A DNA stretch of 64,000 nt from Candidatus Nitrosopelagicus sp. (lineage in GTDB: Archaea > Thermoproteota > Nitrososphaeria > Nitrososphaerales > Nitrosopumilaceae): positions 62,001 to 126,000 of the forward strand of contig JAOMDA010000002.1 of NCBI GenBank assembly GCA_028345295.1, in the 5' to 3' direction. The translations under genes and the position numbers were made by a program. Every line of letters starts with the position of its first letter. Position 1 is the first letter of the stretch. Below are positions 1-64,000 of the stretch, piece after piece. Under the pieces are notes generated by a model that saw only the letters and a list, made by a program, of their open reading frames with translations, had not been told where the DNA came from and did no database searches.

Positions 1-177
1 TCTTTCTTCCAATGTTCCTAGAACTTCATAAATCTTTGAATAAGGAACACCCGAACTCTGGCTAAGTTCTGATGCATTTAATTCTCCACCTTTTAGTAAT
101 GCAGTATAAGTTTTGATCTCATAACTTGTCAGACCAATCTTTTCAAGTGACTTTTTTGTCTTATCTGAGATACTCAT
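1..177 (-). CDS. TrmB-like transcriptional regulator, N-terminal part only
   Basis: The reverse strand reads an open frame of 59 codons from an ATG at 177 to the window edge, so the gene is cut and only its N-terminus is visible. The residues resemble the winged-helix domain of TrmB-family regulators, including LTSYEIKTYTALLKGGELNA and SGVPYSKIYEVLGTLEER, where the second helix would be the recognition helix. It is divergent from the tetraether synthase gene. An AT-rich TATA-like stretch at about 201-208 suits a leaderless transcript of this gene. Its ligand and targets cannot be seen. The frame is too short in the window for the ORF track. Confidence 0.7.
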   Translation of the reverse strand, partial: MSISDKTKKSLEKIGLTSYEIKTYTALLKGGELNASELSQSSGVPYSKIYEVLGTLEER

Positions 178-256
178 GCGATCAATTCCTAATTTTGATA
201 TTTATATTGCATATATACCCATTACCCATTTCATCTGGTGGAGAGTAGGAATTGGA

Positions 257-263
257 TTATATA
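257..263 (+). promoter_or_regulatory. TATA box of the tetraether synthase gene
   Basis: TTATATA is centred about 29 nt before the ATG at 289, the spacing expected for a leaderless archaeal transcript. It also argues against the upstream TTG at 280 used by the ORF track, which would lie close to or before the transcription start. Confidence 0.45.
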
Positions 264-288
264 GTAAGTTTGAAAAATTTTGTTATAC

Positions 289-1956
289 ATGGCTCTAATT
301 CAGATATCCAATCAGTCTACTAAGGTAAAGGGAAAGAAATCTACTATTAGATTTACACAAAGTATTTGCCCAGACTGTAACATGATTCTGGACGCTGAAG
401 TTTTTGAAAGAAATAACCAAGTCTTCATGTCTAAGATTTGCCCAACACATGGTGAAACTGAAGAATTGTATTTTGGCTCATATGATATGTACAAGAAATT
501 TAGTACATACTGGGTTGATGGAAAAGGTGCACATTCACCAAATGTAATAATGGAAGACAAATGTTCTTGTCCAAACAACTGTGGTCTTTGTTCTAATCAT
601 TTATCTCATAGTGGTCTTGCAAATATGATAGTCACAAACAGATGTGATCTTACATGTTGGTATTGTTTCTTTTATGTTAAGAAAGGTCTTGAAGGTGCAT
701 ACATGTATGAACCAGAACTTGATCAGGTAAGAGCAATGATGAAGACTCTAAGATCAGAAAGACCAATCCCAGGAAACTCTATGCAGATTACTGGTGGTGA
801 ACCAATGCTTAGAGAAGACATTAGTGATGTTATTAAAATTATGAAAGAAGAAGGTGTTGAACATATTCAAATGAATACAAATGGAATTAGACACGCAATG
901 GATCCAGAAGCTGCGCGTGATGTTAGAATGGCTGGATGTAACAATTTGTATCTTAGTTTTGATGGTGTAACTGCAAGAACTAATCCAAAGAATCATTGGG
1001 AAATTCCTTACGCACTTGATAGTTGTAGAAAAACTGGAACAACTGTTGTTTTTGTTCCAACAGTAATCAAATCAATTAATGATCATGAATTAGGTGGAAT
1101 AATTAGATATGCACAAAAGAACTTAGATGTAGTTCATGCAGTAAACTTTCAACCAGTATCACTTACTGGAAGAATGGGAAAAACTGAACGTGATAAATAT
1201 AGAATTACAATTCCAGATTGTATTCAAAGAATTGAAGAGCAGACAGAAGGTCAAGTTACAGTTGATGATTGGTATCCAGTACCAAGTTGCATGCCACTAA
1301 CAAATGTTATTGAAGCATTTTCAAGTAAACCAAAATATGAATTATCAATCCACTTTGCATGTGGTGCAGGAAGTTATGTCTTCCAGGATGAAAACACAAA
1401 GAAACTTGTCCCAATGACTAGATTCTGTGATATTCAAGGAATGTTAGAATTGTTTGAAGATAAATCAGAACAAATTCGTTCTGGTGCAAACAAGTACTTT
1501 ACAATGTTAGAAGTTGTAAGAAAACTCAAAGGATTTATTGATAGATCAAAGCAACCAGCAGGATTGGATCTAGCCAAAATGTTTGGAAATATACTCATGA
1601 AACGTTCTTTTGATGCTGTAGGTTCATGGCATGTCAAGGGTTTATTCTTAGGTATGATGCACTTTCAAGACAAATACAATGAAGATTTAGAAAGATTGCA
1701 AAGATGTGATATTCATTATGTTACTCCTGATCTTAGGATAATTCCTTTCTGTGCATTTAATGTAATTCCAGAATGGTATAGAGACAGAATTCAAAAGAAA
1801 TATTCCATTACAGTAGAAGAATGGGAAGAAAGAGAAGGTGTTACACTCGAAGATGGTCTTTACAGAGGCCTCATGAGAAGAGGCGCTGGTGACGAATTAG
1901 CAGCTGGATGTGCAAAAAGTGAAATGTTCCATCAAGCAGAACAAGCAACAATGTAA
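289..1956 (+). CDS. tes: Radical SAM tetraether lipid synthase (Tes) homologue
   Basis: This 555-aa protein is a radical SAM enzyme with the cluster motif CDLTCWYC (CX3CX2C, about residues 119-126). Extra cysteines lie N-terminally (CPDC, CPTHG, CSCPNNCGLC) and C-terminally (CDIHYV and PFCAFN), suitable for auxiliary metal or Fe-S sites. The layout, with GGEP and the MNTNGIR stretch, matches the MJ0619/Tes family. Members join phytanyl chain ends of archaeol lipids to make membrane-spanning tetraethers, which fits a GDGT/crenarchaeol producer. I chose ATG 289 over the TTG at 280 because of the TATA position. A divergent TrmB-like gene lies upstream. The family call is firm; the exact coupling step is inferred from characterised members. 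Confidence 0.75.
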   Translation: MALIQISNQSTKVKGKKSTIRFTQSICPDCNMILDAEVFERNNQVFMSKICPTHGETEELYFGSYDMYKKFSTYWVDGKGAHSPNVIMEDKCSCPNNCGLCSNHLSHSGLANMIVTNRCDLTCWYCFFYVKKGLEGAYMYEPELDQVRAMMKTLRSERPIPGNSMQITGGEPMLREDISDVIKIMKEEGVEHIQMNTNGIRHAMDPEAARDVRMAGCNNLYLSFDGVTARTNPKNHWEIPYALDSCRKTGTTVVFVPTVIKSINDHELGGIIRYAQKNLDVVHAVNFQPVSLTGRMGKTERDKYRITIPDCIQRIEEQTEGQVTVDDWYPVPSCMPLTNVIEAFSSKPKYELSIHFACGAGSYVFQDENTKKLVPMTRFCDIQGMLELFEDKSEQIRSGANKYFTMLEVVRKLKGFIDRSKQPAGLDLAKMFGNILMKRSFDAVGSWHVKGLFLGMMHFQDKYNEDLERLQRCDIHYVTPDLRIIPFCAFNVIPEWYRDRIQKKYSITVEEWEEREGVTLEDGLYRGLMRRGAGDELAAGCAKSEMFHQAEQATM

Positions 1957-2005
1957 TTAGATTTTTAAAAAGATTCAAGTTAGTGATTTTCAGTTAATAT
2001 AAGAT

Positions 2006-3061
2006 ATGAGCTCAAACACAAATCCACCTTTGAGAACAGTTGAATGGAAAAATAACAAAGTTCGTATGATTGATCAAACAAAACTGCCAAACGAATTTGT
2101 CTATGTTGAATATAATGATTTTAATCAAGTTGCAGATGCAATTAGAAATCTTGTAGTCCGTGGAGCACCTGCAATAGGGGTTTCTGGCGCATTTGGATTA
2201 GCATTAGCATCAATGCAAAGTGATGCAGTAACCAAAGATGATCTACTTGTATATCTTGAACAAGCTCATGAAATTTTACTTGAAACAAGACCTACTGCAG
2301 TCAATCTGAAATGGGGATTAGATCAAATAATGAAGATTGCACAACAAGGTGAAAACGTTGAACAAATAAAATCTTCAGTAATTGAGGAAGCAAAAAGATT
2401 AGCAGAAGAAGATGTAAAAATTAACATGTCGATGGGAAAGTATGGTTCTGAATTATTTGCTAATAATGATACTGTAATGACACATTGTAATGCTGGTGCA
2501 TTAGCAACAGTTGGATATGGAACTGCATTAGGAGTGATTCGAGCAACTAAAGAAAGTGGAAAAAATATTAAAGTTATTGCAACTGAGACAAGACCAATCC
2601 AACAAGGTTCAAGATTAACTGCATTTGAACTAAAGCATGATGGTATAGATGTCAGTCTAATTCCTGATACTGCAGTTGGTTACATAATGGCAAATAATCT
2701 GGTAAACAAAATTGTAGTTGGTGCTGATAGAATTTTGAGAACCGGCCATGTTTTTAATAAAATTGGGACATATCAAGTTGCTACTATGGCTAAACAGCAT
2801 AATATTCCATTTTATGTTGCTGCACCACTATCTACTTTTGATCTAAAAAGTAATCCTGATGAAGTGGTTATAGAACAAAGAAAGGCATCTGAAGTTACTG
2901 GTATTGGTGATAAAAAGACTGCACCTGATGATATCAATGTTATAAATCCAGCATTTGATATGACTCCACCAGAACTAATATCTGGAATAATTACAGAAAA
3001 AGGAATAGTAAAGGCTCCATTTGATGATTCTATCAAAAAGTTATTTGAAGCTAATTTATAG
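2006..3061 (+). CDS. mtnA: Methylthioribose-1-phosphate isomerase family (MtnA/aIF2B-like)
   Basis: The 351-aa protein carries the family signatures RGAPAIGVSGAFG (about residues 52-64), THCNAGALATVGYGTALGV, TETRPIQQGSRLTAFEL and VVGADRI. Length and motifs fit MtnA, which isomerises 5-methylthioribose-1-phosphate to the ribulose form in methionine salvage. Archaeal relatives also include ribose-1,5-bisphosphate isomerase and eIF2B-like subunits, so the substrate is not fixed. The RGAPAIG stretch favours the MtnA branch. The conserved Cys of the NAGALATVG region and the Asp of GADRI are both present. No other salvage gene is visible next to it. The ATG at 2006 follows a short AT-rich gap after tes. 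Confidence 0.75.
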   Translation: MSSNTNPPLRTVEWKNNKVRMIDQTKLPNEFVYVEYNDFNQVADAIRNLVVRGAPAIGVSGAFGLALASMQSDAVTKDDLLVYLEQAHEILLETRPTAVNLKWGLDQIMKIAQQGENVEQIKSSVIEEAKRLAEEDVKINMSMGKYGSELFANNDTVMTHCNAGALATVGYGTALGVIRATKESGKNIKVIATETRPIQQGSRLTAFELKHDGIDVSLIPDTAVGYIMANNLVNKIVVGADRILRTGHVFNKIGTYQVATMAKQHNIPFYVAAPLSTFDLKSNPDEVVIEQRKASEVTGIGDKKTAPDDINVINPAFDMTPPELISGIITEKGIVKAPFDDSIKKLFEANL

Positions 3062-3094
3062 AAAGTTTTTATCTCTACTGTATTTTTTTAGCAT

Positions 3095-3736
3095 ATGGAA
3101 CCAGTAAGTGAAGACCAAGTTAGAAATTCTTTGAAACAATGTATGGATCCTGAAGTACCTCTAAGTATTGTTGATATGGGTTTAATCTATGGCATTGATA
3201 TTTCTGAAAATAATGATGTTAATATCCAAATGACTATGACTACCCAAGGTTGTCCTTTACATGAAACAATGGTTGATGATGTTAAACGGTATACAAAGAA
3301 AGTTTCAGGAGTAAATAGTGTTAATGTTGACATTGTTTGGGATCCTCCTTGGACAATGGATAAAATGTCAGATGAAGCAAAAGCAATGATGAAAAAAATG
3401 GGCTCACAAAGTACCCCTGCTCCAATTGACTATGAAATTGCATTACCTCAGGGAGTAGGAAATTTAGTTAAACAGGAAGATGGTTCAATGGTATTAGCTA
3501 ACGAACACGAACAGGGTTTTATGGTTAATCAGGCTATTATTGACTTTTGGAAATCTTGTGACGGTAATCGTAAAGTCACAGAGTTAGTTGATCTCTTTGC
3601 TCAACAAACTGGATTACAACGAACTCAGGTTGAAAAAGAAGTGATGCAATTAATTAAACAACTCCATGAAGGAGGATTACTCGTAATTCAAAATCAAACA
3701 GATACCCCAAACGTCGAGTTTAAAAAATCAAATTAA
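3095..3736 (+). CDS. MIP18/DUF59 (SufT-like) protein fused to a PqqD-like domain
   Basis: Two domains are visible in 213 aa. Residues 1-100 are a MIP18/DUF59 domain, with DPEVPLSIVDMGLIYGI, the conserved Cys in TTQGCPLHE, and VDIVWDPPW. This family assists Fe-S cluster assembly or delivery. Residues 115-205 resemble PqqD-type peptide-recognition domains: one strand pair with MVLANEHEQGFMVNQ, then IIDFWKSCDGNRKVTELVDLFAQ, and a helical end with VEKEVMQLIKQLHEGGLLVI. PqqD domains usually present peptides to radical SAM enzymes. A short Met/Lys-rich linker joins the domains. The role of the fusion is unknown; a Fe-S delivery adaptor is an inference. The stop overlaps the convergent small gene by 4 nt. 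Confidence 0.65.
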   Translation: MEPVSEDQVRNSLKQCMDPEVPLSIVDMGLIYGIDISENNDVNIQMTMTTQGCPLHETMVDDVKRYTKKVSGVNSVNVDIVWDPPWTMDKMSDEAKAMMKKMGSQSTPAPIDYEIALPQGVGNLVKQEDGSMVLANEHEQGFMVNQAIIDFWKSCDGNRKVTELVDLFAQQTGLQRTQVEKEVMQLIKQLHEGGLLVIQNQTDTPNVEFKKSN

Positions 3737-3972
3737 ATTTCTTTTATTTCTGTAATTGTAGCTTGCACTGAATCCATTTTTACAATTGCTCGTTTTTCAT
3801 TCCATCCTAAAGCAACATACCAGTCACCAGCATCATCATCATATTTGGTTTCAAGTGTTTCAATATCAGATGCCTGCACTTTGTAATTTTTGATAATTCC
3901 TGATATTGCTAATGATATTGCATCTTTTTCAGTTTTGAGTCGTCTATCCATTAACCCAATTCCAGGAGACAT
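3733..3972 (-). CDS. Small conserved-looking protein of unknown function
   Basis: A 79-aa acidic/basic soluble protein without membrane segment or Cys motif. The C-terminal half, KYDDDAGDWYVALGWNEKRAIVKMDSVQATITEIKEI, reads like a small alpha/beta fold with a PepSY-like strand pattern, although no family can be assigned. Its 3' end overlaps that of the MIP18-PqqD gene (tail to tail), and tRNA-Arg lies upstream. The ATG at 3972 is used; an in-frame Met at residue 8 is an alternative. The coding call rests on a clean frame filling the gap between neighbours. Confidence 0.55.
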   Translation of the reverse strand: MSPGIGLMDRRLKTEKDAISLAISGIIKNYKVQASDIETLETKYDDDAGDWYVALGWNEKRAIVKMDSVQATITEIKEI

Positions 3973-4019
3973 AGAAAACGTTCAAAATTATATCTAATAT
4001 ACTTGATTATGTATCCGAA

Positions 4020-4094
4020 AGGGCCCGTAGGGATTCGAACCCTAGACCTGTTGGTCCGAAGCCAACCGCTCTATCCAGGCTGAGCTACGGGTCC
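4020..4094 (-). tRNA. tRNA-Arg (TCG)
   Basis: The reverse strand folds into a full cloverleaf: acceptor GGACCCG, D stem GCTC/GAGC, anticodon arm GTTGG-CTTCGGA-CCAAC (anticodon TCG) and T arm TAGGG-TTCGAAT-CCCTA. No intron and no encoded CCA are seen. The acceptor has an unusual A3-C70 opposition (3' strand CGGGCCC), where A-U would be expected. Confidence 0.93.
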
Positions 4095-4136
4095 AAAAAA
4101 ATAAGCATTTAACCTGTCTAAATATCTGTCTTAATT

Positions 4137-5309
4137 ATGAAAGTATCAAAAAAAGTAGCAGGTGTTGAGTATGCAATCAGAGATATTGTTTCAGCTGCTA
4201 GAGATATTGAACAACAAGGAAAATCTGTAGATTATCTGAATATAGGTGATCCTGTGCAATTTGGTTATCAGCCACCTGAAAATGTAAAACAGGCATTAAT
4301 TGATGCAGTGAACAACGGAAATAATTTCTATACTCAGTCTGAGGGTCTTCCAGAGTTGTTAGATGCGATTGCACAAAAGGAAAATTCTAAGGGACTTTCA
4401 ATTGGTCCGGAAAATATTCTAGTTACAAACGGTGTATCTGAAGGATTAGACATGGTAATATCATCAATTGTAGAGGAAGGAGATGAAGTTTTGTTACCAG
4501 GTCCATATTATCCACCTTATGCATCATATGTGAGATTGCATGGTGGGAAACCAATTGAATTTGCAGTTGACCTAAAAAATTCTAGACCAGACATTGATGA
4601 CATTAAAGCAAAGATTTCATCAAAGACTGTCGCTATCTGTTTAATTAGTCCAAATAATCCAACTGGTTTAATTTTTGATGAGAAGTCACTAAAACAGATT
4701 GTTGATATTGCAAATGAACATAATTTCTATTTAATATGTGATGAAATTTATGATAAGATAATTTTTGATCAAGAATTTATAGGAATCGGTAAAGTTGCAG
4801 GAGACTCACCAGTTATCATTCTAAACGGTTTTTCAAAAGTACATCTAATGTCTGGTTGGCGAATTGGTTATATTGCATTTAATGATTCTAAAGAACTTGA
4901 ACCAATTCGAGAAAACCTCCCAAAGTTAGCAAGAGTTAGAATTTCTACTAACTTACCAGTACAATATGCTGCATTGGAATCACTACGTGGACCACAAGAT
5001 TATATTACAAAATTTGTTTCAGAAATAAAAACACATAGAGATTATGTGGTAAAAAGACTCAATGCCATGAATAACATTTCATGTTCTAATCCACAAGGAG
5101 CATTTTATGCATTTCCAAAAATTGAAAATAATAAATTCGCTTCTGATAAGGAATTTGTATTAGAATTACTCAGACAGAAAGGCGTGTTAACAGTTCATGG
5201 TTCTGGATTTGGTGCTCAATATGGCAGTGGTCATTTTAGAGTGGTTTATCTTCCCAATATGGAAATTTTAGAGTCTGCTATGAACAAAATTGAAGATTTT
5301 GTTCGTTAA
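4137..5309 (+). CDS. Class I/II PLP-dependent aminotransferase (AlaT/AspC-like)
   Basis: This 390-aa fold-type I aminotransferase has NGVSEGLDMVISS for cofactor binding, SPNNPTG, the CDEIYDKIIF aspartate stretch, the Schiff-base lysine in NGFSKVHLMSGWRIGY and a C-terminal Arg in GSGHFRVVYLP for substrate carboxylate binding. The family makes alanine, aspartate or aromatic amino acids from 2-oxo acids; GFSKVHLMSGWRIGY resembles archaeal alanine/aspartate aminotransferases. Substrate is not resolved. The ATG lies 42 nt downstream of the tRNA-Arg 5' end on the other strand. Its stop overlaps the convergent PNPOx-like gene by 4 nt. Confidence 0.8.
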   Translation: MKVSKKVAGVEYAIRDIVSAARDIEQQGKSVDYLNIGDPVQFGYQPPENVKQALIDAVNNGNNFYTQSEGLPELLDAIAQKENSKGLSIGPENILVTNGVSEGLDMVISSIVEEGDEVLLPGPYYPPYASYVRLHGGKPIEFAVDLKNSRPDIDDIKAKISSKTVAICLISPNNPTGLIFDEKSLKQIVDIANEHNFYLICDEIYDKIIFDQEFIGIGKVAGDSPVIILNGFSKVHLMSGWRIGYIAFNDSKELEPIRENLPKLARVRISTNLPVQYAALESLRGPQDYITKFVSEIKTHRDYVVKRLNAMNNISCSNPQGAFYAFPKIENNKFASDKEFVLELLRQKGVLTVHGSGFGAQYGSGHFRVVYLPNMEILESAMNKIEDFVR

Positions 5310-5707
5310 TACTTCCAAACTGAAAATTCTTTTGGCGTAATCTCAATAATACAATCAGTATCATCTAGGATCTCTTTTGCAGATTTGCCTTCCAGTGATT
5401 TAAAATATCGTAAAAGTATCTTTTTTGCTAGTCTAGAAACAGTTGTTTTTTCCTTAATCAATTTTGCATTACCTTTTCCCATTACCCCAACGATATTTGG
5501 TGCATGAACACCTACATCCACACAAAAGCTAATTTTTTTATGATTTTTTACATTTTTTACTTTTTCAGTTTTGGTGTTTGTTCCAATGAAAATTTTTTTG
5601 TTCATATACATATACCAAACTGGAACAATGTGAGGCATGCCTGTTTTATTCACAGTTGCCAAATGCAGAATCTTCTGATTCTTTAGAAATTCATCTTTTT
5701 TTGACAT
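5306..5707 (-). CDS. Pyridoxamine 5'-phosphate oxidase-family (split beta-barrel) protein
   Basis: About 133 aa with the split-barrel flavin-binding pattern: ILHLATVNKTGMPHIVPVWYMYMNKKIFIGTNTKTEKVKNVKNHKKISFCVD. Such proteins bind FMN or F420, and short archaeal members are often F420-dependent reductases of unknown substrate. An F420-type reductase gene lies just upstream on the same strand, which makes an F420 link attractive but unproven. I use ATG 5707 (MSKKDEF) rather than the ORF-track start, because the latter would overlap the upstream gene by 41 nt; even so a 17-nt overlap with the upstream small membrane protein remains, suggesting coupled translation. Confidence 0.65.
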   Translation of the reverse strand: MSKKDEFLKNQKILHLATVNKTGMPHIVPVWYMYMNKKIFIGTNTKTEKVKNVKNHKKISFCVDVGVHAPNIVGVMGKGNAKLIKEKTTVSRLAKKILLRYFKSLEGKSAKEILDDTDCIIEITPKEFSVWKY

Positions 5708-5927
5708 TAGATTTTCTGAACCCCATTCCAATCATAAAACAACCAAATACAATCATTGCTAAAGAGATTTTTTCATTAGTTATATCTGGTCCAACCAAAA
5801 AATCATAAACAAACTCTGGACTCCATATAATTATATTTTGAACTAACACAATTAATGCCATAATAATGAAAAGTAACCCCATTGCAGTAAACCAATTACG
5901 ACCACGACGTGGATATTCAGTACTCAT
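5691..5927 (-). CDS. Small two-helix membrane protein, unknown function
   Basis: The 78-aa product has an N-terminal basic stretch (PRRGRN), a transmembrane helix GLLFIIMALIVLVQNIIIW and a second helix ISLAMIVFGCFMIGMGF followed by a basic tail. No family is recognised. It sits between an NpdG-like gene and a PNPOx-like gene, all on the minus strand, and its 3' end overlaps the next start, so the three are probably one transcript. Confidence 0.6.
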   Translation of the reverse strand: MSTEYPRRGRNWFTAMGLLFIIMALIVLVQNIIIWSPEFVYDFLVGPDITNEKISLAMIVFGCFMIGMGFRKSNVKKR

Positions 5928-5950
5928 AAAAACACTAGATTTTTCAGGAC

Positions 5951-6622
5951 TTAAATTATTTTAATACCAGGATTTTTCATCTTATTGCGAATCATTGCAT
6001 TAAGTAGAAGTGGTGTTGACATTTCAACTAAGTATGCTAGTGTTCCTGGACCAAGATAAAGTGGCCGTAATCCTTCAATTTCATTAATTAAATTATTTAC
6101 TATCTCAACTGATTCTTTACTATCACCTGCAACAAAAATATCATAATCCAAAGTTAATGTTGGATTAACAAGTTTTTTTTCAGAAATAACATGAAATGCT
6201 GAAACCAATTTTGTTTTATCTTTCATATATTTTTCAACTATTTGATGCGAAAATGGTTTGTTCTCTTTTATTGCAACACATTCAAAACCTACATCAGTTT
6301 TTGTCATTGGTACTATTGGTGATATTACAATGCAATTATCATTAATTTCAGGTAAGATCTGTGAACAAATTGAATCGATATTACCATATGGAATAGATAA
6401 GATTAAGATTTGTGATTCTTTGGCTACTGAAACATTATCATTACCTGTAATCTTTCCACTAATATCACCATATGCTTCTTTTGCAAGATTAGTATATTCT
6501 GATGCAGATGATGAAGCACGTTCTGCATCTCGTGAACCTATGATAACTTCATGATTCTTAGACCATCTTAATGCAAAGCCTTTACCCATTCCACCAGTTC
6601 CACCAATAATTCCAATTTTCAT
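5951..6622 (-). CDS. npdG: NADPH-dependent F420 reductase-like protein
   Basis: The 223-aa protein begins with a Rossmann dinucleotide site, MKIGIIGGTGGMGKGFALRW, followed by NHEVIIGSRDAERA, whose Ser-Arg is typical of NADP(H) binding in F420:NADP oxidoreductases. Later segments ILILSIPYGNIDSIC and ISPIVPMTK, plus the length, fit the NpdG/Fno family, which shuttles hydride between F420H2 and NADP. Thaumarchaea make F420, so the assignment is coherent. The family contains members of unclear substrate. The gene heads a minus-strand cluster with a small membrane protein and a PNPOx-like protein. Confidence 0.75.
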   Translation of the reverse strand: MKIGIIGGTGGMGKGFALRWSKNHEVIIGSRDAERASSSASEYTNLAKEAYGDISGKITGNDNVSVAKESQILILSIPYGNIDSICSQILPEINDNCIVISPIVPMTKTDVGFECVAIKENKPFSHQIVEKYMKDKTKLVSAFHVISEKKLVNPTLTLDYDIFVAGDSKESVEIVNNLINEIEGLRPLYLGPGTLAYLVEMSTPLLLNAMIRNKMKNPGIKII

Positions 6623-6682
6623 GAATTCGTTCTAACAATGTTATTATTATCTCTATATGAAAAATTAAAAAGATTCAAAAAA

Positions 6683-7300
6683 ATGATAATATTTCTAAGA
6701 CATGGACAAGCGGAGAATAATACAAAAAAAATTTTAGCTGGGCGTACACCAGGTGTTAACCTAACTGAAGAGGGAAAAAAACAGGCTGAACAAGCTGGAA
6801 AAATGTTACAATCACTTAATGTCTCTGCAATTTATTCTAGTCCGATTGATAGAGCTGTTCAGACTGCTGAAATAATAAAAAAACATTGCAATATTGAATT
6901 TAAAACTGACGATAGATTAATCGAATTGAATATGGGCCAATTTACCATGATGCCTTATCAAGAAATTTTCAATAAATATGGAAATGTTTTTTTAAAATTT
7001 TATAGTGGTTCAGAAGAAGTCAGTGAAAATGGTGTTGAAACATTTACCGAAGTAAAAAAGCGAATTAACGAGATGGTGAATTTTGTTATAAATAAACATA
7101 AGAATGAGAATGTTGTCTTAGTAACTCATATGGATCCTATTAAAGCAATGATCGGTCGAGTGCTAAAATTAAAGCCTGAAGTTTTATTTGAATTGATTAT
7201 TGCTAATGCATCGCTTTCAATTATCAAAAACCACGATCAAAACTTTTACTTGACTGCAATTAATGCAATGCATCCTGAGCGATTTCATGAATCGTTTTAA
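6683..7300 (+). CDS. Histidine phosphatase (phosphoglycerate mutase-like)
   Basis: The 205-aa product has the histidine phosphatase signature IIFLRHGQAENN near its N-terminus with the nucleophile His, the second motif IYSSPIDRAVQTAEII, and the distal catalytic His in VVLVTHMDPIKAMIG. The family includes cofactor-dependent phosphoglycerate mutases, alpha-ribazole phosphatases and sugar phosphatases; I cannot choose between them. The start is set at ATG 6683, since the ORF-track start adds 15 basic residues before the first strand that other members lack. It is divergent from npdG. Confidence 0.75.
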   Translation: MIIFLRHGQAENNTKKILAGRTPGVNLTEEGKKQAEQAGKMLQSLNVSAIYSSPIDRAVQTAEIIKKHCNIEFKTDDRLIELNMGQFTMMPYQEIFNKYGNVFLKFYSGSEEVSENGVETFTEVKKRINEMVNFVINKHKNENVVLVTHMDPIKAMIGRVLKLKPEVLFELIIANASLSIIKNHDQNFYLTAINAMHPERFHESF

Positions 7301-7316
7301 GGAATCTTCCAAACCC

Positions 7317-7323
7317 TTAAATA
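7317..7323 (+). promoter_or_regulatory. Probable TATA box of the terminal oxidase operon
   Basis: TTAAATA lies 35 nt before the first start codon at 7358, giving a predicted short leader of about 10-15 nt. No other promoter-like stretch is seen between the preceding stop and this start. Confidence 0.4.
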
Positions 7324-7357
7324 CATTTTTCAGCCCACGCAAAAACAACCGGTAATA

Positions 7358-7621
7358 ATGAAAGCAATAATTGGATTAGGAATGGTATTAGGTCTTTTGA
7401 TGATATTACCAGCAATTCAGTATGCATTAGCAGCAGGTGACGAGCCTGGAGAATATTTGGATAGACGAGTTGAGATTTGGGGTTTATTTTATAGATTAAT
7501 GATTGTGGCATTTACTGTTGGAACAGTAGTTTCTGGAATGATAGTTTGGCTTGTTTTAAGATTTAGAGAATCAAACCCAAAGGCAAACCCAACATCATAT
7601 GAGGAGTCTGGAACGTGGTAA
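7358..7621 (+). CDS. Terminal oxidase membrane subunit (N-terminal piece of a split subunit II)
   Basis: The 87-aa protein has an N-terminal hydrophobic segment ending in ALAAGDE, then a second helix YRLMIVAFTVGTVVSGMIVWLVLRF and a polar tail RESNPKANPTSYEESGTW. This matches the first membrane helix and following loop of a cytochrome oxidase subunit II, with the next gene supplying the second helix and the CuA domain. The spacing to that gene is 1 nt. It begins an operon of oxidase II, oxidase I, double cupredoxin and heme A synthase. Subunit identity is inferred from order and topology. Confidence 0.7.
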   Translation: MKAIIGLGMVLGLLMILPAIQYALAAGDEPGEYLDRRVEIWGLFYRLMIVAFTVGTVVSGMIVWLVLRFRESNPKANPTSYEESGTW

Positions 7622-7622
7622 A

Positions 7623-8054
7623 ATGAGTGGACATTCTTCTTGGCCCGAATGGGTTTACATCGGTGTTGTTGTTGCATTGCTATGTTATGTTGGTGCAGAA
7701 GCTTGGAATATTGAAAGAATTGTAGAACATGTACCAGCAGATGCTGAAATAATTAAAGTTACAGGTCAGCAGTGGTTATGGACTTTTGAACATGAGGATG
7801 GAACAAAAGAGATAGGAGAATTACATCTTGAAAAAGGAAAAGCCTACAAGTTTGAGATAACATCAAAAGATGTTATACATTCATTTAATATTCATGATTA
7901 TGTTGTATTGTTGGATGCTGTTCCTGGAAGAGTTAATACAGTATGGTTTTCACCAACTGAAGCAGGTGAATATGATATTCAATGTAGAGAGTACTGTGGA
8001 TTGATTCATTACAACATGCGTGGAACACTCATTGTGGAGGATAAAGGAGCGTGA
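7623..8054 (+). CDS. coxB: Heme-copper oxidase subunit II, CuA domain
   Basis: This 143-aa protein has one N-terminal helix (WPEWVYIGVVVALLCYVGAEAW) and a cupredoxin domain. The CuA ligands are all present: His in VIHSFNIHDY, and CREYCGLIHYNM with two Cys, Glu, His and Met. GQQWLWTFEHEDGT is the aromatic docking stretch for cytochrome c or cupredoxin electrons. The domain takes electrons outside the membrane and passes them to subunit I. ATG 7623 is used because the ORF-track start would overlap the previous gene. In this lineage the electron donor is probably a blue copper protein, such as the one encoded two genes downstream. Confidence 0.92.
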   Translation: MSGHSSWPEWVYIGVVVALLCYVGAEAWNIERIVEHVPADAEIIKVTGQQWLWTFEHEDGTKEIGELHLEKGKAYKFEITSKDVIHSFNIHDYVVLLDAVPGRVNTVWFSPTEAGEYDIQCREYCGLIHYNMRGTLIVEDKGA

Positions 8055-8060
8055 TTTGAT

Positions 8061-9587
8061 ATGGTATTAGAACTACATAAACCAAGACCGATTTGGCAGA
8101 TAATGTTCTCTACACATCATACTGATGTAGGATTACTGTATCTTATCACATCACTAGCTTTCATGTTTATGGGTGGTGCACTGGCTCTTATTCTTAGATT
8201 AGAACTGTTTGCACCAGGAACTCAGGTAATTGCTGACTCTATGACGTATAACAGAATCTTTACTGTTCATGGAACAACTCTGATATTCTTATTCATATTA
8301 CCATCTGCATCTGCATTTGGAAATTATCTTGTGCCAATCATGGTTAGATACAAAGATATGGCATATCCAAAACTTAACGCAATTGCATTCTGGATGATTC
8401 CACCAGCTGGTGCATTAATCTGGCTAGGATTTGCGGATTTTACATGGTATGCATATCCAACATATTCTGTAATTAGTGCACCAGGTCCAGCAGCAGACAT
8501 GTGGATTTTTGGTCTGAAAATACTTGGTGTCTCTTCAATACTAGGTTCGATTAATTTTATTGTTACAATCATGAAATGTAAGCATCCTGATTTACCACTT
8601 AGCAAGATGCCGCTTTTAGCATGGGCATATCTTACATCTTCACTAATCACTGTTGTTGCAGTTCCAACATTTGCAGCTGCGCTCTTGATGCTATTAACAG
8701 ACAGATTGGGTGCATCTGGATTCTTTAATCCATTAATGGGAGGCGATCCGATTGCATATCAACATCTGTTCTGGTTCACATTTCATCCAGAAGTTTACAT
8801 TCTGGTTATACCGGCAATTGGATTCATGTATGAGATATTTCCGCGTTTTTCAAGAAAACCAATATTTAGCCATGGATCTGGTGTAACAGCATTTGTTCTT
8901 TTGGCTTTAGTAGGATTTGCGTCATGGGCACATCATATGTATGCAACAGGAATGTCATTTACTGAAAAGACTGTTTTCATGGTAGGTACATTGGCAGCGG
9001 TTCCAGCATCAGCAATGCACACTTTCAACTTTTTGGCAACAATGTGGGGTGGAAGGATCAAATTTGCAACTCCAATTATGTGGGCTGTTGGAGGAATAGC
9101 ATTATTCTTCTCTGCAGGAGCAGGTGGTGTTGTAAACAGTGCAATGCCTTTGGACTTTATCACTCATGATTCTTACTGGGTAGTTGGACATTTCCATCTC
9201 TTCGTAATGGGAACAATTCTGTTTGGAACTGTAGGTTTTGTGTACTACATGTTCCCATACATAACAGGACGAATGTACAACGAGATGTGGGGAAAAGTTC
9301 ACTTCATACTGTCATTTGTTGGTACAGTTATGGTATTCTTCACACAACACATTCTTGGACTGTTTGGCATGCCAAGAAGAATCTACGACTATCCACCTAT
9401 CCCAGAGTGGGTTCAGATGAACATTATAATCTCAATTGGCGCTTTTATCATTGGAATAAGTATGGCAATATTCCTTGCAAACTTGATTTACAGTTCTGCC
9501 AAAGGCAAACCAGCTGACATGGATGATCCATTTGGTCTTGGCGGAAAATATTATTACCCATATCAGGCGAAGAATCCACATCATTGA
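8061..9587 (+). CDS. coxA: Heme-copper terminal oxidase subunit I
   Basis: The 508-aa, twelve-helix protein is the catalytic subunit of an aa3-type oxidase that reduces O2 and pumps protons. The low-spin heme His is in TVHGTTLIFLF, the CuB site in WFTFHPEVYILVIPAIGF (with Tyr for the His-Tyr crosslink and the channel Glu) and SWAHHMYATGM, and the heme pair in VVGHFHLFVMG. It begins 6 nt after the CuA gene. Ammonia oxidation delivers quinol electrons through copper proteins to this enzyme. The HPEVY Glu argues for an A-type oxidase; finer subtyping needs a tree. Confidence 0.95.
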   Translation: MVLELHKPRPIWQIMFSTHHTDVGLLYLITSLAFMFMGGALALILRLELFAPGTQVIADSMTYNRIFTVHGTTLIFLFILPSASAFGNYLVPIMVRYKDMAYPKLNAIAFWMIPPAGALIWLGFADFTWYAYPTYSVISAPGPAADMWIFGLKILGVSSILGSINFIVTIMKCKHPDLPLSKMPLLAWAYLTSSLITVVAVPTFAAALLMLLTDRLGASGFFNPLMGGDPIAYQHLFWFTFHPEVYILVIPAIGFMYEIFPRFSRKPIFSHGSGVTAFVLLALVGFASWAHHMYATGMSFTEKTVFMVGTLAAVPASAMHTFNFLATMWGGRIKFATPIMWAVGGIALFFSAGAGGVVNSAMPLDFITHDSYWVVGHFHLFVMGTILFGTVGFVYYMFPYITGRMYNEMWGKVHFILSFVGTVMVFFTQHILGLFGMPRRIYDYPPIPEWVQMNIIISIGAFIIGISMAIFLANLIYSSAKGKPADMDDPFGLGGKYYYPYQAKNPHH

Positions 9588-9596
9588 GGAATTGAA

Positions 9597-10568
9597 ATGG
9601 CACAACTAGAACAACAAGATCCAATTTACAGAACCTCCCCTGAGAGGACTGTTAAAATGATGGTGATAATGCTAGGAATCTGTATTGCAGGAGGCGGAAT
9701 ATTCTTTGGAATGTGGGATTATTGGATTTCAATGCCACCTGCTGCTGGAAACTTAGAAGCCACAACAGGAGATCATGGTGGTGCAGCAAGTGGTCCTGTT
9801 ACATCAACAGGAGTAGAAATTCCTGTATCTCTATCATTTGTTGAGAGTAGTGACTTTAGAACATTAGCGTTTAATGCCTTACCTGGTGAATCAGGTAATA
9901 ATCCAACTATTACAGCAAATGTTGGAGATAAAATTGTATTTGATGTGATTAATGATGGAGTATCTTTTCATGCATTTGGTGTGACAGCAGCAGAAGAAGG
10001 GTTTGAGGGAATTTTCCCAGGGAGTGAAATTGCAGCTGCAACAAACCCACTAAAAGCGGGAGAGAGTGGAGTTTCCGAATTTGTACCATCTGAACCAGGA
10101 ACTTACTATTACATCTGTACTGTTCCAGGACATAGAATGCAGGGTATGGTAGGAGAAATTATAGTTAGTGCACCTGGTGCAAAAGCAGAGGCTGCAGCCC
10201 CAACAGGAGTTAGCCACGATCTTACTTTAGATTTTGTCGAGAGTAGTGATTTTAGAACATTAGCGTTTAACGCATTACCAGGAGAACCTGGAAGTAATCC
10301 TGAAATTCGTGTAAACTCTGGTGATGAAGTAACAATTACAACTGTTAATGCCGGAAAATCTTTCCATGCATTTGGTGTTGTTTCAAACCCAGATGACTTT
10401 AACAGTGTTATTTTTGATTCTGCAATTGCTGCAGCAACTAACCCTCTAAAACCTGGTGAATCTGGCTCAGTAACATTCTTGGCAGGTGCACCAGGAACTT
10501 ACTATTACATCTGTACAGTTCCAGGACATGCATTACAAGGTATGCAGGGTTCATTTATTGTAGAGTAA
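9597..10568 (+). CDS. Membrane-anchored protein with two tandem cupredoxin domains
   Basis: The 323-aa protein has a cytoplasmic start, one helix (VKMMVIMLGICIAGGGIFFGMW) and two plastocyanin-like domains outside the membrane, about residues 75-190 and 205-323. Each has type 1 copper ligands: His in FHAFG, then Cys-His-Met in YYYICTVPGHRMQGM and YYYICTVPGHALQGM. The domains share long identical runs, such as FVESSDFRTLAFNALPGE, even at DNA level, so they arose by recent duplication or are kept alike by conversion. An Ala/Pro linker joins them. Located between oxidase subunit I and heme A synthase, it is a likely electron donor to the CuA domain. Confidence 0.88.
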   Translation: MAQLEQQDPIYRTSPERTVKMMVIMLGICIAGGGIFFGMWDYWISMPPAAGNLEATTGDHGGAASGPVTSTGVEIPVSLSFVESSDFRTLAFNALPGESGNNPTITANVGDKIVFDVINDGVSFHAFGVTAAEEGFEGIFPGSEIAAATNPLKAGESGVSEFVPSEPGTYYYICTVPGHRMQGMVGEIIVSAPGAKAEAAAPTGVSHDLTLDFVESSDFRTLAFNALPGEPGSNPEIRVNSGDEVTITTVNAGKSFHAFGVVSNPDDFNSVIFDSAIAAATNPLKPGESGSVTFLAGAPGTYYYICTVPGHALQGMQGSFIVE

Positions 10569-10569
10569 T

Positions 10570-11013
10570 TTGATTCTAAAATATCTGGCATTAGCATCTC
10601 TTGTAATACTATACTCACTGATGTTTGTAGGCGGATACATTTCTGCAGCAGGATTAGGTTTGACATGTCCTGAATGGCCTTTATGTCCAAATGGAATTAT
10701 GCCTGATGATGAATATTTCATAGAATGGGTTCATAGAACAGTTGCAGCAACAACAGGTGTCTTTATTTTAGCTACCACAATTGGTGCTTGGATAAACAAG
10801 GACGCAGGAAGAAAAATTAAATTTACAAGTGCATTTGCAAGTGCACTTGTAGTTACACAGATAACTCTAGGTGCAATAGTAATTGACACTAAACTACATG
10901 CTGTATTAGTGGCAATACACCTAGGAATTGGAATCTTACTCTTTGCAATGGTTTTGCTAACAGTTTTGTTTGCATTTAGGCTAGGAAAACCTGTTTTACA
11001 TACTAATGCTTAG
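10570..11013 (+). CDS. ctaA: Half-size heme A synthase-like protein (CtaA/COX15 family)
   Basis: The 147-aa four-helix protein matches one half of CtaA. It has GGYISAAGLGLTCPEWPLCPNG with the paired Cys of the extracytoplasmic loop, a heme-ligand His in EWVHRTVAATTG, and another His pair in KLHAVLVAIHLGIG. Full-length CtaA has eight helices and half-size versions are known in archaea, presumably acting as dimers. It would oxidise heme O to heme A for the oxidase encoded upstream. The start is TTG 10570, 1 nt after the cupredoxin stop; the next in-frame ATG would remove most of helix 1. Its end overlaps the convergent gene by 11 nt. Confidence 0.8.
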   Translation: MILKYLALASLVILYSLMFVGGYISAAGLGLTCPEWPLCPNGIMPDDEYFIEWVHRTVAATTGVFILATTIGAWINKDAGRKIKFTSAFASALVVTQITLGAIVIDTKLHAVLVAIHLGIGILLFAMVLLTVLFAFRLGKPVLHTNA

Positions 11014-11527
11014 AAATTCGTTTTAGTATTCTAGGAATAAAAATTATCCCCATTATTCCAGCAAAAATTAATCCACCTGTTGCTATTGCACCAATGAAGA
11101 TATATCCAAATGGTGATTGTGTACTAATGTTAAATGTAAATGTCAATGGATTTCCATAATCCATTGGATCATAAAGATCAACTCTAAAGATATGATTTCC
11201 TGAATCTATGAAGACAAAATCAGTTGTAAAATGTGCACCATTAATTGATTGTGGTCTTATTGCATCAATCTGCTCTTCGTTGAAGAAAATTCTAATTCCC
11301 ACTGTGAAATCATCGACCTCATTATAATCCAGATCTGTAACTCTGATTAGAACCTGCGATTTTTCACCGATTTGTGGAAACTCTGGTTGTGTTGCGATCT
11401 GAATTCTGTATTCTCCTAGAGTTTCCTCAGATGAATTAAAAAGTGAATGTGCATTAGCATCTAAAATTATAGGCACACCAGAAAAAATGAAAAAAGATAA
11501 AATGAAAACTTTGAAAATTTGTTTCAA
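11003..11527 (-). CDS. Secreted, C-terminally anchored Ig-like domain protein
   Basis: The 174-aa product has a signal peptide (FKVFILSFFIFSGVPIILDANA), an outward beta-sandwich-like domain rich in strands (EYRIQIATQPEFPQIGEKSQVLIRVTD and HIFRVDLYDPMDYGNPLTFTF), and a C-terminal helix (IFIGAIATGGLIFAGIMGIIFI) with a basic tail. The pattern is like YtkA/FixH-type or copper-chaperone-like sandwich domains, but no metal motif stands out. The start is TTG 11527, the only start that keeps the signal peptide. It is convergent with, and overlaps, the heme A synthase gene. A role in oxidase assembly would be an inference from location only. Confidence 0.55.
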   Translation of the reverse strand: MKQIFKVFILSFFIFSGVPIILDANAHSLFNSSEETLGEYRIQIATQPEFPQIGEKSQVLIRVTDLDYNEVDDFTVGIRIFFNEEQIDAIRPQSINGAHFTTDFVFIDSGNHIFRVDLYDPMDYGNPLTFTFNISTQSPFGYIFIGAIATGGLIFAGIMGIIFIPRILKRISKH

Positions 11528-11623
11528 TCACTTTAAATCTTCATCGATCAATATATTATAATTCGTAAATTACTTCTAGAAATTGTCAAAAGCTTTAAAT
11601 TCATATCAACAAGAGTTTGAATC

Positions 11624-12223
11624 GTGACTATAGTAAAAAAATCCATAGACATTAAAGCCCCAATTGATACCGTCTTTACTTACTTTGCAAGACCAGAACA
11701 TGTTTCTGATCAAATGTCTGAGAAAGGTGTTGGAATGACTGTTATTCCAATGGACATCAAAGCAGGAATGGGTGTAGGTACAACCTTTAGAGTTATTGGT
11801 GATTTTAGTGGAAAAAGACTAGAGTGGGATTGTGAAACAACTGAATTTGTAAGAGAGGAAAGAATCTCTGCAAAAATGATCAAAGGTAAATTCAAAAGAT
11901 GGGAAATTACAACCGAGTTTAAGTCACTCTCTGATAATCTCACAAATGTTAGTATGACTGTTAACTATGAAATGCCATTGGGTCCATTAGGCGGAATTCT
12001 TGACAAAGTTAAGTTTGCAAAATCTGCTGAAAACGGATTGGAGACGGCACTTTTCAAAGTTAGAGGTCTTTTGGAAGGAAATGGCTCAATTCCAGTGTAT
12101 ATCACACTAGATGCATATCAGAAACTTCTTGCTGAGAAGAAAAAAATGAACAACGTTCCAGTTTCTACTGTTCTTACTTCGATTCTGGAAAAATATGAAA
12201 GCATAGAAGAAATTAAGAATTAA
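11624..12223 (+). CDS. SRPBCC (START-like) family protein with a C-terminal extension
   Basis: The 199-aa protein begins with the SRPBCC signature VKKSIDIKAPIDTVFTYFARPEHV, followed by strands ending in a long helix (KFAKSAENGLETALFKVRGLLEG). The fold makes a deep ligand cavity. Residues 155-199 add a helical tail (VYITLDAYQKLLAEKKK...VSTVLTSILEKYESIEEI) resembling a ribbon-helix-helix or coiled extension. Ligand is unknown. GTG 11624 is the start, since it lies directly before the first strand. tRNA-Lys follows on the same strand. Confidence 0.65.
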   Translation: MTIVKKSIDIKAPIDTVFTYFARPEHVSDQMSEKGVGMTVIPMDIKAGMGVGTTFRVIGDFSGKRLEWDCETTEFVREERISAKMIKGKFKRWEITTEFKSLSDNLTNVSMTVNYEMPLGPLGGILDKVKFAKSAENGLETALFKVRGLLEGNGSIPVYITLDAYQKLLAEKKKMNNVPVSTVLTSILEKYESIEEIKN

Positions 12224-12273
12224 TTTTCAAAAATCCCAAGTTTAATAACGATAGTATTTTTTTATTTCTTTGT

Positions 12274-12347
12274 GGGTCTATAGCGCAGCCAGGTAGCGCA
12301 CCGGACTCTTAATCCGGCTGTCATGGGTTCGAATCCCATTAGACCCG
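12274..12347 (+). tRNA. tRNA-Lys (CTT)
   Basis: Full cloverleaf with acceptor GGGTCTA/TAGACCC (perfect pairing), D stem GCGC/GCGC, anticodon arm CCGGA-CTCTTAA-TCCGG (CTT), T arm ATGGG-TTCGAAT-CCCAT, discriminator G. No intron, no encoded CCA. Confidence 0.95.
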
Positions 12348-12355
12348 CTTTTATT

Positions 12356-12913
12356 TTATAATTTTTTTAATAAGGTAAATCTTGTTTGAACTTGTCCATA
12401 ATCTTCATGCAAGTCTACATCACTAACCAATTTTATTTTATAGTTTAACCATTTTTCTCCCATATTTCGAAATTTATGATTTTCATCAATCTGTTTTTCA
12501 GTTTTTTCATATTTCTCACAATGCATTATCCATCTTTTAGATACCCTAAAAATTTCTGAAATTCCTTGTTTTAAGATATCATCATCTAGATAATTCATTA
12601 ATCCATGTGTAAATACAAAATCTATTGAGGAATCTTCAAATGGTAATTTAGATATGTCTCCTTTTTGAAAATTTACATTTGAAATTTTTTCTTTTGCAAT
12701 TTCTAATGCATGTTCATTTAGATCAATCCCATGTAATTGGAATGAATCTGGAAATAATCTTAAATCAATTCCTGTACCACAACCTATCTCTAAAATACTC
12801 TGTACTCCTGGTAAAGAACTAGCTAAATCTCTAACATACTTTGAAAATTCTTCATTATACCTTGATTCATTTTCATCTGCATACTTATTCCAAAACTCAG
12901 TATCATATTTCAT
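12356..12913 (-). CDS. Class I SAM-dependent methyltransferase
   Basis: The 185-aa protein has the SAM-binding motif I ILEIGCGTGIDL (about residues 40-51), the acidic end of strand 2 in LHGIDLNEHAL, GDISKLPFEDSSIDFVFTHG as motifs II-III, and a typical N-terminal cap (MKYDTEFWNKYADENESRYNEEF). The substrate cannot be read from sequence. It is convergent with tRNA-Lys and followed on the minus strand by nothing co-directional close by; upstream lies a small Cys-rich gene on the same strand, 9 nt away, possibly co-transcribed. Confidence 0.8.
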   Translation of the reverse strand: MKYDTEFWNKYADENESRYNEEFSKYVRDLASSLPGVQSILEIGCGTGIDLRLFPDSFQLHGIDLNEHALEIAKEKISNVNFQKGDISKLPFEDSSIDFVFTHGLMNYLDDDILKQGISEIFRVSKRWIMHCEKYEKTEKQIDENHKFRNMGEKWLNYKIKLVSDVDLHEDYGQVQTRFTLLKKL

Positions 12914-12922
12914 AATAATTAC

Positions 12923-13093
12923 CTAATCTTGGTGCTTACATCCACAAGGAACAAGTTTAGTATCAAAAGTACAGTCATGTGGTCCTTCTGAACTTCCATC
13001 AATTGGAATTTCTTTCATACAATCTTTGTGTTTTCCTTTCTTACAAAACCAACAGATTTGTGGATTTGTTCCTGGTGATGAGCACGATTCCAT
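12923..13093 (-). CDS. 56-aa cysteine-rich, putative zinc-binding protein
   Basis: A short frame absent from the ORF track runs from ATG 13093 to TAG 12923. The product has seven Cys and several His, grouped as QICWFCKKGKHKDC, PHDCTF and LVPCGCKHQD, as expected for a small treble-clef or zinc-ribbon protein. It fills an otherwise empty gap between ilvE and the methyltransferase, on the same strand as both. Family and role are unknown. The dense metal-ligand spacing makes a chance frame unlikely. Confidence 0.6.
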   Translation of the reverse strand: MESCSSPGTNPQICWFCKKGKHKDCMKEIPIDGSSEGPHDCTFDTKLVPCGCKHQD

Positions 13094-13129
13094 ATCTTCT
13101 TTAATTATTTTACCGTTAAAAAATTAATC

Positions 13130-14044
13130 TCACAAAAATTTGAGCCATTTAAGGAATCTCTTATCCTGTCCCATTACTACATCCATGAATGATTTCTGTA
13201 ATTCCTTTGTTACAGGACCAATTTTGCCTGTTCCAATTTTTTTATTGTTAATTTTAGTTACGGATTTTACTTCTGCTGCAGTACCAGTCATGAATATTTC
13301 ATCAGCTGAAAACAAGTTGTTTATTGTAATGTCCTTTTGAATAACTTTTTTTCCATTAACCTTGAGTAGTTTGATTACACTATCTCTGGTTATTCCATCA
13401 AGTATGTCAGCATCTAATGGAGGTGTAGTTATTTTTCCATTTTTCAGCACAAAAATATTTTCGGCACTTCCTTCAGCAATTTTTCCATTATTATTTAGCA
13501 TTATTGCTTCATCATATCCACTGTTTAATGCCTCCATTCTAGCTAATGCAGCATTAGAGTAGTTTGCTGCAGACTTTGCTTGCATTGGTTGTGATTTTGA
13601 ATCAATTCTTACCCATTTTGAAATTTTGCATTTTGCACCTGAAAACTTTCCTGCCTTTGATTCACCCATTTTCCATTCCCAACATGCTATTGAAACATCT
13701 ACTCTATTTTGTATTGGTGTTAATCCCATTGTACCATATCCATAATATGCAAGTGGTCTGATGTAACACTCTTTTAATTTACTAGCCTTAACAGTTTTAA
13801 TTATAGCATCTGAAATTTTCTTCTTTGAATAAGGAATTTTCATAGAATATAATCTTGCAGAATTAAATAATCTGTTTACATGTTCAGGTAATCGAAATAT
13901 TGCAGAACCATTGGGAGTATCATAACATCTTATTCCTTCAAAGATTGATGTGGAATAATGTAATGCATGGGTAAGAACATGAACTTTGGCATTTTTAAAA
14001 GGAACTAATTTTCCATTCATCCAAATTTTTCCCACTTCTTTCAT
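13130..14044 (-). CDS. ilvE: Branched-chain amino acid aminotransferase
   Basis: The 304-aa protein is a fold-type IV PLP enzyme: start KIWMNGKLVPFKNAKVHVLTHALHYSTSIFEGIRCY, Schiff-base region with YIRPLAYYGYGTMG and AKSAANYSNAALARMEA, EGSAENIFVLKNGKITTPP and the phosphate-binding ILDGITRDSVI and MTGTAAEVKSV. It transfers amino groups between glutamate and the 2-oxo acids of leucine, isoleucine and valine. Length is normal. A TATA-like TTTAAAT on the minus strand about 25-30 nt before the ATG suggests its own leaderless promoter, so the RNA element further upstream is probably not its leader. Confidence 0.92.
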   Translation of the reverse strand: MKEVGKIWMNGKLVPFKNAKVHVLTHALHYSTSIFEGIRCYDTPNGSAIFRLPEHVNRLFNSARLYSMKIPYSKKKISDAIIKTVKASKLKECYIRPLAYYGYGTMGLTPIQNRVDVSIACWEWKMGESKAGKFSGAKCKISKWVRIDSKSQPMQAKSAANYSNAALARMEALNSGYDEAIMLNNNGKIAEGSAENIFVLKNGKITTPPLDADILDGITRDSVIKLLKVNGKKVIQKDITINNLFSADEIFMTGTAAEVKSVTKINNKKIGTGKIGPVTKELQKSFMDVVMGQDKRFLKWLKFL

Positions 14045-14126
14045 GTGATAAAAATATCAGGTCGTAATTTAAACAATTATTGAATTCTATTCAAACCACA
14101 AAAATTTGAGCGTGGAAAATATACTC

Positions 14127-14133
14127 AATATAG
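14127..14133 (+). promoter_or_regulatory. Possible TATA box of the ilvE-lysC intergenic RNA
   Basis: AATATAG lies about 27-33 nt before 14160, the 5' edge of the predicted RNA fold and of the small frame. The region is AT-rich, so a match by chance is possible. Confidence 0.3.
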
Positions 14134-14159
14134 ATCAGATTAAATAACGAATATGATCT

Positions 14160-14255
14160 ATGATAATTAAGCGTGTTTTGGGTAACGCCGGACTAATTCT
14201 AGACGATGGTCCAAGAACAAACCCAGAATGGCACTACTGGTCTAATGACCTTTAG
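14160..14255 (+). CDS. Possible 31-aa small protein, alternative reading of the RNA interval
   Basis: An ATG at 14160 opens a 31-codon frame ending at TAG 14255, with content such as RVLGNAGLILDDGPRTNPEW, including two Trp, His and Tyr, which is protein-like rather than low-complexity. Archaeal leaderless initiation at 14160 would fit the TATA-like box. The frame ends inside helix 4 of the predicted RNA. I rank the RNA reading higher, because all parts of the interval pair. Confidence 0.25.
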   Translation: MIIKRVLGNAGLILDDGPRTNPEWHYWSNDL

Positions 14256-14272
14256 CGCCATGACGTTAATTA
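14160..14272 (+). ncRNA. Candidate structured ncRNA with a three-way junction
   Basis: The stretch is clearly richer in G+C than flanking intergenic DNA and can be folded by hand almost completely. A closing helix pairs TAATTAA(G)CGT (14164-14174) with ACGTTAATTA (14263-14272). Helix 2 pairs TTTTGGGT (14176-14183) with ACCCAGAA (14221-14228). An inner hairpin pairs GGACTA (14190-14195) with TGGTCC (14207-14212). Helix 4 is TGGC-A-CTA-CT-GGTC-TAAT-GACC-TT-TAG-C-GCCA (14229-14260). Two U-G pairs exist only on the plus strand. A T run at 14284-14288 could terminate it. It overlaps the lysC stop by 3 nt. I recognise no known RNA family. A 31-codon frame lies in the same interval. Confidence 0.45.
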
Positions 14273-15685
14273 AATAAATTTAATTTTTGACCTTTCTGAA
14301 TGTATGGCTGCAATTCCTTTTGCAACGTTATCATCAGAATCTTCTATCACAATAATTATTCTTGAAGTTTCTTCTTGTGCATCAAGATTCAAAATGTTCA
14401 AACCAGCATCACCAACTTTGGAACTTGCTTTTGACGCAATCTGCTGAACTCTCCACATCTCATCACCAATTAGTGTAATTACTCCTCTTTGGTATGAAAT
14501 ATTGGCTAGTGCATCAAAACTAAGAATATATTTCTCATTTCTATTTACATAATCCCCATCAAGAAATAGAATTCTGGCAAACTCCATTCCATCTTTTGTA
14601 AAAGGTGATAAAATGATGAATTCGCTATATCGTTTTTCTTGTTCTAATGATTCTAGTAAATTTTTTGCGCTAGATGATTCAATTCGTAATATGGCACAAT
14701 TTTTCTTCCCCGTTACTATCTTCAAGGGATGACCATTTTGTTCACTTGGCTTTCTCTGAATTCTAGTAATCTGTTCTGGTTTGTTCATATCTGTGACTAT
14801 AACTTGCATGTCCACTCCATTTTCAACAATTTCTTTGATTGCAATTGGATCAATGATTTTCATTCCAAACATACCTGCCAATCTTGCCTCATTATATGAT
14901 AGATCGCTGATTTGCTCTAATTCATCTTGCACAATTTTTGGATCTGCTGAGACCACAGAACTATCTTTTTCCAGATCAATCACCGTGTCGTATTTTTTAT
15001 GAAATAGAATTCCTATATCAGCAGCTGTTCTATCAGAACCACCTCTTTCATACGTAGTAATAATTCCGTCTTCTGTTTTACCAATAAATCCACCAATTGA
15101 CACAACGTCATTTTGTTTAACCAAATCTTCTAATTTTTCTGTGTGTTTATTAGATTGAGCAAAAACAAAGTTTGTTGATTCTATATTATTGTCTGTGATT
15201 ATAGGCCAATCATCTAGTGAAATTGACTCGGATTTTATTCCATTACTTTTTAGAACAAAATTTAGTACATGAGACATCAAAACTTCGCCAGAATATGCAA
15301 GTGCTTTTGCTCTAATTTCATCTTCAAATTTATCAAGTGCCCTTGCATCTTCCAAGGATTTCAAAGACATCTCTAACATATCACTAATTTTTGCTCTACA
15401 TTCCTCTTTGTAATCATTATTTACCATTTCAAGAATATGCGAATATGTTTCTGAAACAAGATTGAAATCAACATTCTGGACATCTTTATTTTCTCCACCC
15501 AGACCTAGTATTACATCTGTAAGCGAGGTTTTTTGACCATTAATTGTAGTTAGTGGTGCTGAACAGACAACTATGACCTTCGAGTCTTCTTTCAAATGTC
15601 TTATTCTTTCCAGTATGGTAGGCAATCCTTCACCATTAATTCCTATTGCACTTCCACCAAACTTTACGACGATTAGTTTTTCCAT
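14270..15685 (-). CDS. lysC: Aspartate kinase
   Basis: The 471-aa protein opens with the amino acid kinase signature MEKLIVVKFGGSAIG and includes SIGGFIGKTEDGIITTYERGGSDRTAADIG for catalysis and aspartate binding. The C-terminal third (from about residue 320) holds two ACT-like regulatory domains, with GDAGLNILNLDAQEE as a visible ligand stretch. The enzyme phosphorylates aspartate, the first step to threonine, methionine and lysine, and ACT domains usually give feedback control. I use ATG 15685 rather than the TTG two codons upstream. Its 3' end abuts the candidate ncRNA. Confidence 0.9.
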   Translation of the reverse strand: MEKLIVVKFGGSAIGINGEGLPTILERIRHLKEDSKVIVVCSAPLTTINGQKTSLTDVILGLGGENKDVQNVDFNLVSETYSHILEMVNNDYKEECRAKISDMLEMSLKSLEDARALDKFEDEIRAKALAYSGEVLMSHVLNFVLKSNGIKSESISLDDWPIITDNNIESTNFVFAQSNKHTEKLEDLVKQNDVVSIGGFIGKTEDGIITTYERGGSDRTAADIGILFHKKYDTVIDLEKDSSVVSADPKIVQDELEQISDLSYNEARLAGMFGMKIIDPIAIKEIVENGVDMQVIVTDMNKPEQITRIQRKPSEQNGHPLKIVTGKKNCAILRIESSSAKNLLESLEQEKRYSEFIILSPFTKDGMEFARILFLDGDYVNRNEKYILSFDALANISYQRGVITLIGDEMWRVQQIASKASSKVGDAGLNILNLDAQEETSRIIIVIEDSDDNVAKGIAAIHSERSKIKFI

Positions 15686-15772
15686 ATCCAAAATTGAACC
15701 AGTATGGATGATTTAATTCTATTTTTTGTCTTTATCAAAGGTTTAAATGGTTTTTAACAAGAAATTTTCAAA

Positions 15773-15847
15773 GGGCTCGTAGTCTAGCTCGGTTATGACG
15801 TCGCCCTTACACGGCGAAGATCCGGTGTTCAAATCACCGCGGGCCCA
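15773..15847 (+). tRNA. tRNA-Val (TAC)
   Basis: Cloverleaf with acceptor GGGCTCG/CGGGCCC (one T-G pair), anticodon arm TCGCC-CTTACAC-GGCGA (TAC), T arm CGGTG-TTCAAAT-CACCG, discriminator A. No intron or encoded CCA. The ORF-track frame starting at 15795 lies inside this gene and is not a real start. Confidence 0.95.
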
Positions 15848-15908
15848 CTTCACCACTGTAATATTTTTTAGTCTCAATTTACGATGTATAGTATTGACTG
15901 AATTGAGT

Positions 15909-16145
15909 ATGAATGAAAAAATGATTCTTATTCAGTATGCAATTCAGAAGTATGAAAATGAAGAAGAATTGCTTGAAAAATTACAGAATGTTTTGCCTGA
16001 AAAAGATATTCAGCGAAGTTTAGATACTCTTATTGGAACACAGCGTGTAAGAAGAATAGGTCCAGAAGTTTTACAAAATAATGAAAGTCATACTGAATTA
16101 CCAGATTTACCAGACAACATCAAAGAACTCTTGGAAAAAATTTAA
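15909..16145 (+). CDS. Small acidic helical protein of unknown function
   Basis: I start the gene at ATG 15909, since the ORF-track start lies inside tRNA-Val. The 78-aa product is helical and charged (MILIQYAIQKYENEEELLEKLQNVLPEKDIQRSLDTLIGTQRVRRIG), perhaps a small winged-helix-like or helical-bundle domain, with a polar tail. It ends 2 nt before the convergent radical SAM gene. No family recognised. Confidence 0.55.
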   Translation: MNEKMILIQYAIQKYENEEELLEKLQNVLPEKDIQRSLDTLIGTQRVRRIGPEVLQNNESHTELPDLPDNIKELLEKI

Positions 16146-16147
16146 TT

Positions 16148-17029
16148 TTAAAAACCACGTAGTCCTTCTGGCCTAACTACTTCTGGATGCTCTTTCATCC
16201 AAGTAATTTTATCTAACATTGCTTGTTTGTCTTCTGGAAACGTCCCTGCAATATTATATGCATTTGAACCATGATTAGCACGAAAAACTACTTTATCATT
16301 TACATTAATTTCTGTAACCAGTTCTTCAAGTTCATCTATTGCTTCTGAATCTGAAATTCGAATAAATTCTTCATCAAATTTTGTCAAAAATTCATCTTTT
16401 ATTCCATTTTCTAAATAAAGTGTAAGTGCACCAACATAATCTGGTTTTACTTCACTAATCACTTTGGCAGTTTCTCTTGCATTTTCACTTGAATATTTAC
16501 TACCACCTATTCCTAGTATGACCATACATGATAATGTGAATCCAGCATCTTTTGCTTTCTTGCATGATTTGATTATTGTTTTTGCCGTTGCACCTTTTGT
16601 AACTTTCTTTAGAAGAATGTCAGAACCAGTTTCGATTCCAAGATATAGCATGTTTAGTCCAGCTTTCTTCATAGCATCTAATTCTTCAGGAGTTTTTTTG
16701 AGAAGATTCATTGGCATTGCATAACAAGAGACACGTTCAAGATTTGAAAATTTTTCATAGATATACTTGACAATTTGTATCATGTATTCTGTATCAAGGT
16801 TCAATGCATCTCCGTCTGCAAGAAAAATTTTTGTAGTATCTGGAAGCATTTTTGACATCATGTCAATTTCACCTTTTACCTCTTCCCAGCTTCTTTCAGA
16901 ATAATCCTTACTCCGATACATATCACAAAATGAGCATTCATTAAATGAACATCCAAGTGTTACCTGAAATATCAATGATTTTGCTTCTGACGGTGGCCTG
17001 TAAAGAGGTGCATCATAATTAAGCATCAT
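16148..17029 (-). CDS. Radical SAM protein with a CX4CX2C cluster motif
   Basis: The 293-aa protein carries GCSFNECSFCDMYRSKDYSER, giving CX4CX2C rather than the standard CX3CX2C; this spacing is known in a COG1032-like family of uncharacterised radical SAM enzymes. Further TIM-barrel parts are IFLADGDALNL, NMLYLGIETGSDILLKKVTKG and CMVILGIGG. No B12-binding or extra Fe-S domain is evident. The Elp3/HemN-like core suggests methylthiolation, oxidation or methylation chemistry, but the substrate is unknown. An alternative start is the second Met. Confidence 0.75.
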   Translation of the reverse strand: MMLNYDAPLYRPPSEAKSLIFQVTLGCSFNECSFCDMYRSKDYSERSWEEVKGEIDMMSKMLPDTTKIFLADGDALNLDTEYMIQIVKYIYEKFSNLERVSCYAMPMNLLKKTPEELDAMKKAGLNMLYLGIETGSDILLKKVTKGATAKTIIKSCKKAKDAGFTLSCMVILGIGGSKYSSENARETAKVISEVKPDYVGALTLYLENGIKDEFLTKFDEEFIRISDSEAIDELEELVTEINVNDKVVFRANHGSNAYNIAGTFPEDKQAMLDKITWMKEHPEVVRPEGLRGF

Positions 17030-17083
17030 ACTTGTTGTAATACAAATTGTAATTTATCGTTTTTGAAGAAAAAACTAGAATAT

Positions 17084-17560
17084 ATGGTCAAATTCAAGAG
17101 AGTTATGAATAGCGAACGCCTACAATACTTGAAACTTAACAAAAACATATTCCTAGCTTTTCTTGTTTCAATGACAGTCTCTGCATTGGGGGCGAATTAT
17201 TTTGCAGACCAAATTGAACTATTGAATAGTACAATCACATTAATGATTGATCATTCTGTCTACTATGCTGTATTTGGAACTCTTTTCTATTTAGATAATA
17301 AGAAAAAATACATTCTAGAAAATGGAAAAATTAACAGATTATTATTAAAATCAGATTTATTAAAAATTGTTCTTTCATTTGGTAGTAGTGAAATAATCTA
17401 TTCAATTGTTAGATGGGGAGTACAATACGAATTGTTAATATTGAATTATGATGCATATATGGCGTCAGTAATATCTCACATTTTAGCAGCAATAGTATTT
17501 TTTATTGTAATAAATCTTGGAGTAAACTTTACAAAATTATTTAAAAATAAAAATCGATAA
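17084..17560 (+). CDS. Integral membrane protein with about four helices, unknown
   Basis: About 158 aa from ATG 17084 (the ORF-track start is a TTG seven codons upstream). Hydrophobic helices are visible in NIFLAFLVSMTVSALGANYF, MIDHSVYYAVFGTLFYL, LKIVLSFGSSEIIYSIVRW and VISHILAAIVFFIVINLGV, separated by Lys-rich loops. No known family or conserved polar motif is seen. It stands alone on the plus strand between two minus-strand genes. Confidence 0.55.
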   Translation: MVKFKRVMNSERLQYLKLNKNIFLAFLVSMTVSALGANYFADQIELLNSTITLMIDHSVYYAVFGTLFYLDNKKKYILENGKINRLLLKSDLLKIVLSFGSSEIIYSIVRWGVQYELLILNYDAYMASVISHILAAIVFFIVINLGVNFTKLFKNKNR

Positions 17561-17584
17561 TAAATAAACTTCTGTTAATTCCAA

Positions 17585-18328
17585 TTAGAATAATTTGTAA
17601 TCAGATACAATTGTAAAAATAATATTTGCACCAATGAGACAAGTTACACCAGAAATTCCATATTTCATGTATCGTACAGTCTGTTTCATTTTTGAGGATA
17701 ATATGAAGGGCAATCCTATAATTCCACTGATAACTGCCATTCCAATTATACTACCAATTCCAAATAAAACCAAAAAATACATCATCGTCTCAAAACCCAT
17801 AAACACCGATGCAGTTAATGCTACAAGACTTCCACTACCAGCTATTCCATGAATGCTACCGATGATGAATGATCTATGGTCATGTTTGTGATCCTTAGTA
17901 TGATTGTGTGTATGAACATGTGAAATACCATCTTCATGTGTATGAGGATGAATATGGCTTTGCCCTAGAATATTCTTATTCCTGATTGTAAAAATACCCA
18001 AGGCAATTAGCATAACTCCAACAATTAATTCTGCTCCAATAAAGAATTCATTGCCTATGGTTAATGAGAGTCCTGCAATTAAAACTCCAATAATTATGAT
18101 GCTTGATGTGTGCCCAAATCCCCATATCATTCCTCTCCATGAAGACATGGCAGTAAGATTTCTTAGAGATTGTTTTTTTGTAAGACTTGATTTTCCAGAT
18201 ACGATTTGAGTTGACATTGCACTAATATGGTCTGGTTCAAATGCATGAATTAATCCAACCATAGCCCCAGCTGCCAAAATTAAAAAATGATTTTGAGTTT
18301 GAAATAATTCTATGAAAAAATCAAACAT
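17585..18328 (-). CDS. NicO/UreH-type nickel-cobalt transporter
   Basis: The 247-aa membrane protein contains GLIHAFEPDHISAMSTQIV, the HX4D-type helix signature of nickel/cobalt permeases, a second motif WGFGHTSSIIIIGVL, and a long His-rich loop (HIHPHTHEDGISHVHTHNH). The third part SIHGIAGSGSLVALTASVF is typical of the UreH/NicO branch. It moves Ni2+ or Co2+ across the cytoplasmic membrane. Its ATG overlaps the stop of the ureohydrolase gene (TAATG), so the two are translationally coupled; this points to nickel supply for that enzyme, an inference. Co2+ for cobalamin is an alternative role. Confidence 0.8.
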   Translation of the reverse strand: MFDFFIELFQTQNHFLILAAGAMVGLIHAFEPDHISAMSTQIVSGKSSLTKKQSLRNLTAMSSWRGMIWGFGHTSSIIIIGVLIAGLSLTIGNEFFIGAELIVGVMLIALGIFTIRNKNILGQSHIHPHTHEDGISHVHTHNHTKDHKHDHRSFIIGSIHGIAGSGSLVALTASVFMGFETMMYFLVLFGIGSIIGMAVISGIIGLPFILSSKMKQTVRYMKYGISGVTCLIGANIIFTIVSDYKLF

Positions 18329-19443
18329 TAGTCTCTCTTTGGAATTTCTGCACGAGGATTTCCAAAATTATATGTGTTACCTTTACCACGATAATCTTTT
18401 GGTCTAACTGGATCTCCTTCATCTAATCCTCTTTTTGTTAATGATAATCCTGCAAGAAGTTCTACTACCAATCTTTGTCCTAATCCTGATGTAATTCCGC
18501 CATTATACGAGCTTGAATCACTAACATCGTACGCAGGTGCAATCTCTACCAAATCCATTGCAAATCTATCTGGATCAAATGATTTGGATAGTTGTCGTAT
18601 CATCCTTATTCCTTCTCTAGATGTCAAACCATTTGGTTCAGGCTCTCCAGTACCAGGGGCATAAGCAGGATCAAAAGAGTCAATGTCCCAACTAAGATAT
18701 ACTCCATCAGTTCCATCGTTGGCTCTGTCAGCAATTTCTTTTGCAATATAATCAATTCCTAATTCTTCTACATCTAACATTGTAAACCATTGGAAATCTT
18801 GGTCAGACATCCATTTGTACAAATCTCGACCTGGCCAATATCCTCTTGGACCTACCAATGAATAGTTTTTACCTTTCATACATCCCATTTCCATAATTCT
18901 TCTGATATGCGCGCCGTGGTCATACTTGAAACCAGTTAATCCTTGTGGGGCACAATCTGCGTGAGTATCAAAATGAATCATACCTATGTTTTTGAATTTC
19001 TTTGCAAAGGCTCTTACATTTGCATATGTAATTGAATGGTCTCCTCCAAGCATAACTGGTATTCCGTCAGCCTCAAGTACCTCTTTGACTTTTAGAGTCA
19101 TTCTCTTATGAGATTCAATTACATCTCCAGGTGAGACTATTACATCTCCATAATCTACAGTTCGAAAAGTTCCAAATGGGTCTGCACCAGTTTCAATATT
19201 AAATCGTTCAAATGGAGGAGACGGAACAGTAGATGCCGCTCTAATTGCTCTAGGACCATATCGTGCTCCAGGACGTATAGTAGTACCAAAATCAAATGGT
19301 TCTCCGATGATTGCAACATCTGGGTTTGCTTCAACTAATTCTTTGTGATTTTTCACCAAAGGAAGATGCAAAAATGTGTTAATTCCTACAAACGGAGCAA
19401 CATCTGCACCATTAAAATCATCTCCATAAAATTCCATACCCAT
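18328..19443 (-). CDS. Ureohydrolase family enzyme (agmatinase-like, possibly guanidine hydrolase)
   Basis: The 371-aa enzyme has all metal-binding motifs of the arginase/agmatinase fold: LGGDHSITYANV, IHFDTHADCAP and SWDIDSFDPAYAPGTGEPEPNG. It is longer than usual agmatinases (about 300 aa), with about 45 extra N-terminal residues before IIGEPFDFGTTIRPGARYGPRAI. Agmatine to putrescine plus urea is the default reaction and would feed the deoxyhypusine synthases encoded nearby. Coupling to a NicO transporter and the long N-terminus recall nickel-dependent guanidine hydrolase (GdmH). The start is ATG 19443, because the ORF-track extension is hydrophobic and overlaps the divergent TPR gene. Confidence 0.8.
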   Translation of the reverse strand: MGMEFYGDDFNGADVAPFVGINTFLHLPLVKNHKELVEANPDVAIIGEPFDFGTTIRPGARYGPRAIRAASTVPSPPFERFNIETGADPFGTFRTVDYGDVIVSPGDVIESHKRMTLKVKEVLEADGIPVMLGGDHSITYANVRAFAKKFKNIGMIHFDTHADCAPQGLTGFKYDHGAHIRRIMEMGCMKGKNYSLVGPRGYWPGRDLYKWMSDQDFQWFTMLDVEELGIDYIAKEIADRANDGTDGVYLSWDIDSFDPAYAPGTGEPEPNGLTSREGIRMIRQLSKSFDPDRFAMDLVEIAPAYDVSDSSSYNGGITSGLGQRLVVELLAGLSLTKRGLDEGDPVRPKDYRGKGNTYNFGNPRAEIPKRD

Positions 19444-19568
19444 GACCAAAACTGGTCTAGCTTTAATTATAAAGAGTCTAAGTATAATACGAATTTTTAT
19501 GGAAATAGTTGTTATAACAAGTCTACAACGATCATTAAACATAATAATAATGTTCAACATTAAAAACC

Positions 19569-20807
19569 ATGATTTTTCAAAGAACAGAAAATGCATGGCA
19601 TTTTATCAATAAAGGTTTGGAATCCATGAATTATGAACAATATGAAAAAGCAATTCCAAAATTCAATAAAGCTATTTCCTTAGAACCCCACAATCATGTT
19701 GCTCAATTACATAAAGGAAGATCACTTTATAAAATTGGATATTATCAAAATGCATTACAATGTTTTAATACAATCTTGAAATCAGATCCTAAAAACTTGG
19801 ATGCATTACTTAATCAGGGTTTAACATTTCAAAAAATGGAAAAATTTCCACAAGCCATTGTCTCTTTTAAAAAACTACTTGAAATAGACTCACAAAATCT
19901 TGATGCATTAATTTCACTAGGATTATGTTTTAGTAAATTAGGCAAGAATGAGGATGCACTAAAACTTATTGACGACGCATTATCAATAAATCCAAAAAAC
20001 CCATCTGCATTATACAACAAAAGCCTAATTCTGGGAAGATTAAACCAAAATTCCGATTCACTATCTTTCCTTAATCAGGCCATTGAAGAAGATTCAAACC
20101 AATCTGCTAGATTATTTGAAAAAGGACAAGAATTAACAAAGCAAAAAAAACACGAAAAAGCAATCAGATATTATACACGTGCCTTAGAAATTGATAATAA
20201 AAATATCAAAGCATTAGTTGCCAAAGGCTGGACCCTTGATTATGCAGGTTTCTCTAGTAAAGATGTCATCCATTATTATGATGAGGCAATCAAAATTGAT
20301 CCACATTATTCTGATGCCTGGTTCAACAAAGGATTGTTACTTGATAGGACTAGATTACACAAAAAAGCCATAGAGTGCTTTGATGAGATTTTATCTTACG
20401 ATCCTGAAAATGTAAGGGCATTGTACTGCAAGGGTGCCTCACATGCGGCATTGAAACAATTTGGGAAAGGAAGATTTTGCTGTGAAGCTGCTTTATCAAT
20501 TGAGCCAAAAAATGTTTTTGCACTATGTACTATGGTTTGGTGTTTGCAACATTCAAAGAAATATGAAGAGGCATTAAAATTCTGTGATATTGCTTTGGAA
20601 ATAAATCCAAATTATGTTTATGCCTTGAGCTATAAAGGCAAATTACTATTTTTACTTAAGAAATTTTCTGAATCCTTAGAATATTACGAAAAGGCATTAA
20701 AAATTGAGCCAGATAATCAAACTGCTCTTTTTCATAAATTCAAGGTAGAAGCTGAGCTGGAAAATAGTAAAAAAGAATCATTAGTAAAAAAATTCATGAA
20801 ATTTTAA
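19569..20807 (+). CDS. Tetratricopeptide repeat protein
   Basis: The 412-aa protein consists of about eleven consecutive 34-residue TPR units with the A/G-Y-A-P pattern, such as YEKAIPKFNKAISLEPHNHV, YQNALQCFNTILKSDPKNLD and FSESLEYYEKALKIEPDNQT. There is no signal peptide or catalytic domain. It forms a superhelical scaffold for protein binding; partners are unknown. It is divergent from the ureohydrolase gene with 125 nt between starts. Confidence 0.85.
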   Translation: MIFQRTENAWHFINKGLESMNYEQYEKAIPKFNKAISLEPHNHVAQLHKGRSLYKIGYYQNALQCFNTILKSDPKNLDALLNQGLTFQKMEKFPQAIVSFKKLLEIDSQNLDALISLGLCFSKLGKNEDALKLIDDALSINPKNPSALYNKSLILGRLNQNSDSLSFLNQAIEEDSNQSARLFEKGQELTKQKKHEKAIRYYTRALEIDNKNIKALVAKGWTLDYAGFSSKDVIHYYDEAIKIDPHYSDAWFNKGLLLDRTRLHKKAIECFDEILSYDPENVRALYCKGASHAALKQFGKGRFCCEAALSIEPKNVFALCTMVWCLQHSKKYEEALKFCDIALEINPNYVYALSYKGKLLFLLKKFSESLEYYEKALKIEPDNQTALFHKFKVEAELENSKKESLVKKFMKF

Positions 20808-20815
20808 TATGTATC

Positions 20816-20834
20816 AAGTATTCGTACAATACTT
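20816..20834. promoter_or_regulatory. 7-bp inverted repeat upstream of the 83-aa gene
   Basis: AAGTATT-CGTAC-AATACTT is a perfect 7-bp inverted repeat with a 5-nt spacer. It lies just before a TATA-like TTTAATA (20842-20848), which is 26 nt from the ATG at 20870. Operator or weak terminator of the TPR gene are both possible. Confidence 0.35.
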
Positions 20835-20841
20835 AGAATTC

Positions 20842-20848
20842 TTTAATA
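20842..20848 (+). promoter_or_regulatory. TATA box of the 83-aa gene
   Basis: TTTAATA ends 21 nt before the ATG at 20870, consistent with a leaderless message, and supports that start over the upstream TTG used in the ORF track. Confidence 0.4.
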
Positions 20849-20869
20849 CTAATTTTGGTAAAAAATAAT

Positions 20870-21121
20870 ATGGATCCTGTTAGTTCTCCAGATGAAATAT
20901 TTGCTGCATCTAAACGTGTAATTGATACCTTATACGGTGATGTATCTGATTTCAAAATAAATGAAACATTTCAAAAACCTGAAAAAGGACCTAGAGAATC
21001 ATGGGATGTTCAAGTTAATTTCATGATAGACGGACTAAAATATACTGTAGATTTGGATATTGAAGAAAAAAGTGGTCGTGTAGTATATGCCCAATTAATT
21101 GATACAATGACTCCTCTCTGA
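20870..21121 (+). CDS. Small conserved-looking alpha/beta protein, unknown
   Basis: The 83-aa product from ATG 20870 (MDPVSSPDEIFAASKRVIDT) has one helix followed by strands: SWDVQVNFMIDGLKYTVDLDIEEKSGRVVYAQLID. The arrangement resembles PepSY-like small domains, but this is a pattern impression only. The 20-nt-spaced TATA box supports the start. It ends 16 nt from the convergent 172-aa gene. Confidence 0.6.
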   Translation: MDPVSSPDEIFAASKRVIDTLYGDVSDFKINETFQKPEKGPRESWDVQVNFMIDGLKYTVDLDIEEKSGRVVYAQLIDTMTPL

Positions 21122-21136
21122 TCTTTAGATTTCTTA

Positions 21137-21655
21137 TTAAACAGTCAATACAGCTCTTGCTGTTCTAACCTTTTCAATAATCTCTGAAATAAATCCATCC
21201 ACAAATTGTTCAAAATTCACAGTTTTGTATTTTGCAGTAGTTTTTCTCCGTTTTTTGTATTCATCACGTAACCATTTAAAATCACTCTCATTCATTTTTA
21301 ATGCATTATTTTCTAAATCATTTTTTGATTCAATCATGTTGACAAGAAAATAACTCACAAATCTAGTAAAACACTTGACATTATACAACTCCAGATATTC
21401 CTCTTTATTTTCTTCATAACTGTTTTTTAGCCATTCTTTGATGTCTGATCTGATGGTGATTGTGTTATACCGCCCTGTTAAATCTAGTCTTAACTTATGA
21501 GTGTGTATTGTATATCGCCCTGCCTTGACCTCATTCATCATAATAATGAGCGTACTAGGAAGAAACATTCCCAGATAGTTTCTATCTGTCGTCTGTTGTA
21601 ATTTATGCATCACCGCTGGTTTGACTCCAATCGTAGAATAGCCTTTTCCTGGCAT
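21137..21655 (-). CDS. Unknown protein with two similar helical segments, possibly DNA-binding
   Basis: The 172-aa basic protein contains two stretches that look alike: STIGVKPAVMHKLQQTTDRN followed by STLIIMMNEVK, and NTITIRSDIKEWLKNSYEEN followed by RFVSYFLVNMIE. Each has a strand, then two helices, as in ribbon-helix-helix DNA-binding proteins. A dimer-like duplicate within one chain is therefore possible, though the match is weak. The C-terminal third is charged and helical (MNESDFKWLRDEYKKRRKTTAKYK). It lies next to a small membrane protein gene on the same strand. Confidence 0.45.
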   Translation of the reverse strand: MPGKGYSTIGVKPAVMHKLQQTTDRNYLGMFLPSTLIIMMNEVKAGRYTIHTHKLRLDLTGRYNTITIRSDIKEWLKNSYEENKEEYLELYNVKCFTRFVSYFLVNMIESKNDLENNALKMNESDFKWLRDEYKKRRKTTAKYKTVNFEQFVDGFISEIIEKVRTARAVLTV

Positions 21656-21693
21656 GACTTTATGCCTCCAGCCTGTTCATAATATTTTGCATC

Positions 21694-21876
21694 TCATGAA
21701 ACTTTGACCTCATTTTTTTTTAATTCCTTGATCAATCTAATAGCTACCCACATCGTTCCCATAGCTATAATTCCAATTCCTAATCCATTTAGAAATGAGT
21801 CAGAATTACCAGCTTGGTTTACACCCAATCCTAAAATTATCAGGGTTACTGCAATTGCATATTGTTTATCCATCAT
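21694..21876 (-). CDS. Small two-helix membrane protein
   Basis: The 60-aa protein has two hydrophobic helices, YAIAVTLIILGLGVNQAG and LNGLGIGIIAMGTMWVAIRLI, with a basic C-terminus KELKKNEVKVS. No family recognised. It is divergent from the SSS transporter with the palindromic element in the shared upstream region, so that element could affect either gene. Confidence 0.5.
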   Translation of the reverse strand: MMDKQYAIAVTLIILGLGVNQAGNSDSFLNGLGIGIIAMGTMWVAIRLIKELKKNEVKVS

Positions 21877-21945
21877 GTGTGTAGAACTTGATAACTAATA
21901 AAATTTTCAGACTTTTACCAAAAAATTAGATCTAATTTAAAATGT

Positions 21946-21985
21946 GTAAACTACGTAAAATTTTGTTCGTAATAACGTAGTTTAC
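21946..21985. promoter_or_regulatory. Perfect 11-bp inverted repeat, putative operator
   Basis: GTAAACTACGT (21946-21956) and ACGTAGTTTAC (21975-21985) form a perfect inverted repeat with an 18-nt AT-rich spacer. It ends 15 nt before the TATA-like box of the SSS transporter, a position typical of archaeal activator or repressor sites. Half-site spacing of about 29 nt centre to centre is close to three helical turns. Confidence 0.55.
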
Positions 21986-22000
21986 TAGAATTTTTCAATC

Positions 22001-22007
22001 TTTATAT
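22001..22007 (+). promoter_or_regulatory. TATA box of the SSS transporter gene
   Basis: TTTATAT lies about 38 nt before ATG 22042 and about 29 nt before the in-frame TTG 22033. It rules out the ORF-track start at 22012, which would precede the transcription start. Confidence 0.5.
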
Positions 22008-22041
22008 CATATTGATCACTTTAATATTCAATTTGGTAGAG

Positions 22042-23658
22042 ATGGACGGATTTGCAGCTGCAGTTGCGGTATTTATTGTTATTACAATTGTCGTTGGCGT
22101 TTTTGCAGGCAAACTTGTTCAGAAAAGTGGTAAACGATTAATTGTTGCAGGAAAAAGTTTGCCTCTATTTATGGTGGGAACCATGCTTGCTGCACAAGCA
22201 GTTGATGGAAATTCAACGTTAGGAAATATTGCCCTTGTCTTTGAGTTTGGATTTTGGGCTGGTGCAGTTATTCCAATTGGACTGGGAATATGTCTATTGC
22301 TTGTAGGTGCATTTTATGCAAAACCTCTAAACAAAATGTCAATGATAACATTACCTGATTTCTATTTCAGACGATATGGTAATGGTGCAGAGGGCATTTC
22401 TAGCATATTAATGATAGTCAGTTTCTTAATACTTGTTGCAGGAAATCTGGCTGCATGTGGATTTATTTTGGAAATTGTTTTTGGTATTGAGTATTTCTAT
22501 GGAATTGCTATTGCCGCAGTTGTTGTTGTAGTATACACTGTTGCAGGAGGTCTGTTTGCGTCTGCATACACGAATCTGTTTCAAGTATATCTGGCCATAG
22601 GATCGTTCTGGGCTGCATTCATTTTCTTCTTAGGAGGCTTTGCAGATACACCTTGGGATGTAATTTACAATAATGCACCGGCAGGATTCATGGATCTTTC
22701 AGGATTATTTGATGTTGCTAATGGGGCTCTGCTTAACTGGGGTGCTATATTTGCGCTGGGCTTGGGAGATATTATCGCGTTAGATTTCATGGAAAGGGTA
22801 TTTGCTGCCAAAAATCCAAAAACTGCACGAAGAGGTGCATTAATGGGTGGTGCATTAACAATGTTTACTGTGGTTCCAACTAGCATGTTGGGCATTGTTG
22901 CATTCTTCTATTTGCCTGCAGACACATTACCTGATCTAGCAATGCCTTTACTTGCTACTCAACATATGCCGTTTGCCATTGGCGCAGGAATCTTGATGGG
23001 TGTTGTAGGTGCATCAATGTCAACTGCAAGTGGTGGATTATTGGCCATTTCAAGTGTTATTTCTAGGAATCTTATGCAGAGAATTATCCGAAGACGGTGG
23101 ATGAACAAACCTAATTGGAGTGACAATAAGTTACTTAACACAACTCGTGTCGTAATAGTTCCAATGATGGTAATTGGAACCGCAATTGGTTATTTTGTTC
23201 CAGCACCAGGAGTTTATCTCATTTTAGCATTTGATATAATGTTTGCAGGTGCATTTGTTCCGTTAACATTAGGACTTTTCTGGAAGAAGGCAAATATGCC
23301 TGCAACTATCGCCGCATTACTTGTAGGATCCATATTACGATTACAATTCTTCTGGACTATGCCAGAAGAATGGTGGGGACTCGATACAATGATTCCTCCA
23401 ATAGTTTCATTAATTGTGTTTGTTGGAGTTGCATACGGTACACAACACAAGTATCCAGGAAAAGCTAGACATGATGTTAGAGATTATGTACCACCAGAAG
23501 AAGATGTGATTGCTGGAGAAGATTTGAAACACTTTGGTGATGGAACCCAAGCCATGGGTGGAGGTCAAAGTGATTCAGACTCACCTGACAATTCTGACAA
23601 TTCTGATCTAGCGGAATATGAAAAAGATTATCTCGAGAGAATGAAGAAACAAGAATGA
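22042..23658 (+). CDS. Sodium:solute symporter (SSS) family transporter
   Basis: The 538-aa protein has about 13 hydrophobic helices with SSS features: GKSLPLFMVGTMLAAQAVDGNSTLGN in the first helices, VYTVAGGLFASAYTNLFQVYL, and GVVGASMSTASGGLLAISSVISRN, which holds the Na+-site Ser/Thr. A hydrophilic C-terminal tail (SDSDSPDNSDNSDLAEYEKDY) is cytoplasmic. Related thaumarchaeal proteins are thought to import urea or other small solutes; substrate cannot be read here. The start is ATG 22042 or TTG 22033; the TATA box excludes 22012. A palindromic operator candidate upstream suggests regulated expression. Confidence 0.8.
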   Translation: MDGFAAAVAVFIVITIVVGVFAGKLVQKSGKRLIVAGKSLPLFMVGTMLAAQAVDGNSTLGNIALVFEFGFWAGAVIPIGLGICLLLVGAFYAKPLNKMSMITLPDFYFRRYGNGAEGISSILMIVSFLILVAGNLAACGFILEIVFGIEYFYGIAIAAVVVVVYTVAGGLFASAYTNLFQVYLAIGSFWAAFIFFLGGFADTPWDVIYNNAPAGFMDLSGLFDVANGALLNWGAIFALGLGDIIALDFMERVFAAKNPKTARRGALMGGALTMFTVVPTSMLGIVAFFYLPADTLPDLAMPLLATQHMPFAIGAGILMGVVGASMSTASGGLLAISSVISRNLMQRIIRRRWMNKPNWSDNKLLNTTRVVIVPMMVIGTAIGYFVPAPGVYLILAFDIMFAGAFVPLTLGLFWKKANMPATIAALLVGSILRLQFFWTMPEEWWGLDTMIPPIVSLIVFVGVAYGTQHKYPGKARHDVRDYVPPEEDVIAGEDLKHFGDGTQAMGGGQSDSDSPDNSDNSDLAEYEKDYLERMKKQE

Positions 23659-23731
23659 AACCAAATGGTGTGATCGTTTATTTGCGATCTATCACTTCAA
23701 ATATTTTTAAATAGATAGGTGAAAAAATACC

Positions 23732-25420
23732 ATGAAATATCCTGGATTATTAGATGATGATATATCTCGTGTTGGAACCAATGAAGCACAAATGTACAAT
23801 CTGCTCTCTGGTACGGTAGTTGCTGATCTAGTTAAAACATGTCTTGGTCCTCGAGGAATGTCAAAAATGTATATCGATATACTTGGAGAAGACACTTTGA
23901 CAAAGCACGGTGGTGCATTTTTAAGAAAAGTAGACGTTGACCATCCTGCCGCAAAATCTGTTATTGATGCAGTAAATACTGTTGATACTCATGTGGGCGA
24001 TGGTACTTCATCTGTGGCTATTTTGATGGGTAGTCTATTGGGTAATGCCAAAAAATTACTAAATTTGGGGATCCCAACTTCAACCATAGTTAGAGGATAT
24101 GAAATGGGTCTTGATTTGACCTTGGACACTTTAGACGAAATTAAAATAAAACAAAATAATGACAATTTGGAAAAAATGAGGGAATTATTAATCACCTGTA
24201 TTACTGGAAAGACAATTTTTGATTTACAAGAAGATCAAGGGAAAATAGTTGATATGATTATTGAGGCGGTACTTGATGTTGCAGACTTGAAGAACAATCA
24301 TTTTGCAATTGACGATATTAAAATTGAAGACAAGATTGGAAATATAACTGAAATCCAACTGATTAAGGGTACTCTGATTGATAAAACAATAGATAGTTCT
24401 GCAATGCCAAAATGCATCAATGATGCAAAAATTCTCTTAATCAATGAACCATTAGAAACAATGAAAACTAGATACGAATCAGAAATTGAGATTACATCTC
24501 CTGAACAAATGAGCCAATTTCTTGTTCAAGAAAATAATGATCTTGATCATCTTGTACAGAATATTGTTAATTCTGGTGCCAATGTAGTAATTTCTAGAAA
24601 AGGCGTAAGTGATTTCGTTCAAGAATCTCTTGCAAAAAAAGGTATAATCTCAATGAGACGTGTAAAGTACAATGATTTATGGTGGTTAGAAAAAGCGGTT
24701 AATGCCAAAACTTGTGAAAGTATTGAAAAAATATCTTCTCATGAATTAGGCTTTGCAAGAAAAATATACGAAAAAACTGTAGGTGGTGATCCAATGGTAT
24801 TTGTAGAAGGTAAATCCCCAAAATCTGTTACAATATTGTTAAGAGCAAATTCAAAACGATATCTAGATGAACTTCATAGAAATATTCTAAATGCATTTCA
24901 TGTACTGCAAAATTTCATTGAGAATCCATTTGTTGTTTGTGGTGCAGGTTCTGTAGAAGGACTTTTGTCACAGAAAATTAAAGAGCAATCTGTAACTATT
25001 GATGGCAAAGAGCAGTTAGCAGTTGACAAATTTGCTGACTCAATCCTAGAAATCCCACTAACTTTAGCCAGAAATGTAGGAATGGATGTTTTAGACACAA
25101 AAACACGCCTACAAGCAAAATTTGCAAACTCTAATGGGAAAACAAGATGGTATGGAATCAACTCAGAAACAAGAAATATCTCTGATATGTCATCATCGAA
25201 AATCATTGAAACAGTGGCTGTGAAACAACAAGTCTTCAAAACTGCCGTCGAAGCAACAAATTTGATTCTAAGTGTAAATGACGTCTTCATGAAAAACATA
25301 ATTGACAATACACATTGTCATGTTGATGGAGTAGTTCACGCTCATCATGATCCAGGAAAAAACCATAATCATTTTGAACAAGAAGGATTAGAACAAAGAC
25401 AAATGCATCAATATTACTGA
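23732..25420 (+). CDS. Divergent group II chaperonin (thermosome) paralogue with His-rich tail
   Basis: The 562-aa protein spans a whole thermosome subunit: CLGPRGMSKMYIDILG, VDHPAAKSVIDAV, VGDGTSSVAILMG, MPKCINDAKILLIN, EITSPEQMSQFLVQE and RARNVGMD-like ending LTLARNVGMDVLDTK. GDGTS keeps one catalytic Asp, but the usual NDG Asp is His (TKHG), and the Asp of the NDA motif is Asn (HRNILNAFHVL). GGGA is GAGS. These correspond to GroEL D52 and D398, both needed for ATP hydrolysis. The C-terminus replaces the GGM tail by HCHVDGVVHAHHDPGKNHNH. I infer a regulatory or specialised subunit rather than a standard folding machine. Confidence 0.85.
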   Translation: MKYPGLLDDDISRVGTNEAQMYNLLSGTVVADLVKTCLGPRGMSKMYIDILGEDTLTKHGGAFLRKVDVDHPAAKSVIDAVNTVDTHVGDGTSSVAILMGSLLGNAKKLLNLGIPTSTIVRGYEMGLDLTLDTLDEIKIKQNNDNLEKMRELLITCITGKTIFDLQEDQGKIVDMIIEAVLDVADLKNNHFAIDDIKIEDKIGNITEIQLIKGTLIDKTIDSSAMPKCINDAKILLINEPLETMKTRYESEIEITSPEQMSQFLVQENNDLDHLVQNIVNSGANVVISRKGVSDFVQESLAKKGIISMRRVKYNDLWWLEKAVNAKTCESIEKISSHELGFARKIYEKTVGGDPMVFVEGKSPKSVTILLRANSKRYLDELHRNILNAFHVLQNFIENPFVVCGAGSVEGLLSQKIKEQSVTIDGKEQLAVDKFADSILEIPLTLARNVGMDVLDTKTRLQAKFANSNGKTRWYGINSETRNISDMSSSKIIETVAVKQQVFKTAVEATNLILSVNDVFMKNIIDNTHCHVDGVVHAHHDPGKNHNHFEQEGLEQRQMHQYY

Positions 25421-25449
25421 ATTAAAAATCCAACTTGAACTTGTTAGAA

Positions 25450-25680
25450 TTAAGATATGTCTAAATTTTGATTTGTTGTATGAAGTAAATCATATTGTGA
25501 ATGACTTTGGATTTCATCACTAAACATTATGTCAATATCCAATTCTTTATTTTCTCCTGATTCATCAGACGAATCAAATCCAAAATAAAATATCAGATTA
25601 ATAATTACAAACATTATCGCAATCATGATTAACCTGGTTTTCATAGATAGACTTTTTTTAGGATTTTCTCTATTTGCCAT
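25450..25680 (-). CDS. Small single-helix membrane-anchored protein, unknown
   Basis: The 76-aa product has a basic N-terminus (MANRENPKKSLSMKTR), one helix (LIMIAIMFVIINLIFYFGF) and an acidic outward tail (DSSDESGENKELDIDIMFSDE). No family recognised. It lies tail to tail with the chaperonin paralogue and 48 nt downstream of pdcD5 on the same strand. Confidence 0.5.
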   Translation of the reverse strand: MANRENPKKSLSMKTRLIMIAIMFVIINLIFYFGFDSSDESGENKELDIDIMFSDEIQSHSQYDLLHTTNQNLDIS

Positions 25681-25728
25681 CCTGAATATGTAGCGTTGTT
25701 TTATTTATGTATAATTATTTTCTTGGGA

Positions 25729-26052
25729 TCAGATTCTGTTAATCTTGAAATCTTTCTTTGGTTGTTGTGCAGACATTAGGATTTGTTTTAGTTGCTCATC
25801 AGTTATCTGACCTGGCGCTTTTCCTTGTGCTGCCAAACCAAGTAGATAATTCTCCACTAAATTTGCAAGTTCTGGTTTTACCATTTTGACATTGTTTAGC
25901 CGCAATCTAGCTTCAGAACTAAGAAGTTGTTTCAACAACATTTCTTTTTTTGCGTTAAATTGATCCTCAGCATGTTCATTTCCTTCATGACTATGGGTGG
26001 TACCATCAGCATGTGTATGGGTGGTACCATCAGCATGTGTATGTTCATCCAT
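25729..26052 (-). CDS. PDCD5/TFAR19-family protein with His-rich N-terminal extension
   Basis: The core, LKQLLSSEARLRLNNVKMVKPELANLVENYLLGLAAQGK followed by ITDEQLKQILM (quoted in part), is the helical bundle of the archaeal/eukaryotic PDCD5 family. The N-terminus carries DEHTHADGTTHTHADGTTHS, made by a perfect 24-bp tandem repeat, with a possible metal-binding role. Eukaryotic PDCD5 binds the CCT chaperonin, and here a chaperonin paralogue with a His-rich tail lies one gene away. I use ATG 26052, because the ORF-track start adds eight hydrophobic residues. It is divergent from the deoxyhypusine synthase gene by 52 nt. Confidence 0.85.
   Translation of the reverse strand: MDEHTHADGTTHTHADGTTHSHEGNEHAEDQFNAKKEMLLKQLLSSEARLRLNNVKMVKPELANLVENYLLGLAAQGKAPGQITDEQLKQILMSAQQPKKDFKINRI
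25993..26040. repeat. Perfect 24-bp tandem repeat in the PDCD5 gene
   Basis: Two identical copies of ATGGGTGGTACCATCAGCAT-plus-GTGT (25993-26016 and 26017-26040) encode the ADGTTHTH/ADGTTHSH units on the minus strand. Identity at third positions points to recent duplication. Confidence 0.9.
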
Positions 26053-26104
26053 AGTTTTTGTAATAAAATAAAACATTAAAATCTATACTTCATATTTTGA
26101 CCAT

Positions 26105-27211
26105 ATGGATCATCATAATTTTGAAGGAAAAGAGATTCCACACATTAAACTTGATTCTAAAATGACAATCAAAGAACTTGTTGAGATCTATGCAAGTTCA
26201 GGTTTTAATGGCAGACAATTAGGCGAGGCTGCAAAATTATATTCAAAAATGATTCATGATGATGCAACTATCTGCCTAACTGTTGCAGGCGCATTGACAC
26301 CAGTAGGATTTGGTGGAATAATTAAGACATTATTAGACAAAGGATTTGTTGACTGGATTGTAACTACCGGCGCAAATGTATATCATGAAGATCACTTCGC
26401 ATGGGGGTTTCCTATAAAACAGGGACATTCTGAAGTGGATGACAATATTCTATACGATAAGGAAATTGTGCGCATTCGTGATGTTTATCTAAAATTTTAT
26501 GAAACATTAGAAATGGAAGATCAGGTAATTCAGAAAATTTTTCAGGATAAAATTGTAGATAAACCATTTACAACTGCTGAATTTTGTAATGTTTTAGGTA
26601 GTATAACCAAAAAAAAGGCAAAATACCCAGAAAAAAGTTTTGTTGCAACTGCATATGACCTTGATGTTCCAGTCTATATCTCAACACTAAAGGATTCATC
26701 ATTAGCATTAAACTTGGCAATTCATAGATTGAAAGATCAACAATATAATCTTGATTTTGTTAGGGAAATAATAGAACAGGCAGCAATTGTGTATAATTCA
26801 AAAAAATCTGGTATTCTGGAATTAGGTGGAGGTGTTCCAAAAAATACTGCACAACAAACAGGTCCTCTTTTAGATCAGATTCTTAGAAAAGAACATGGCG
26901 GTCAAGATTACATAATTCAGATAACTGATGCTAGACCTGATACAGGTGGATTATCTGGTGCAACACTTCAAGAAGGAAAAAGTTGGGGAAAGGTACATGA
27001 TTCTCATGAAGATCTTATTACAGTTTATACAGACGCAACAATAGCATTTCCTATTTTAGCATTGTATGCATTAAGTAATGAAGAACCAAGAAAACCAAAA
27101 AGATTATACAAAAATCTAGACAAATACTATAAATCTCTTCAAGATTCTGCTGTTAATGTTCCAGATAAATTTGCAGAATTATTAAAAAAATCAGAAATTA
27201 ATTTAGATTAA
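26105..27211 (+). CDS. dys: Deoxyhypusine synthase
   Basis: The 368-aa protein shows the family pattern: TVAGALTPVGFGGIIKTLLDKGFVDWIVTTGANVYHED, ILELGGGVPKNTAQQ, TDARPDTGGLSGATL and the active-site lysine in SWGKVHDS. It transfers the aminobutyl group of spermidine to a lysine of aIF5A with NAD, the first step of hypusine. Length is normal. A second, more divergent family member follows on the same strand after 81 nt. N-terminal segments PHIKLDSKMTIKELVE match standard members, so I take this copy as the true aIF5A-modifying enzyme. Confidence 0.85.
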   Translation: MDHHNFEGKEIPHIKLDSKMTIKELVEIYASSGFNGRQLGEAAKLYSKMIHDDATICLTVAGALTPVGFGGIIKTLLDKGFVDWIVTTGANVYHEDHFAWGFPIKQGHSEVDDNILYDKEIVRIRDVYLKFYETLEMEDQVIQKIFQDKIVDKPFTTAEFCNVLGSITKKKAKYPEKSFVATAYDLDVPVYISTLKDSSLALNLAIHRLKDQQYNLDFVREIIEQAAIVYNSKKSGILELGGGVPKNTAQQTGPLLDQILRKEHGGQDYIIQITDARPDTGGLSGATLQEGKSWGKVHDSHEDLITVYTDATIAFPILALYALSNEEPRKPKRLYKNLDKYYKSLQDSAVNVPDKFAELLKKSEINLD

Positions 27212-27292
27212 TATTTTTATGTTTATGGTAAATTACATATTTCAAAATTTGAATAACCGAAGCATTAAATGAGATAATAACTTGTTTTGAAT

Positions 27293-28234
27293 ATGATAGA
27301 ACCTGGAAGACCTGTAAAAGACATTTCAATTAGCAAGGATTCTGAAATCAATCAAATTTTCCAAGAAATGGCTGAATCAGGAGGTTTTGAGTCTAGAAAT
27401 ATCACAGAAGGCTTGGAAATACTTTCTAGTATGATTGAAAATCAAGACTGCCTAAAATTTTTATCTTTTATTGGCGCAATAATCTCCACCGGATTCCGAG
27501 GAATAATCAAAGATATGATTAAGAAAAAATGGTTTGATGTTGTTTTTACAACATGTGGTGCACTAGATCATGACATTGCAAGACATTTTTCTAATTACAA
27601 AGAAGGTTCATTTTCTATGGATGATAAAATACTTGCAGAACAAGACATGCACAGGCTTGGAAATATAATTGTGCCATTAGAAAGTTATGGTCCTATAATT
27701 GAAGAAAAAGTACAAAGTGTTCTAGAACAAGTCTATAAAACTGGAAAAAAAGAAATGTCTACAGCTGACATTACAAAAGAACTTGGCAAGATCATGGGTG
27801 AAGATTCATTTCTTTATTGGGCATACAAAAATGACATCAAAGTAATTGTACCTGGAATAATGGATGGTGCAGTAGGGAGTCAAATCTGGATGTTCTCACA
27901 GAAGCATGCAGATTTTAAATTAAACCTCATTGACGATGCAAATTTTATTTCAGGTCTTGTCTTTAAAGCAAAACAATCAGGTGCATTACTTTTAGGCGGT
28001 GGTGTTCCAAAACATCATGCACTTTGGTGGAATCAATATCGTGATGGATTAGATTATGCAGTGTACATAACCACAGCACAAGAATTTGATGGAAGTTCTA
28101 GTGGTGCATTGGTTAAAGAAGCTATTTCATGGGGAAAAGTTACACAGGATGCAAAGCAAACAACAATTCATGCAGAAATCACTACAGTATTCCCATTTAT
28201 TTTCAAAGCATTGTTAAATAGATTAGAGAAATAG
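27293..28234 (+). CDS. Deoxyhypusine synthase-like paralogue
   Basis: The 313-aa protein (ATG 27293; the ORF track begins at a TTG two codons earlier) shares the fold: FIGAIISTGFRGIIKDMIKKKWFDVVFTTCGALDHD, LLLGGGVPKHHALWWNQ, TTAQEFDGSSSGA and SWGKVTQDA with the catalytic lysine. It is shorter and differs from its neighbour at the NAD-site and substrate regions (TCGALDHDIARHF for TGANVYHEDHF). In bacteria such members act as homospermidine synthases, so a polyamine role is possible. A non-redundant second aIF5A enzyme is the alternative. Ribonuclease H follows 1 nt after the stop. Confidence 0.75.
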   Translation: MIEPGRPVKDISISKDSEINQIFQEMAESGGFESRNITEGLEILSSMIENQDCLKFLSFIGAIISTGFRGIIKDMIKKKWFDVVFTTCGALDHDIARHFSNYKEGSFSMDDKILAEQDMHRLGNIIVPLESYGPIIEEKVQSVLEQVYKTGKKEMSTADITKELGKIMGEDSFLYWAYKNDIKVIVPGIMDGAVGSQIWMFSQKHADFKLNLIDDANFISGLVFKAKQSGALLLGGGVPKHHALWWNQYRDGLDYAVYITTAQEFDGSSSGALVKEAISWGKVTQDAKQTTIHAEITTVFPFIFKALLNRLEK

Positions 28235-28235
28235 T

Positions 28236-28592
28236 ATGGTAAGAAACATCTATGTAGATGGTTCAGGTGGAGCAAAATCAGGATACGGTTTCTTTGTAAA
28301 AGAAACTGGTGAATCTTTCTTTGAAGAAAAACTTGGGATTACAAATAACCAAGCAGAGTATCTTGCAATAATTTCTGCATTAAAGAAAAATGAAAATTTT
28401 GATGATGAAATTACAATTTTCAGTGACTCAAAAAATACAGTAAATCAACTCAATCATGAATTTGCCATAAATAATGAGCAATTACGCACTTTTGCACGTG
28501 AGGCTTGGGCACTAATGGCCAAATTTTCTCATCTAACAATAAAGTGGGTTCCAAGAAGTGAAAATTTAGCAGGAAAAATGCTTGGTAGTTAA
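28236..28592 (+). CDS. rnhA: RNase HI-like protein
   Basis: The 118-aa protein has YVDGSGGAKSGYGFFV with the first catalytic Asp, NNQAEYLAIISAL with the Glu, and TIFSDSKNTVNQLN with the second Asp. The last conserved acidic residue (usually in a N-x-x-AD motif) is Gly here, in RSENLAGKMLGS. Archaeal type 1 enzymes are short and cleave RNA in RNA-DNA hybrids. Loss of the fourth carboxylate may lower or change activity. It follows the deoxyhypusine synthase paralogue with 1 nt gap, suggesting co-transcription. Confidence 0.75.
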   Translation: MVRNIYVDGSGGAKSGYGFFVKETGESFFEEKLGITNNQAEYLAIISALKKNENFDDEITIFSDSKNTVNQLNHEFAINNEQLRTFAREAWALMAKFSHLTIKWVPRSENLAGKMLGS

Positions 28593-28641
28593 AGTGTGAA
28601 TAGCTTTAATTATAGAAAATACTTGGATCAGAAATCATACC

Positions 28642-30744
28642 ATGGCTGAATCTGTTTTCCTTTCCCCAAAATCTATTGCTGTTATCGGTGCTTCTGACAA
28701 AGAAGGCAGTGTAGGTCGTGCAATTACCTCAAATATTATGAAAGGTTATACGGGTACAGTTTTTCCTATTAGCCCAACAAGAGATACAGTATTTGATCAA
28801 AAAGCATACAAAAGCGTCTTAGACGTTCCAGATGAAATTGATTTGGCTGTTATAATTACAAAAAATACCATAGTTCCAACTGTATTAGAAGAATGTGGTA
28901 AAAAGAAAATTCAAGGAGCTATTGTCATCACTGCTGGTTTCAAGGAAGTAGATGAAGAAGGCAAAAAATTGGAAGAACAACTAAAAGACATAGCAAAAAA
29001 ATACAACTTGCAAGTAATTGGACCAAACTGTCTAGGTGTTATGAATCTAGATCCACAAACAATGATGAATTCAACTTTCCTCAAAATAACTCCAAAATCT
29101 GGTGAAATCGCTCTTGTATCTCAAAGTGGAGCAATATGTGCAGCATTAGTTGAGGATGCAAGTGCACAAGGAATTGGTTTTTCTGCAGTTATTAGTATGG
29201 GAAACAAAGCAGATATGACAGAAATAGATGTACTAAAAATGCTTGCTGAACATGAGCAAACAAAAGTTATTGTCATGTATCTTGAAGATATGGGTAACGG
29301 ACAAGAGTTTCTTAAAGTCTGTAAACAAATTACAAAACTAAATGCAGTAAAGAAACCAGTTTTAGTTTTAAAATCAGGTAGGAGTCCTGAAGGTGCAAAA
29401 GCAGCAATGTCTCATACTGGTGCTTTAATGGGATCAGATGAAATCTATGATGCATTACTACAACAATCTGGTGCAATTAGGGTTGACACTATGGAAGAAT
29501 TATTTGATTATGCTACAGCATTCTCAAAGCAGCCACTTCCTATAGAAGGAGATCTTGTAATTGTATCGAACGCTGGTGGACCAGCAATTATTTCAACTGA
29601 TTCATGCTCAAAACTTGGAATTAAAATGGCAAAGATTGAAGAGATTCGTCCAAAAATTGATGCAGTAATTCCTCCATGGGGAAGTTCAAGAAACCCTGTT
29701 GATATTGTAGGTGATGCAGATTTTAATAGATTTGAAAATGTGCTAAATGAAGTTTTACAGCACAAAAATGTTGGTTCTGTAATCTCAATGTGTACACCCT
29801 CTGCTACTCTTGATTATGATAAACTTGCTGAAGTGATTGTTAAGATGTCAAAAAAATACAAAAAAACAATGCTTGCAAGCTTGATGGGTCTTGATGAAGG
29901 AATTACAAATAGAGAAATACTTGCTGCAGGGGATGTTCCTTACTATACATATGCAGAAGGTTCTATACGTGCACTAAAAGCCATGCTTAGGTTTGTAGAT
30001 TGGGTCAAATCACCAGATGGAAATATTACAAAATTTGAAGTTGATAAGGATAAAGCTCAAAGCATTTTTGATAAAGTAAAGGAAGAAGGAAGAACTAATC
30101 TTCTGGAAGATGAAGGAAGAGAAATCTTAGATGCATATGGATTTCCACTTCCACAAAGCGTTGTTGCAACCACAGAAGACGAAGCTGTTGCTGCTGCAAA
30201 TAAAATAGGATATCCAATTGTAATGAAGATCTCATCTCCACAAATTGTTCATAAATCAGATGCTGGTGGTGTAAAAGTTAATCTCACAAATGACGACGAG
30301 ACTCGTGATGGTTTCAAAACAATAATGGATAATGCAAGAAAATATGATAGTAACGCGGACATAAAAGGAGTTTTGATTGTTGAAATGGTAAAGGGCGGAA
30401 AAGAGATGATTATTGGATCAAAACTTGAACCTGGAATGGGTCCTGTAGTTATGCTCGGTATGGGTGGAATCTATGTTGAAATTTTGAAAGATGTAACCTT
30501 TAGACTTGCACCACTAACTGACCAAGAAGCAAATGATATGATTTCCTCTATTAAAACTAAAAAATTGTTAGATGGAGTTAGAGGAGAAGAGCCTTCTGAT
30601 ATCAATAAACTCTCTGAATGTATTCAACGATTATCACAACTTGTTAGTGATTTCAAAGAAATCAAAGAATTAGACATGAATCCAGTACTGGTAATGGAAA
30701 AAGGACAAGGTTGTAAAATTCTAGATGTGCGGATAGGCATATAA
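28642..30744 (+). CDS. ADP-forming acyl-CoA synthetase (probable 4-hydroxybutyryl-CoA synthetase)
   Basis: The 700-aa protein has the order CoA-binding domain (SIAVIGASDKEGSVGRA, about residues 9-130), succinyl-CoA ligase-like domains with the phospho-His in MSHTGALMGSDEI, and an ATP-grasp domain (YPIVMKISSPQIVHKSDAGGVKVNL, about residues 480-700). It makes acyl-CoA from the acid, CoA and ATP with ADP as product. It lies 62 nt before 4-hydroxybutyryl-CoA dehydratase, which points to 4-hydroxybutyrate as substrate in the thaumarchaeal 3HP/4HB cycle, known for energy-saving ADP-forming enzymes. Acetate or 3-hydroxypropionate are alternatives. Confidence 0.85.
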   Translation: MAESVFLSPKSIAVIGASDKEGSVGRAITSNIMKGYTGTVFPISPTRDTVFDQKAYKSVLDVPDEIDLAVIITKNTIVPTVLEECGKKKIQGAIVITAGFKEVDEEGKKLEEQLKDIAKKYNLQVIGPNCLGVMNLDPQTMMNSTFLKITPKSGEIALVSQSGAICAALVEDASAQGIGFSAVISMGNKADMTEIDVLKMLAEHEQTKVIVMYLEDMGNGQEFLKVCKQITKLNAVKKPVLVLKSGRSPEGAKAAMSHTGALMGSDEIYDALLQQSGAIRVDTMEELFDYATAFSKQPLPIEGDLVIVSNAGGPAIISTDSCSKLGIKMAKIEEIRPKIDAVIPPWGSSRNPVDIVGDADFNRFENVLNEVLQHKNVGSVISMCTPSATLDYDKLAEVIVKMSKKYKKTMLASLMGLDEGITNREILAAGDVPYYTYAEGSIRALKAMLRFVDWVKSPDGNITKFEVDKDKAQSIFDKVKEEGRTNLLEDEGREILDAYGFPLPQSVVATTEDEAVAAANKIGYPIVMKISSPQIVHKSDAGGVKVNLTNDDETRDGFKTIMDNARKYDSNADIKGVLIVEMVKGGKEMIIGSKLEPGMGPVVMLGMGGIYVEILKDVTFRLAPLTDQEANDMISSIKTKKLLDGVRGEEPSDINKLSECIQRLSQLVSDFKEIKELDMNPVLVMEKGQGCKILDVRIGI

Positions 30745-30779
30745 AATTAGGCAAAGCTATAACGGAAACTCTTTAATTA

Positions 30780-30786
30780 TTTATAA
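30780..30786 (+). promoter_or_regulatory. TATA box of the abfD gene
   Basis: TTTATAA ends 20 nt before ATG 30807, indicating a leaderless promoter of its own in addition to any read-through from the synthetase gene. Confidence 0.45.
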
Positions 30787-30806
30787 CATGATGTCGTACT
30801 GTAGTT

Positions 30807-32330
30807 ATGCAAAAAACAGTTAGACCAATAAGAACAGGCGAAGAATACATTGAAAGTTTACGTGGTCGCGATCTCAAAGTCTATCTCTTTGGTGAATTAG
30901 TAAAAGAACCTGTTGATCACCCAATAATTAGACCTTCAATCAATGCAGTTGCAAAAACATATGATCTTGCAGTAGAAGAAGAGGAACTTGCATTCCCAAA
31001 ATCATCAATTTCTGGAGAACATGTAAATCGCTTCTTGCATATTGCTGAAAGCGCACAAGATTTAGTTTTACAAAATAAAATGCAGCGAAAATTGGGCCAG
31101 CTTACTGGTACTTGCTTTCAGAGATGCGTTGGAATGGATGCATTAAATTCGTTACATTCTACAACATTTGAAATTGACGAAAAACATGGAACAAAATATC
31201 ATGATAGACTACTAGAATTTATCAAAAAGGTACAACATGAGAACTTGGTTATTGGTGGTGCAATGACTGATGTTAAAGGAGATAGAAGTCTTGCACCAAG
31301 TGAACAAGAAGATCCTGATTTGTTTGTGCATATTGTAAAAAGGGATGAAAAAGGAGTTTACATTACTGGCGCTAAAGCACATCAAACTGGTACAATTAAC
31401 TCACATTGGATGATTGTAATGCCAACCATGCGATTACAAGAAAATGATAAAGATTACGCAATTGTTGGTGCAATTCCTGTAGATGCTCCTGGCATCAAGT
31501 ATATCTATGGTAGACAGTCGTGTGATACTCGTAGTATGGAACCAGGAGACATAGACGTAGGTAACTCTGAATATGGTGGACAAGAAACTATGGTTATTCT
31601 TGATAATGTATTCATTCCAAATGAATTAATCTTCATGGATGGGGAATACGATTTTGCAGCAATGCTAGTTGAAAGATTCACATGTTATCACAGAAGAAGT
31701 TATGTTTGTAAAACTGGTTTGGGTGATGTGTTAATTGGTGCAGCAGCTGCAGTAGCAGATTACAATGGAGTACCAAAAGTATCACATATTAAAGATAAAA
31801 TTATTGAGATGACACATCTTAACGAGTCAATTTATGCTGCAGGAATATCTTCATCATATCAAGCTCAGAAAATGAAATCAGGTGTTTTCTTGAACGATGA
31901 CATGCTAGCAAATGTATGTAAGCATAATGTAACACGTTTTCCATATGAAATTGGTAGACTTGCACAGGATATTGCAGGTGGTTTACTAGTAACACTACCA
32001 TCAGAGGCTGAATTAAGAAGTCCTGAGACTGGTCCTATACTAAAAAAATATCTCAAAGCAAAGTCAGGAGCTGAAGTTGAAAATAGAATGCGAGTTTTGC
32101 GTCTAATTGAAAACATGACAATGGGCAGAAACGCAGTTGGTTATTTGACTGAATCAATGCATGGTGCAGGTTCTCCTCAAGCACAAAGAATACAGATTGC
32201 GCGTCAAATGCAATTAGGATATAAGAAAAAACTAGCTAAAGATTTAGCAAAAGTTAAGGGAGAAAACGAAGAAATCAAGGAAAGTTCTGAATATTTTCAA
32301 CGCGTCTTCAAATTAGATAATAGAGAATAA
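30807..32330 (+). CDS. abfD: 4-hydroxybutyryl-CoA dehydratase
   Basis: The 507-aa flavin and [4Fe-4S] enzyme carries CFQRC (two cluster Cys and the active-site Gln) and CYHRRSYVCK (cluster His and Cys), plus GAMTDVKGDRS, GAKAHQTGTINSHWM and GQETMVILDNVFIPNELIF. It dehydrates 4-hydroxybutyryl-CoA to crotonyl-CoA by a radical mechanism and is the hallmark of the 3HP/4HB carbon fixation cycle. Length fits type I members. Clustering with the ADP-forming synthetase places two consecutive steps side by side. Confidence 0.95.
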   Translation: MQKTVRPIRTGEEYIESLRGRDLKVYLFGELVKEPVDHPIIRPSINAVAKTYDLAVEEEELAFPKSSISGEHVNRFLHIAESAQDLVLQNKMQRKLGQLTGTCFQRCVGMDALNSLHSTTFEIDEKHGTKYHDRLLEFIKKVQHENLVIGGAMTDVKGDRSLAPSEQEDPDLFVHIVKRDEKGVYITGAKAHQTGTINSHWMIVMPTMRLQENDKDYAIVGAIPVDAPGIKYIYGRQSCDTRSMEPGDIDVGNSEYGGQETMVILDNVFIPNELIFMDGEYDFAAMLVERFTCYHRRSYVCKTGLGDVLIGAAAAVADYNGVPKVSHIKDKIIEMTHLNESIYAAGISSSYQAQKMKSGVFLNDDMLANVCKHNVTRFPYEIGRLAQDIAGGLLVTLPSEAELRSPETGPILKKYLKAKSGAEVENRMRVLRLIENMTMGRNAVGYLTESMHGAGSPQAQRIQIARQMQLGYKKKLAKDLAKVKGENEEIKESSEYFQRVFKLDNRE

Positions 32331-32331
32331 A

Positions 32332-33099
32332 CTATCTTTCATCTTCAGATTTTGTATCGTTAGAATTATCCATCTCAGATTCATGTGGTTCATCTGTTTT
32401 TTCTACGTATTCTTTATCTACACCAATATCTGGAATCTCATTATTTTCTGATTCTGTCTCATCTTTTTTTTCTACGTATTCTTTATCTACACCAATATCT
32501 GGAATCTCATTATTTTCTGATTCTGTCTCATCTTTTTTGGCAGTATGTGAAAATGTAATTTCTTCTTTCTTTTTTGCAAAATGTCTCATTACCATAACGC
32601 CAATAATAATTGCAATTATGATATAATTGACTGGAGGTTGTAATATCTTAGTAATATATCCTACTTGTGGAACTGTGTATTCAACTATTCCAATGTATTC
32701 TTTTTCAGTAATGGGAAAATCTATGCCTTGAATTGAACTAGGATTATTATCTCCTCTTGTTCTAACAATCTTTGGGTCATCTTCCATTATTAGATCAACT
32801 CTATGGACAATCACCCTTTCTTCACCGCCTGGTTCCCCATTCAGATATTTTTCATATTTTGCTGGAGAGAAAAACACAATGATATCACCTCTTTTAATAT
32901 CTTCAAATGGTATATTTCCTCGAACTACTATAACATCATAAACCTCAAGTGTTGGAATCATACTTCCACTAGAAACAACATAAAATGGATTTGCTGTACC
33001 GAAAATAAGTTGTAAACCTACCCAAATAACTAGTACTACAATTCCTACAATAATTATATCTTTAATAATTTTCTTTGAACCCAAATTATGATTCGTCAT
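32332..33099 (-). CDS. Signal peptidase I (S26, Sec11-like) with repetitive acidic tail
   Basis: The 255-aa protein has an N-terminal helix (IIIVGIVVLVIWVGLQLIF), the catalytic Ser in SSGSMIPTLEVYDVIVV, the archaeal/ER-type His in ERVIVHRVD and the following TRGDNNPSS. A second helix is NYIIIAIIIGVMVMRHFA. It cleaves signal peptides outside the membrane. The cytoplasmic C-terminus has two identical 23-residue units (ENNEIPDIGVDKEYVEK), encoded by a 69-bp perfect tandem repeat. The tail is unusual for the family and its role is unknown. Confidence 0.85.
   Translation of the reverse strand: MTNHNLGSKKIIKDIIIVGIVVLVIWVGLQLIFGTANPFYVVSSGSMIPTLEVYDVIVVRGNIPFEDIKRGDIIVFFSPAKYEKYLNGEPGGEERVIVHRVDLIMEDDPKIVRTRGDNNPSSIQGIDFPITEKEYIGIVEYTVPQVGYITKILQPPVNYIIIAIIIGVMVMRHFAKKKEEITFSHTAKKDETESENNEIPDIGVDKEYVEKKDETESENNEIPDIGVDKEYVEKTDEPHESEMDNSNDTKSEDER
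32401..32538. repeat. Perfect 69-bp tandem repeat in the signal peptidase gene
   Basis: Two identical 69-bp units (32401-32469 and 32470-32538) beginning TTCTACGTATTCTTTATC. Identity at all third positions implies a recent duplication and likely copy-number variation between strains. Confidence 0.9.
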
Positions 33100-33132
33100 T
33101 AAGTTAGTAAGATAAATCTTACCTGTAGAAAT

Positions 33133-33897
33133 CTATAATTGTGTTCCACACATCTCACAGAATTTAGAATCAGGCTTATTATCAAAATTACAATCAGAAC
33201 ATCTTGCTCCTTCTCCTACTTTTGCTGTTGATACTTGAGCCACATTTTTATCATTTTTTCCTAAAAATATTACTTCACCTACAGTACCAATCCTAGCCCA
33301 GTTTACACTTACATCATTTCCTTCCTTATCAGAAATTACAAGAATTAATGTTTGTGTTGAATCAACACCAACTTGTTTTGCAATTCCAATCTTTTTTGCA
33401 TTTTCATCAAAAACTTCCATTCCCATAATCGATCTAAAAGTTGAATCAACTGGATTTGTTTGACTAATAATCTCATTCTGAACTGATGTATCAGTTTCTG
33501 TAAAATTAGTAAAGTCTGATAATGATGATTCCTGATTTTCTTCAATTGGATTTGCTAAACCTACTTCTAATTGTTCATCAGTTTTTTTAAATTCTCTATA
33601 TTCGGCAATTGTACCACTACATTCATTGCAAGTGTATGTTCCTCTTTCAACTAGAATTAAATTCTCAGCAACTTCTTCATTCGGATTCTCAAATTCAATA
33701 TTTGGACTTCCATCAAATTCTCTTTCACAACTATTGCAGGAATATTTTGATATTTGCTCAGAGTTTAATCTTCCAATAGGTGCCAAAAAAAGATCTGGGC
33801 CTCCTAGATTTCCCTTACTTTGCTGTTGATCAGTAACTTTAGCCATAACAAATCCACCAGAACCTCTAAGTTTTTTCAATCGTAGTTCCGAACTCAT
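33133..33897 (-). CDS. Zinc-ribbon protein with PRC-barrel-like middle domain
   Basis: The 254-aa protein contains an N-terminal zinc-binding region (SCNSCEREF and YTCNECSG), a low-complexity acidic linker, a PRC-barrel-like domain (IMGMEVFDENAKKIGIAKQVGVD to NWARIGTVGEVIFL) and a C-terminal zinc ribbon, CSDCNFDNKPDSKFCEMCGTQL in essence. PRC-barrel domains often join RNA-processing or division machinery in archaea. Function unknown. It is divergent from thioredoxin, and two nearby genes end in the same ribbon. Start could also be Met18. Confidence 0.6.
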   Translation of the reverse strand: MSSELRLKKLRGSGGFVMAKVTDQQQSKGNLGGPDLFLAPIGRLNSEQISKYSCNSCEREFDGSPNIEFENPNEEVAENLILVERGTYTCNECSGTIAEYREFKKTDEQLEVGLANPIEENQESSLSDFTNFTETDTSVQNEIISQTNPVDSTFRSIMGMEVFDENAKKIGIAKQVGVDSTQTLILVISDKEGNDVSVNWARIGTVGEVIFLGKNDKNVAQVSTAKVGEGARCSDCNFDNKPDSKFCEMCGTQL

Positions 33898-34020
33898 GTT
33901 CTCAATAAATTATTTTGGTCATTTAAGTATATTTTTAAAAGAATTTGAATTTTAAATTAACATCATTGTAGAATTATGTGAACATTTTTACATATGCATA
34001 TATGACAATTTCTGATTATC

Positions 34021-34353
34021 ATGGGAATTACACAGATATCTGATGCAAAAACATGGGAAACCGATGTAATAAGTTCTGATAAACCTGTCTTTGTGGACTT
34101 TTGGGCGGAATGGTGTGGACCTTGTAGAATGGTTGGACCTGTAGTAGAAGAACTTGCAGGTGACTATGAGGGAAGAGTAAATTTCGTAAAAGTAAATGTT
34201 GATCAGGCTAGTGAACTAGCCTCAAAATACAATGTGTTCAGCATTCCAACTCTTATTCTACTAAATAGGGGTGAAATAATTGCCCAGCAAGTTGGTGCAG
34301 GTTCAAAAGAAACTTATCAAAACATGATTGATAGAGCACTAGAAAAAATTTAG
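34021..34353 (+). CDS. trxA: Thioredoxin
   Basis: The 110-aa protein has the full thioredoxin fold with active site FWAEWCGPCRMVGP, cis-Pro segment FSIPTLILLNRGE and buried Asp in PVFVDFWAEW. It reduces protein disulfides. A second thioredoxin is encoded at 45 kb with a longer N-terminus. It is flanked by zinc-ribbon protein genes, which might be redox targets, an inference only. Confidence 0.92.
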   Translation: MGITQISDAKTWETDVISSDKPVFVDFWAEWCGPCRMVGPVVEELAGDYEGRVNFVKVNVDQASELASKYNVFSIPTLILLNRGEIIAQQVGAGSKETYQNMIDRALEKI

Positions 34354-34415
34354 GCTCTACTAATTTTCTTCTTTTTATTCTAAACTATTAATATTACAAT
34401 TATCCAGTTTAGTTT

Positions 34416-34943
34416 ATGTCACTAGGAGAAATTGATACATTAAATCTCACTTTCGAAAAGCTACAAGCATTATTTGACGAATCTCAAGGATATTATGAGT
34501 CGTTTCTTGATGCAAATAATTTGTACAAGGCAGGAAAACTTTCAGACAAAGAGTTCTTTCAAAAATTAGGTGACTATACAGTTGCTTATTCTGCATTGGA
34601 GTTTTTAGGAATCAAAACACTAATGGAAATGAAAAAAACACTTGATAAGGTTGCAAGTGGATCTTCTACTGGTACACAATCTCCTGGCTTAATGCCTGGA
34701 ATGGGACAACCTGGAATGATGCCAGGTATGAATCCAAGTGCACGTGTTGGTACTGCAGATAATCCTGTTGGAGGACCTCCTTCTATAATGTCTGCACCTG
34801 ATGCATTTAATCAACCCGGAACTCTACCATCTCCTGATCCTTCTTTATTACCTCAAAAAGAAACTAGTGGAAATTGTACTTCATGTGGTGCAGGCTTAAG
34901 ACCTAATGCAAAATTCTGTACCAAATGTGGTACCAAACTGTAA
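34416..34943 (+). CDS. Helical protein with Met/Gly/Pro-rich linker and C-terminal zinc ribbon
   Basis: The 175-aa protein has a helical N-terminal half (FEKLQALFDESQGYYESFLDA), a low-complexity linker with GMGQPGMMPGMNPS, and a C-terminal zinc ribbon CTSCGAGLRPNAKFCTKCGTKL in essence. No known family; similar architectures are common in archaeal adaptor proteins. It lies downstream of thioredoxin on the same strand by 62 nt and is tail to tail with another ribbon protein. Confidence 0.6.
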   Translation: MSLGEIDTLNLTFEKLQALFDESQGYYESFLDANNLYKAGKLSDKEFFQKLGDYTVAYSALEFLGIKTLMEMKKTLDKVASGSSTGTQSPGLMPGMGQPGMMPGMNPSARVGTADNPVGGPPSIMSAPDAFNQPGTLPSPDPSLLPQKETSGNCTSCGAGLRPNAKFCTKCGTKL

Positions 34944-34947
34944 TTTT

Positions 34948-35313
34948 CTAAATTAAATTAGTTCCACATTCTCTGCAAAATTTAGCTGAGGAAGAATTCT
35001 TTCCACCACACTCTGGACAAAATTGTTCTGAATCTGATGAATCATCAGAATTGGCACTACCATACAATCCACTTCCTAATACAGCACCAGTTGGAACATA
35101 TTTTTCATCATCAATAATTTCAACTGGAGCAAAATCTTTTTCTTCAATATATGTTAATAATCTAGGAATACCATCATCTTTGTTCTCCGGATCTGGTACC
35201 ATATCCCCTAACCAAAATGAAAACCGCATCAAAGTTAATTCTGGTGTAGAAAATGCAAGTGTGTGACTTGACATGTAATCATTTGCAGCTTCTTTTCCAT
35301 TGAATACTTTCAT
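34948..35313 (-). CDS. Small protein with C-terminal zinc ribbon, unknown function
   Basis: The 121-aa protein has an N-terminal alpha/beta part (MKVFNGKEAANDYMSSHTLA, LTLMRFSFWLGDMVPDPENK), a short Ser/Asp linker and the ribbon QFCPECGGKNSSSAKFCREC followed by GTNL. The ribbon is nearly the same in spacing and sequence as in the two neighbours. It ends 5 nt from the convergent gene, and tRNA-Ala lies upstream on the same strand. Confidence 0.55.
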   Translation of the reverse strand: MKVFNGKEAANDYMSSHTLAFSTPELTLMRFSFWLGDMVPDPENKDDGIPRLLTYIEEKDFAPVEIIDDEKYVPTGAVLGSGLYGSANSDDSSDSEQFCPECGGKNSSSAKFCRECGTNLI

Positions 35314-35354
35314 GAATTAATTGTTTTATGTTTATGTATAATGTTTTCGAGAAA

Positions 35355-35426
35355 TGGACCGAGAGGGAATCGAACCCTCGACATCCACGTTGCGAACGTG
35401 GCATTATACCCCTAAACCATCGGCCC
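35355..35426 (-). tRNA. tRNA-Ala (CGC)
   Basis: Reverse-strand cloverleaf with acceptor GGGCCGA/TCGGTCC, including the G3-U70 identity pair of alanine tRNAs, anticodon arm CCACG-TTCGCAA-CGTGG (CGC), T arm GAGGG-TTCGATT-CCCTC, discriminator A. No intron or encoded CCA. Confidence 0.94.
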
Positions 35427-35499
35427 TAACTTTTATGATTTTTATTGAATGTATATTCATTTACTCAACTAATATAATGATAAAATCATCATAATAATT

Positions 35500-36888
35500 A
35501 TGACATATGATACTGTTATAGTAGACTCACATGTTGTACATCAATCAGGAATAATAGAGAAGAATATTGTAATTGATGAGGGTAAAATTGTAGCATTTAC
35601 AACAGACATTCCATCATGTGACAAAAAAATTAATGCTATGGATTTAGTTAGCATTCCAGGTTTGATTGATACACATATGCACTATGGTGTTTATTCTCCA
35701 ATTGAAAGAGCTGCTACAACAGAATCCCATGCTGCAGCAATTGGTGGAGTAACTACAATGATGAGAATGTTACGATTAGATGGTTCATTCAGTACTAATC
35801 TTGAACAACAACTTAAGGCAAGTTCTGATTCACATTATGTTGATTACGCAATTCATGCATCAATCTTTAATCAAGATCAAATTGAAGAAATGAAGTTATG
35901 TGTTGAAAAAGGAATTACATCTTTCAAGCTCTACATGAATCTTGGTGGTGAAATTGGACATGTTTACATGGAAATGAAACCAGGAGAAACAAAACTAATT
36001 GAATCACATGTTGAAGTAAATGATAACGTTCTTGAAAATGTTGTTAAAAATGCATCAAAATTAAAATGTCCTGTATTAGTTCATGCAGAAGATTATCAAG
36101 AATGTGAATGTGGTATCAAAACTGCAAAAGAAAAGAACCGTGATGGATTAAATGCTTGGTCTGAAAGTCGTTCACCTGATTCTGAAGTAAAATCAATTAA
36201 AAAAATTTCTGAATACGCAAGAAAATATGATTCAGTAATTTACTTTGTTCATATTGGCTCCACAAGTGCATTAGAACAAATAAGAACTGAAAGGCAAAGT
36301 GGAACAAAAATTTTTGTGGAAACCTGTCCTCATTATCTTACTTTATCACATGAAACACAAAAGGGATATCTTGCTAAAGTTATGCCGCCAATCAGAACTC
36401 AAAATGATGTTAATTCCGTATGGGAAGCAATTAATCAAAATCAAATTAATACAATAGGAACTGATCATGTAGCTAATCAATTAAAACTAAAAACTGATGG
36501 TGATAGTGTTTGGGATGCACTAGCTGGTTTTCCTGGAGTAGGAACACTTTTGCCAATCTTGCTTAGTGAGGGTGTTAACAAGAACAAACTTTCTCTAAAT
36601 CAGTTAATCGAACTGACAAGTTTTAATGCATCAAAAATATTTGGTATGACCTCTAAGGGCAGTATTGAAATTGGTTATGATGCTGATATTGCCATTATAG
36701 ATATGAAAAAAGAACAAAAAGTAGACCCTTTTCTTTTTGGCGGTTTTTCTGATTATCTGGTTTATGATGGTTGGAATCTCAAAGGCTGGCCAGTGAAAAC
36801 AATTGTTAGAGGTGAAACAATATCTGAAGACTTTGAAGTTATTGGTAGACGTGGATTTGGGAAATTAGTACCTAGAACTCTAAGTTAA
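35500..36888 (+). CDS. Hydantoinase/dihydroorotase-type cyclic amidohydrolase
   Basis: The 462-aa metal-dependent amidohydrolase has IPGLIDTHMHYGVYSP with the first metal His pair, the carbamylated lysine in SFKLYMNLGG, CPVLVHAED, YFVHIGSTSALEQI, TCPHYLTLS and the catalytic Asp in TIGTDHVANQLK. This is the dihydropyrimidinase/hydantoinase/allantoinase branch rather than a standard PyrC. The ring substrate is unknown; allantoin, hydantoins or dihydropyrimidines are options, of interest in an ammonia-oxidising lifestyle. It overlaps the convergent rpiA by 9 nt. Confidence 0.75.
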   Translation: MTYDTVIVDSHVVHQSGIIEKNIVIDEGKIVAFTTDIPSCDKKINAMDLVSIPGLIDTHMHYGVYSPIERAATTESHAAAIGGVTTMMRMLRLDGSFSTNLEQQLKASSDSHYVDYAIHASIFNQDQIEEMKLCVEKGITSFKLYMNLGGEIGHVYMEMKPGETKLIESHVEVNDNVLENVVKNASKLKCPVLVHAEDYQECECGIKTAKEKNRDGLNAWSESRSPDSEVKSIKKISEYARKYDSVIYFVHIGSTSALEQIRTERQSGTKIFVETCPHYLTLSHETQKGYLAKVMPPIRTQNDVNSVWEAINQNQINTIGTDHVANQLKLKTDGDSVWDALAGFPGVGTLLPILLSEGVNKNKLSLNQLIELTSFNASKIFGMTSKGSIEIGYDADIAIIDMKKEQKVDPFLFGGFSDYLVYDGWNLKGWPVKTIVRGETISEDFEVIGRRGFGKLVPRTLS

Positions 36889-37557
36889 GATATCAAATTT
36901 ACCGTTGAACTTTGCTCTGTAAATTACATCTGGTTTTTTTGTAAATATTCCAACTTCTAAAACACCTGGAATTTGCAGAATTTTTTGTTGTAAAGATTTT
37001 GGATTTTTTATCTCACCAAAATCACAATCCAAAATTATATTTCCATTTTCTGTTACAAATGGATATCCTCTATCAAGAGAACGTAGAACAGATTCTCCAC
37101 CGATTTTAGAAATATTTTTTTGAACAATATTTCTTGCCAGTGGATGAATTTCTACTGGAACAGATCTGTTAAAATTATTGACAAATTTTGTTTTATCTGC
37201 TATAATTACTACTTTTTTTGCTAAAGACATTAAGATATTTTCTCGGAGTAATGCACCACCACCACCTTTTATCAAAAATTTATTTCTATCAATTTGATCT
37301 GCACCATCAAACACTACATCAATGTATTCAACTTGATCGGTTTCAATTAATGGAAGATTGCCTTCTTCAGCCACTAATTTGATTTGCGTTGATGTAGGCA
37401 CACATTTAATTTTAAAATTTTTTGTCTTTACAAATTTTGATAGTGTTTTTACAAAAGTAGAAGCAGCTCTACCGCTACCAAGTCCAATTACATAATCATC
37501 TTTGATAAATTTCAATGCATCTATAGACAATGCCTTAATGGCATTATCAAATGACAT
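36880..37557 (-). CDS. rpiA: Ribose-5-phosphate isomerase A
   Basis: The 225-aa enzyme shows VIGLGSGRAASTFV, CVPTSTQIKLVAEEGNLPL, VVFDGADQIDRNKFLIKGGG and the catalytic Glu/Lys region GGGGALLRENI, then IADKTKFVNNF and PVEIHPLA. It interconverts ribose-5-phosphate and ribulose-5-phosphate. Its start codon shares a base with the stop of the upstream coiled-coil gene, so the two are coupled. Confidence 0.93.
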   Translation of the reverse strand: MSFDNAIKALSIDALKFIKDDYVIGLGSGRAASTFVKTLSKFVKTKNFKIKCVPTSTQIKLVAEEGNLPLIETDQVEYIDVVFDGADQIDRNKFLIKGGGGALLRENILMSLAKKVVIIADKTKFVNNFNRSVPVEIHPLARNIVQKNISKIGGESVLRSLDRGYPFVTENGNIILDCDFGEIKNPKSLQQKILQIPGVLEVGIFTKKPDVIYRAKFNGKFDILT

Positions 37558-38393
37558 TAATCCACCTCAGCATTGTCCAACTGAGACATTGTTTTCATTA
37601 TCTTAGATTTAATTGCATCTAAATCGTCATCCTCATCATCAATCTCAGGTTCATCTGGAAGTTGTACTGTTTGTTTTGGTTTTTCTTCTTTAACTTCGTT
37701 AGAAATATGTGGTTTAACTTCATTTGGAATTATTGTTTTTTCTTCTGGAACATCTATTCTAGGTTTTTTAGGTGGTGGTGTAATAACATCACTATCTAAC
37801 TGCGCTAACATTTGATCATATTTTGTTTGTTTAAAGGAATCCAGTTTTGGAACAGAAGTTAATGTTGTAATTTCAAATTTCTTTTGAGGCTCTTTATTTT
37901 CTGTTTGTGTAGTTTCTATTTCTGATATTATATTAGAATTAATTTTATTTATTTCTAGATTTTTTTGTGGTATTTTTTGTTGCTGTGTATATTTTACTTG
38001 AGTTTTAGTTTCTTTTATTGCTATAGAGTCTTTTTCATTTTGGCTTACTTGAATTTTTGATGTTAATTCGTATAATCTCTGATCCAGTTGTGATAATTTT
38101 TGATCCATTAGTGTGATTAAACCTTCTCCTAACGGTCCTAGATCTGGATGTTTACTTACAATTTCAAGTTTTTCTATTCTAGCAATAATTACTCCAAGCT
38201 GATGCTGATATCTTAGTAGTAGTCTATCTCGTTGTATTTTTGATAATCCTGAATCATCATCGTATAATCTAGAAATTGTCTTTGTTAGAATATCCCTTTC
38301 AATTTCTAATGCATGTAATTGATTTTGAACATGCGTATTGGCACCAATCTTTGGCTGCTGATTATTTTTTAATGAAAAAAACTGATTTAACAT
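37557..38393 (-). CDS. Coiled-coil protein of unknown function
   Basis: The 278-aa protein has two coiled-coil segments near its N-terminus (HALEIERDILTKTISRLY and LLRYQHQLGVIIARIEKLEIV), a third around LITLMDQKLSQLDQRLYEL, and a long polar linker rich in Lys, Pro and Glu, ending with the acidic helix EDDDLDAIKSKIMKTMSQLD. No domain is recognised. It starts directly after the rpl37e stop and ends coupled to rpiA, forming a minus-strand run LSm-L37e-coiled coil-RpiA. A role with RNA or ribosomes is a guess from context. Confidence 0.6.
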   Translation of the reverse strand: MLNQFFSLKNNQQPKIGANTHVQNQLHALEIERDILTKTISRLYDDDSGLSKIQRDRLLLRYQHQLGVIIARIEKLEIVSKHPDLGPLGEGLITLMDQKLSQLDQRLYELTSKIQVSQNEKDSIAIKETKTQVKYTQQQKIPQKNLEINKINSNIISEIETTQTENKEPQKKFEITTLTSVPKLDSFKQTKYDQMLAQLDSDVITPPPKKPRIDVPEEKTIIPNEVKPHISNEVKEEKPKQTVQLPDEPEIDDEDDDLDAIKSKIMKTMSQLDNAEVD

Positions 38394-38561
38394 TTAGGTG
38401 TACCATTTAATCCATGAATATCTTCTTAGTTTTGAATCAGGAAAACCACAGCTTGCACATCTTTGATGACGTTTATGAAAGGAATTTTTACCACATCTTC
38501 TACATCTAATATGAGTTTTTTTCCTTGACATTAACCCCATTGCTGGTGTTCCTCTACCCAT
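38394..38561 (-). CDS. rpl37e: Ribosomal protein L37e (eL37)
   Basis: A 55-aa frame missing from the ORF track reads [20 protein letters not shown] and onwards with the zinc-binding pairs CRRCGKNSF and CASCGFP, ending RRYSW; all are signatures of L37e. It binds 23S rRNA in the large subunit. It lies between LSm (10 nt) and the coiled-coil gene (0 nt), and the LSm-L37e pair is common in archaea. Confidence 0.95.
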
Positions 38562-38571
38562 AGCGATTCAC

Positions 38572-38802
38572 CTATTTTGGAGGTGGGGAGATCATAATTA
38601 CATTATCCCCACGAACAACTATGGATCCAAGAGTTTTTGTTTCGCCTTCAGAAGGGATCTCTTCTGATTGGTCGAGTAGCAGATTCATGTGTTGGTCAAA
38701 TCCTAACAAGTTTCCACGAATGGTCTTGTTACCTTTGAGCTTGATGAGGACTACCTTATTGATACTCTCATCCAATACTTTTACTGCCATATCTACGGAC
38801 AT
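38572..38802 (-). CDS. Sm-like (LSm/SmAP) RNA-binding protein
   Basis: The 76-aa protein has the Sm1 motif [27 protein letters not shown] and Sm2 motif [15 protein letters not shown]. Archaeal members form heptameric rings that bind U-rich RNA. It is co-transcribed with rpl37e. A TATA-like stretch on the minus strand around 38834-38844 gives a suitable promoter position. Confidence 0.93.
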
Positions 38803-38879
38803 TTATTTCACTTATTGGATCACCTACTGAGGAGTATATTAAACGTTGACTGGTAAAATTTTCAACTTTGTTCGGTAAG

Positions 38880-39599
38880 TCAAGATTGACACTCTTTTGC
38901 TAGATTTCGAACAATTTCACTAAGAAATCGTTGTCCATCCTTCTTTGTTGCACCAGTTGGATCACCCCATACACCATTCTTTGTAACCTTAGGAAATCCA
39001 CCTGGTTTTGTAGCAAGTTTACCAATTTTTCTTTTTTCCATATCGCTTAAGCCATTTGTTACCAAACCTTTTTTTGCCTTTTTCATTTTCACCTTATTTG
39101 AGATAGCCAACATGAGTGATGTCTCTACAAATCCGGCATGATCGAACTGTTGCTTCATAAAATGCCAATATGAGAATTTAGAGACTTTAATACCGAATTT
39201 TTTCTTGTAGTCATTATCTTGATAAATTACGTATTGACCCATTACTCCTAAATTTCCATGATGGCCATTTAATATGATAATTCTTTTGATATGATTTTTT
39301 GTAAGTGATGTTATAATATCATCAAGTATTTTTCTAAGATTATTCACTTTTAGGCTCGTATTGAAAAGTGGCTCATGCTCCCATGATACTCCATAACTAA
39401 TGGTTGGAAAAACTATGAAACCACACTTTTTTGCTAAACGTGAGGCAATCTCTGTAACAATATCAGAATCAGTTGATATAGGCAGATGGGCTCCATGTTG
39501 CTCAATTGAGCCTACAGGAATGATTACTGTGAGTTTTTTTGATTTGATTAATTTTCTAAATTCGGGATCGTATAGCTCATTGATGTCCATTATTTTCAC
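38880..39599 (-). CDS. Creatininase-family amidohydrolase (ArfB/MftE-like)
   Basis: The 239-aa protein has VIIPVGSIEQHGAHLPISTDSDIV with metal ligands, ISYGVSWEHEPLFNTSL, IIILNGHHGNLG and HAGFVETSLML with the family Glu. Archaeal relatives include ArfB, which deformylates the GTP-derived pyrimidine intermediate in riboflavin/F420 biosynthesis. That fits an F420 user, but other creatininase functions cannot be excluded. Its ATG overlaps the purU stop by 4 nt, so the two are coupled. Confidence 0.75.
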   Translation of the reverse strand: MKIMDINELYDPEFRKLIKSKKLTVIIPVGSIEQHGAHLPISTDSDIVTEIASRLAKKCGFIVFPTISYGVSWEHEPLFNTSLKVNNLRKILDDIITSLTKNHIKRIIILNGHHGNLGVMGQYVIYQDNDYKKKFGIKVSKFSYWHFMKQQFDHAGFVETSLMLAISNKVKMKKAKKGLVTNGLSDMEKRKIGKLATKPGGFPKVTKNGVWGDPTGATKKDGQRFLSEIVRNLAKECQS

Positions 39600-40444
39600 T
39601 TATTTTTAGTGTGAACTTTTCTCCAACGTACATCTAATTTATTTGAAAGATGCATCTTTGTTGCTTTAAGCAAAGTTTCAGCCTCTAATTTTTGACCTTC
39701 ACGTTTTATTGATTCTAATGTATCTTCTGGAGTTACTTTGAATGAATCCTGGAAAATTATTGGTCCCTGATCAAGATTTTCTGTTACATAATGAGATGTA
39801 ACACCAATAATTTTCGTTCCTCTTTCAAATGCTTGTTCATATGCTAATGCACCAGGAAATGCTGGTAATAATGATGGATGAATATTGATTATACGATTTG
39901 GATATCTCCAAACAAAGTTAGGTGATAGAATTCTCATATACCTTGCAAGGACAATTAAATCAATATCATATTTTTTACAAGCTTGCAAAATTTTTGTTTC
40001 AGCTTTGTCTTGATTTCTCTCATTAATCAAAACAAATGGAATTTTTGCCTTTTTTGCAATTGATGATAGTGTTTTTTCAGTACCAACTATTACAGAAATA
40101 TTTCCTTTAATCTCTTTTTTAGATCTAGATTTCAATATTGTATTCAGACAGTGTGGTTCTTTAGTAACAAAAATTGCAATGTTTTTTTGAGAATTTGTTT
40201 CATGGTGAGTATTAACTTGCATTTTTAATTTTTTAGCAAGTTTTTGTATATCAGAATCAAACTTTTCTCTATTAATTTTTGATGTAAATGATACTTCTAG
40301 ATACATACCAAAAAGTCCTTTGATTACATTTTGGTTAACTTGTTCAAGATTACCATTCTTTTCAAATACAAAACTGGTAAAATTAGCTACAATTCCTTCT
40401 TTATCTTTACCTACAACAGTAATACCAACAAGTCTTTTTTTCAT
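39596..40444 (-). CDS. purU: Formyltetrahydrofolate deformylase
   Basis: The 282-aa protein has an N-terminal ACT domain (RLVGITVVGKDKEGIVANFT, residues 1-80) and a formyl-transferase-like domain with IAIFVTKEPHC, ARYMRILSPNFV, IINIHPSLLPAFPG with the catalytic Asn/His, and the catalytic Asp in ENLDQGPIIFQ. PurU frees formate from 10-formyl-tetrahydrofolate, a link between folates and purine synthesis. The coupled downstream creatininase-type gene suggests both act on formyl compounds or formate. Confidence 0.88.
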   Translation of the reverse strand: MKKRLVGITVVGKDKEGIVANFTSFVFEKNGNLEQVNQNVIKGLFGMYLEVSFTSKINREKFDSDIQKLAKKLKMQVNTHHETNSQKNIAIFVTKEPHCLNTILKSRSKKEIKGNISVIVGTEKTLSSIAKKAKIPFVLINERNQDKAETKILQACKKYDIDLIVLARYMRILSPNFVWRYPNRIINIHPSLLPAFPGALAYEQAFERGTKIIGVTSHYVTENLDQGPIIFQDSFKVTPEDTLESIKREGQKLEAETLLKATKMHLSNKLDVRWRKVHTKNK

Positions 40445-40504
40445 GGCGTCGTTGACGTATTATTACATATATGCGTAAGGTATCAGGCTCAAAATAAAAA
40501 CTGG

Positions 40505-40589
40505 TGCGGGAGGTGGGATTCGAACCCACGAACTCCTAAGAGACAGGGTCCTAAGCCCTGCGCCTTTGACCAGGCTGGGCGACTCCCGC
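40505..40589 (-). tRNA. tRNA-Leu (TAG)
   Basis: Type II tRNA on the reverse strand with acceptor GCGGGAG/CTCCCGC, anticodon arm CAGGG-CTTAGGA-CCCTG (TAG), long variable arm TCTCTTAGGAG and T arm GTGGG-TTCGAAT-CCCAC, discriminator A. The next three bases are CCA, so the 3' end may be encoded, unlike in other tRNAs here. Confidence 0.94.
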
Positions 40590-40638
40590 AAACAATTAGC
40601 AACAACAGACAAATTTATCGGTATTGGAATGATTGTAA

Positions 40639-41994
40639 ATGGGTAAATTGTTTGGCACTAATGGTGTTCGTGGAATCTTCGGTAAGGATTTCAATTTAGA
40701 GTTCATTAATGATCTAGTCTCATCAATTGCAAATCATTATCAAAGTGGGAAAATTTTGGTTGCAGTTGATGGAAGGAATTCTAGTCCTGTAATTGAAAAA
40801 ATTGTTTCATCTGCATTAAATTATTCTGGATTAGATTGCCATTTAGCCGGATTAGTTCCAACTCCATGCTTAGAGTTTGCCACAAAAAATCTTGGTTATG
40901 ATGGAGGGATAATGATCACTGCATCTCATAATCCTCCTGAATATAATGGAATTAAATCAGTAGCATCAGACGGTGTAGAAATTTCACGAGATGATGAGAA
41001 AAAAATTGAGGAAATTTATTTTAATAAAAATTGGAAAAAACCATCAAAATTTGGTGTTACAACAAATGAGGACAGAGCAATTCAAGTATACATTAATGCA
41101 ATAAAATCTCATGTGGATATACCAAAGATAATTTCCAGAAAACTCAGAATTGCTATTGATCTTGGTAACGGTGCACAAGCAATAACTGTTATTCGTTTAT
41201 GTAAAGAATTAGGATGTGATGTTTTTACGATAAATGAAAATATTGATGGTGATTTTCCTGGCAGAGGTTCAGAACCTACCCCACAAAATTTATCAGATCT
41301 TTCATCCCTAGTTAAAAAAAATCAAGCAGATATTGGAATTGCATTTGATGGAGATGGTGATCGAAGTATTATATGTGATAATGAAGGTAAAGTTATCACT
41401 GGAGATAGTTCTGCAATTCTACTATGTAATTACCTATTAGAGAAAAATCCTAATTCTACTGTAATCACTTGCTTAAATTCTGGGACAACAATTGAAAAAC
41501 TTGTATCATATACTAACTCTAAAGTAATTAGAACTAAAGTCGGAAGTGTTGAAGTTTCAAGAAGAATGGTTATTGAAAATGCGCTTATTGGATTTGAAGA
41601 AAATGGTGGTTTTATGTATGGAAAACACAACCAAGTTCGTGATGGAGCTATGACATTAGCATTAGTTCTGGATTTACTGGCAAATTCAGAAAAATCCTTA
41701 TCTGAAAATATAGAATCACTACCTATTTCATATACTACAAAAGATAAAATTTCTTGCTTAACTGATGATGCAAATAGGGTCATATCTGAACTTTTGAATG
41801 AATTTCCAGATTCAGATACATCTGATGGCATAAAAATTACTTTTGATAGCCAAAACTGGATAATGGTTAGACCAAGTGGTACAGAGCCAATTATTAGAAT
41901 TTATGCTGAATCAAGTAATCAAAAAAATCTTGATGATTTAATGTCCAAGTATATTAAAAAAATTAATTTAATCATAAACCGGCAACATATTTAA
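40639..41994 (+). CDS. glmM: Phosphohexomutase, GlmM/phosphomannomutase type
   Basis: The 451-aa alpha-D-phosphohexomutase opens with KLFGTNGVRGIFGKDFN, has the phosphoserine loop MITASHNPPEYNGIK, the metal-binding DGDGDRSIICD, the sugar-binding GFEENGGFMYG and the phosphate-binding VRPSGTEPIIRIYAES. The FGTxGVRG start favours phosphoglucosamine mutase, feeding UDP-GlcNAc and glycan synthesis; phosphomannomutase activity is possible. It follows tRNA-Leu on the other strand by 50 nt. Confidence 0.85.
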   Translation: MGKLFGTNGVRGIFGKDFNLEFINDLVSSIANHYQSGKILVAVDGRNSSPVIEKIVSSALNYSGLDCHLAGLVPTPCLEFATKNLGYDGGIMITASHNPPEYNGIKSVASDGVEISRDDEKKIEEIYFNKNWKKPSKFGVTTNEDRAIQVYINAIKSHVDIPKIISRKLRIAIDLGNGAQAITVIRLCKELGCDVFTINENIDGDFPGRGSEPTPQNLSDLSSLVKKNQADIGIAFDGDGDRSIICDNEGKVITGDSSAILLCNYLLEKNPNSTVITCLNSGTTIEKLVSYTNSKVIRTKVGSVEVSRRMVIENALIGFEENGGFMYGKHNQVRDGAMTLALVLDLLANSEKSLSENIESLPISYTTKDKISCLTDDANRVISELLNEFPDSDTSDGIKITFDSQNWIMVRPSGTEPIIRIYAESSNQKNLDDLMSKYIKKINLIINRQHI

Positions 41995-42017
41995 GACGAG
42001 TTCAAGGCATTTTTTGA

Positions 42018-42404
42018 ATGGCTAAAGCATATTACGTCAAACATGAAACTCCAGCAGATCTTGTTAATCCAATTTTGGAGGCATTAAGAGTAGCAGCAAC
42101 TACTGGAAAAGTTAGAAAAGGTACTAATGAAGCAACCAAAGCCATTGAAAGAGGGATTAGCAAATTAATCATAATTGCTGAAGATGTTGAACCACCAGAG
42201 GTAGTTGCACATCTTCCATTAATTTGTGAAGAACAGGGTGCTGCATATGCATTTGTTCCAGATAAACAAGAGTTAGGAAAAGCACTTGGAATTGATGTAA
42301 CATCTGCTGCCGCTGCAATATTAGATGCAGGTGATGCACAACACATTATTGAAGAAGTTATTGCCTCCCTTGCAAAAGCTAAAGGTGGCGATACTGAACA
42401 ATGA
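42018..42404 (+). CDS. rpl7ae: Ribosomal protein L7Ae (eL8)
   Basis: The 128-aa protein carries [40 protein letters not shown], the kink-turn RNA-binding region of L7Ae. It is part of the large subunit and also of C/D and H/ACA RNPs and RNase P. It starts the archaeal operon L7Ae-S28e-L24e-Ndk-aIF5B. Its stop overlaps the next start by 4 nt. Confidence 0.96.
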
Positions 42405-42619
42405 GTCAGCAATCACAATCTGACGAACTAAGTTCTGCAGAAATTATTCAAATTGTTGGTAGAACTGGAATTGCTGGTGAAGTTATACAAGTAAGAGTTA
42501 AAATTTTAGAGGGAAAAGATAAAGGACGTGTTCTTACAAGAAATGTAAAAGGTTCTGTTAGAATGTCTGATATTATTATATTACGAGAAACTGAACGAGA
42601 AGCTAAAAAAATCCATTAG
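42401..42619 (+). CDS. rps28e: Ribosomal protein S28e (eS28)
   Basis: The 72-aa beta-barrel protein has [56 protein letters not shown], quoted in part, the diagnostic body and C-terminal signature of S28e. It sits near the mRNA exit site of the small subunit. Coupled by ATGA to L7Ae. Confidence 0.96.
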
Positions 42620-42627
42620 TGATGTAA

Positions 42628-42831
42628 ATGAGTCTTTTAGTTAAACCATGTAATTTTTGTGACAGACCTGTTGCAAAAGGTACAGGAACAATGCTTGCGT
42701 TAAACAATGGTACTGTTATGTGGTTTTGTTCATCAAAATGCAAAAAGAATATGCGTGTATTAAAGCGTGATCCAAGAAAACTAAAATGGACAAACAAATA
42801 TGTCAAAGGCGGAATTAAAGTCAAGAAGTAA
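42628..42831 (+). CDS. rpl24e: Ribosomal protein L24e (eL24)
   Basis: The 67-aa zinc protein has CNFCDRPVAKGTGTMLALNNGTVMWFCSSKC with the four metal Cys, and the RDPRKLKWT signature. It belongs to the large subunit. It follows S28e after 8 nt. Confidence 0.96.
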   Translation: MSLLVKPCNFCDRPVAKGTGTMLALNNGTVMWFCSSKCKKNMRVLKRDPRKLKWTNKYVKGGIKVKK

Positions 42832-42832
42832 A

Positions 42833-43234
42833 TTGACTGAGCAAACTTTATTCATAGTAAAACCTGATGGTGTAAAAAGAAAATTAGTCGGTGAAATTCT
42901 ATCTAGATTTGAAAAGAAAGGATTTGTTATCATTAAATTAAAAATGTTTAGTTTTACCAAAGAACTTGCATCTGAGTTTTATTCTATACATAAAGAAAAA
43001 CCATTTTTTGACGAATTATTATCTTATATTACATCAGGACCTGTAGTAGTTGCAGTAATAGAGGGAAATAATGCTGTTATAACAACAAGACAAATGGTAG
43101 GTGCAACAAAATCGTTTGAGGCTGAACCAGGTTCTATTAGAGGAGATTTTGGTTTAGGATTTACTGAAAACATTATTCATGCTTCTGACTCTTTAGAAAG
43201 CTTTGAAAAGGAAGTGAATGTAGTATTCAAGTGA
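42833..43234 (+). CDS. ndk: Nucleoside diphosphate kinase
   Basis: The 133-aa enzyme has EQTLFIVKPDGVKRKLVGEI, the NDK body, and IRGDFGLGFTENIIHASDS, with the phosphorylated His. It transfers the gamma phosphate between nucleoside triphosphates and diphosphates. I start at TTG 42833, 1 nt after the L24e stop; the ORF-track ATG at 42800 would overlap L24e by 32 nt and add an unneeded leader. Same operon as L24e and aIF5B. Confidence 0.95.
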   Translation: MTEQTLFIVKPDGVKRKLVGEILSRFEKKGFVIIKLKMFSFTKELASEFYSIHKEKPFFDELLSYITSGPVVVAVIEGNNAVITTRQMVGATKSFEAEPGSIRGDFGLGFTENIIHASDSLESFEKEVNVVFK

Positions 43235-43240
43235 TTAACG

Positions 43241-45022
43241 TTGGGGATAAGACAACCAATTGTGGCAGTATTAGGCCACGTTGATTCAGGGAAAACATCA
43301 ATCTTAGATAAGATTCGTGGAACTGGTGTACAATCTAGAGAAGCTGGTGGAATAACTCAGCATATAGGTGCAAGTTTTCTTCCAGACGAAACTATTAAAA
43401 AAATATGTGGCTCATTATATGAAAAACTAGGTCAATCTGAAACTAAAGTACCAGGAATTCTTGTTATTGATACTCCAGGACATGAAGTATTTACTAATTT
43501 AAGAGCTAGAGGTGGTTCTGCTGCAGATATAGCCATTCTAGTGGTTGATATCAATAGAGGATTACAGCCTCAAACAAATGAAAGTCTAAAAATTCTTGAA
43601 AGTAGAAAGGTTCCTTTTGTTGTTGCACTAAATAAAGTGGACATGATATCTGGTTGGCAAAAAAATGATATGCCTCTTGTGTCTCAAGCAATAAAAAGTC
43701 AGAGTACACCTGTTCAAACTATAATAGATGAACAAATTTACAATGTCGTTGGTGCTCTTTCAATTTTAGGTTATCAATCAGAGGCATTTTATCGAGTTCA
43801 GGATTTTTCTAAAGAAGTCTCAATAGTACCTATTAGTGCTAGAACAGGAGTAGGAATTCCTGAATTATTGGGGGTTTTAGTTGGTTTAACAGAACAATTT
43901 CTCAAGAAGAAATTAGAGCAAGAAGAAAAATCAACACGAGGTATAATTCTTGAAGTAAATGACGAAGTTGGGTTAGGACCTACTGCAAATATGATCTTAG
44001 TTGATGGATTTCTGAAAAAAGATGATAATATTGTTGTAGCAAAGAGAGATTCTGTTATAGTAACTAAGCCTAAGGCACTATTATTACCAAAACCATTAGA
44101 TGAAATGCGTGATCCTAGGGATAAATTCAAACCAATTGATGAAGTTCAGGCAGCAGCAGGAATTAAAATAGCATCACCAGATCTTGATGGTGTACTTCCT
44201 GGCAGTACAGTTTATGCTACATCAGATCTAATAGAAGCTGAAAAATTCAAAAAATCAATAGAATCTGAAATGAAATCAGTATTCATCAATACTGAAACGA
44301 CTGGTCTAATTTTAAAATGTGACACAATAGGTTCATTGGAAGCATTAACTGAGATGCTAAGACGCAAACAAATCCCAATTTCCAAGGCTGACATTGGTCC
44401 TGTAACACGTAGAGATGTAATGGAAGCTAAAGCAATAAAAGAAAAAGATCGACATCTTGGTGTTATCTTATCTTTTAATGTAAAGATATTTGATGACGCT
44501 GTAGTTGAATCAGAAGAAAGTTATGTTAGAATTTTTGATGATAAAATAATCTATAGCTTAATTGATGATTATTCATTATGGGTTGAACAAGATAGCGCTG
44601 ACGTTGATAGTGCAATTTTTAATGAAATGACTCCTATTGTAAAATTTACATTTCTTAAAGGTTACATCTTTAGAAATAATAATCCTGCAGTATTTGGAAT
44701 TAGAGTTGATACAGGAAAATTACGACAAAAAATTCCTTTTATGAATAAGTCTGGAAAAAAAATTGGTATAGTACACCAACTCCAAAATGATGGAAAAACT
44801 GTACCTATAGTAAAACCTGGTGAAGAAGTTGCATGTTCTGTACAAAACATAACTATTGGAAGGCAAATATCTGAAGAAGATGTTTTTTATTCACTTCCAA
44901 CACCTGATGAAGCAAAAAAGATTCTGAAAAAATATATGCACAAATTAAATTCAGAAGAATCAAAAATTTTTAATGAGATTTTAGAAATTCAAAGAAAAAT
45001 TAATCCCGTTTATGGTTATTAA
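43241..45022 (+). CDS. infB: Translation initiation factor aIF5B
   Basis: The 593-aa GTPase has VLGHVDSGKTSILDKIRGT (G1), GGITQHIGAS (switch I), VIDTPGHEVFTNLRARGG (G3) and ALNKVDMISGW (G4), then the domains II-IV up to the C-terminal helix. It promotes subunit joining and initiator tRNA use. Start is TTG 43241, 6 nt after the ndk stop; no ATG lies in a suitable place. No intein is seen. It closes the ribosomal operon and its stop overlaps the convergent thioredoxin gene by 4 nt. Confidence 0.95.
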   Translation: MGIRQPIVAVLGHVDSGKTSILDKIRGTGVQSREAGGITQHIGASFLPDETIKKICGSLYEKLGQSETKVPGILVIDTPGHEVFTNLRARGGSAADIAILVVDINRGLQPQTNESLKILESRKVPFVVALNKVDMISGWQKNDMPLVSQAIKSQSTPVQTIIDEQIYNVVGALSILGYQSEAFYRVQDFSKEVSIVPISARTGVGIPELLGVLVGLTEQFLKKKLEQEEKSTRGIILEVNDEVGLGPTANMILVDGFLKKDDNIVVAKRDSVIVTKPKALLLPKPLDEMRDPRDKFKPIDEVQAAAGIKIASPDLDGVLPGSTVYATSDLIEAEKFKKSIESEMKSVFINTETTGLILKCDTIGSLEALTEMLRRKQIPISKADIGPVTRRDVMEAKAIKEKDRHLGVILSFNVKIFDDAVVESEESYVRIFDDKIIYSLIDDYSLWVEQDSADVDSAIFNEMTPIVKFTFLKGYIFRNNNPAVFGIRVDTGKLRQKIPFMNKSGKKIGIVHQLQNDGKTVPIVKPGEEVACSVQNITIGRQISEEDVFYSLPTPDEAKKILKKYMHKLNSEESKIFNEILEIQRKINPVYGY

Positions 45023-45426
45023 TTTAAAGAATGTTTTTTGCAGATCATATGAATTCCAGGTTCTCCTACCGCTCCAATCATCTTGTCAATAGGTGTACCA
45101 TTTCTAAACATAATGAATGTTGGAATTGATTGAACACCAAATTTCATTGCAATATTTTGATTATTATCCACATTTACTCTTGCAAAATTAATATGCTCAT
45201 ACTTTTTGGCAAGTCTAGTAAATATAGGATGCATTGATTTGCATGGTCCACACCATTCTGCCCAAAAATCAACCAATGTTAATACATCTTTAGAAACTAT
45301 TTGTTCAAAATTGTTAATGTCTAAATCAATTACTGAGGTTTTTTCTGAAATATTTGATTGATTATGAAGCTTCAATATTTCTTCTAGTTGTTTTTTCTTG
45401 AGTTTTTCTAATTCCTCATCTACCAT
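45019..45426 (-). CDS. Thioredoxin with N-terminal extension
   Basis: The 135-aa protein has a charged helical N-terminus of about 30 residues (EELEKLKKKQLEEILKLHNQ), then a thioredoxin domain with FWAEWCGPCKSMHPIF and QSIPTFIMFRNGT. It is the second thioredoxin in the window. The coiled extension could bind a partner. Convergent overlap with infB. Confidence 0.9.
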   Translation of the reverse strand: MVDEELEKLKKKQLEEILKLHNQSNISEKTSVIDLDINNFEQIVSKDVLTLVDFWAEWCGPCKSMHPIFTRLAKKYEHINFARVNVDNNQNIAMKFGVQSIPTFIMFRNGTPIDKMIGAVGEPGIHMICKKHSLN

Positions 45427-45459
45427 ATTGAATGATTCTGGTTATTTACTTAATAATTT

Positions 45460-45873
45460 TTACAAATCTAAAAGATACTTCAACCTAGTCTCGTCACCCT
45501 CATCAATTTCCATTTCATGAAATGTAGGAGATTTAATCTCTACTTTGAAACCATGTTTCTTAATATCAATATTTTCACCAAATAATTCAGCATTGATTAC
45601 AAACGGCTCTTTTTTAACATCCAACTTGAATCGTTTTATTGCAAAACCATCAGTAATTGTTAAAATTATAATTTCCTCTAGCCAATTATACAATAGATAA
45701 TCTAGATCTTTACCTTCAACAGTTATTTTTTTCTGAATATCTTCATCTATCTTTGAGTCATCAATTATTGTTTGTACAATTGATTGTCCAGCAACTTCAA
45801 ATGCTTTTGTCAAATTAGGTGCTTTAACTTCAATGAGTGCATCAGTTGAATGTTCAAGGTATTTGTAGCTCAT
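45460..45873 (-). CDS. Archease
   Basis: The 137-aa protein shows SYKYLEHSTDALIEVKAPNLTKAFEVAGQ with the conserved metal-site Asp/His, EGKDLDYLLYNWLEEII, and the C-terminal DEGDETRLKYLLDL-type ending with the conserved Asp. Archease supports RtcB RNA ligase in tRNA splicing. RtcB is not in the window. Confidence 0.9.
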   Translation of the reverse strand: MSYKYLEHSTDALIEVKAPNLTKAFEVAGQSIVQTIIDDSKIDEDIQKKITVEGKDLDYLLYNWLEEIIILTITDGFAIKRFKLDVKKEPFVINAELFGENIDIKKHGFKVEIKSPTFHEMEIDEGDETRLKYLLDL

Positions 45874-45955
45874 TTCCTTTTTTTACATTTCTGATATTAA
45901 TTAGTTCTAATTTCTATAGCAAAGCCTAAATGCATTCGTTCATTTTTTTTTGTAA

Positions 45956-47215
45956 ATGGAACTACCTAGAGGCATGAAGGATTTTGATAATAATGAATTT
46001 TCAAGAATTGAATTTGTCAGAGAAAAATTTCTAGAAACATCAGAAGTCTTTGGGTATAAACCAATGGAACCTTCTTCAATTGAATCACTTTCTACATTAG
46101 AAGCAAAAAGTGGAGAATCAATCAAGGATGATGTTTATTTTTTTACTGATAAGGGAGAACGAGAAATTGCATTAAGATTTGACTTTACCGTTGGATTAAC
46201 TCGATATGCAGTTTCTCAAAAATCTATGAAACTACCAGCAAAGATTTCTGCATTTGGTGGAGTTTGGAGATATGATGAACCACAAAAGGGAAGATACAGA
46301 TTTTTTCACCAATGGGATGTTGAGATTTTTGGCAGTGCAAATTTAGAATATGATGCCGAAATAATTGAATTCACGTCAAAGTTTTTTTCAAATCTTGGTT
46401 TAGAGAATATTATAATTGATATATCTCATAGAAAATTAGTTCAATCGTACATCAATGAAATCTTCCAAGAAGATGATCAACAAATTGTTTCTGATATGCT
46501 AAGAGCAGTTGATAAAATACAAAAAAAATCTAAACAAGAAATCATTTCTGAATATGAAAAAAAGGGATATTCACGTGATAAATTAGAAAAAATTATTGAG
46601 TTTTCGAAAATTACTGGTACACCATCTGAAATTCTAGATAAGATTGATGTTAGTTGTTTTGCTGGTTGGGATGAAATCACAGCGATTTATGATTCACTAA
46701 AAAATCGTGACATCAATAATATTCAAATTAACTTGGGAATTGTTCGTGGTTTAGATTATTACTCAGGAATTGTTTTTGAAGCATTTGATAATACTTTTGA
46801 TATAGGGGCTCTTGTAGGTGGAGGAAGATATGATAGTTTACCTGAAGCATTTGGAAGAACAGATTTTGGTGCAACAGGTGTTGCAGGTGGTGTTGAAAGA
46901 ATAATTTTAGCATTAGAAAATCAAAATTCTAAATTTAAAGAAACAGATAAACGAATTTCTGTTTTATATGTTAACGATCAAATGAAAAATCATGCAATAA
47001 AAATCGTATCGTCACTTCGTAATAAAGGAATTCTAGTGGACATTGATCTTAGTGGTAAATCATTAAAAAAACAAATGGAGCAATCTATTAATTCAAAATT
47101 TGCAGTGATAGTTGCACCAAATGAATTCTCTAATGGAATGGTAGTATTACGTAACATGTTAGACAGAACAGAAAAACAAGTCAAAGTAGAAGATTTAATG
47201 TCTGAATTTAGTTGA
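45956..47215 (+). CDS. hisS: Histidyl-tRNA synthetase
   Basis: The 419-aa class II synthetase has LPRGMKDF at the start, motif 2 FGGVWRYDEPQKGRYRFFHQWDVEIFG, the histidine-binding segments LGIVRGLDYYSGIVFEAF and GALVGGGRYDSL, motif 3 GATGVAGGVERIILAL and a C-terminal anticodon-binding domain (ISVLYVNDQMKNHAIKIVSSLR). Length is normal. Start ATG 45956; its end overlaps the convergent aIF6 by 8 nt. Confidence 0.95.
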   Translation: MELPRGMKDFDNNEFSRIEFVREKFLETSEVFGYKPMEPSSIESLSTLEAKSGESIKDDVYFFTDKGEREIALRFDFTVGLTRYAVSQKSMKLPAKISAFGGVWRYDEPQKGRYRFFHQWDVEIFGSANLEYDAEIIEFTSKFFSNLGLENIIIDISHRKLVQSYINEIFQEDDQQIVSDMLRAVDKIQKKSKQEIISEYEKKGYSRDKLEKIIEFSKITGTPSEILDKIDVSCFAGWDEITAIYDSLKNRDINNIQINLGIVRGLDYYSGIVFEAFDNTFDIGALVGGGRYDSLPEAFGRTDFGATGVAGGVERIILALENQNSKFKETDKRISVLYVNDQMKNHAIKIVSSLRNKGILVDIDLSGKSLKKQMEQSINSKFAVIVAPNEFSNGMVVLRNMLDRTEKQVKVEDLMSEFS

Positions 47216-47873
47216 TAAATGCTCTGGTAAGCATCATTATTTCTGGTCCATTAGTTAGTGTTCCAACCACCATAGCCTTGTTATTAACCAAGATACCAGA
47301 TGAAAGAAAAGGAAGTCCACCATTAATTGTTGCGTGTTCTAGTTTTACACCTAAAATATCGCTGATTATTTTCATATCATCATCATCAGTTTCAGGATGT
47401 ATAATTCCCCCTGATTGTGATGCTGCCATAACTGCACCAACTTGATGGAAACCTGCAATTTTCTTCTGTAAAACTTCGATGTCTAGTACATCTTCAATTT
47501 TTTGAATAGATTCTTTTGGTAAACTAGGAGAGACAATTCCACCTTTATCATTTACACACATCATATTTCCAAGCGCATTAGATTTCACATCTAAAATATC
47601 TACATTTAGATCTGTTTTCCTTTTAATTATATCCAGTTCATCTTCAGAGCAAGTATTAGGTAGTAACATCCCATGATTATTCACAACCATAAATATTCCT
47701 AATAGTCTAGTATTTGCTACAGATGTTACAATATAATCAGTTTGTAGATATTCAGACAGTTTTTTTGATTTTGTAGCCGCAAATCCATTTGGAAGAAAAA
47801 CGAATTCATCGTTAACTTTTGTATAAATTCCAATATTAGGTCCTCTGTATACGTCGAATTTTATTATATCCAA
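47208..47873 (-). CDS. eif6: Translation initiation factor aIF6
   Basis: The 221-aa protein has the five-fold repeated alpha/beta pattern of eIF6, with GNMMCVNDKGGIVSPSLPKE, GAVMAASQSGGIIHPETDDDD and SSGILVNNKAMVVGTLTNGPE. It binds the large subunit and stops premature joining. Alone on its transcript, so far as seen. Confidence 0.93.
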   Translation of the reverse strand: MDIIKFDVYRGPNIGIYTKVNDEFVFLPNGFAATKSKKLSEYLQTDYIVTSVANTRLLGIFMVVNNHGMLLPNTCSEDELDIIKRKTDLNVDILDVKSNALGNMMCVNDKGGIVSPSLPKESIQKIEDVLDIEVLQKKIAGFHQVGAVMAASQSGGIIHPETDDDDMKIISDILGVKLEHATINGGLPFLSSGILVNNKAMVVGTLTNGPEIMMLTRAFIN

Positions 47874-47991
47874 TAATATGTTACTATTTGAAAAAGATAT
47901 GAACGTACTCTAATTTATCTAAAAACAGCGTTATAAAAAATGAATTTTAATTACTGATCGTTTAGTCTGTGCTAATTTTGTCTAGATTTAA

Positions 47992-48573
<582 letters not shown>

Positions 48574-48636
48574 AATTAATATCTAATCTTTTCTTTATTT
48601 TTCATTTTTTATCTACTAGTAGTTTGTATACCAATC

Positions 48637-49506
48637 ATGCATAAAATTGGAATAGATCTTGGTGGAACAAAAACAGAGGGTGTATTATTAGATGAAAAAT
48701 TTGAAATTATCGATAGAAAAAGATTACCGACAAATCAACAGGAAGGTTATTCGTCAATTCTTGATTTAATTAAAAATTTAGTTGATGATTTAAAACAGAA
48801 AACTGATGATAGTACATCCATAGGCATTTGCACCCCAGGTGCATTATCAAAACAATCTGGTGTGATCAAAAATAGTAATACACAATGTCTTATTGGAAAA
48901 GATCTTAGTAATGATTTAGAGAATATTTTGAAACAGAAAATTTCTATTGAGAATGATGCAAATTGTTTTGCATTAGCAGAATCAAAACTTGGTGCAGCAC
49001 AAAATTTTGATATGGTTTTTGGTGTAATATTGGGTACTGGTGTTGGTGGTGGTCTGATAATAAATGATCATATTTACAATGGTAGAACAAATATTGCTGG
49101 TGAATGGGGACATCATTGTATTTGGCCTAAAGGAAATTCTTGTTATTGTGGAAAAAGGGGGTGTGTAGAAACCTATCTCAGTGGCCCTGCTTTAGAAAAA
49201 AGATGGGAATATCTTTCAAATAAACAACAATCATTGTCTGAAATTCTTCAGAATAGTGAGGATGATTTACTCCAGAAGTGGAAAAGTGAATTTCTAGAGA
49301 ACTTTGGTTTGGCACTTGGAAATGTGATAGATATTTTAGATCCAGACGCAATTGTTTTGGGTGGAGGCTTATCTAATATTCCATTCCTGTATGATGAAGG
49401 TAAAAATTCAGTATACCAAAAAGTTTTCAGCGATCAAATTGACACTCCAATTCTAAAAAACAATCTAGGTGATTCTGCTGGAGTTTTTGGTGCGTGTATG
49501 ATATGA
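48637..49506 (+). CDS. ROK-family sugar kinase
   Basis: The 289-aa protein has IGIDLGGTKTEGVLLD (phosphate 1), IENDANCFALAE with the catalytic Asp, GVILGTGVGGGLIIN, the ROK zinc motif GHHCIWPKGNSCYCGKRGC and the C-terminal AIVLGGGLSN. It phosphorylates a hexose or amino sugar with ATP; glucokinase-like or N-acetylhexosamine kinase cannot be separated. Given the GlmM-like mutase elsewhere, sugar activation for glycans is reasonable. Confidence 0.82.
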   Translation: MHKIGIDLGGTKTEGVLLDEKFEIIDRKRLPTNQQEGYSSILDLIKNLVDDLKQKTDDSTSIGICTPGALSKQSGVIKNSNTQCLIGKDLSNDLENILKQKISIENDANCFALAESKLGAAQNFDMVFGVILGTGVGGGLIINDHIYNGRTNIAGEWGHHCIWPKGNSCYCGKRGCVETYLSGPALEKRWEYLSNKQQSLSEILQNSEDDLLQKWKSEFLENFGLALGNVIDILDPDAIVLGGGLSNIPFLYDEGKNSVYQKVFSDQIDTPILKNNLGDSAGVFGACMI

Positions 49507-49510
49507 TTAT

Positions 49511-51034
49511 TTATTGTGGTTCTATTGTTGCTGGAGGTTTACTGGATATTACATAAGATACCCATGTAACTTCTTCAATTTCATTTGTAATTCTGTTACT
49601 AATTTTCTCCAAAATTCCATGTGGGAGTCTAGTCCAATCTGCGGTCATTGCATCAATAGAATCAACAATTCGTACAGTAACAATTCTTCCATATTTTCTT
49701 TCATCACCAACAACACCTACGGCTTTGTCATCTCCTACAGCAGCAAATGCCTGCCAAACTTGGTTATATAATCCGGCATCCCACAATTCTTCTTCTATGA
49801 TTTTACTTGCTTTTCTTGATATTGACAATTTTGTTGGGGTTACTTCGCCTATGACTCTTACAGACAAACCTGGTCCTGGGAATGGATGTCTATTGACTAA
49901 TTTTTCAGGAACACCAAGAATTTTTGCAACTTCTCTAACTTCATCTTTGTATAGTTCTCTTAACGGCTCTAGAATTTCCAAATTCAACCAATCTGGTAAA
50001 CCACCAACATTATGATGTGATTTAATTACAGACGCTGGTCCTTTTGAGACTCCACTCTCAATTACATCAGGATATAATGTTCCTTGTGCAAGCCATTTGA
50101 ATGGACCATTCTTTTCAGCAAAATCTGTAAAAACTCTGATGAACTCTTCACCAACAATTTTTCTCTTGTCTTCGGGATCCAAAACCCCTCTTAATTTTGA
50201 AAGAAATTTCTCTTGAGCTTCTATTTTATGAAAATTCAATGAAAAATTTTTCATAAACATATCATCAATCTCTTCTGATTCATTTAAACGCAACAAACCG
50301 TTATCAACAAAAACTCCTGTTAATCGTTCTCCTATAGCCTTGTGGATCAATAATGCTGCTACCGTTGAATCTATTCCACCACTAACACCACATAGTACGT
50401 TTCCATCAATTTTTGTTAATTCATTTACTGTTTTTTCAATAAATCCTTCCATTGTCCAGTCTTGTTTTGCGTTACAAATGTTCAAAACAAAATTCTTCAA
50501 AATCTCAGTTCCTTGTTCAGTATGAATAACCTCAGGATGAAACTGAATTCCAAATATGGTTCTATCTTTATTAGCTATAGCTGCTGCATGTGCATTACTA
50601 GTATGACCAATAATATCAAATTCGTCAGGAATTTCTTCTGCTTCATCACCATGACTCATCCATGCTCTGATTGATTCACCTAATCCCTCTAGTAGTTTAG
50701 AATTTTTGTCCATCATTAACAAAGATGATCCATATTCTTTGTTTGCTTGTTTCACTTTTCCTCCAAATTTATTAACAATTAGTTGATGACCATAACAAAT
50801 TCCAAGTATTGGCAGTTCAAAGTCAAATATTGCATTTTCTGGAAGTGGTGCATCTGAATTATAAACACTTGAAGGTCCGCCAGAAAAAATTATTCCTTTA
50901 GGTTCTTTCTTTTTTAATTCATCACTAGATATATCGTATGGAACTAATTCTGCATATACTGAAAGTTCTCTAATTCTCCTGCAAATAAGATGACTATATT
51001 GAGAACCAAAATCTAAAACAACAATTTTATCCAT
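49511..51034 (-). CDS. guaA: GMP synthase, glutamine-hydrolysing
   Basis: The 507-aa protein joins a glutamine amidotransferase domain (Cys in ILGICYGHQLIV, His and Glu in GIQFHPEVIH; residues 1-190) to an ATP-pyrophosphatase domain (CGVSGGIDSTVAALLIHKA) and dimerisation end (RKYGRIVTVRIVDSID). It converts XMP to GMP. Fused single-chain form rather than the split form of many euryarchaea. The last residues TIEPQ differ slightly from the usual TIEWE. guaB lies about 3 kb away on the other strand. Confidence 0.95.
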   Translation of the reverse strand: MDKIVVLDFGSQYSHLICRRIRELSVYAELVPYDISSDELKKKEPKGIIFSGGPSSVYNSDAPLPENAIFDFELPILGICYGHQLIVNKFGGKVKQANKEYGSSLLMMDKNSKLLEGLGESIRAWMSHGDEAEEIPDEFDIIGHTSNAHAAAIANKDRTIFGIQFHPEVIHTEQGTEILKNFVLNICNAKQDWTMEGFIEKTVNELTKIDGNVLCGVSGGIDSTVAALLIHKAIGERLTGVFVDNGLLRLNESEEIDDMFMKNFSLNFHKIEAQEKFLSKLRGVLDPEDKRKIVGEEFIRVFTDFAEKNGPFKWLAQGTLYPDVIESGVSKGPASVIKSHHNVGGLPDWLNLEILEPLRELYKDEVREVAKILGVPEKLVNRHPFPGPGLSVRVIGEVTPTKLSISRKASKIIEEELWDAGLYNQVWQAFAAVGDDKAVGVVGDERKYGRIVTVRIVDSIDAMTADWTRLPHGILEKISNRITNEIEEVTWVSYVISSKPPATIEPQ

Positions 51035-51038
51035 TTTA

Positions 51039-51608
51039 TCACTTTGTAGAATTTTCTATCATTCGTGTTAATGACCATGTAGCAGTATTGATAATCTCGT
51101 CAATTCTATTTTTTTCACGATAATTTTTAATAATTATCTCTCTAATCGCACTTCCATTCTTATTGATTATACAATTAATTACAGATTCCTCGTTAATTTT
51201 ACCATTTTCAACTAATTTACTGTCACTTTTTTTCATCTCACCAATAATTCGCTCAACAAAAAATGTTCTAAGTGGTGGAACTTCCGGTGTTAATCCAATT
51301 CCATCCTCTAAAATGATTGATACTTGTTCTGGTGTAATAATTGCATTAGCAATAATTTCACCATTTTTACTTTTTTTAATAGGTATTGTATTATCTGTTT
51401 TTTCTAATACTTCTGAATTAATTTTTTTATCAGAATTAGTTTTTGGTAGTTTAGATGCTTTTGTGAAACTTGAATCTTTAAGACTAGTATCTAAAATATC
51501 TAAAGTTTTTTGTAAAAATGCAATTTCTTCTTCATATTTACCTAGTTTTTCGATTATTGTCTCTTTTAGTTGTACCATGTTCTGAATTTGTTCATCAGTA
51601 TATTGCAT
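51039..51608 (-). CDS. Coiled-coil protein, conserved thaumarchaeal type, unknown
   Basis: The 189-aa protein has an N-terminal coiled coil (DEQIQNMVQLKETIIEKLGKYEEEIAFLQKTLDILDTSL), a polar linker, and a C-terminal alpha/beta domain with EVSIILEDGIGLTPEVPPLRTFFVERIIGEM-like content and helices NKNGSAIREIIIKNYREKNR and INTATWSLTRMIENS. No family is recognised. It starts 4 nt upstream of guaA on the same strand, so co-transcription is likely. Confidence 0.6.
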   Translation of the reverse strand: MQYTDEQIQNMVQLKETIIEKLGKYEEEIAFLQKTLDILDTSLKDSSFTKASKLPKTNSDKKINSEVLEKTDNTIPIKKSKNGEIIANAIITPEQVSIILEDGIGLTPEVPPLRTFFVERIIGEMKKSDSKLVENGKINEESVINCIINKNGSAIREIIIKNYREKNRIDEIINTATWSLTRMIENSTK

Positions 51609-51644
51609 ATCTGTTAGAAAACTTATTCCGTATTAAAACGCATT

Positions 51645-52385
51645 CTAATTACCTATGATATACTCAAGGTCAACCAAACTAATCTTTTTGAATCCTTTAA
51701 TTGATTCAGATGTAGTATAAAGCTCAGAATCAGATTTTTTCGCAAGCCATTCTAGTAATTTTTTACCATATTCTAGTTTTTTTAATTTAGTTTTTCGATC
51801 GATCACTTTCTTTTTTGAATATTTTCCAATTTTATTACCAAAATCCATTCCAAACAAAATTATTTTTTTTGCATTAAAACTTTCAGCCAAGAAGACGCAT
51901 CTATCACCATCAGTAAATCCACCAAAATTTTCTAACTTACCAAATTTTTTTGTTTGTGTTGTACCAATTTTATTTTGAAGTTCTGAAACAATGTCTAATT
52001 TATCATAGTTATTTCCATGTGCATGTATAATTATTGGAATTTTTGTTCTACCAATTTTTTTAATACTTGCGATATCACCATCTAGATCTGTAACTAAAAT
52101 TTGTGGCTTAATGTTGTGCTCAATTAATGCTTGAACCGCACCGTCAGCAACTACTTTAGTAATATTTTGGTATTTTTTGAGTGTTGGAATTGATCTAGAT
52201 AGCGAGGGTCCAGCCCCAATTATGAACACTGTTTGCCCGTTGATAGTTTTTTTAATATTTGATAGAGGATATCTGTTTCTAATTTTTGAATTTAATTTCT
52301 TTGCAGAAACGAGATCCTCATGTTTTCTATATCCAAACACATTTCTAATTTCACGATATCTTGTTTCCCATCCTCGTATTGTCAT
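51645..52385 (-). CDS. mptE: 6-hydroxymethyl-7,8-dihydropterin pyrophosphokinase, MptE type
   Basis: The 246-aa DUF115/MptE protein has VFIIGAGPSLSRSIPTLKKY, KVVADGAVQALIEHNIKPQILVTDLDGD, IIHAHGNNYDKL and NFGGFTDGDRCVFLAESFNAKKIILFGMDFG, all MptE signatures. It pyrophosphorylates 6-hydroxymethyl-dihydropterin in archaeal pterin cofactor synthesis, replacing FolK. It is divergent from a DHPS-like gene with 33 nt between start codons, so both consecutive pathway steps share one short promoter region. Confidence 0.85.
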   Translation of the reverse strand: MTIRGWETRYREIRNVFGYRKHEDLVSAKKLNSKIRNRYPLSNIKKTINGQTVFIIGAGPSLSRSIPTLKKYQNITKVVADGAVQALIEHNIKPQILVTDLDGDIASIKKIGRTKIPIIIHAHGNNYDKLDIVSELQNKIGTTQTKKFGKLENFGGFTDGDRCVFLAESFNAKKIILFGMDFGNKIGKYSKKKVIDRKTKLKKLEYGKKLLEWLAKKSDSELYTTSESIKGFKKISLVDLEYIIGN

Positions 52386-52418
52386 AAACTCAAATTAGAT
52401 GACCTTTTCATAAATCAT

Positions 52419-53288
52419 ATGGCAAAATTAGGAAAATTATCAGTTGGAGGAAAGAATAAAACAAAAATTATGGGAATAATTAATGTTAGTCCTGAATCAT
52501 TTTTCAAAAAATCGATTAATACAACTAAATTAGAAATTTCTAAAACTGTAAAAAAAATGGAGGGTGATGGTGTAAACATTATTGATGTCGGTGGAATGTC
52601 AACTGCACCTTATCTTAAAACAATAATTTCTGAAAAAGAAGAAGAAAAACGCGTCTCAAGGGCCATAAAGATTATTCAAAATATTACAAATATTCCAATC
52701 TCTGTTGATACCTGTAGGTCAAGAGTTGCACAATCTGCATTAGAATTAGGTGTTGAAATAATCAATGATGTTTCTGGTTTAAAATTTGATAAAGACATGC
52801 CAAAAATTATAGAAAAATTCCAGCCCTCGCTAATTGTTTGTGCGTATAGTAACAAAATAGTTGGAAATAATCATGCTGTTGAAACAAAAAAATTACTTCA
52901 AGAAAGTATTATGATTACCAGAAAGGCAAAAATTTCTAGTGATAAAATTGTAGTTGATCCGGCAATTGGTTTTTTTAGAAAAAATGGTAGAGGATTTCCA
53001 TTCACAAAAATTCGTTCTAGTTGGGTTTCTAGGGATCTAGCAGTTCTACAAAATTTACGTTTTATTAAAAACAAATTTCCAGTATTAGTTTCAGTTTCTA
53101 ACAAATCATTCATAGGAGAAATTTTACAAAAAGATGATCCGGATGATCGATTGTATGGAACTATGGCTGCAGAATTGATTTCAATAATGTATGGTGCAGA
53201 CATTCTACGAACACATAATGTGAGTGCAGCAAAAGATATTTTGAAGATAGCAAAAAAAATGTTAAAAAACACTAAGAAAGGCTTATAA
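52419..53288 (+). CDS. folP: Dihydropteroate synthase-like pterin-binding enzyme
   Basis: The 289-aa protein, from ATG 52419 (MAKLGKLSVGGKNKTKIMG), has IMGIINVSPESFFKKS, GVNIIDVGGMSTAPY, ISVDTCRSRVAQSAL, GVEIINDVSGLKF, IVVDPAIGFFRKNG and the C-terminal GAD-ILRTHNV motif. These are DHPS barrel signatures, with substitutions at several places (SVDTCR, RTHNV). It would condense pterin pyrophosphate with an aminobenzoate-type partner. Standing next to mptE, it supports a pterin cofactor pathway. The ORF-track start lies within mptE and is not used. Confidence 0.8.
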   Translation: MAKLGKLSVGGKNKTKIMGIINVSPESFFKKSINTTKLEISKTVKKMEGDGVNIIDVGGMSTAPYLKTIISEKEEEKRVSRAIKIIQNITNIPISVDTCRSRVAQSALELGVEIINDVSGLKFDKDMPKIIEKFQPSLIVCAYSNKIVGNNHAVETKKLLQESIMITRKAKISSDKIVVDPAIGFFRKNGRGFPFTKIRSSWVSRDLAVLQNLRFIKNKFPVLVSVSNKSFIGEILQKDDPDDRLYGTMAAELISIMYGADILRTHNVSAAKDILKIAKKMLKNTKKGL

Positions 53289-53318
53289 CGGTTTTTCATT
53301 CTCTGGTATGAGGTTCAT

Positions 53319-54755
53319 TTGAGCATAAGAGAAGGAATAACGTTTGATGATGTGCTCTTGGTACCCAAATTTTCTGATATTAGTAGTAGAACACAAACTG
53401 ACTTATCAACAAAGTTATCAAAAAATATCACATTAAACATTCCACTAATCAGTGCAAACATGGATACTGTAACAGAATCAACTATGGCAGTAACTATGGC
53501 TAGACAGGGTGGAATTGGAATCATTCATCGTTTTCTAACAATTGAAGAACAAGCAAACCAGGTTCTAAAAGTGAAACGTTCTGGAAGTGTGATGATAGAA
53601 AATCCATATCAGATTAATGAGGATCAAAGTATTAGTACCGCACTTGATATTATGACTGACAAAGAAGTTTCAGGTTTGCTGGTTGTTGATTCTGAATCCA
53701 GGCTTGTTGGAATCCTCACTGAACGTGATGTATTGTTTGAATCTCTAGATTCTACAAAATTAGTTAAAGAACTAATGACAAAAGACGTCATAACCTCAAA
53801 ACATGGCATAAATGTCGATGAGGCAAAAGACATTCTAAAAAACAATAGAATTGAAAAGCTACCATTAATTGACGATGACCAAAAAATTCATGGACTTTAT
53901 ACAACTCGAGACATACTAAATACTGAAAATTATCCAATTGCATCTCATGACAGTAAAGGAAGACCACTTGTAGGTGCTGCAGTTGGAGTGAAGGGTGACT
54001 TTTTGGAAAGGACAGAAGCACTTCTAGAAGCTGACACTGATGCAATTGTAGTAGATATTGCACATGGACATAGCGAAAATGCAATCAGTACAGTGAAGAA
54101 TATCAAAAAAGCGTTTCCTGATTGTGAATTGATTGCAGGAAATGTAGCTACTGCACAAGGAACTGAAGATCTGATAAAGGCAGGAGTTGATGCTGTAAAA
54201 GTAGGTGTTGGATCTGGCTCAATTTGTATTACTAGAGTGATAACAGGTTCTGGCGTTCCTCAGTTAACAGCAGTTTTAGATTGTGCAGAAATTGGTAAGA
54301 AATACGATATTCCAATCATATCAGATGGTGGTACTAGAACCTCAGGTGATGCAACAAAAGCACTAGCAGCGGGTGCATCATCTGTGATGTTAGGAAGTAT
54401 GTTAGGTGGAACAGATGAAAGTCCAGGTTCTACTATTAGTAAAAATGGTAAACGCTTCAAAATTTACAGAGGCATGGCATCACTAGCTGCTGCAAGAGGA
54501 AGAAAATCAAAAGAAACTGGATTAGTAGATTTAGGTGACGATCTTAATGATTATGTTGCAGAAGGTGTAGAAGCATTTGTTCCATACAAGGGAACAGTAA
54601 CTGATATACTTACACAAATTACTGGAGGAATACGTTCTGGTCTTAGTTACTGTGGTGGGCATACAATTCAACAAATGCAAGAAAATGCTGAATTTATCAA
54701 AATGTCTGGGGCTGGTTTTGCTGAAAGTAAGCCACATGATGTAGATTTGATGTAG
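53319..54755 (+). CDS. guaB: IMP dehydrogenase
   Basis: The 478-aa enzyme has ITFDDVLLVPKFSDISSRTQTD, two CBS domains (about residues 90-205, with SGLLVVDSESRLVGILTERDVL and KLPLIDDDQKIHGLYTTRDIL), the catalytic Cys loop VGVGSGSICITRVITGSGVPQ and SDGGTRTSGDATKALAAGASSVMLGS, and the flap Arg region. It makes XMP from IMP with NAD. TTG 53319 is the start; the ATG just upstream is out of frame. With guaA it gives the GMP branch. Confidence 0.95.
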   Translation: MSIREGITFDDVLLVPKFSDISSRTQTDLSTKLSKNITLNIPLISANMDTVTESTMAVTMARQGGIGIIHRFLTIEEQANQVLKVKRSGSVMIENPYQINEDQSISTALDIMTDKEVSGLLVVDSESRLVGILTERDVLFESLDSTKLVKELMTKDVITSKHGINVDEAKDILKNNRIEKLPLIDDDQKIHGLYTTRDILNTENYPIASHDSKGRPLVGAAVGVKGDFLERTEALLEADTDAIVVDIAHGHSENAISTVKNIKKAFPDCELIAGNVATAQGTEDLIKAGVDAVKVGVGSGSICITRVITGSGVPQLTAVLDCAEIGKKYDIPIISDGGTRTSGDATKALAAGASSVMLGSMLGGTDESPGSTISKNGKRFKIYRGMASLAAARGRKSKETGLVDLGDDLNDYVAEGVEAFVPYKGTVTDILTQITGGIRSGLSYCGGHTIQQMQENAEFIKMSGAGFAESKPHDVDLM

Positions 54756-54789
54756 CTAGTTTTTTATTGTTTTAGAATACAGTTTTTTT

Positions 54790-55260
54790 ATGTTAAATAA
54801 ATTTACTATAATTGGTCTTATAATTGGAGGTATAGTCTCAATTCTTGGTGCATCTTCAATGATTGGTTCTTTAACTAGTCCAAATGAAATACAAGAAGAT
54901 TCTGCAACATTTGGAATTGGTGGTATAGATAAAATTCAGTTTAATGCACCCAAGAATTCATCTCAGTCATTAGCTGTTACTGGAGATTCATTTGATATTA
55001 AAATCACAACACCAGATTCATCTAATGATGTAGATCAAAGTTTTAAGGATAAAGCAAGCTTCTCATGGACTTCGGCTACATCTGGTGAAATAACTATTAT
55101 AATACAAAACACTGGAAATTCTGAATTTACTGAAAATTACAAATTTGAATTAGAACGCGATCCATTATTTTTCACTTACTCTATTTTAGTAATTATTGCA
55201 GGAATTGTAATAATTGGTTTTAGTGCAGGATTTAGTGCTAGGAAACCAAAGGGTTTTTAG
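54790..55260 (+). CDS. Membrane protein with extracytoplasmic domain, two terminal helices
   Basis: The 156-aa protein has an N-terminal helix (FTIIGLIIGGIVSILGASSM), an exported strand-rich region (DKIQFNAPKNSSQSLAVTGDSFDIKITTPD, SGEITIIIQNTGNSEFTENYKFELE) and a C-terminal helix (FFTYSILVIIAGIVIIGFSAGF). The pattern fits small sandwich domains in archaeal surface proteins. Function unknown. Convergent overlap with pheA by 4 nt. Confidence 0.55.
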   Translation: MLNKFTIIGLIIGGIVSILGASSMIGSLTSPNEIQEDSATFGIGGIDKIQFNAPKNSSQSLAVTGDSFDIKITTPDSSNDVDQSFKDKASFSWTSATSGEITIIIQNTGNSEFTENYKFELERDPLFFTYSILVIIAGIVIIGFSAGFSARKPKGF

Positions 55261-56072
55261 CTCAACGTTGCAATAGGATAAGAACCAATTACTCTTAGAA
55301 ATGAAGTACAATTTTCAATTTCTGATAGAACTTTAGTAATATCATCATTCAACTCATGACCAATAAAATCTACATAGAAATTATATTCCCATGTTTTACC
55401 AATTTTTGGTCTTGATTCTATTTTCGTTAAATTAATTTTATTCTCATAGAATATTCTAATTATTTCATATAATGTTCCAGGTTCATGTTTTATGGAAAAA
55501 ATTATAGACGTTTTGTCATTCTTTGTTTCATTAGTTTTTTCTTTTGACAATATTAAAAATCTAGTATAATTGTTCGAATCGTTTTCTATGTTTTCTTTGA
55601 TTATTGGCATGTTGTATATTGCTGCTGCATTTTTACTCGCTATGCATGCAATATTTTTGTCATTCATATCTTTTACAATTTTTACACTTCCTGCAGTATC
55701 ATAAGTCGGAACAGTTTTGCATGAACCATTTTGCAAGAAATTTCTGCATTGACCCAATGCTTGAGGATGTGAATAAACCGTCTTTACATCATCTAATTTT
55801 CCATTTCCAATCAAGCAGTGTTCAATTTTATGATATATTTCACCAATTGCATAAAGAATTGATGAGTATAATACATCGTAGCTCTCACCAACATTTCCTT
55901 CGATAGAATTCTCGACTGGTAAAATAGAATAATCTGATATTCCTGTTTCAGTATTGTCTAATACCTGTTTGAAAGTTGAGCAAGGAATAGTTGTTATTGT
56001 ATCTTTAAAAAACATCTTTGATGCACTTTCACTATATGCACCATTTTCCCCTTGAAATGAAACTTTACTCAT
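55257..56072 (-). CDS. pheA: Prephenate dehydratase
   Basis: The 271-aa enzyme has VSFQGENGAYSESASKMF, YSILPVENSIEGNVGESYDVL, YSHPQALGQCRNFL, the catalytic Thr segment NYTRFLILSKE and an ACT domain with the Phe-binding ESRPKIGKTWEYNFYVDF. It makes phenylpyruvate for phenylalanine; the ACT domain usually gives feedback inhibition. No chorismate mutase domain. The start overlaps the csl4 stop by 4 nt (ATGA). Confidence 0.93.
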   Translation of the reverse strand: MSKVSFQGENGAYSESASKMFFKDTITTIPCSTFKQVLDNTETGISDYSILPVENSIEGNVGESYDVLYSSILYAIGEIYHKIEHCLIGNGKLDDVKTVYSHPQALGQCRNFLQNGSCKTVPTYDTAGSVKIVKDMNDKNIACIASKNAAAIYNMPIIKENIENDSNNYTRFLILSKEKTNETKNDKTSIIFSIKHEPGTLYEIIRIFYENKINLTKIESRPKIGKTWEYNFYVDFIGHELNDDITKVLSEIENCTSFLRVIGSYPIATLS

Positions 56073-56623
56073 TTAATTTCATCAAACTTTAGAAAGTTAG
56101 ATTGTTCAAAATCAGACGATAATTTACGATCATCTATCCAACTACATTCACTGCATTTAACAGCATCACGAACTTTGACTACTTTTCCAAAACATTTTCT
56201 ACATTTTGTATACAAAACTCCCAAATCATGTTCATCAATTCCAGCATGGATTGTTCCATTTACATGATTGATAATTTTTAATTTAACAATATCCTTAACT
56301 AAAGCAGCATTTTTTTTTCTCAAGTGTCTTATTGTACATATGCATTCAATATTTGATTTAGTTTCTACATCATTAACGTATTTTATTGAAACTGCCATCA
56401 TTGAACCCAGATTTGCTTCAACAGTTCCAACAATAATATCACCTATTTTTGGAACCATAGTGGATTTCTTGTTCTGTATAGAGACTAATTGCTCTGTTTT
56501 GTTTAATTCAACAGTACCAATTGAGGCAGATCTTATTGCATCTCCATCTTCAAATGTGTTTTCTCCAGGAAGATATTCCTCTATAGTTGCAACCTTCTCC
56601 CCCGGTAATCTATTTTCTGACAT
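56069..56623 (-). CDS. csl4: Exosome subunit Csl4
   Basis: The 184-aa protein has an N-terminal domain with LPGEKVATIEEYLPGENTFEDGD, an S1 domain (IGDIIVGTVEANLGSMMAVSIKYV) and a C-terminal zinc ribbon (CRKCFGKVVKVRDAVKCSEC). Csl4 caps the archaeal exosome and binds RNA. Coupled by ATGA to pheA downstream. Confidence 0.9.
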   Translation of the reverse strand: MSENRLPGEKVATIEEYLPGENTFEDGDAIRSASIGTVELNKTEQLVSIQNKKSTMVPKIGDIIVGTVEANLGSMMAVSIKYVNDVETKSNIECICTIRHLRKKNAALVKDIVKLKIINHVNGTIHAGIDEHDLGVLYTKCRKCFGKVVKVRDAVKCSECSWIDDRKLSSDFEQSNFLKFDEIK

Positions 56624-56664
56624 CGAATAATTTTTTCTTATATGACTATTAATTGTTTTTTTTA

Positions 56665-57660
56665 TTAAAGCCAGTGTGGTATCTCAAAATAGTTGTTAAT
56701 CTCTTCGTTTCGTAATAATTTCAATAATGCTGTTGCTTGTGGTGTGGAGAGTACTGGTTTGTCAAATTGATTATCTGTAGATATTCTTGGGCATGCTACT
56801 TGAATAAATGCATCAATTCCTGTAAAATTTTTCAATCTGTCATTTGTAATATCTGTCATTGCAAACAGTTGAACTGATTTTCCTTCAAGTTCTAATTCTT
56901 TTTTAAATTTTAGGGCTGTTAATTGTGCAAATTGGCCTTCTTTCAGACCAACAATTATTCCAAAAGTTTGTGCATTTGTAGCTTTAAAAATTGTTAAAGT
57001 TGCTTTTTTCTCTAGAGTCTCAGAAAATTTAGTGACATCCCTTAATTCATTAAAATATGGATCTAGTACATATGTTGGTTTTTTTGTAGATAATGCAATA
57101 CCAGCAGCATGGAAGTTACTTTGTCCAAGAAACAGATTAGCATCAGTAGTTTCCTTAGTTTCTATTGCAGGATAAAACTCGCACCCAAAAACTTGTCCAT
57201 CATTTAACTGTCCTTTGCCTTTTCCAATTTTTACTATAATACCATTTTTTTCAAGATAGTTTTTTACGTTTTCTATTTCATGTAGATGCTGACTATCAGT
57301 AATCAGTGAAATTGTTTTGCCTTTGAATTTTTCAATACATTTAGGAAGAACTCTTTCAAAAGAAATATCATCAAAAGCGTTAATCATTATCACATTACCA
57401 TCGAATGTTTCAAGTTTGTTGGTATGACCAATGTTAAAGAGAATTTCTGCACCAAGCACTTTTGCACCATTAGAGTTAAGATCACAAGTTCCCCATGTTG
57501 TATCTGCTAAAATAAAAGCAGGAATTCCAAACTTTTCCATTATGTTTGTAGCTGTTTTTTGAACTTTAGGCAAAATGCCATCTGGACCATTAAGTGCCAC
57601 TGAAATTGGATTCCTTTCTGAAATTACTTGGAAAATCCTTTCCTCGTCAATTATTATCAT
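56665..57660 (-). CDS. dph2: Diphthamide biosynthesis enzyme Dph2
   Basis: The 331-aa protein has three single cysteines in the expected places: TTWGTCDLNS, VFGCEFYPAI and QVACPRISTD, which bind the [4Fe-4S] cluster of this non-classical radical SAM enzyme. It transfers a 3-amino-3-carboxypropyl group from SAM to a His of EF-2. Length is normal for archaeal Dph2. Divergent from tiaS. Confidence 0.9.
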   Translation of the reverse strand: MIIIDEERIFQVISERNPISVALNGPDGILPKVQKTATNIMEKFGIPAFILADTTWGTCDLNSNGAKVLGAEILFNIGHTNKLETFDGNVIMINAFDDISFERVLPKCIEKFKGKTISLITDSQHLHEIENVKNYLEKNGIIVKIGKGKGQLNDGQVFGCEFYPAIETKETTDANLFLGQSNFHAAGIALSTKKPTYVLDPYFNELRDVTKFSETLEKKATLTIFKATNAQTFGIIVGLKEGQFAQLTALKFKKELELEGKSVQLFAMTDITNDRLKNFTGIDAFIQVACPRISTDNQFDKPVLSTPQATALLKLLRNEEINNYFEIPHWL

Positions 57661-57743
57661 TTATAGTAAAAACTTCCATTTTGAATTTAAACTAAACTAA
57701 CATTCAACAAATAACTAAAATTGAAATTATTTTTACCCTATAT

Positions 57744-59063
57744 ATGGAATCACAAGTTATGTACATAGGATTTGATGATACTGATTCACCTAAGGGTATG
57801 TGCACAACATATCTTGCATATAAAATGGTGAATTCTCTTAAAAAAGAGAAAGTAATATTTCTGGATTTTCCAAATTTGATCAGATTTAATCCAAACATTC
57901 CCTGGAAAACACGAGGAAATGGTGCAGTTGGGTTAACAATTTCAACAGATAATCCTCAAAAAATCAAGCGTATGATAAAAAAACTTGTTAAAACATATTC
58001 TGACACAAAAAATGGTGCAAATCCAGGTTTAGTGTTTTTTGAAAAAAAAGATATACCGAATGATTTTTTTCAGTTTAGTTCAAAAGCTCTTTGGAAGCTA
58101 ATTCATCGAGCAGATGCAAAAAAATTCATTTTAAAACATAATCTTGATTCATTTCATTTGGGAAATGGTCAAGGCTTAGTTGGAGCAATTGGTGTGATTG
58201 GTTACAAATTTTTTGATCAAACTTATGAATTACTAAGCTATAGAAATAGATCTAAATTTGGAACGAAACGAAAAATTGATCATACAAAAGTTAAAGAAAT
58301 GCAAGAAAAGACATTTCCACAGACGTTTAACAATTATGATAAAGAGAAAGGTCGAGTTTTAATCACTCCACATGGACCTGATCCAGTTTTTTATGGAATT
58401 AGGGGCGAAGATCCTTCATCATTAATTTCTGCATCAAAACTCATCAAACCAGAAGAAAGATTACATGGATATTTAATTTTCAAGTCAAATCAGGGAACTG
58501 GTGATCATTTAAAAAATAAAATTACACTTGAAAATTTTGAGCCGTATACCTCTGGTACAATTACTGGAATTGTTTCATCTGTACCTTCTGTAATGAAAGG
58601 TGGACATGTATTTTTTTCTATCCGCTCTGGAAATGATATTTTTAGATGTGCTGTTTACAAACCAACTAAAATTACTAATATTGCAAGAAACTTGATTATT
58701 GGTGATCGAATTCAAATTGGTGGCGGTGTAAGAAAAGCAACAAAAACTTTTCAAAGACTTGTTAACATTGAATTCATTAATGTATTAGAATTAAAAAAGA
58801 AGTTTCAATCTATCAATCCTGTATGTAAAAGATGTCAAAAAAGAATGAAGTCGAAAGGAAAAAACCAGGGTTATCAATGTGTAAAGTGTGGTAGAAAATC
58901 AAAGAATAAACAAGTCATTAAACTACCACGTTTAATTTCTAAAACATTGTATATTCCAACTGTTTCTGCTCATCGTCATCTTACAAGACCAAGACAACGA
59001 TTAGGTAATTTTAATCAAAAAAATCAATTTTCCAAGAAAATTCAATGGATTAGTGGATTTTAA
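57744..59063 (+). CDS. tiaS: tRNA(Ile2) 2-agmatinylcytidine synthetase
   Basis: The 439-aa protein opens with MYIGFDDTDSPKGMCTTYLAY, the TiaS signature, followed by PWKTRGNGAVGLTI, LVGAIGVIGY, an OB-fold domain (YTSGTITGIVSSVPSVMKGGHVFFSI) and a zinc ribbon (CKRCQKRMKSKGKNQGYQCVKC). It attaches agmatine to C34 of tRNA-Ile2 so that AUA is read. Agmatine demand links it to arginine decarboxylation and to the ureohydrolase in this window. Met at residue 6 is an alternative start. Confidence 0.93.
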   Translation: MESQVMYIGFDDTDSPKGMCTTYLAYKMVNSLKKEKVIFLDFPNLIRFNPNIPWKTRGNGAVGLTISTDNPQKIKRMIKKLVKTYSDTKNGANPGLVFFEKKDIPNDFFQFSSKALWKLIHRADAKKFILKHNLDSFHLGNGQGLVGAIGVIGYKFFDQTYELLSYRNRSKFGTKRKIDHTKVKEMQEKTFPQTFNNYDKEKGRVLITPHGPDPVFYGIRGEDPSSLISASKLIKPEERLHGYLIFKSNQGTGDHLKNKITLENFEPYTSGTITGIVSSVPSVMKGGHVFFSIRSGNDIFRCAVYKPTKITNIARNLIIGDRIQIGGGVRKATKTFQRLVNIEFINVLELKKKFQSINPVCKRCQKRMKSKGKNQGYQCVKCGRKSKNKQVIKLPRLISKTLYIPTVSAHRHLTRPRQRLGNFNQKNQFSKKIQWISGF

Positions 59064-59069
59064 CCTAAG

Positions 59070-59144
59070 TAGCGGGGAGTAGATTTGAACTACTGATTTT
59101 CGGGTTATGAGCCCGACGGGATGACCTGACTTCCCCACCCCGCT
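59070..59144 (-). tRNA. Initiator tRNA-Met (CAT)
   Basis: Reverse-strand cloverleaf with acceptor AGCGGGG/CCCCGCT (A1-U72), anticodon arm TCGGG-CTCATAA-CCCGA with the three G-C pairs of initiator tRNAs, T arm AGTAG-TTCAAAT-CTACT, discriminator A. No intron or encoded CCA. Confidence 0.93.
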
Positions 59145-59221
59145 GACAAAAATCGTATCATGCTGTATATACGCTTTTCAAATGCACAAATTAATAATAA
59201 TATTCAATTAGATTTTTGATT

Positions 59222-60322
59222 ATGAATAAAAAAATTAGAATTGCTGGGATTATTGCTGCATTATTAGTATCTGTGATAATCTTAACATCTCCTTCAAGTC
59301 CTCCTCCAATTCCAGAACCACCTCAAAATAATACAAAAAATCAATTTGTTGAAATTTTAGCTACAAATCTTGAAAAACCTTGGGCAATTGATTTGGCAGA
59401 TGAAAGAATATTCATTAGTGAAAAAGGGGGAACTATTCGAGTTATTGATTCTGGAGAATTATTAGAACGACCATTAGTAACATTGAGAACTGCTGATGTA
59501 TTTGATGGTGGGCTATTAGGAATTACACTGCATCCAGATTTTGCACAAAATCATATTCTATATGCATATTACACATACAATGAACAAGGAGAGTTATGGA
59601 ATAAAGTAATTCAAATTAAAGAATCTAATAATAAAATTGTAGAAGCAAAAACTATACTTGATAAAATTCCTGGATCATCATTTAGTAATGGGGGAATAAT
59701 CAAATTTGGTCCAGACTTGAAACTTTACATTGGTACAGGTGTAGTTTCTGATTTTACACATGAATCACAGAATCTAGAATCATTAGAAGGAAAAATTTTA
59801 AGATTAAATGATGATGGTTCTGTTCCTGATGATAATCCATTCGAAGACTCACTAGTTTATTCATATGGACATAGGAATCCAAAGGGTATGACATGGGATT
59901 CATCAGAAAATTTTTATGTTACTGAGCTTGGTCCAACAAAAAATGATGAAATTAATTTAATTGTTGCAGGAAAAAATTATGGTTGGCCTGATGTTGAGTG
60001 TTATGGAACTAACGTAGAATTTGTAAATCCTATAAAATGTTTTGATCCAAGCTTAGAACCAGGAGGAATAATTTTCTATTCTGGTGACAAATTAGGTTTA
60101 GAAAATTATATGATTTTAGCTTCCCAGAAAGCATCAAATCTTTACAAAGTAGAAGTGAATGATAATGGTGTGAGCTTGGAAGGTAGTATTTTAAGCGGTG
60201 TAGGAAGAATACGTGATGTCGCTCAAGGTCCTGAGGGCTATTTGTATGTGATTACATCAAATACAGATGGAAAAGCATTTCCAAGTGATGATGATGATAA
60301 ATTATTGAGGATAATGAAATAA
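59222..60322 (+). CDS. Membrane-anchored GSDH-type beta-propeller (PQQ glucose/sorbosone dehydrogenase family)
   Basis: The 366-aa protein has an N-terminal anchor helix (IRIAGIIAALLVSVIILTS), a Pro-rich linker (PPPIPEPP) and a propeller with FVEILATNLEKPWAIDLAD, GGLLGITLHPDFAQNHILY, GGIIKFGPDLKLYIGTG, SYGHRNPKGMTWD and ELGPTKNDEINLIVAGKNYGWPDV. The family includes PQQ-dependent aldose dehydrogenases acting outside the cell, but many archaeal members have no known activity or cofactor. Start is ATG 59222; the track begins at a TTG two codons earlier. HMG-CoA reductase follows 1 nt after the stop. Confidence 0.8.
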   Translation: MNKKIRIAGIIAALLVSVIILTSPSSPPPIPEPPQNNTKNQFVEILATNLEKPWAIDLADERIFISEKGGTIRVIDSGELLERPLVTLRTADVFDGGLLGITLHPDFAQNHILYAYYTYNEQGELWNKVIQIKESNNKIVEAKTILDKIPGSSFSNGGIIKFGPDLKLYIGTGVVSDFTHESQNLESLEGKILRLNDDGSVPDDNPFEDSLVYSYGHRNPKGMTWDSSENFYVTELGPTKNDEINLIVAGKNYGWPDVECYGTNVEFVNPIKCFDPSLEPGGIIFYSGDKLGLENYMILASQKASNLYKVEVNDNGVSLEGSILSGVGRIRDVAQGPEGYLYVITSNTDGKAFPSDDDDKLLRIMK

Positions 60323-60323
60323 T

Positions 60324-61475
60324 ATGGCAGAATCATCAATACCAAAATTCTTTGAAAAAAATCTGAAAGAGAGATTATCTATTGTAGGAGAATTTGCAAA
60401 TTTAACAAATGAGGAAATTAAGATTTTAGAATCTGCAACTGGTGGAATTGATTTTTCACAAGCAGATAAAATGATTGAAAATGCAATTGGTACATTTTCA
60501 CTACCAATTGGGATTGCTACTAATTTTAGAATTAATGAAAAAGACTATCTTATTCCTATGGTTATTGAAGAACCATCAGTAATTGCTGCATCATCAAAAG
60601 CTGCAAAAATTGCAAGAGTTAATGGTGGATTTACAGCAACAGCAGATGGTAATTTCAGTATAGGTCAGATTCAGGTTGTTAATGTTGATGTCCAGGAAAC
60701 AATTCCCAAAATTATCGCATCGTCATCTGAAATTATTGAACTGGCAAATTCAAAAAGTGAAACATTATCAAAACTTGGTAAAGGTGTAAAAGAGATTATC
60801 TGTAAGGAGGTAAAAACCGACTCTAATTCAATGCTAATTGTTGAATTAATAATTGATGTAGGGGATGCAATGGGTGCTAATGTTACAAATACAATGTGTG
60901 AAGCAGTTGCTCCACTAATTGAAAAATTAAGTAGTGGGAGAACTTTGTTACGAATACTTTCAAATTATTCAATAAAAAGAATGGTTACAGCATCTGCAGT
61001 TTTTGACAAAGATAATGTTGGCGGTGAAAAAGTGGTCGATGATATGATTTCTGCATTTCAATTTGCAAATAATGATACGTTTAGAGCTGTAACACATAAC
61101 AAAGGAGTAATGAATGGAACAATCTCAGTTGCAAACGCTACTGGTCAAGATAGCAGAGCAATAGAGGCTGCAGCGCATGCATATGCTGCAAAAAGTGGAA
61201 TGTACAGATCATTAACTGAATGGACAAAAGATGATAGTGGAAATCTGCTTGGAAAATTTGAACTTCCTTTGTCTGTAGGCATAGTAGGTGGTGTCATAAA
61301 TGATCATCCTATAGCAAAAATTTCGAAAAAAATCTTAGGCGTGAATTCTGCACAGGAGTTGGCTTGCATAATGGCCTCTGTTGGACTTGCTCAAAATTTT
61401 GCTGCAATGAGAGCACTTGTAACTGAAGGTATACAAAAAGGACATATGAAACTCCACGCACGAAAACAGGATTGA
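60324..61475 (+). CDS. mvaA: HMG-CoA reductase, class II (bacterial-type) features
   Basis: The 383-aa enzyme has ENAIGTFSLPIGIATNF, VIEEPSVIAASSKAAKIARV, VIDVGDAMGANVTNTMCEAVAPL and the C-terminal catalytic His in KGHMKLHARKQD. DAMGAN and the GHM-LHAR ending follow class II enzymes, as in bacteria, rather than class I archaeal ones (DAMGMN). It reduces HMG-CoA to mevalonate for isoprenoid lipids. Cofactor preference cannot be judged. It lies 1 nt after the GSDH gene and 40 nt before hisG. Confidence 0.88.
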   Translation: MAESSIPKFFEKNLKERLSIVGEFANLTNEEIKILESATGGIDFSQADKMIENAIGTFSLPIGIATNFRINEKDYLIPMVIEEPSVIAASSKAAKIARVNGGFTATADGNFSIGQIQVVNVDVQETIPKIIASSSEIIELANSKSETLSKLGKGVKEIICKEVKTDSNSMLIVELIIDVGDAMGANVTNTMCEAVAPLIEKLSSGRTLLRILSNYSIKRMVTASAVFDKDNVGGEKVVDDMISAFQFANNDTFRAVTHNKGVMNGTISVANATGQDSRAIEAAAHAYAAKSGMYRSLTEWTKDDSGNLLGKFELPLSVGIVGGVINDHPIAKISKKILGVNSAQELACIMASVGLAQNFAAMRALVTEGIQKGHMKLHARKQD

Positions 61476-61515
61476 AAATTATTAACAAATTCAGTTTATA
61501 TAACCTAGGTGAACC

Positions 61516-62502
61516 ATGATAAAAATTGCATCAGTAAAATTCGCTATTCCTAAAGGAAGTCTTGAAGAAGCTACATTCAAGCTACTCGAAAATTCATGGA
61601 CAAAAGTTAACAGAAAAAGTAGAACTTATCGGGTATACCTAGATGATTCTGAAATCAAAGTAAAGATGTTAAGACCACAAGAAATTCCTAATCTTGTCTC
61701 TGATGGTCTTTATGATGTTGGTATAACTGGCAAGGACTGGATTAATGAAACAAAGTCAGACGTTGAGCCATTAGTAGACCTGGAATATGGAAAGATTAAA
61801 CTAGTCATAGCCATGCCGGACAATTACAGATACAAATCATTAGATGATATGATACTGGACTATTCTAAAAAGAAGAAAGTTCTTCGAATATCCTCAGAAT
61901 ATCTGACAAATGCTTCAAAATTCATCAAGAGTTGTAAGAGTTACAAAAAGCGGTATGGATCAAAGGACCCTATGATTGTTACACCATGGATGCGTGTTGG
62001 AACCAACAAAAATGTCCAAATTCACTTGTCATTTGGTGCAACAGAGGCAAAACCACCAGATGATGTAGATGCCATAATGGATGTTACAGAAACTGGAACC
62101 ACTCTACAGCAAAACGGACTCAAGATTACTGATGTTGTGATGGAGTCTAGTGCACACCTCATTGCCAATAAAAAATCATTGAAGGATAAGAAAAAACGTG
62201 AAAAGATTTTCGATATTGTCACTCTAATGAAAGGTGCTGTACAAGGAAGAAAGTACTTGCACTTATACATGAACATTAGAAAGACAAATTTGAAAAAATT
62301 ACTAAATGATATTCCGTCACTGAAAAAACCAACAGTTAGTCCTCTAAGTGAGGAAGGTTGGTATGGCGTAAACACTGTAATTCTCAAATCAGATTTCCAC
62401 AAATTAATTCCAAAATTACGAAAGATCGCACAGGGATTAGTGGTACATGAACCAAGACAGATTCTTGAACTTGAGGAGATAAAGCGTGACGAAGAGAATT
62501 GA
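61516..62502 (+). CDS. hisG: ATP phosphoribosyltransferase, long form
   Basis: The 328-aa enzyme has VKFAIPKGSLEEATFKLL, GLYDVGITGKDWINE, VDAIMDVTETGTTLQQNGL with the PRPP-binding site, and a C-terminal ACT-like regulatory domain after about residue 240 (YLHLYMNIRKTNLKKLLNDIPSLKKPTVSPL). It starts histidine synthesis, joining ATP with PRPP, and the long form is feedback-controlled by histidine. Its stop overlaps the hisD start. Confidence 0.93.
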   Translation: MIKIASVKFAIPKGSLEEATFKLLENSWTKVNRKSRTYRVYLDDSEIKVKMLRPQEIPNLVSDGLYDVGITGKDWINETKSDVEPLVDLEYGKIKLVIAMPDNYRYKSLDDMILDYSKKKKVLRISSEYLTNASKFIKSCKSYKKRYGSKDPMIVTPWMRVGTNKNVQIHLSFGATEAKPPDDVDAIMDVTETGTTLQQNGLKITDVVMESSAHLIANKKSLKDKKKREKIFDIVTLMKGAVQGRKYLHLYMNIRKTNLKKLLNDIPSLKKPTVSPLSEEGWYGVNTVILKSDFHKLIPKLRKIAQGLVVHEPRQILELEEIKRDEEN

Positions 62503-63779
62503 TCAAGATATTACAGGTTCGTAACGTCGACAGTTTCGTAGAATCTAGGCGTCAGAAAACCTCCGTAAAAGATAGGAAAATTGTTCAATCAATACTTGAT
62601 GACGTTAGAAATAATGGAGATGTGGCTGTTAAGAAATACGAACAGAAATTCAATGGAAGAAAGACAACATCACTACGTGTAAGTGAGAAAGAGATCAAGG
62701 AAGCAAAATTAGGTTACCGTGAAGGAGGCTCCAGTATAGAGCTTGCAAGTATTTTACTGAATATTGTTCAACTCAGAATTAGGGAAAAATTAGATAAAAT
62801 TACAGTACAAACACCAGCTTGGGCAGCAAAACAGATTCAGTTATCGTATATTCCAATTCCTAGCGTAGGCTGTTACATTCCTGGAGGTAAGGCAAGGTAT
62901 CCAAGTTCTGCTATAATGTCTATTAAGACAGCTTCTTTAGCTGGTGTTAAGAGGATTGTTGCTGTTTCACCACCTGGTCTTGATGGAAAAATTGATCCAA
63001 TGACAATTAGAGTTGCAAAAGATTGTGGTGTAACAGAGATTTACAAAGTTGGAGGTGCACAAGCAATAGGTGCCTTGGCATATGGTACAAAATCAATACC
63101 TAAAGTTGATAAAATTGTTGGGCCTGGTGGAAAATTTGTCAGTATTGCAAAAGCAATTGTCAGTGAACAAACATCAATTGATATGATTGCAGGACCAACA
63201 GAGCTTGGAATTCTAGCAGATACAACTGCAGATCCTGAACTGGTTGCACTGGATCTTATTTCACAGGCAGAACACAGTAATGATACAATGTGTTTTGTCA
63301 TTACAACATCAAAGACTATGGCAAAACAAATTCAAAAATCACTTGAAAAATTAATTCCAGATGTAGAGAGAAGTGCAATTGTGAAACAAAGTATTTCAAA
63401 AAATGGATTCATTGCAGTATGCAGAAATCAAAATGAAATGATTGATTTGGCAAACAAGATTGCACCAGAACACATGGAATTGATGGTGAAGAATGCCAAA
63501 AGACTCTCAAAAAAGATTACTGGTCCAGGTCTAGTTCTGATTGGAAATAATACACCATCATCGGCAAGTGACTATCTTCTAGGCACAAATCACATACTTC
63601 CAACCAATGGATTTGGCAGAACTAGAGGTGGATTATCAGTATTAGATTTTCTGAAATTACAGGTTGTAGCTGAGGCTAAAAAATCATACCTCGATAGGAT
63701 ATCAGATGATCTAAAGACACTAACAGATGCTGAAGGTTTACCAAATCACTACAAGGCAGTAGAGAGGAGACTAAAATGA
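62499..63779 (+). CDS. hisD: Histidinol dehydrogenase
   Basis: The 426-aa enzyme shows VGCYIPGGKARYPSSAIMS, YKVGGAQAIGALAYGTKSI, KIVGPGGKFVSIAKAIVS, SIDMIAGPTELGILAD, SQAEHSNDTMCFV with the zinc His, and APEHMELMV. It oxidises histidinol to histidine with NAD in two steps. The start is TTG 62499, overlapping the hisG stop (TTGA), and its own stop overlaps the hisC ATG. Confidence 0.95.
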   Translation: MIKILQVRNVDSFVESRRQKTSVKDRKIVQSILDDVRNNGDVAVKKYEQKFNGRKTTSLRVSEKEIKEAKLGYREGGSSIELASILLNIVQLRIREKLDKITVQTPAWAAKQIQLSYIPIPSVGCYIPGGKARYPSSAIMSIKTASLAGVKRIVAVSPPGLDGKIDPMTIRVAKDCGVTEIYKVGGAQAIGALAYGTKSIPKVDKIVGPGGKFVSIAKAIVSEQTSIDMIAGPTELGILADTTADPELVALDLISQAEHSNDTMCFVITTSKTMAKQIQKSLEKLIPDVERSAIVKQSISKNGFIAVCRNQNEMIDLANKIAPEHMELMVKNAKRLSKKITGPGLVLIGNNTPSSASDYLLGTNHILPTNGFGRTRGGLSVLDFLKLQVVAEAKKSYLDRISDDLKTLTDAEGLPNHYKAVERRLK

Positions 63780-64000
63780 ACCGTACATTTGAAAAAAAAT
63801 TAAGTGAACTGTCAAAACTAAAGGGATATCAAAAACCGGAAAAAGCTTCAGATGCAATAAAACTTGATTCAAATGAAAACTTTGCAATCAAAAAAGAATT
63901 CCAGACAGAACTAATACGTGAGGCACAGAAACGCTGTGATGTAAGACAGTATCCATTAGGCGACGTTGAAAACCTCATTTCAGAACTTGCAAAGTATCTC
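63776..64000 (+). CDS. hisC: Histidinol-phosphate aminotransferase, N-terminal part
   Basis: The visible 75 codons read MNRTFEKKLSELSKLKGYQK and IKLDSNENF, the start of HisC, followed by QYPLGDVENLISELAKYL as in the fold-type I N-terminal arm. The gene is cut by the window edge. ATGA coupling to hisD, third gene of the his operon. Confidence 0.85.
   Translation, partial: MNRTFEKKLSELSKLKGYQKPEKASDAIKLDSNENFAIKKEFQTELIREAQKRCDVRQYPLGDVENLISELAKYL

Follow-up and report, generated by a model that had tools for sequence, protein, structure and literature searches.

A putative ~95-nt RNA gene conserved in the archaeal family Nitrosopumilaceae: a predicted pseudoknot and probable kissing-loop homodimer, with a proposed dedicated regulator

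Among RNAs that fold as H-type pseudoknots, SAM-II, preQ1 and telomerase contain a long A-rich third loop. OLE, ROOL and GOLLD are homo-oligomeric RNAs of bacterial or phage sources whose structures have been solved (PMC12286853). Functional RNA oligomers are rarely observed in nature; in the HIV-1 dimerisation site (DIS) and in the oskar 3' UTR, six-base palindromes are located in an apical loop (PMC7357161). In marine Euryarchaeota, the non-coding RNA Tan1 is 229 nt in length (PMC5069720).

This work describes a structured RNA gene of ~95 nt predicted at ~14169-14266 (plus strand), in the interval between ilvE and lysC, in DNA of Candidatus Nitrosopelagicus sp. ("the window" is the whole stretch of 64,000 nucleotides that was analysed, positions 62,001 to 126,000 of contig JAOMDA010000002.1). 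OLE, ROOL and GOLLD are its nearest counterparts in kind: like the present RNA they are stand-alone, non-coding and kept by covariation, and their intermolecular contacts include kissing loops; they are, however, large RNAs of bacteria or phages with solved structures, whereas the present RNA is small and archaeal and its dimer is a proposed one. In the type of contact, the palindromic kissing loops (HIV-1 DIS) are the nearest. In HIV-1 DIS, oskar and hatchet, a short loop palindrome can pair with a second copy, as proposed here, except that those palindromes reside in viral genomes, mRNAs and ribozymes, while the one under study is A+U-rich and belongs to a free-standing archaeal RNA. The strand order (stem 1, short U-rich loop 1, stem 2, A-rich loop 3) is that of SAM-II, preQ1 and telomerase, with the difference that loop 3 of the present RNA holds a hairpin (P2) and that the RNA is not the leader of a gene. 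Tan1 is likewise an orphan structured RNA of marine planktonic archaea; it differs in length and comes from another phylum, a distinction drawn from its description only.

The RNA appears to be undescribed, and no Rfam family matches it. At the gathering threshold, an Rfam 15 scan of the window returned tRNAs only, none of them at this site, and neither ARAGORN nor Rfam found a tRNA or tmRNA there, in agreement with the initial annotation, which by eye had recognised no motif of tRNA, SRP, RNase P or a known riboswitch. A permissive Rfam scan of the interval gave nothing near threshold, five divergent homologues had no Rfam match up to E = 1, and OLE, ROOL and GOLLD were not matched in the Rfam scans. 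No conserved C/D box pair or ACA tail was apparent by eye in the alignments, and the Rfam guide models scored far below threshold. No description of the RNA was found in the literature searched, which covered few subscription papers or preprints.

A public collection of genomes was scanned for the motif and a covariance model (R1) was built from 42 sequences; R1 matches the small-RNA body at 14169-14266 on the plus strand with 93.3 bits. The interval is richer in GC than its flanks (~0.41 vs ~0.28), as first reported in the initial annotation. Its plus-strand folding energy beats that of shuffled sequences (z = -4.2, 0/200 as good) and the minus strand folds likewise well (z = -4.7); energy alone therefore does not pick the strand, which is indicated by the promoter and by U-G pairs. 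At the U-G position of P2, 62 of 74 cores have U-G and 8 have U-A, which favours the plus strand and bears out an earlier remark that the U-G pairs can form on that strand only. On the basis of these comparisons, the locus is almost certainly a stand-alone RNA gene with putative transcription on the plus strand. The independent, undescribed small RNA that the initial annotation had put forward is thus retained, because it is conserved, covaries, stands at a constant distance from its promoter and shows no conserved reading frame, while the junction fold and the lysC antisense function attached to it are not.

A TATA box before the gene and a T run after it, both noticed earlier, can be read directly from the sequence as TTAAATA at 14140-14146 and a plus-strand T run at 14284-14288; the latter, a possible transcription stop, overlaps the end of the opposite-strand lysC. 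Of the 117 upstream regions compared, 94 have a TATA-like box that ends at a fixed distance of 22-25 nt from the RNA's GCG. By the well-established spacing of archaeal TATA boxes and start sites, transcription in the window probably starts at or near 14169-14171, 24 nt after the TATA box. Directly upstream of this box on the plus strand is the promoter element ATAGATCA (14130-14137), the right half of a family palindrome, GATCTATATAGATC(A), whose left half is worn away in the window genome. ATAGATC is invariant in the first 19 relatives, and the exact GATCTATATAGATC is present upstream of the TATA box in 52 of the 117 regions. When 12 genomes were scanned for GATCTATATAGATC (14-mer, <=1 mismatch), each genome had about one site: nine genomes carry it at the RNA gene, G026 and G143 only elsewhere, and G080 nowhere; G205 has one extra site besides. 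A regulon search of the window genome with the TATA-containing pattern (<=3 mismatches) gave no excess over control. The simplest reading is that GATCTATATAGATC would be a private operator or a strong-initiation element, and its arrangement suggests that a dedicated dimeric regulator may govern synthesis of the RNA.

The RNA appears to be confined to one family. In blastn searches of 61 genomes the element was found in 19, the window genome included. R1 matches were obtained in 192 of 250 Nitrosopumilaceae genomes and in 120 of the 131 near-complete genomes of the family (>=90% complete, <=5% contaminated), so that ~8% of the latter have no match; the RNA-bearing loci include Nitrosopumilus, Nitrosarchaeum and Cenarchaeum. 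A covariance search of the rest of the order and phylum revealed no convincing homologue, and the weak hits fetched from outside the family produced patchy alignments at chance level. Among the weak hits within Nitrosopumilaceae, that of G183 may represent a divergent paralogue. A phage or virus origin was considered and rejected: there was no phage match, and 34 viral contigs had the short motif, none with the downstream core. Loci picked by the exact motif are invariant there by construction; the R1 hits, and the divergent copies in an alignment (A5), are free of exact-motif selection, although the extraction pattern of A5 still fixes part of the core. The usual copy number is one per genome, and a few genomes possess a second, divergent copy elsewhere. 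Such second copies were seen at L225, L226, L227, L229, L230, L275 and L276; some have CCUAGG or AUCGAU loops, several have CGG/CCG in the pseudoknot helix, and their upstream regions are without the GATCTATATAGATC element. In G119 and G192 (L228 and L274) the RNA copy has decayed between intact ilvE and lysC genes; such decayed or missing copies indicate that the RNA is not essential everywhere and can be lost.

The fold proposed in the initial annotation, a closed three-way junction, is indeed the minimum-energy fold of the single sequence, but the conserved fold is a predicted pseudoknot. The 10-bp closing helix of the junction is restricted to the window genome and the relative nearest to it (L001, L002), and it falls apart in the other relatives checked; most of its 5' strand is upstream of the likely transcription start. 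Of the 8-bp helix drawn within the junction, the GGGU/ACCC part survives as half of the pseudoknot and the pairs that extend it are unconserved, while the inner hairpin corresponds to P2. The conserved architecture consists of a 4-bp 5' stem (P1), the (U)GGGU/ACCC(A) helix, the inserted P2 hairpin and a variable hairpin (P3), all given here on the plus strand. In P1, GCGU (14171-14174) pairs with ACGC (14185-14188), and in the crossing helix UGGGU (14179-14183) pairs with ACCCA (14221-14225). P2 (14190-14212) is closed by GGACU (14190-14194) and GGUCC (14208-14212) and is followed by the A-rich joining strand AAGAACAA (14213-14220); P3 occupies 14229-14260. Strands in this order make up an H-type pseudoknot whose loop 3 contains P2 and the A-rich strand.

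Pairing and covariation were tested in 74 distinct cores, in which 97.7% of the cells of the proposed structure are paired and seven pairs have two-sided changes. None of 500 shuffles reached the covariation score, and the score became much lower when partners were slid by 1-3 columns. The crossing helix has two pairs with two-sided changes, a G-C pair replaced by C-G in six cores and by A-U in one, and a U-A pair replaced by A-U in eight cores and by G-U in two; three such pairs are found in P2, and in P3 two-sided changes affect 11 of 13 pairs. P1, pairable in 100% of the 74 cores, is supported by its consistency, as it is near-invariant and covariation therefore offers no proof of it. RNAalifold by itself recovers UGGGU/ACCCA, P2 and most of P3, the crossing P1 being beyond its scope. 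The Rfam scan and covariance search that the initial annotation had recommended yielded no known family and gave covariation support to the pseudoknot helix, P2 and P3. Many unpaired bases are also invariant, among them GUU of loop 1 and most of the A-rich loop 3. In one subclade of the same genus P3 is replaced by a different hairpin with a T run in its loop; P3 being replaceable, the core would consist of the pseudoknot and P2. Taken as a whole, the comparison makes an H-type pseudoknot very probably the conserved fold.

The loop of P2 contains the palindrome UCUAGA (14198-14203, plus strand), a putative kissing-loop dimer contact. In the family pattern search, every homologue among the matches listed has a 6-nt palindrome in this loop. 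From these matches 35 distinct sequences were parsed. UCUAGA is the majority form of the loop, and the alternatives are UCAUGA, UCGCGA, CCUAGG and AUCGAU. UCAUGA arose in three lineages separated by well-supported branches of the lysC tree and UCGCGA in a fourth, and CCUAGG and AUCGAU were found in second copies (paralogues). Among the matches listed, changes in the palindrome are always paired double changes and no single-step intermediate was seen; single substitutions never keep a palindrome, and of the 135 possible double substitutions of UCUAGA only 9 preserve one. Were the two central bases to change only together and randomly, self-complementarity would still survive in one third of cases, and for this reason the lack of single-step forms is the strongest part of the argument. 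Most copies have UCUAGA and the argument rests on ~6 events, part of which could be explained by multi-nucleotide mutation. The pairing of UCUAGA is weak in isolation (-5.2 kcal/mol). From this pattern of compensated change, we consider it likely that two copies of the RNA pair through their P2 loops as a kissing-loop homodimer; the RNA gene, the pseudoknot and the dimer taken together are still probable, by a slightly smaller measure. In G081, G089 and G121 the palindrome of the second copy differs from that of the first, which, if the dimer is real, would keep the two dimers separate and non-mixing.

In at least 118 of the 153 loci examined, both ilvE and lysC lie beside the RNA, and many of the remaining loci end too early to tell; wherever a locus was read in detail, ilvE and lysC run opposite to the RNA. 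One subclade of the genus to which the window belongs has the RNA at a site with no lysC nearby, between two other genes; judging from the ORFs, one of these is pyridoxamine-oxidase-like and the other encodes a small membrane protein. The presence of the RNA at another locus indicates that it is a unit of its own and not part of lysC. A short form of the RNA, found in a subclade of the same genus (L014, L016-L019) and at another locus, has lost P3 and is followed by a hairpin, GAAGACAG-T run-CTGTCTTC, that resembles a bidirectional terminator. In several relatives a small predicted membrane protein (MEW..GF.AIILL..GL..AFEMRKIR..) is encoded between ilvE and the RNA (plus-strand ORFs at L233 1132-1404, L012 1188-1454 and L228 1470-1688); it was not seen in the window.

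Several other explanations of the locus were weighed. The initial annotation had read the RNA as able to pair with the antisense transcript of lysC, and the gene does point at the 3' end of the opposite-strand lysC, which its T run reaches; but the last helix, P3, ends at 14260, short of the lysC stop at 14270, a conserved overlap with lysC was not found and the subclade copy is far from lysC, so that a cis-antisense RNA of lysC is very improbable as the core function. Still less credible, to the point of being dismissed, is a small protein gene: a 31-codon frame (14160-14255) is open in the window, but the corresponding frame is stopped in 80 of 105 homologues, 79 of the 105 have stops in every plus-strand frame, core lengths fall into all three residues modulo 3 and no conserved open frame emerged from the comparison of the 105 homologues. 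A riboswitch leader was rejected as well, as a leader requires a conserved same-strand gene on its 3' side and none follows the RNA, ilvE and lysC being on the opposite strand. The same absence of a following gene weighs, as do the RNA's own promoter and the fact that no riboswitch or ribozyme family matched it, against a free-standing aptamer or self-cleaving ribozyme built on the pseudoknot core, dimeric or not. The many invariant unpaired bases in loop 1 and loop 3 are what ligand-binding or catalytic pseudoknots would have, and palindromic dimer contacts occur in hatchet ribozymes and guanidine-II aptamers (PMC7357161); an aptamer or ribozyme is nevertheless unlikely.

An equally unlikely alternative is an sRNA that base-pairs with mRNAs in trans. 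Many archaeal sRNAs are thought to act in this way and the A-rich strand could serve as a seed, but complements of the seed CCAAGAACAAACC were no commoner than control and no target was shared among the 12 genomes searched with this one seed; in addition, the conserved strands are mostly engaged within the pseudoknot. Somewhat less unlikely, yet improbable in our judgement, is a structured RNA that stays monomeric and keeps its loop palindrome for another reason, for instance because a symmetric protein binds the loop or the gene's DNA. Palindromes are typical of DNA sites for dimeric proteins, the promoter carries a palindrome too, and in many copies the loop, AUCUAGAU, is similar to ATCTA, the half-site of the promoter. 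In L093, L096 and L011, however, the loop has become UCAUGA or UCGCGA while ATAGATCA is unchanged, which argues against one DNA-binding protein reading both sites. The kissing-loop homodimer is the reading we prefer.

We propose that the RNA would be transcribed from its own TATA promoter on the plus strand as a molecule of ~95-110 nt starting at or next to GCG, that its 5' end would be tucked into the H-type pseudoknot with P2 and the A-rich strand carried by the third loop, and that the 3' hairpin and T run would end and protect the transcript. Two such molecules would most likely dimerise by pairing their palindromic P2 loops (UCUAGA), and a dedicated dimeric regulator bound at GATCTATATAGATC beside the TATA box would control synthesis. 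The dimer might then act in trans by offering a protein a pair of identical pseudoknot heads and so serving as its scaffold or decoy, a role that we regard as speculative and on the unlikely side. The full proposal, i.e., a family-wide archaeal RNA that is a kissing-loop homodimer of pseudoknots and has its own dedicated regulator, is put forward tentatively, with a little less than balanced confidence.

This RNA is carried by some of the ocean's most abundant ammonia oxidisers. That it is family-wide, mostly single-copy and served by a promoter element specific to it points to an undescribed step of their physiology. If the dimer is real, it would provide a model of RNA quaternary structure under natural selection that is very small and readily synthesised, and for which the natural compensatory variants UCUAGA, UCAUGA, UCGCGA and CCUAGG are at hand for swap tests. 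Compensatory evolution would then be maintaining the quaternary structure of a natural RNA of very small size, a case for which we know of no other example in Archaea.
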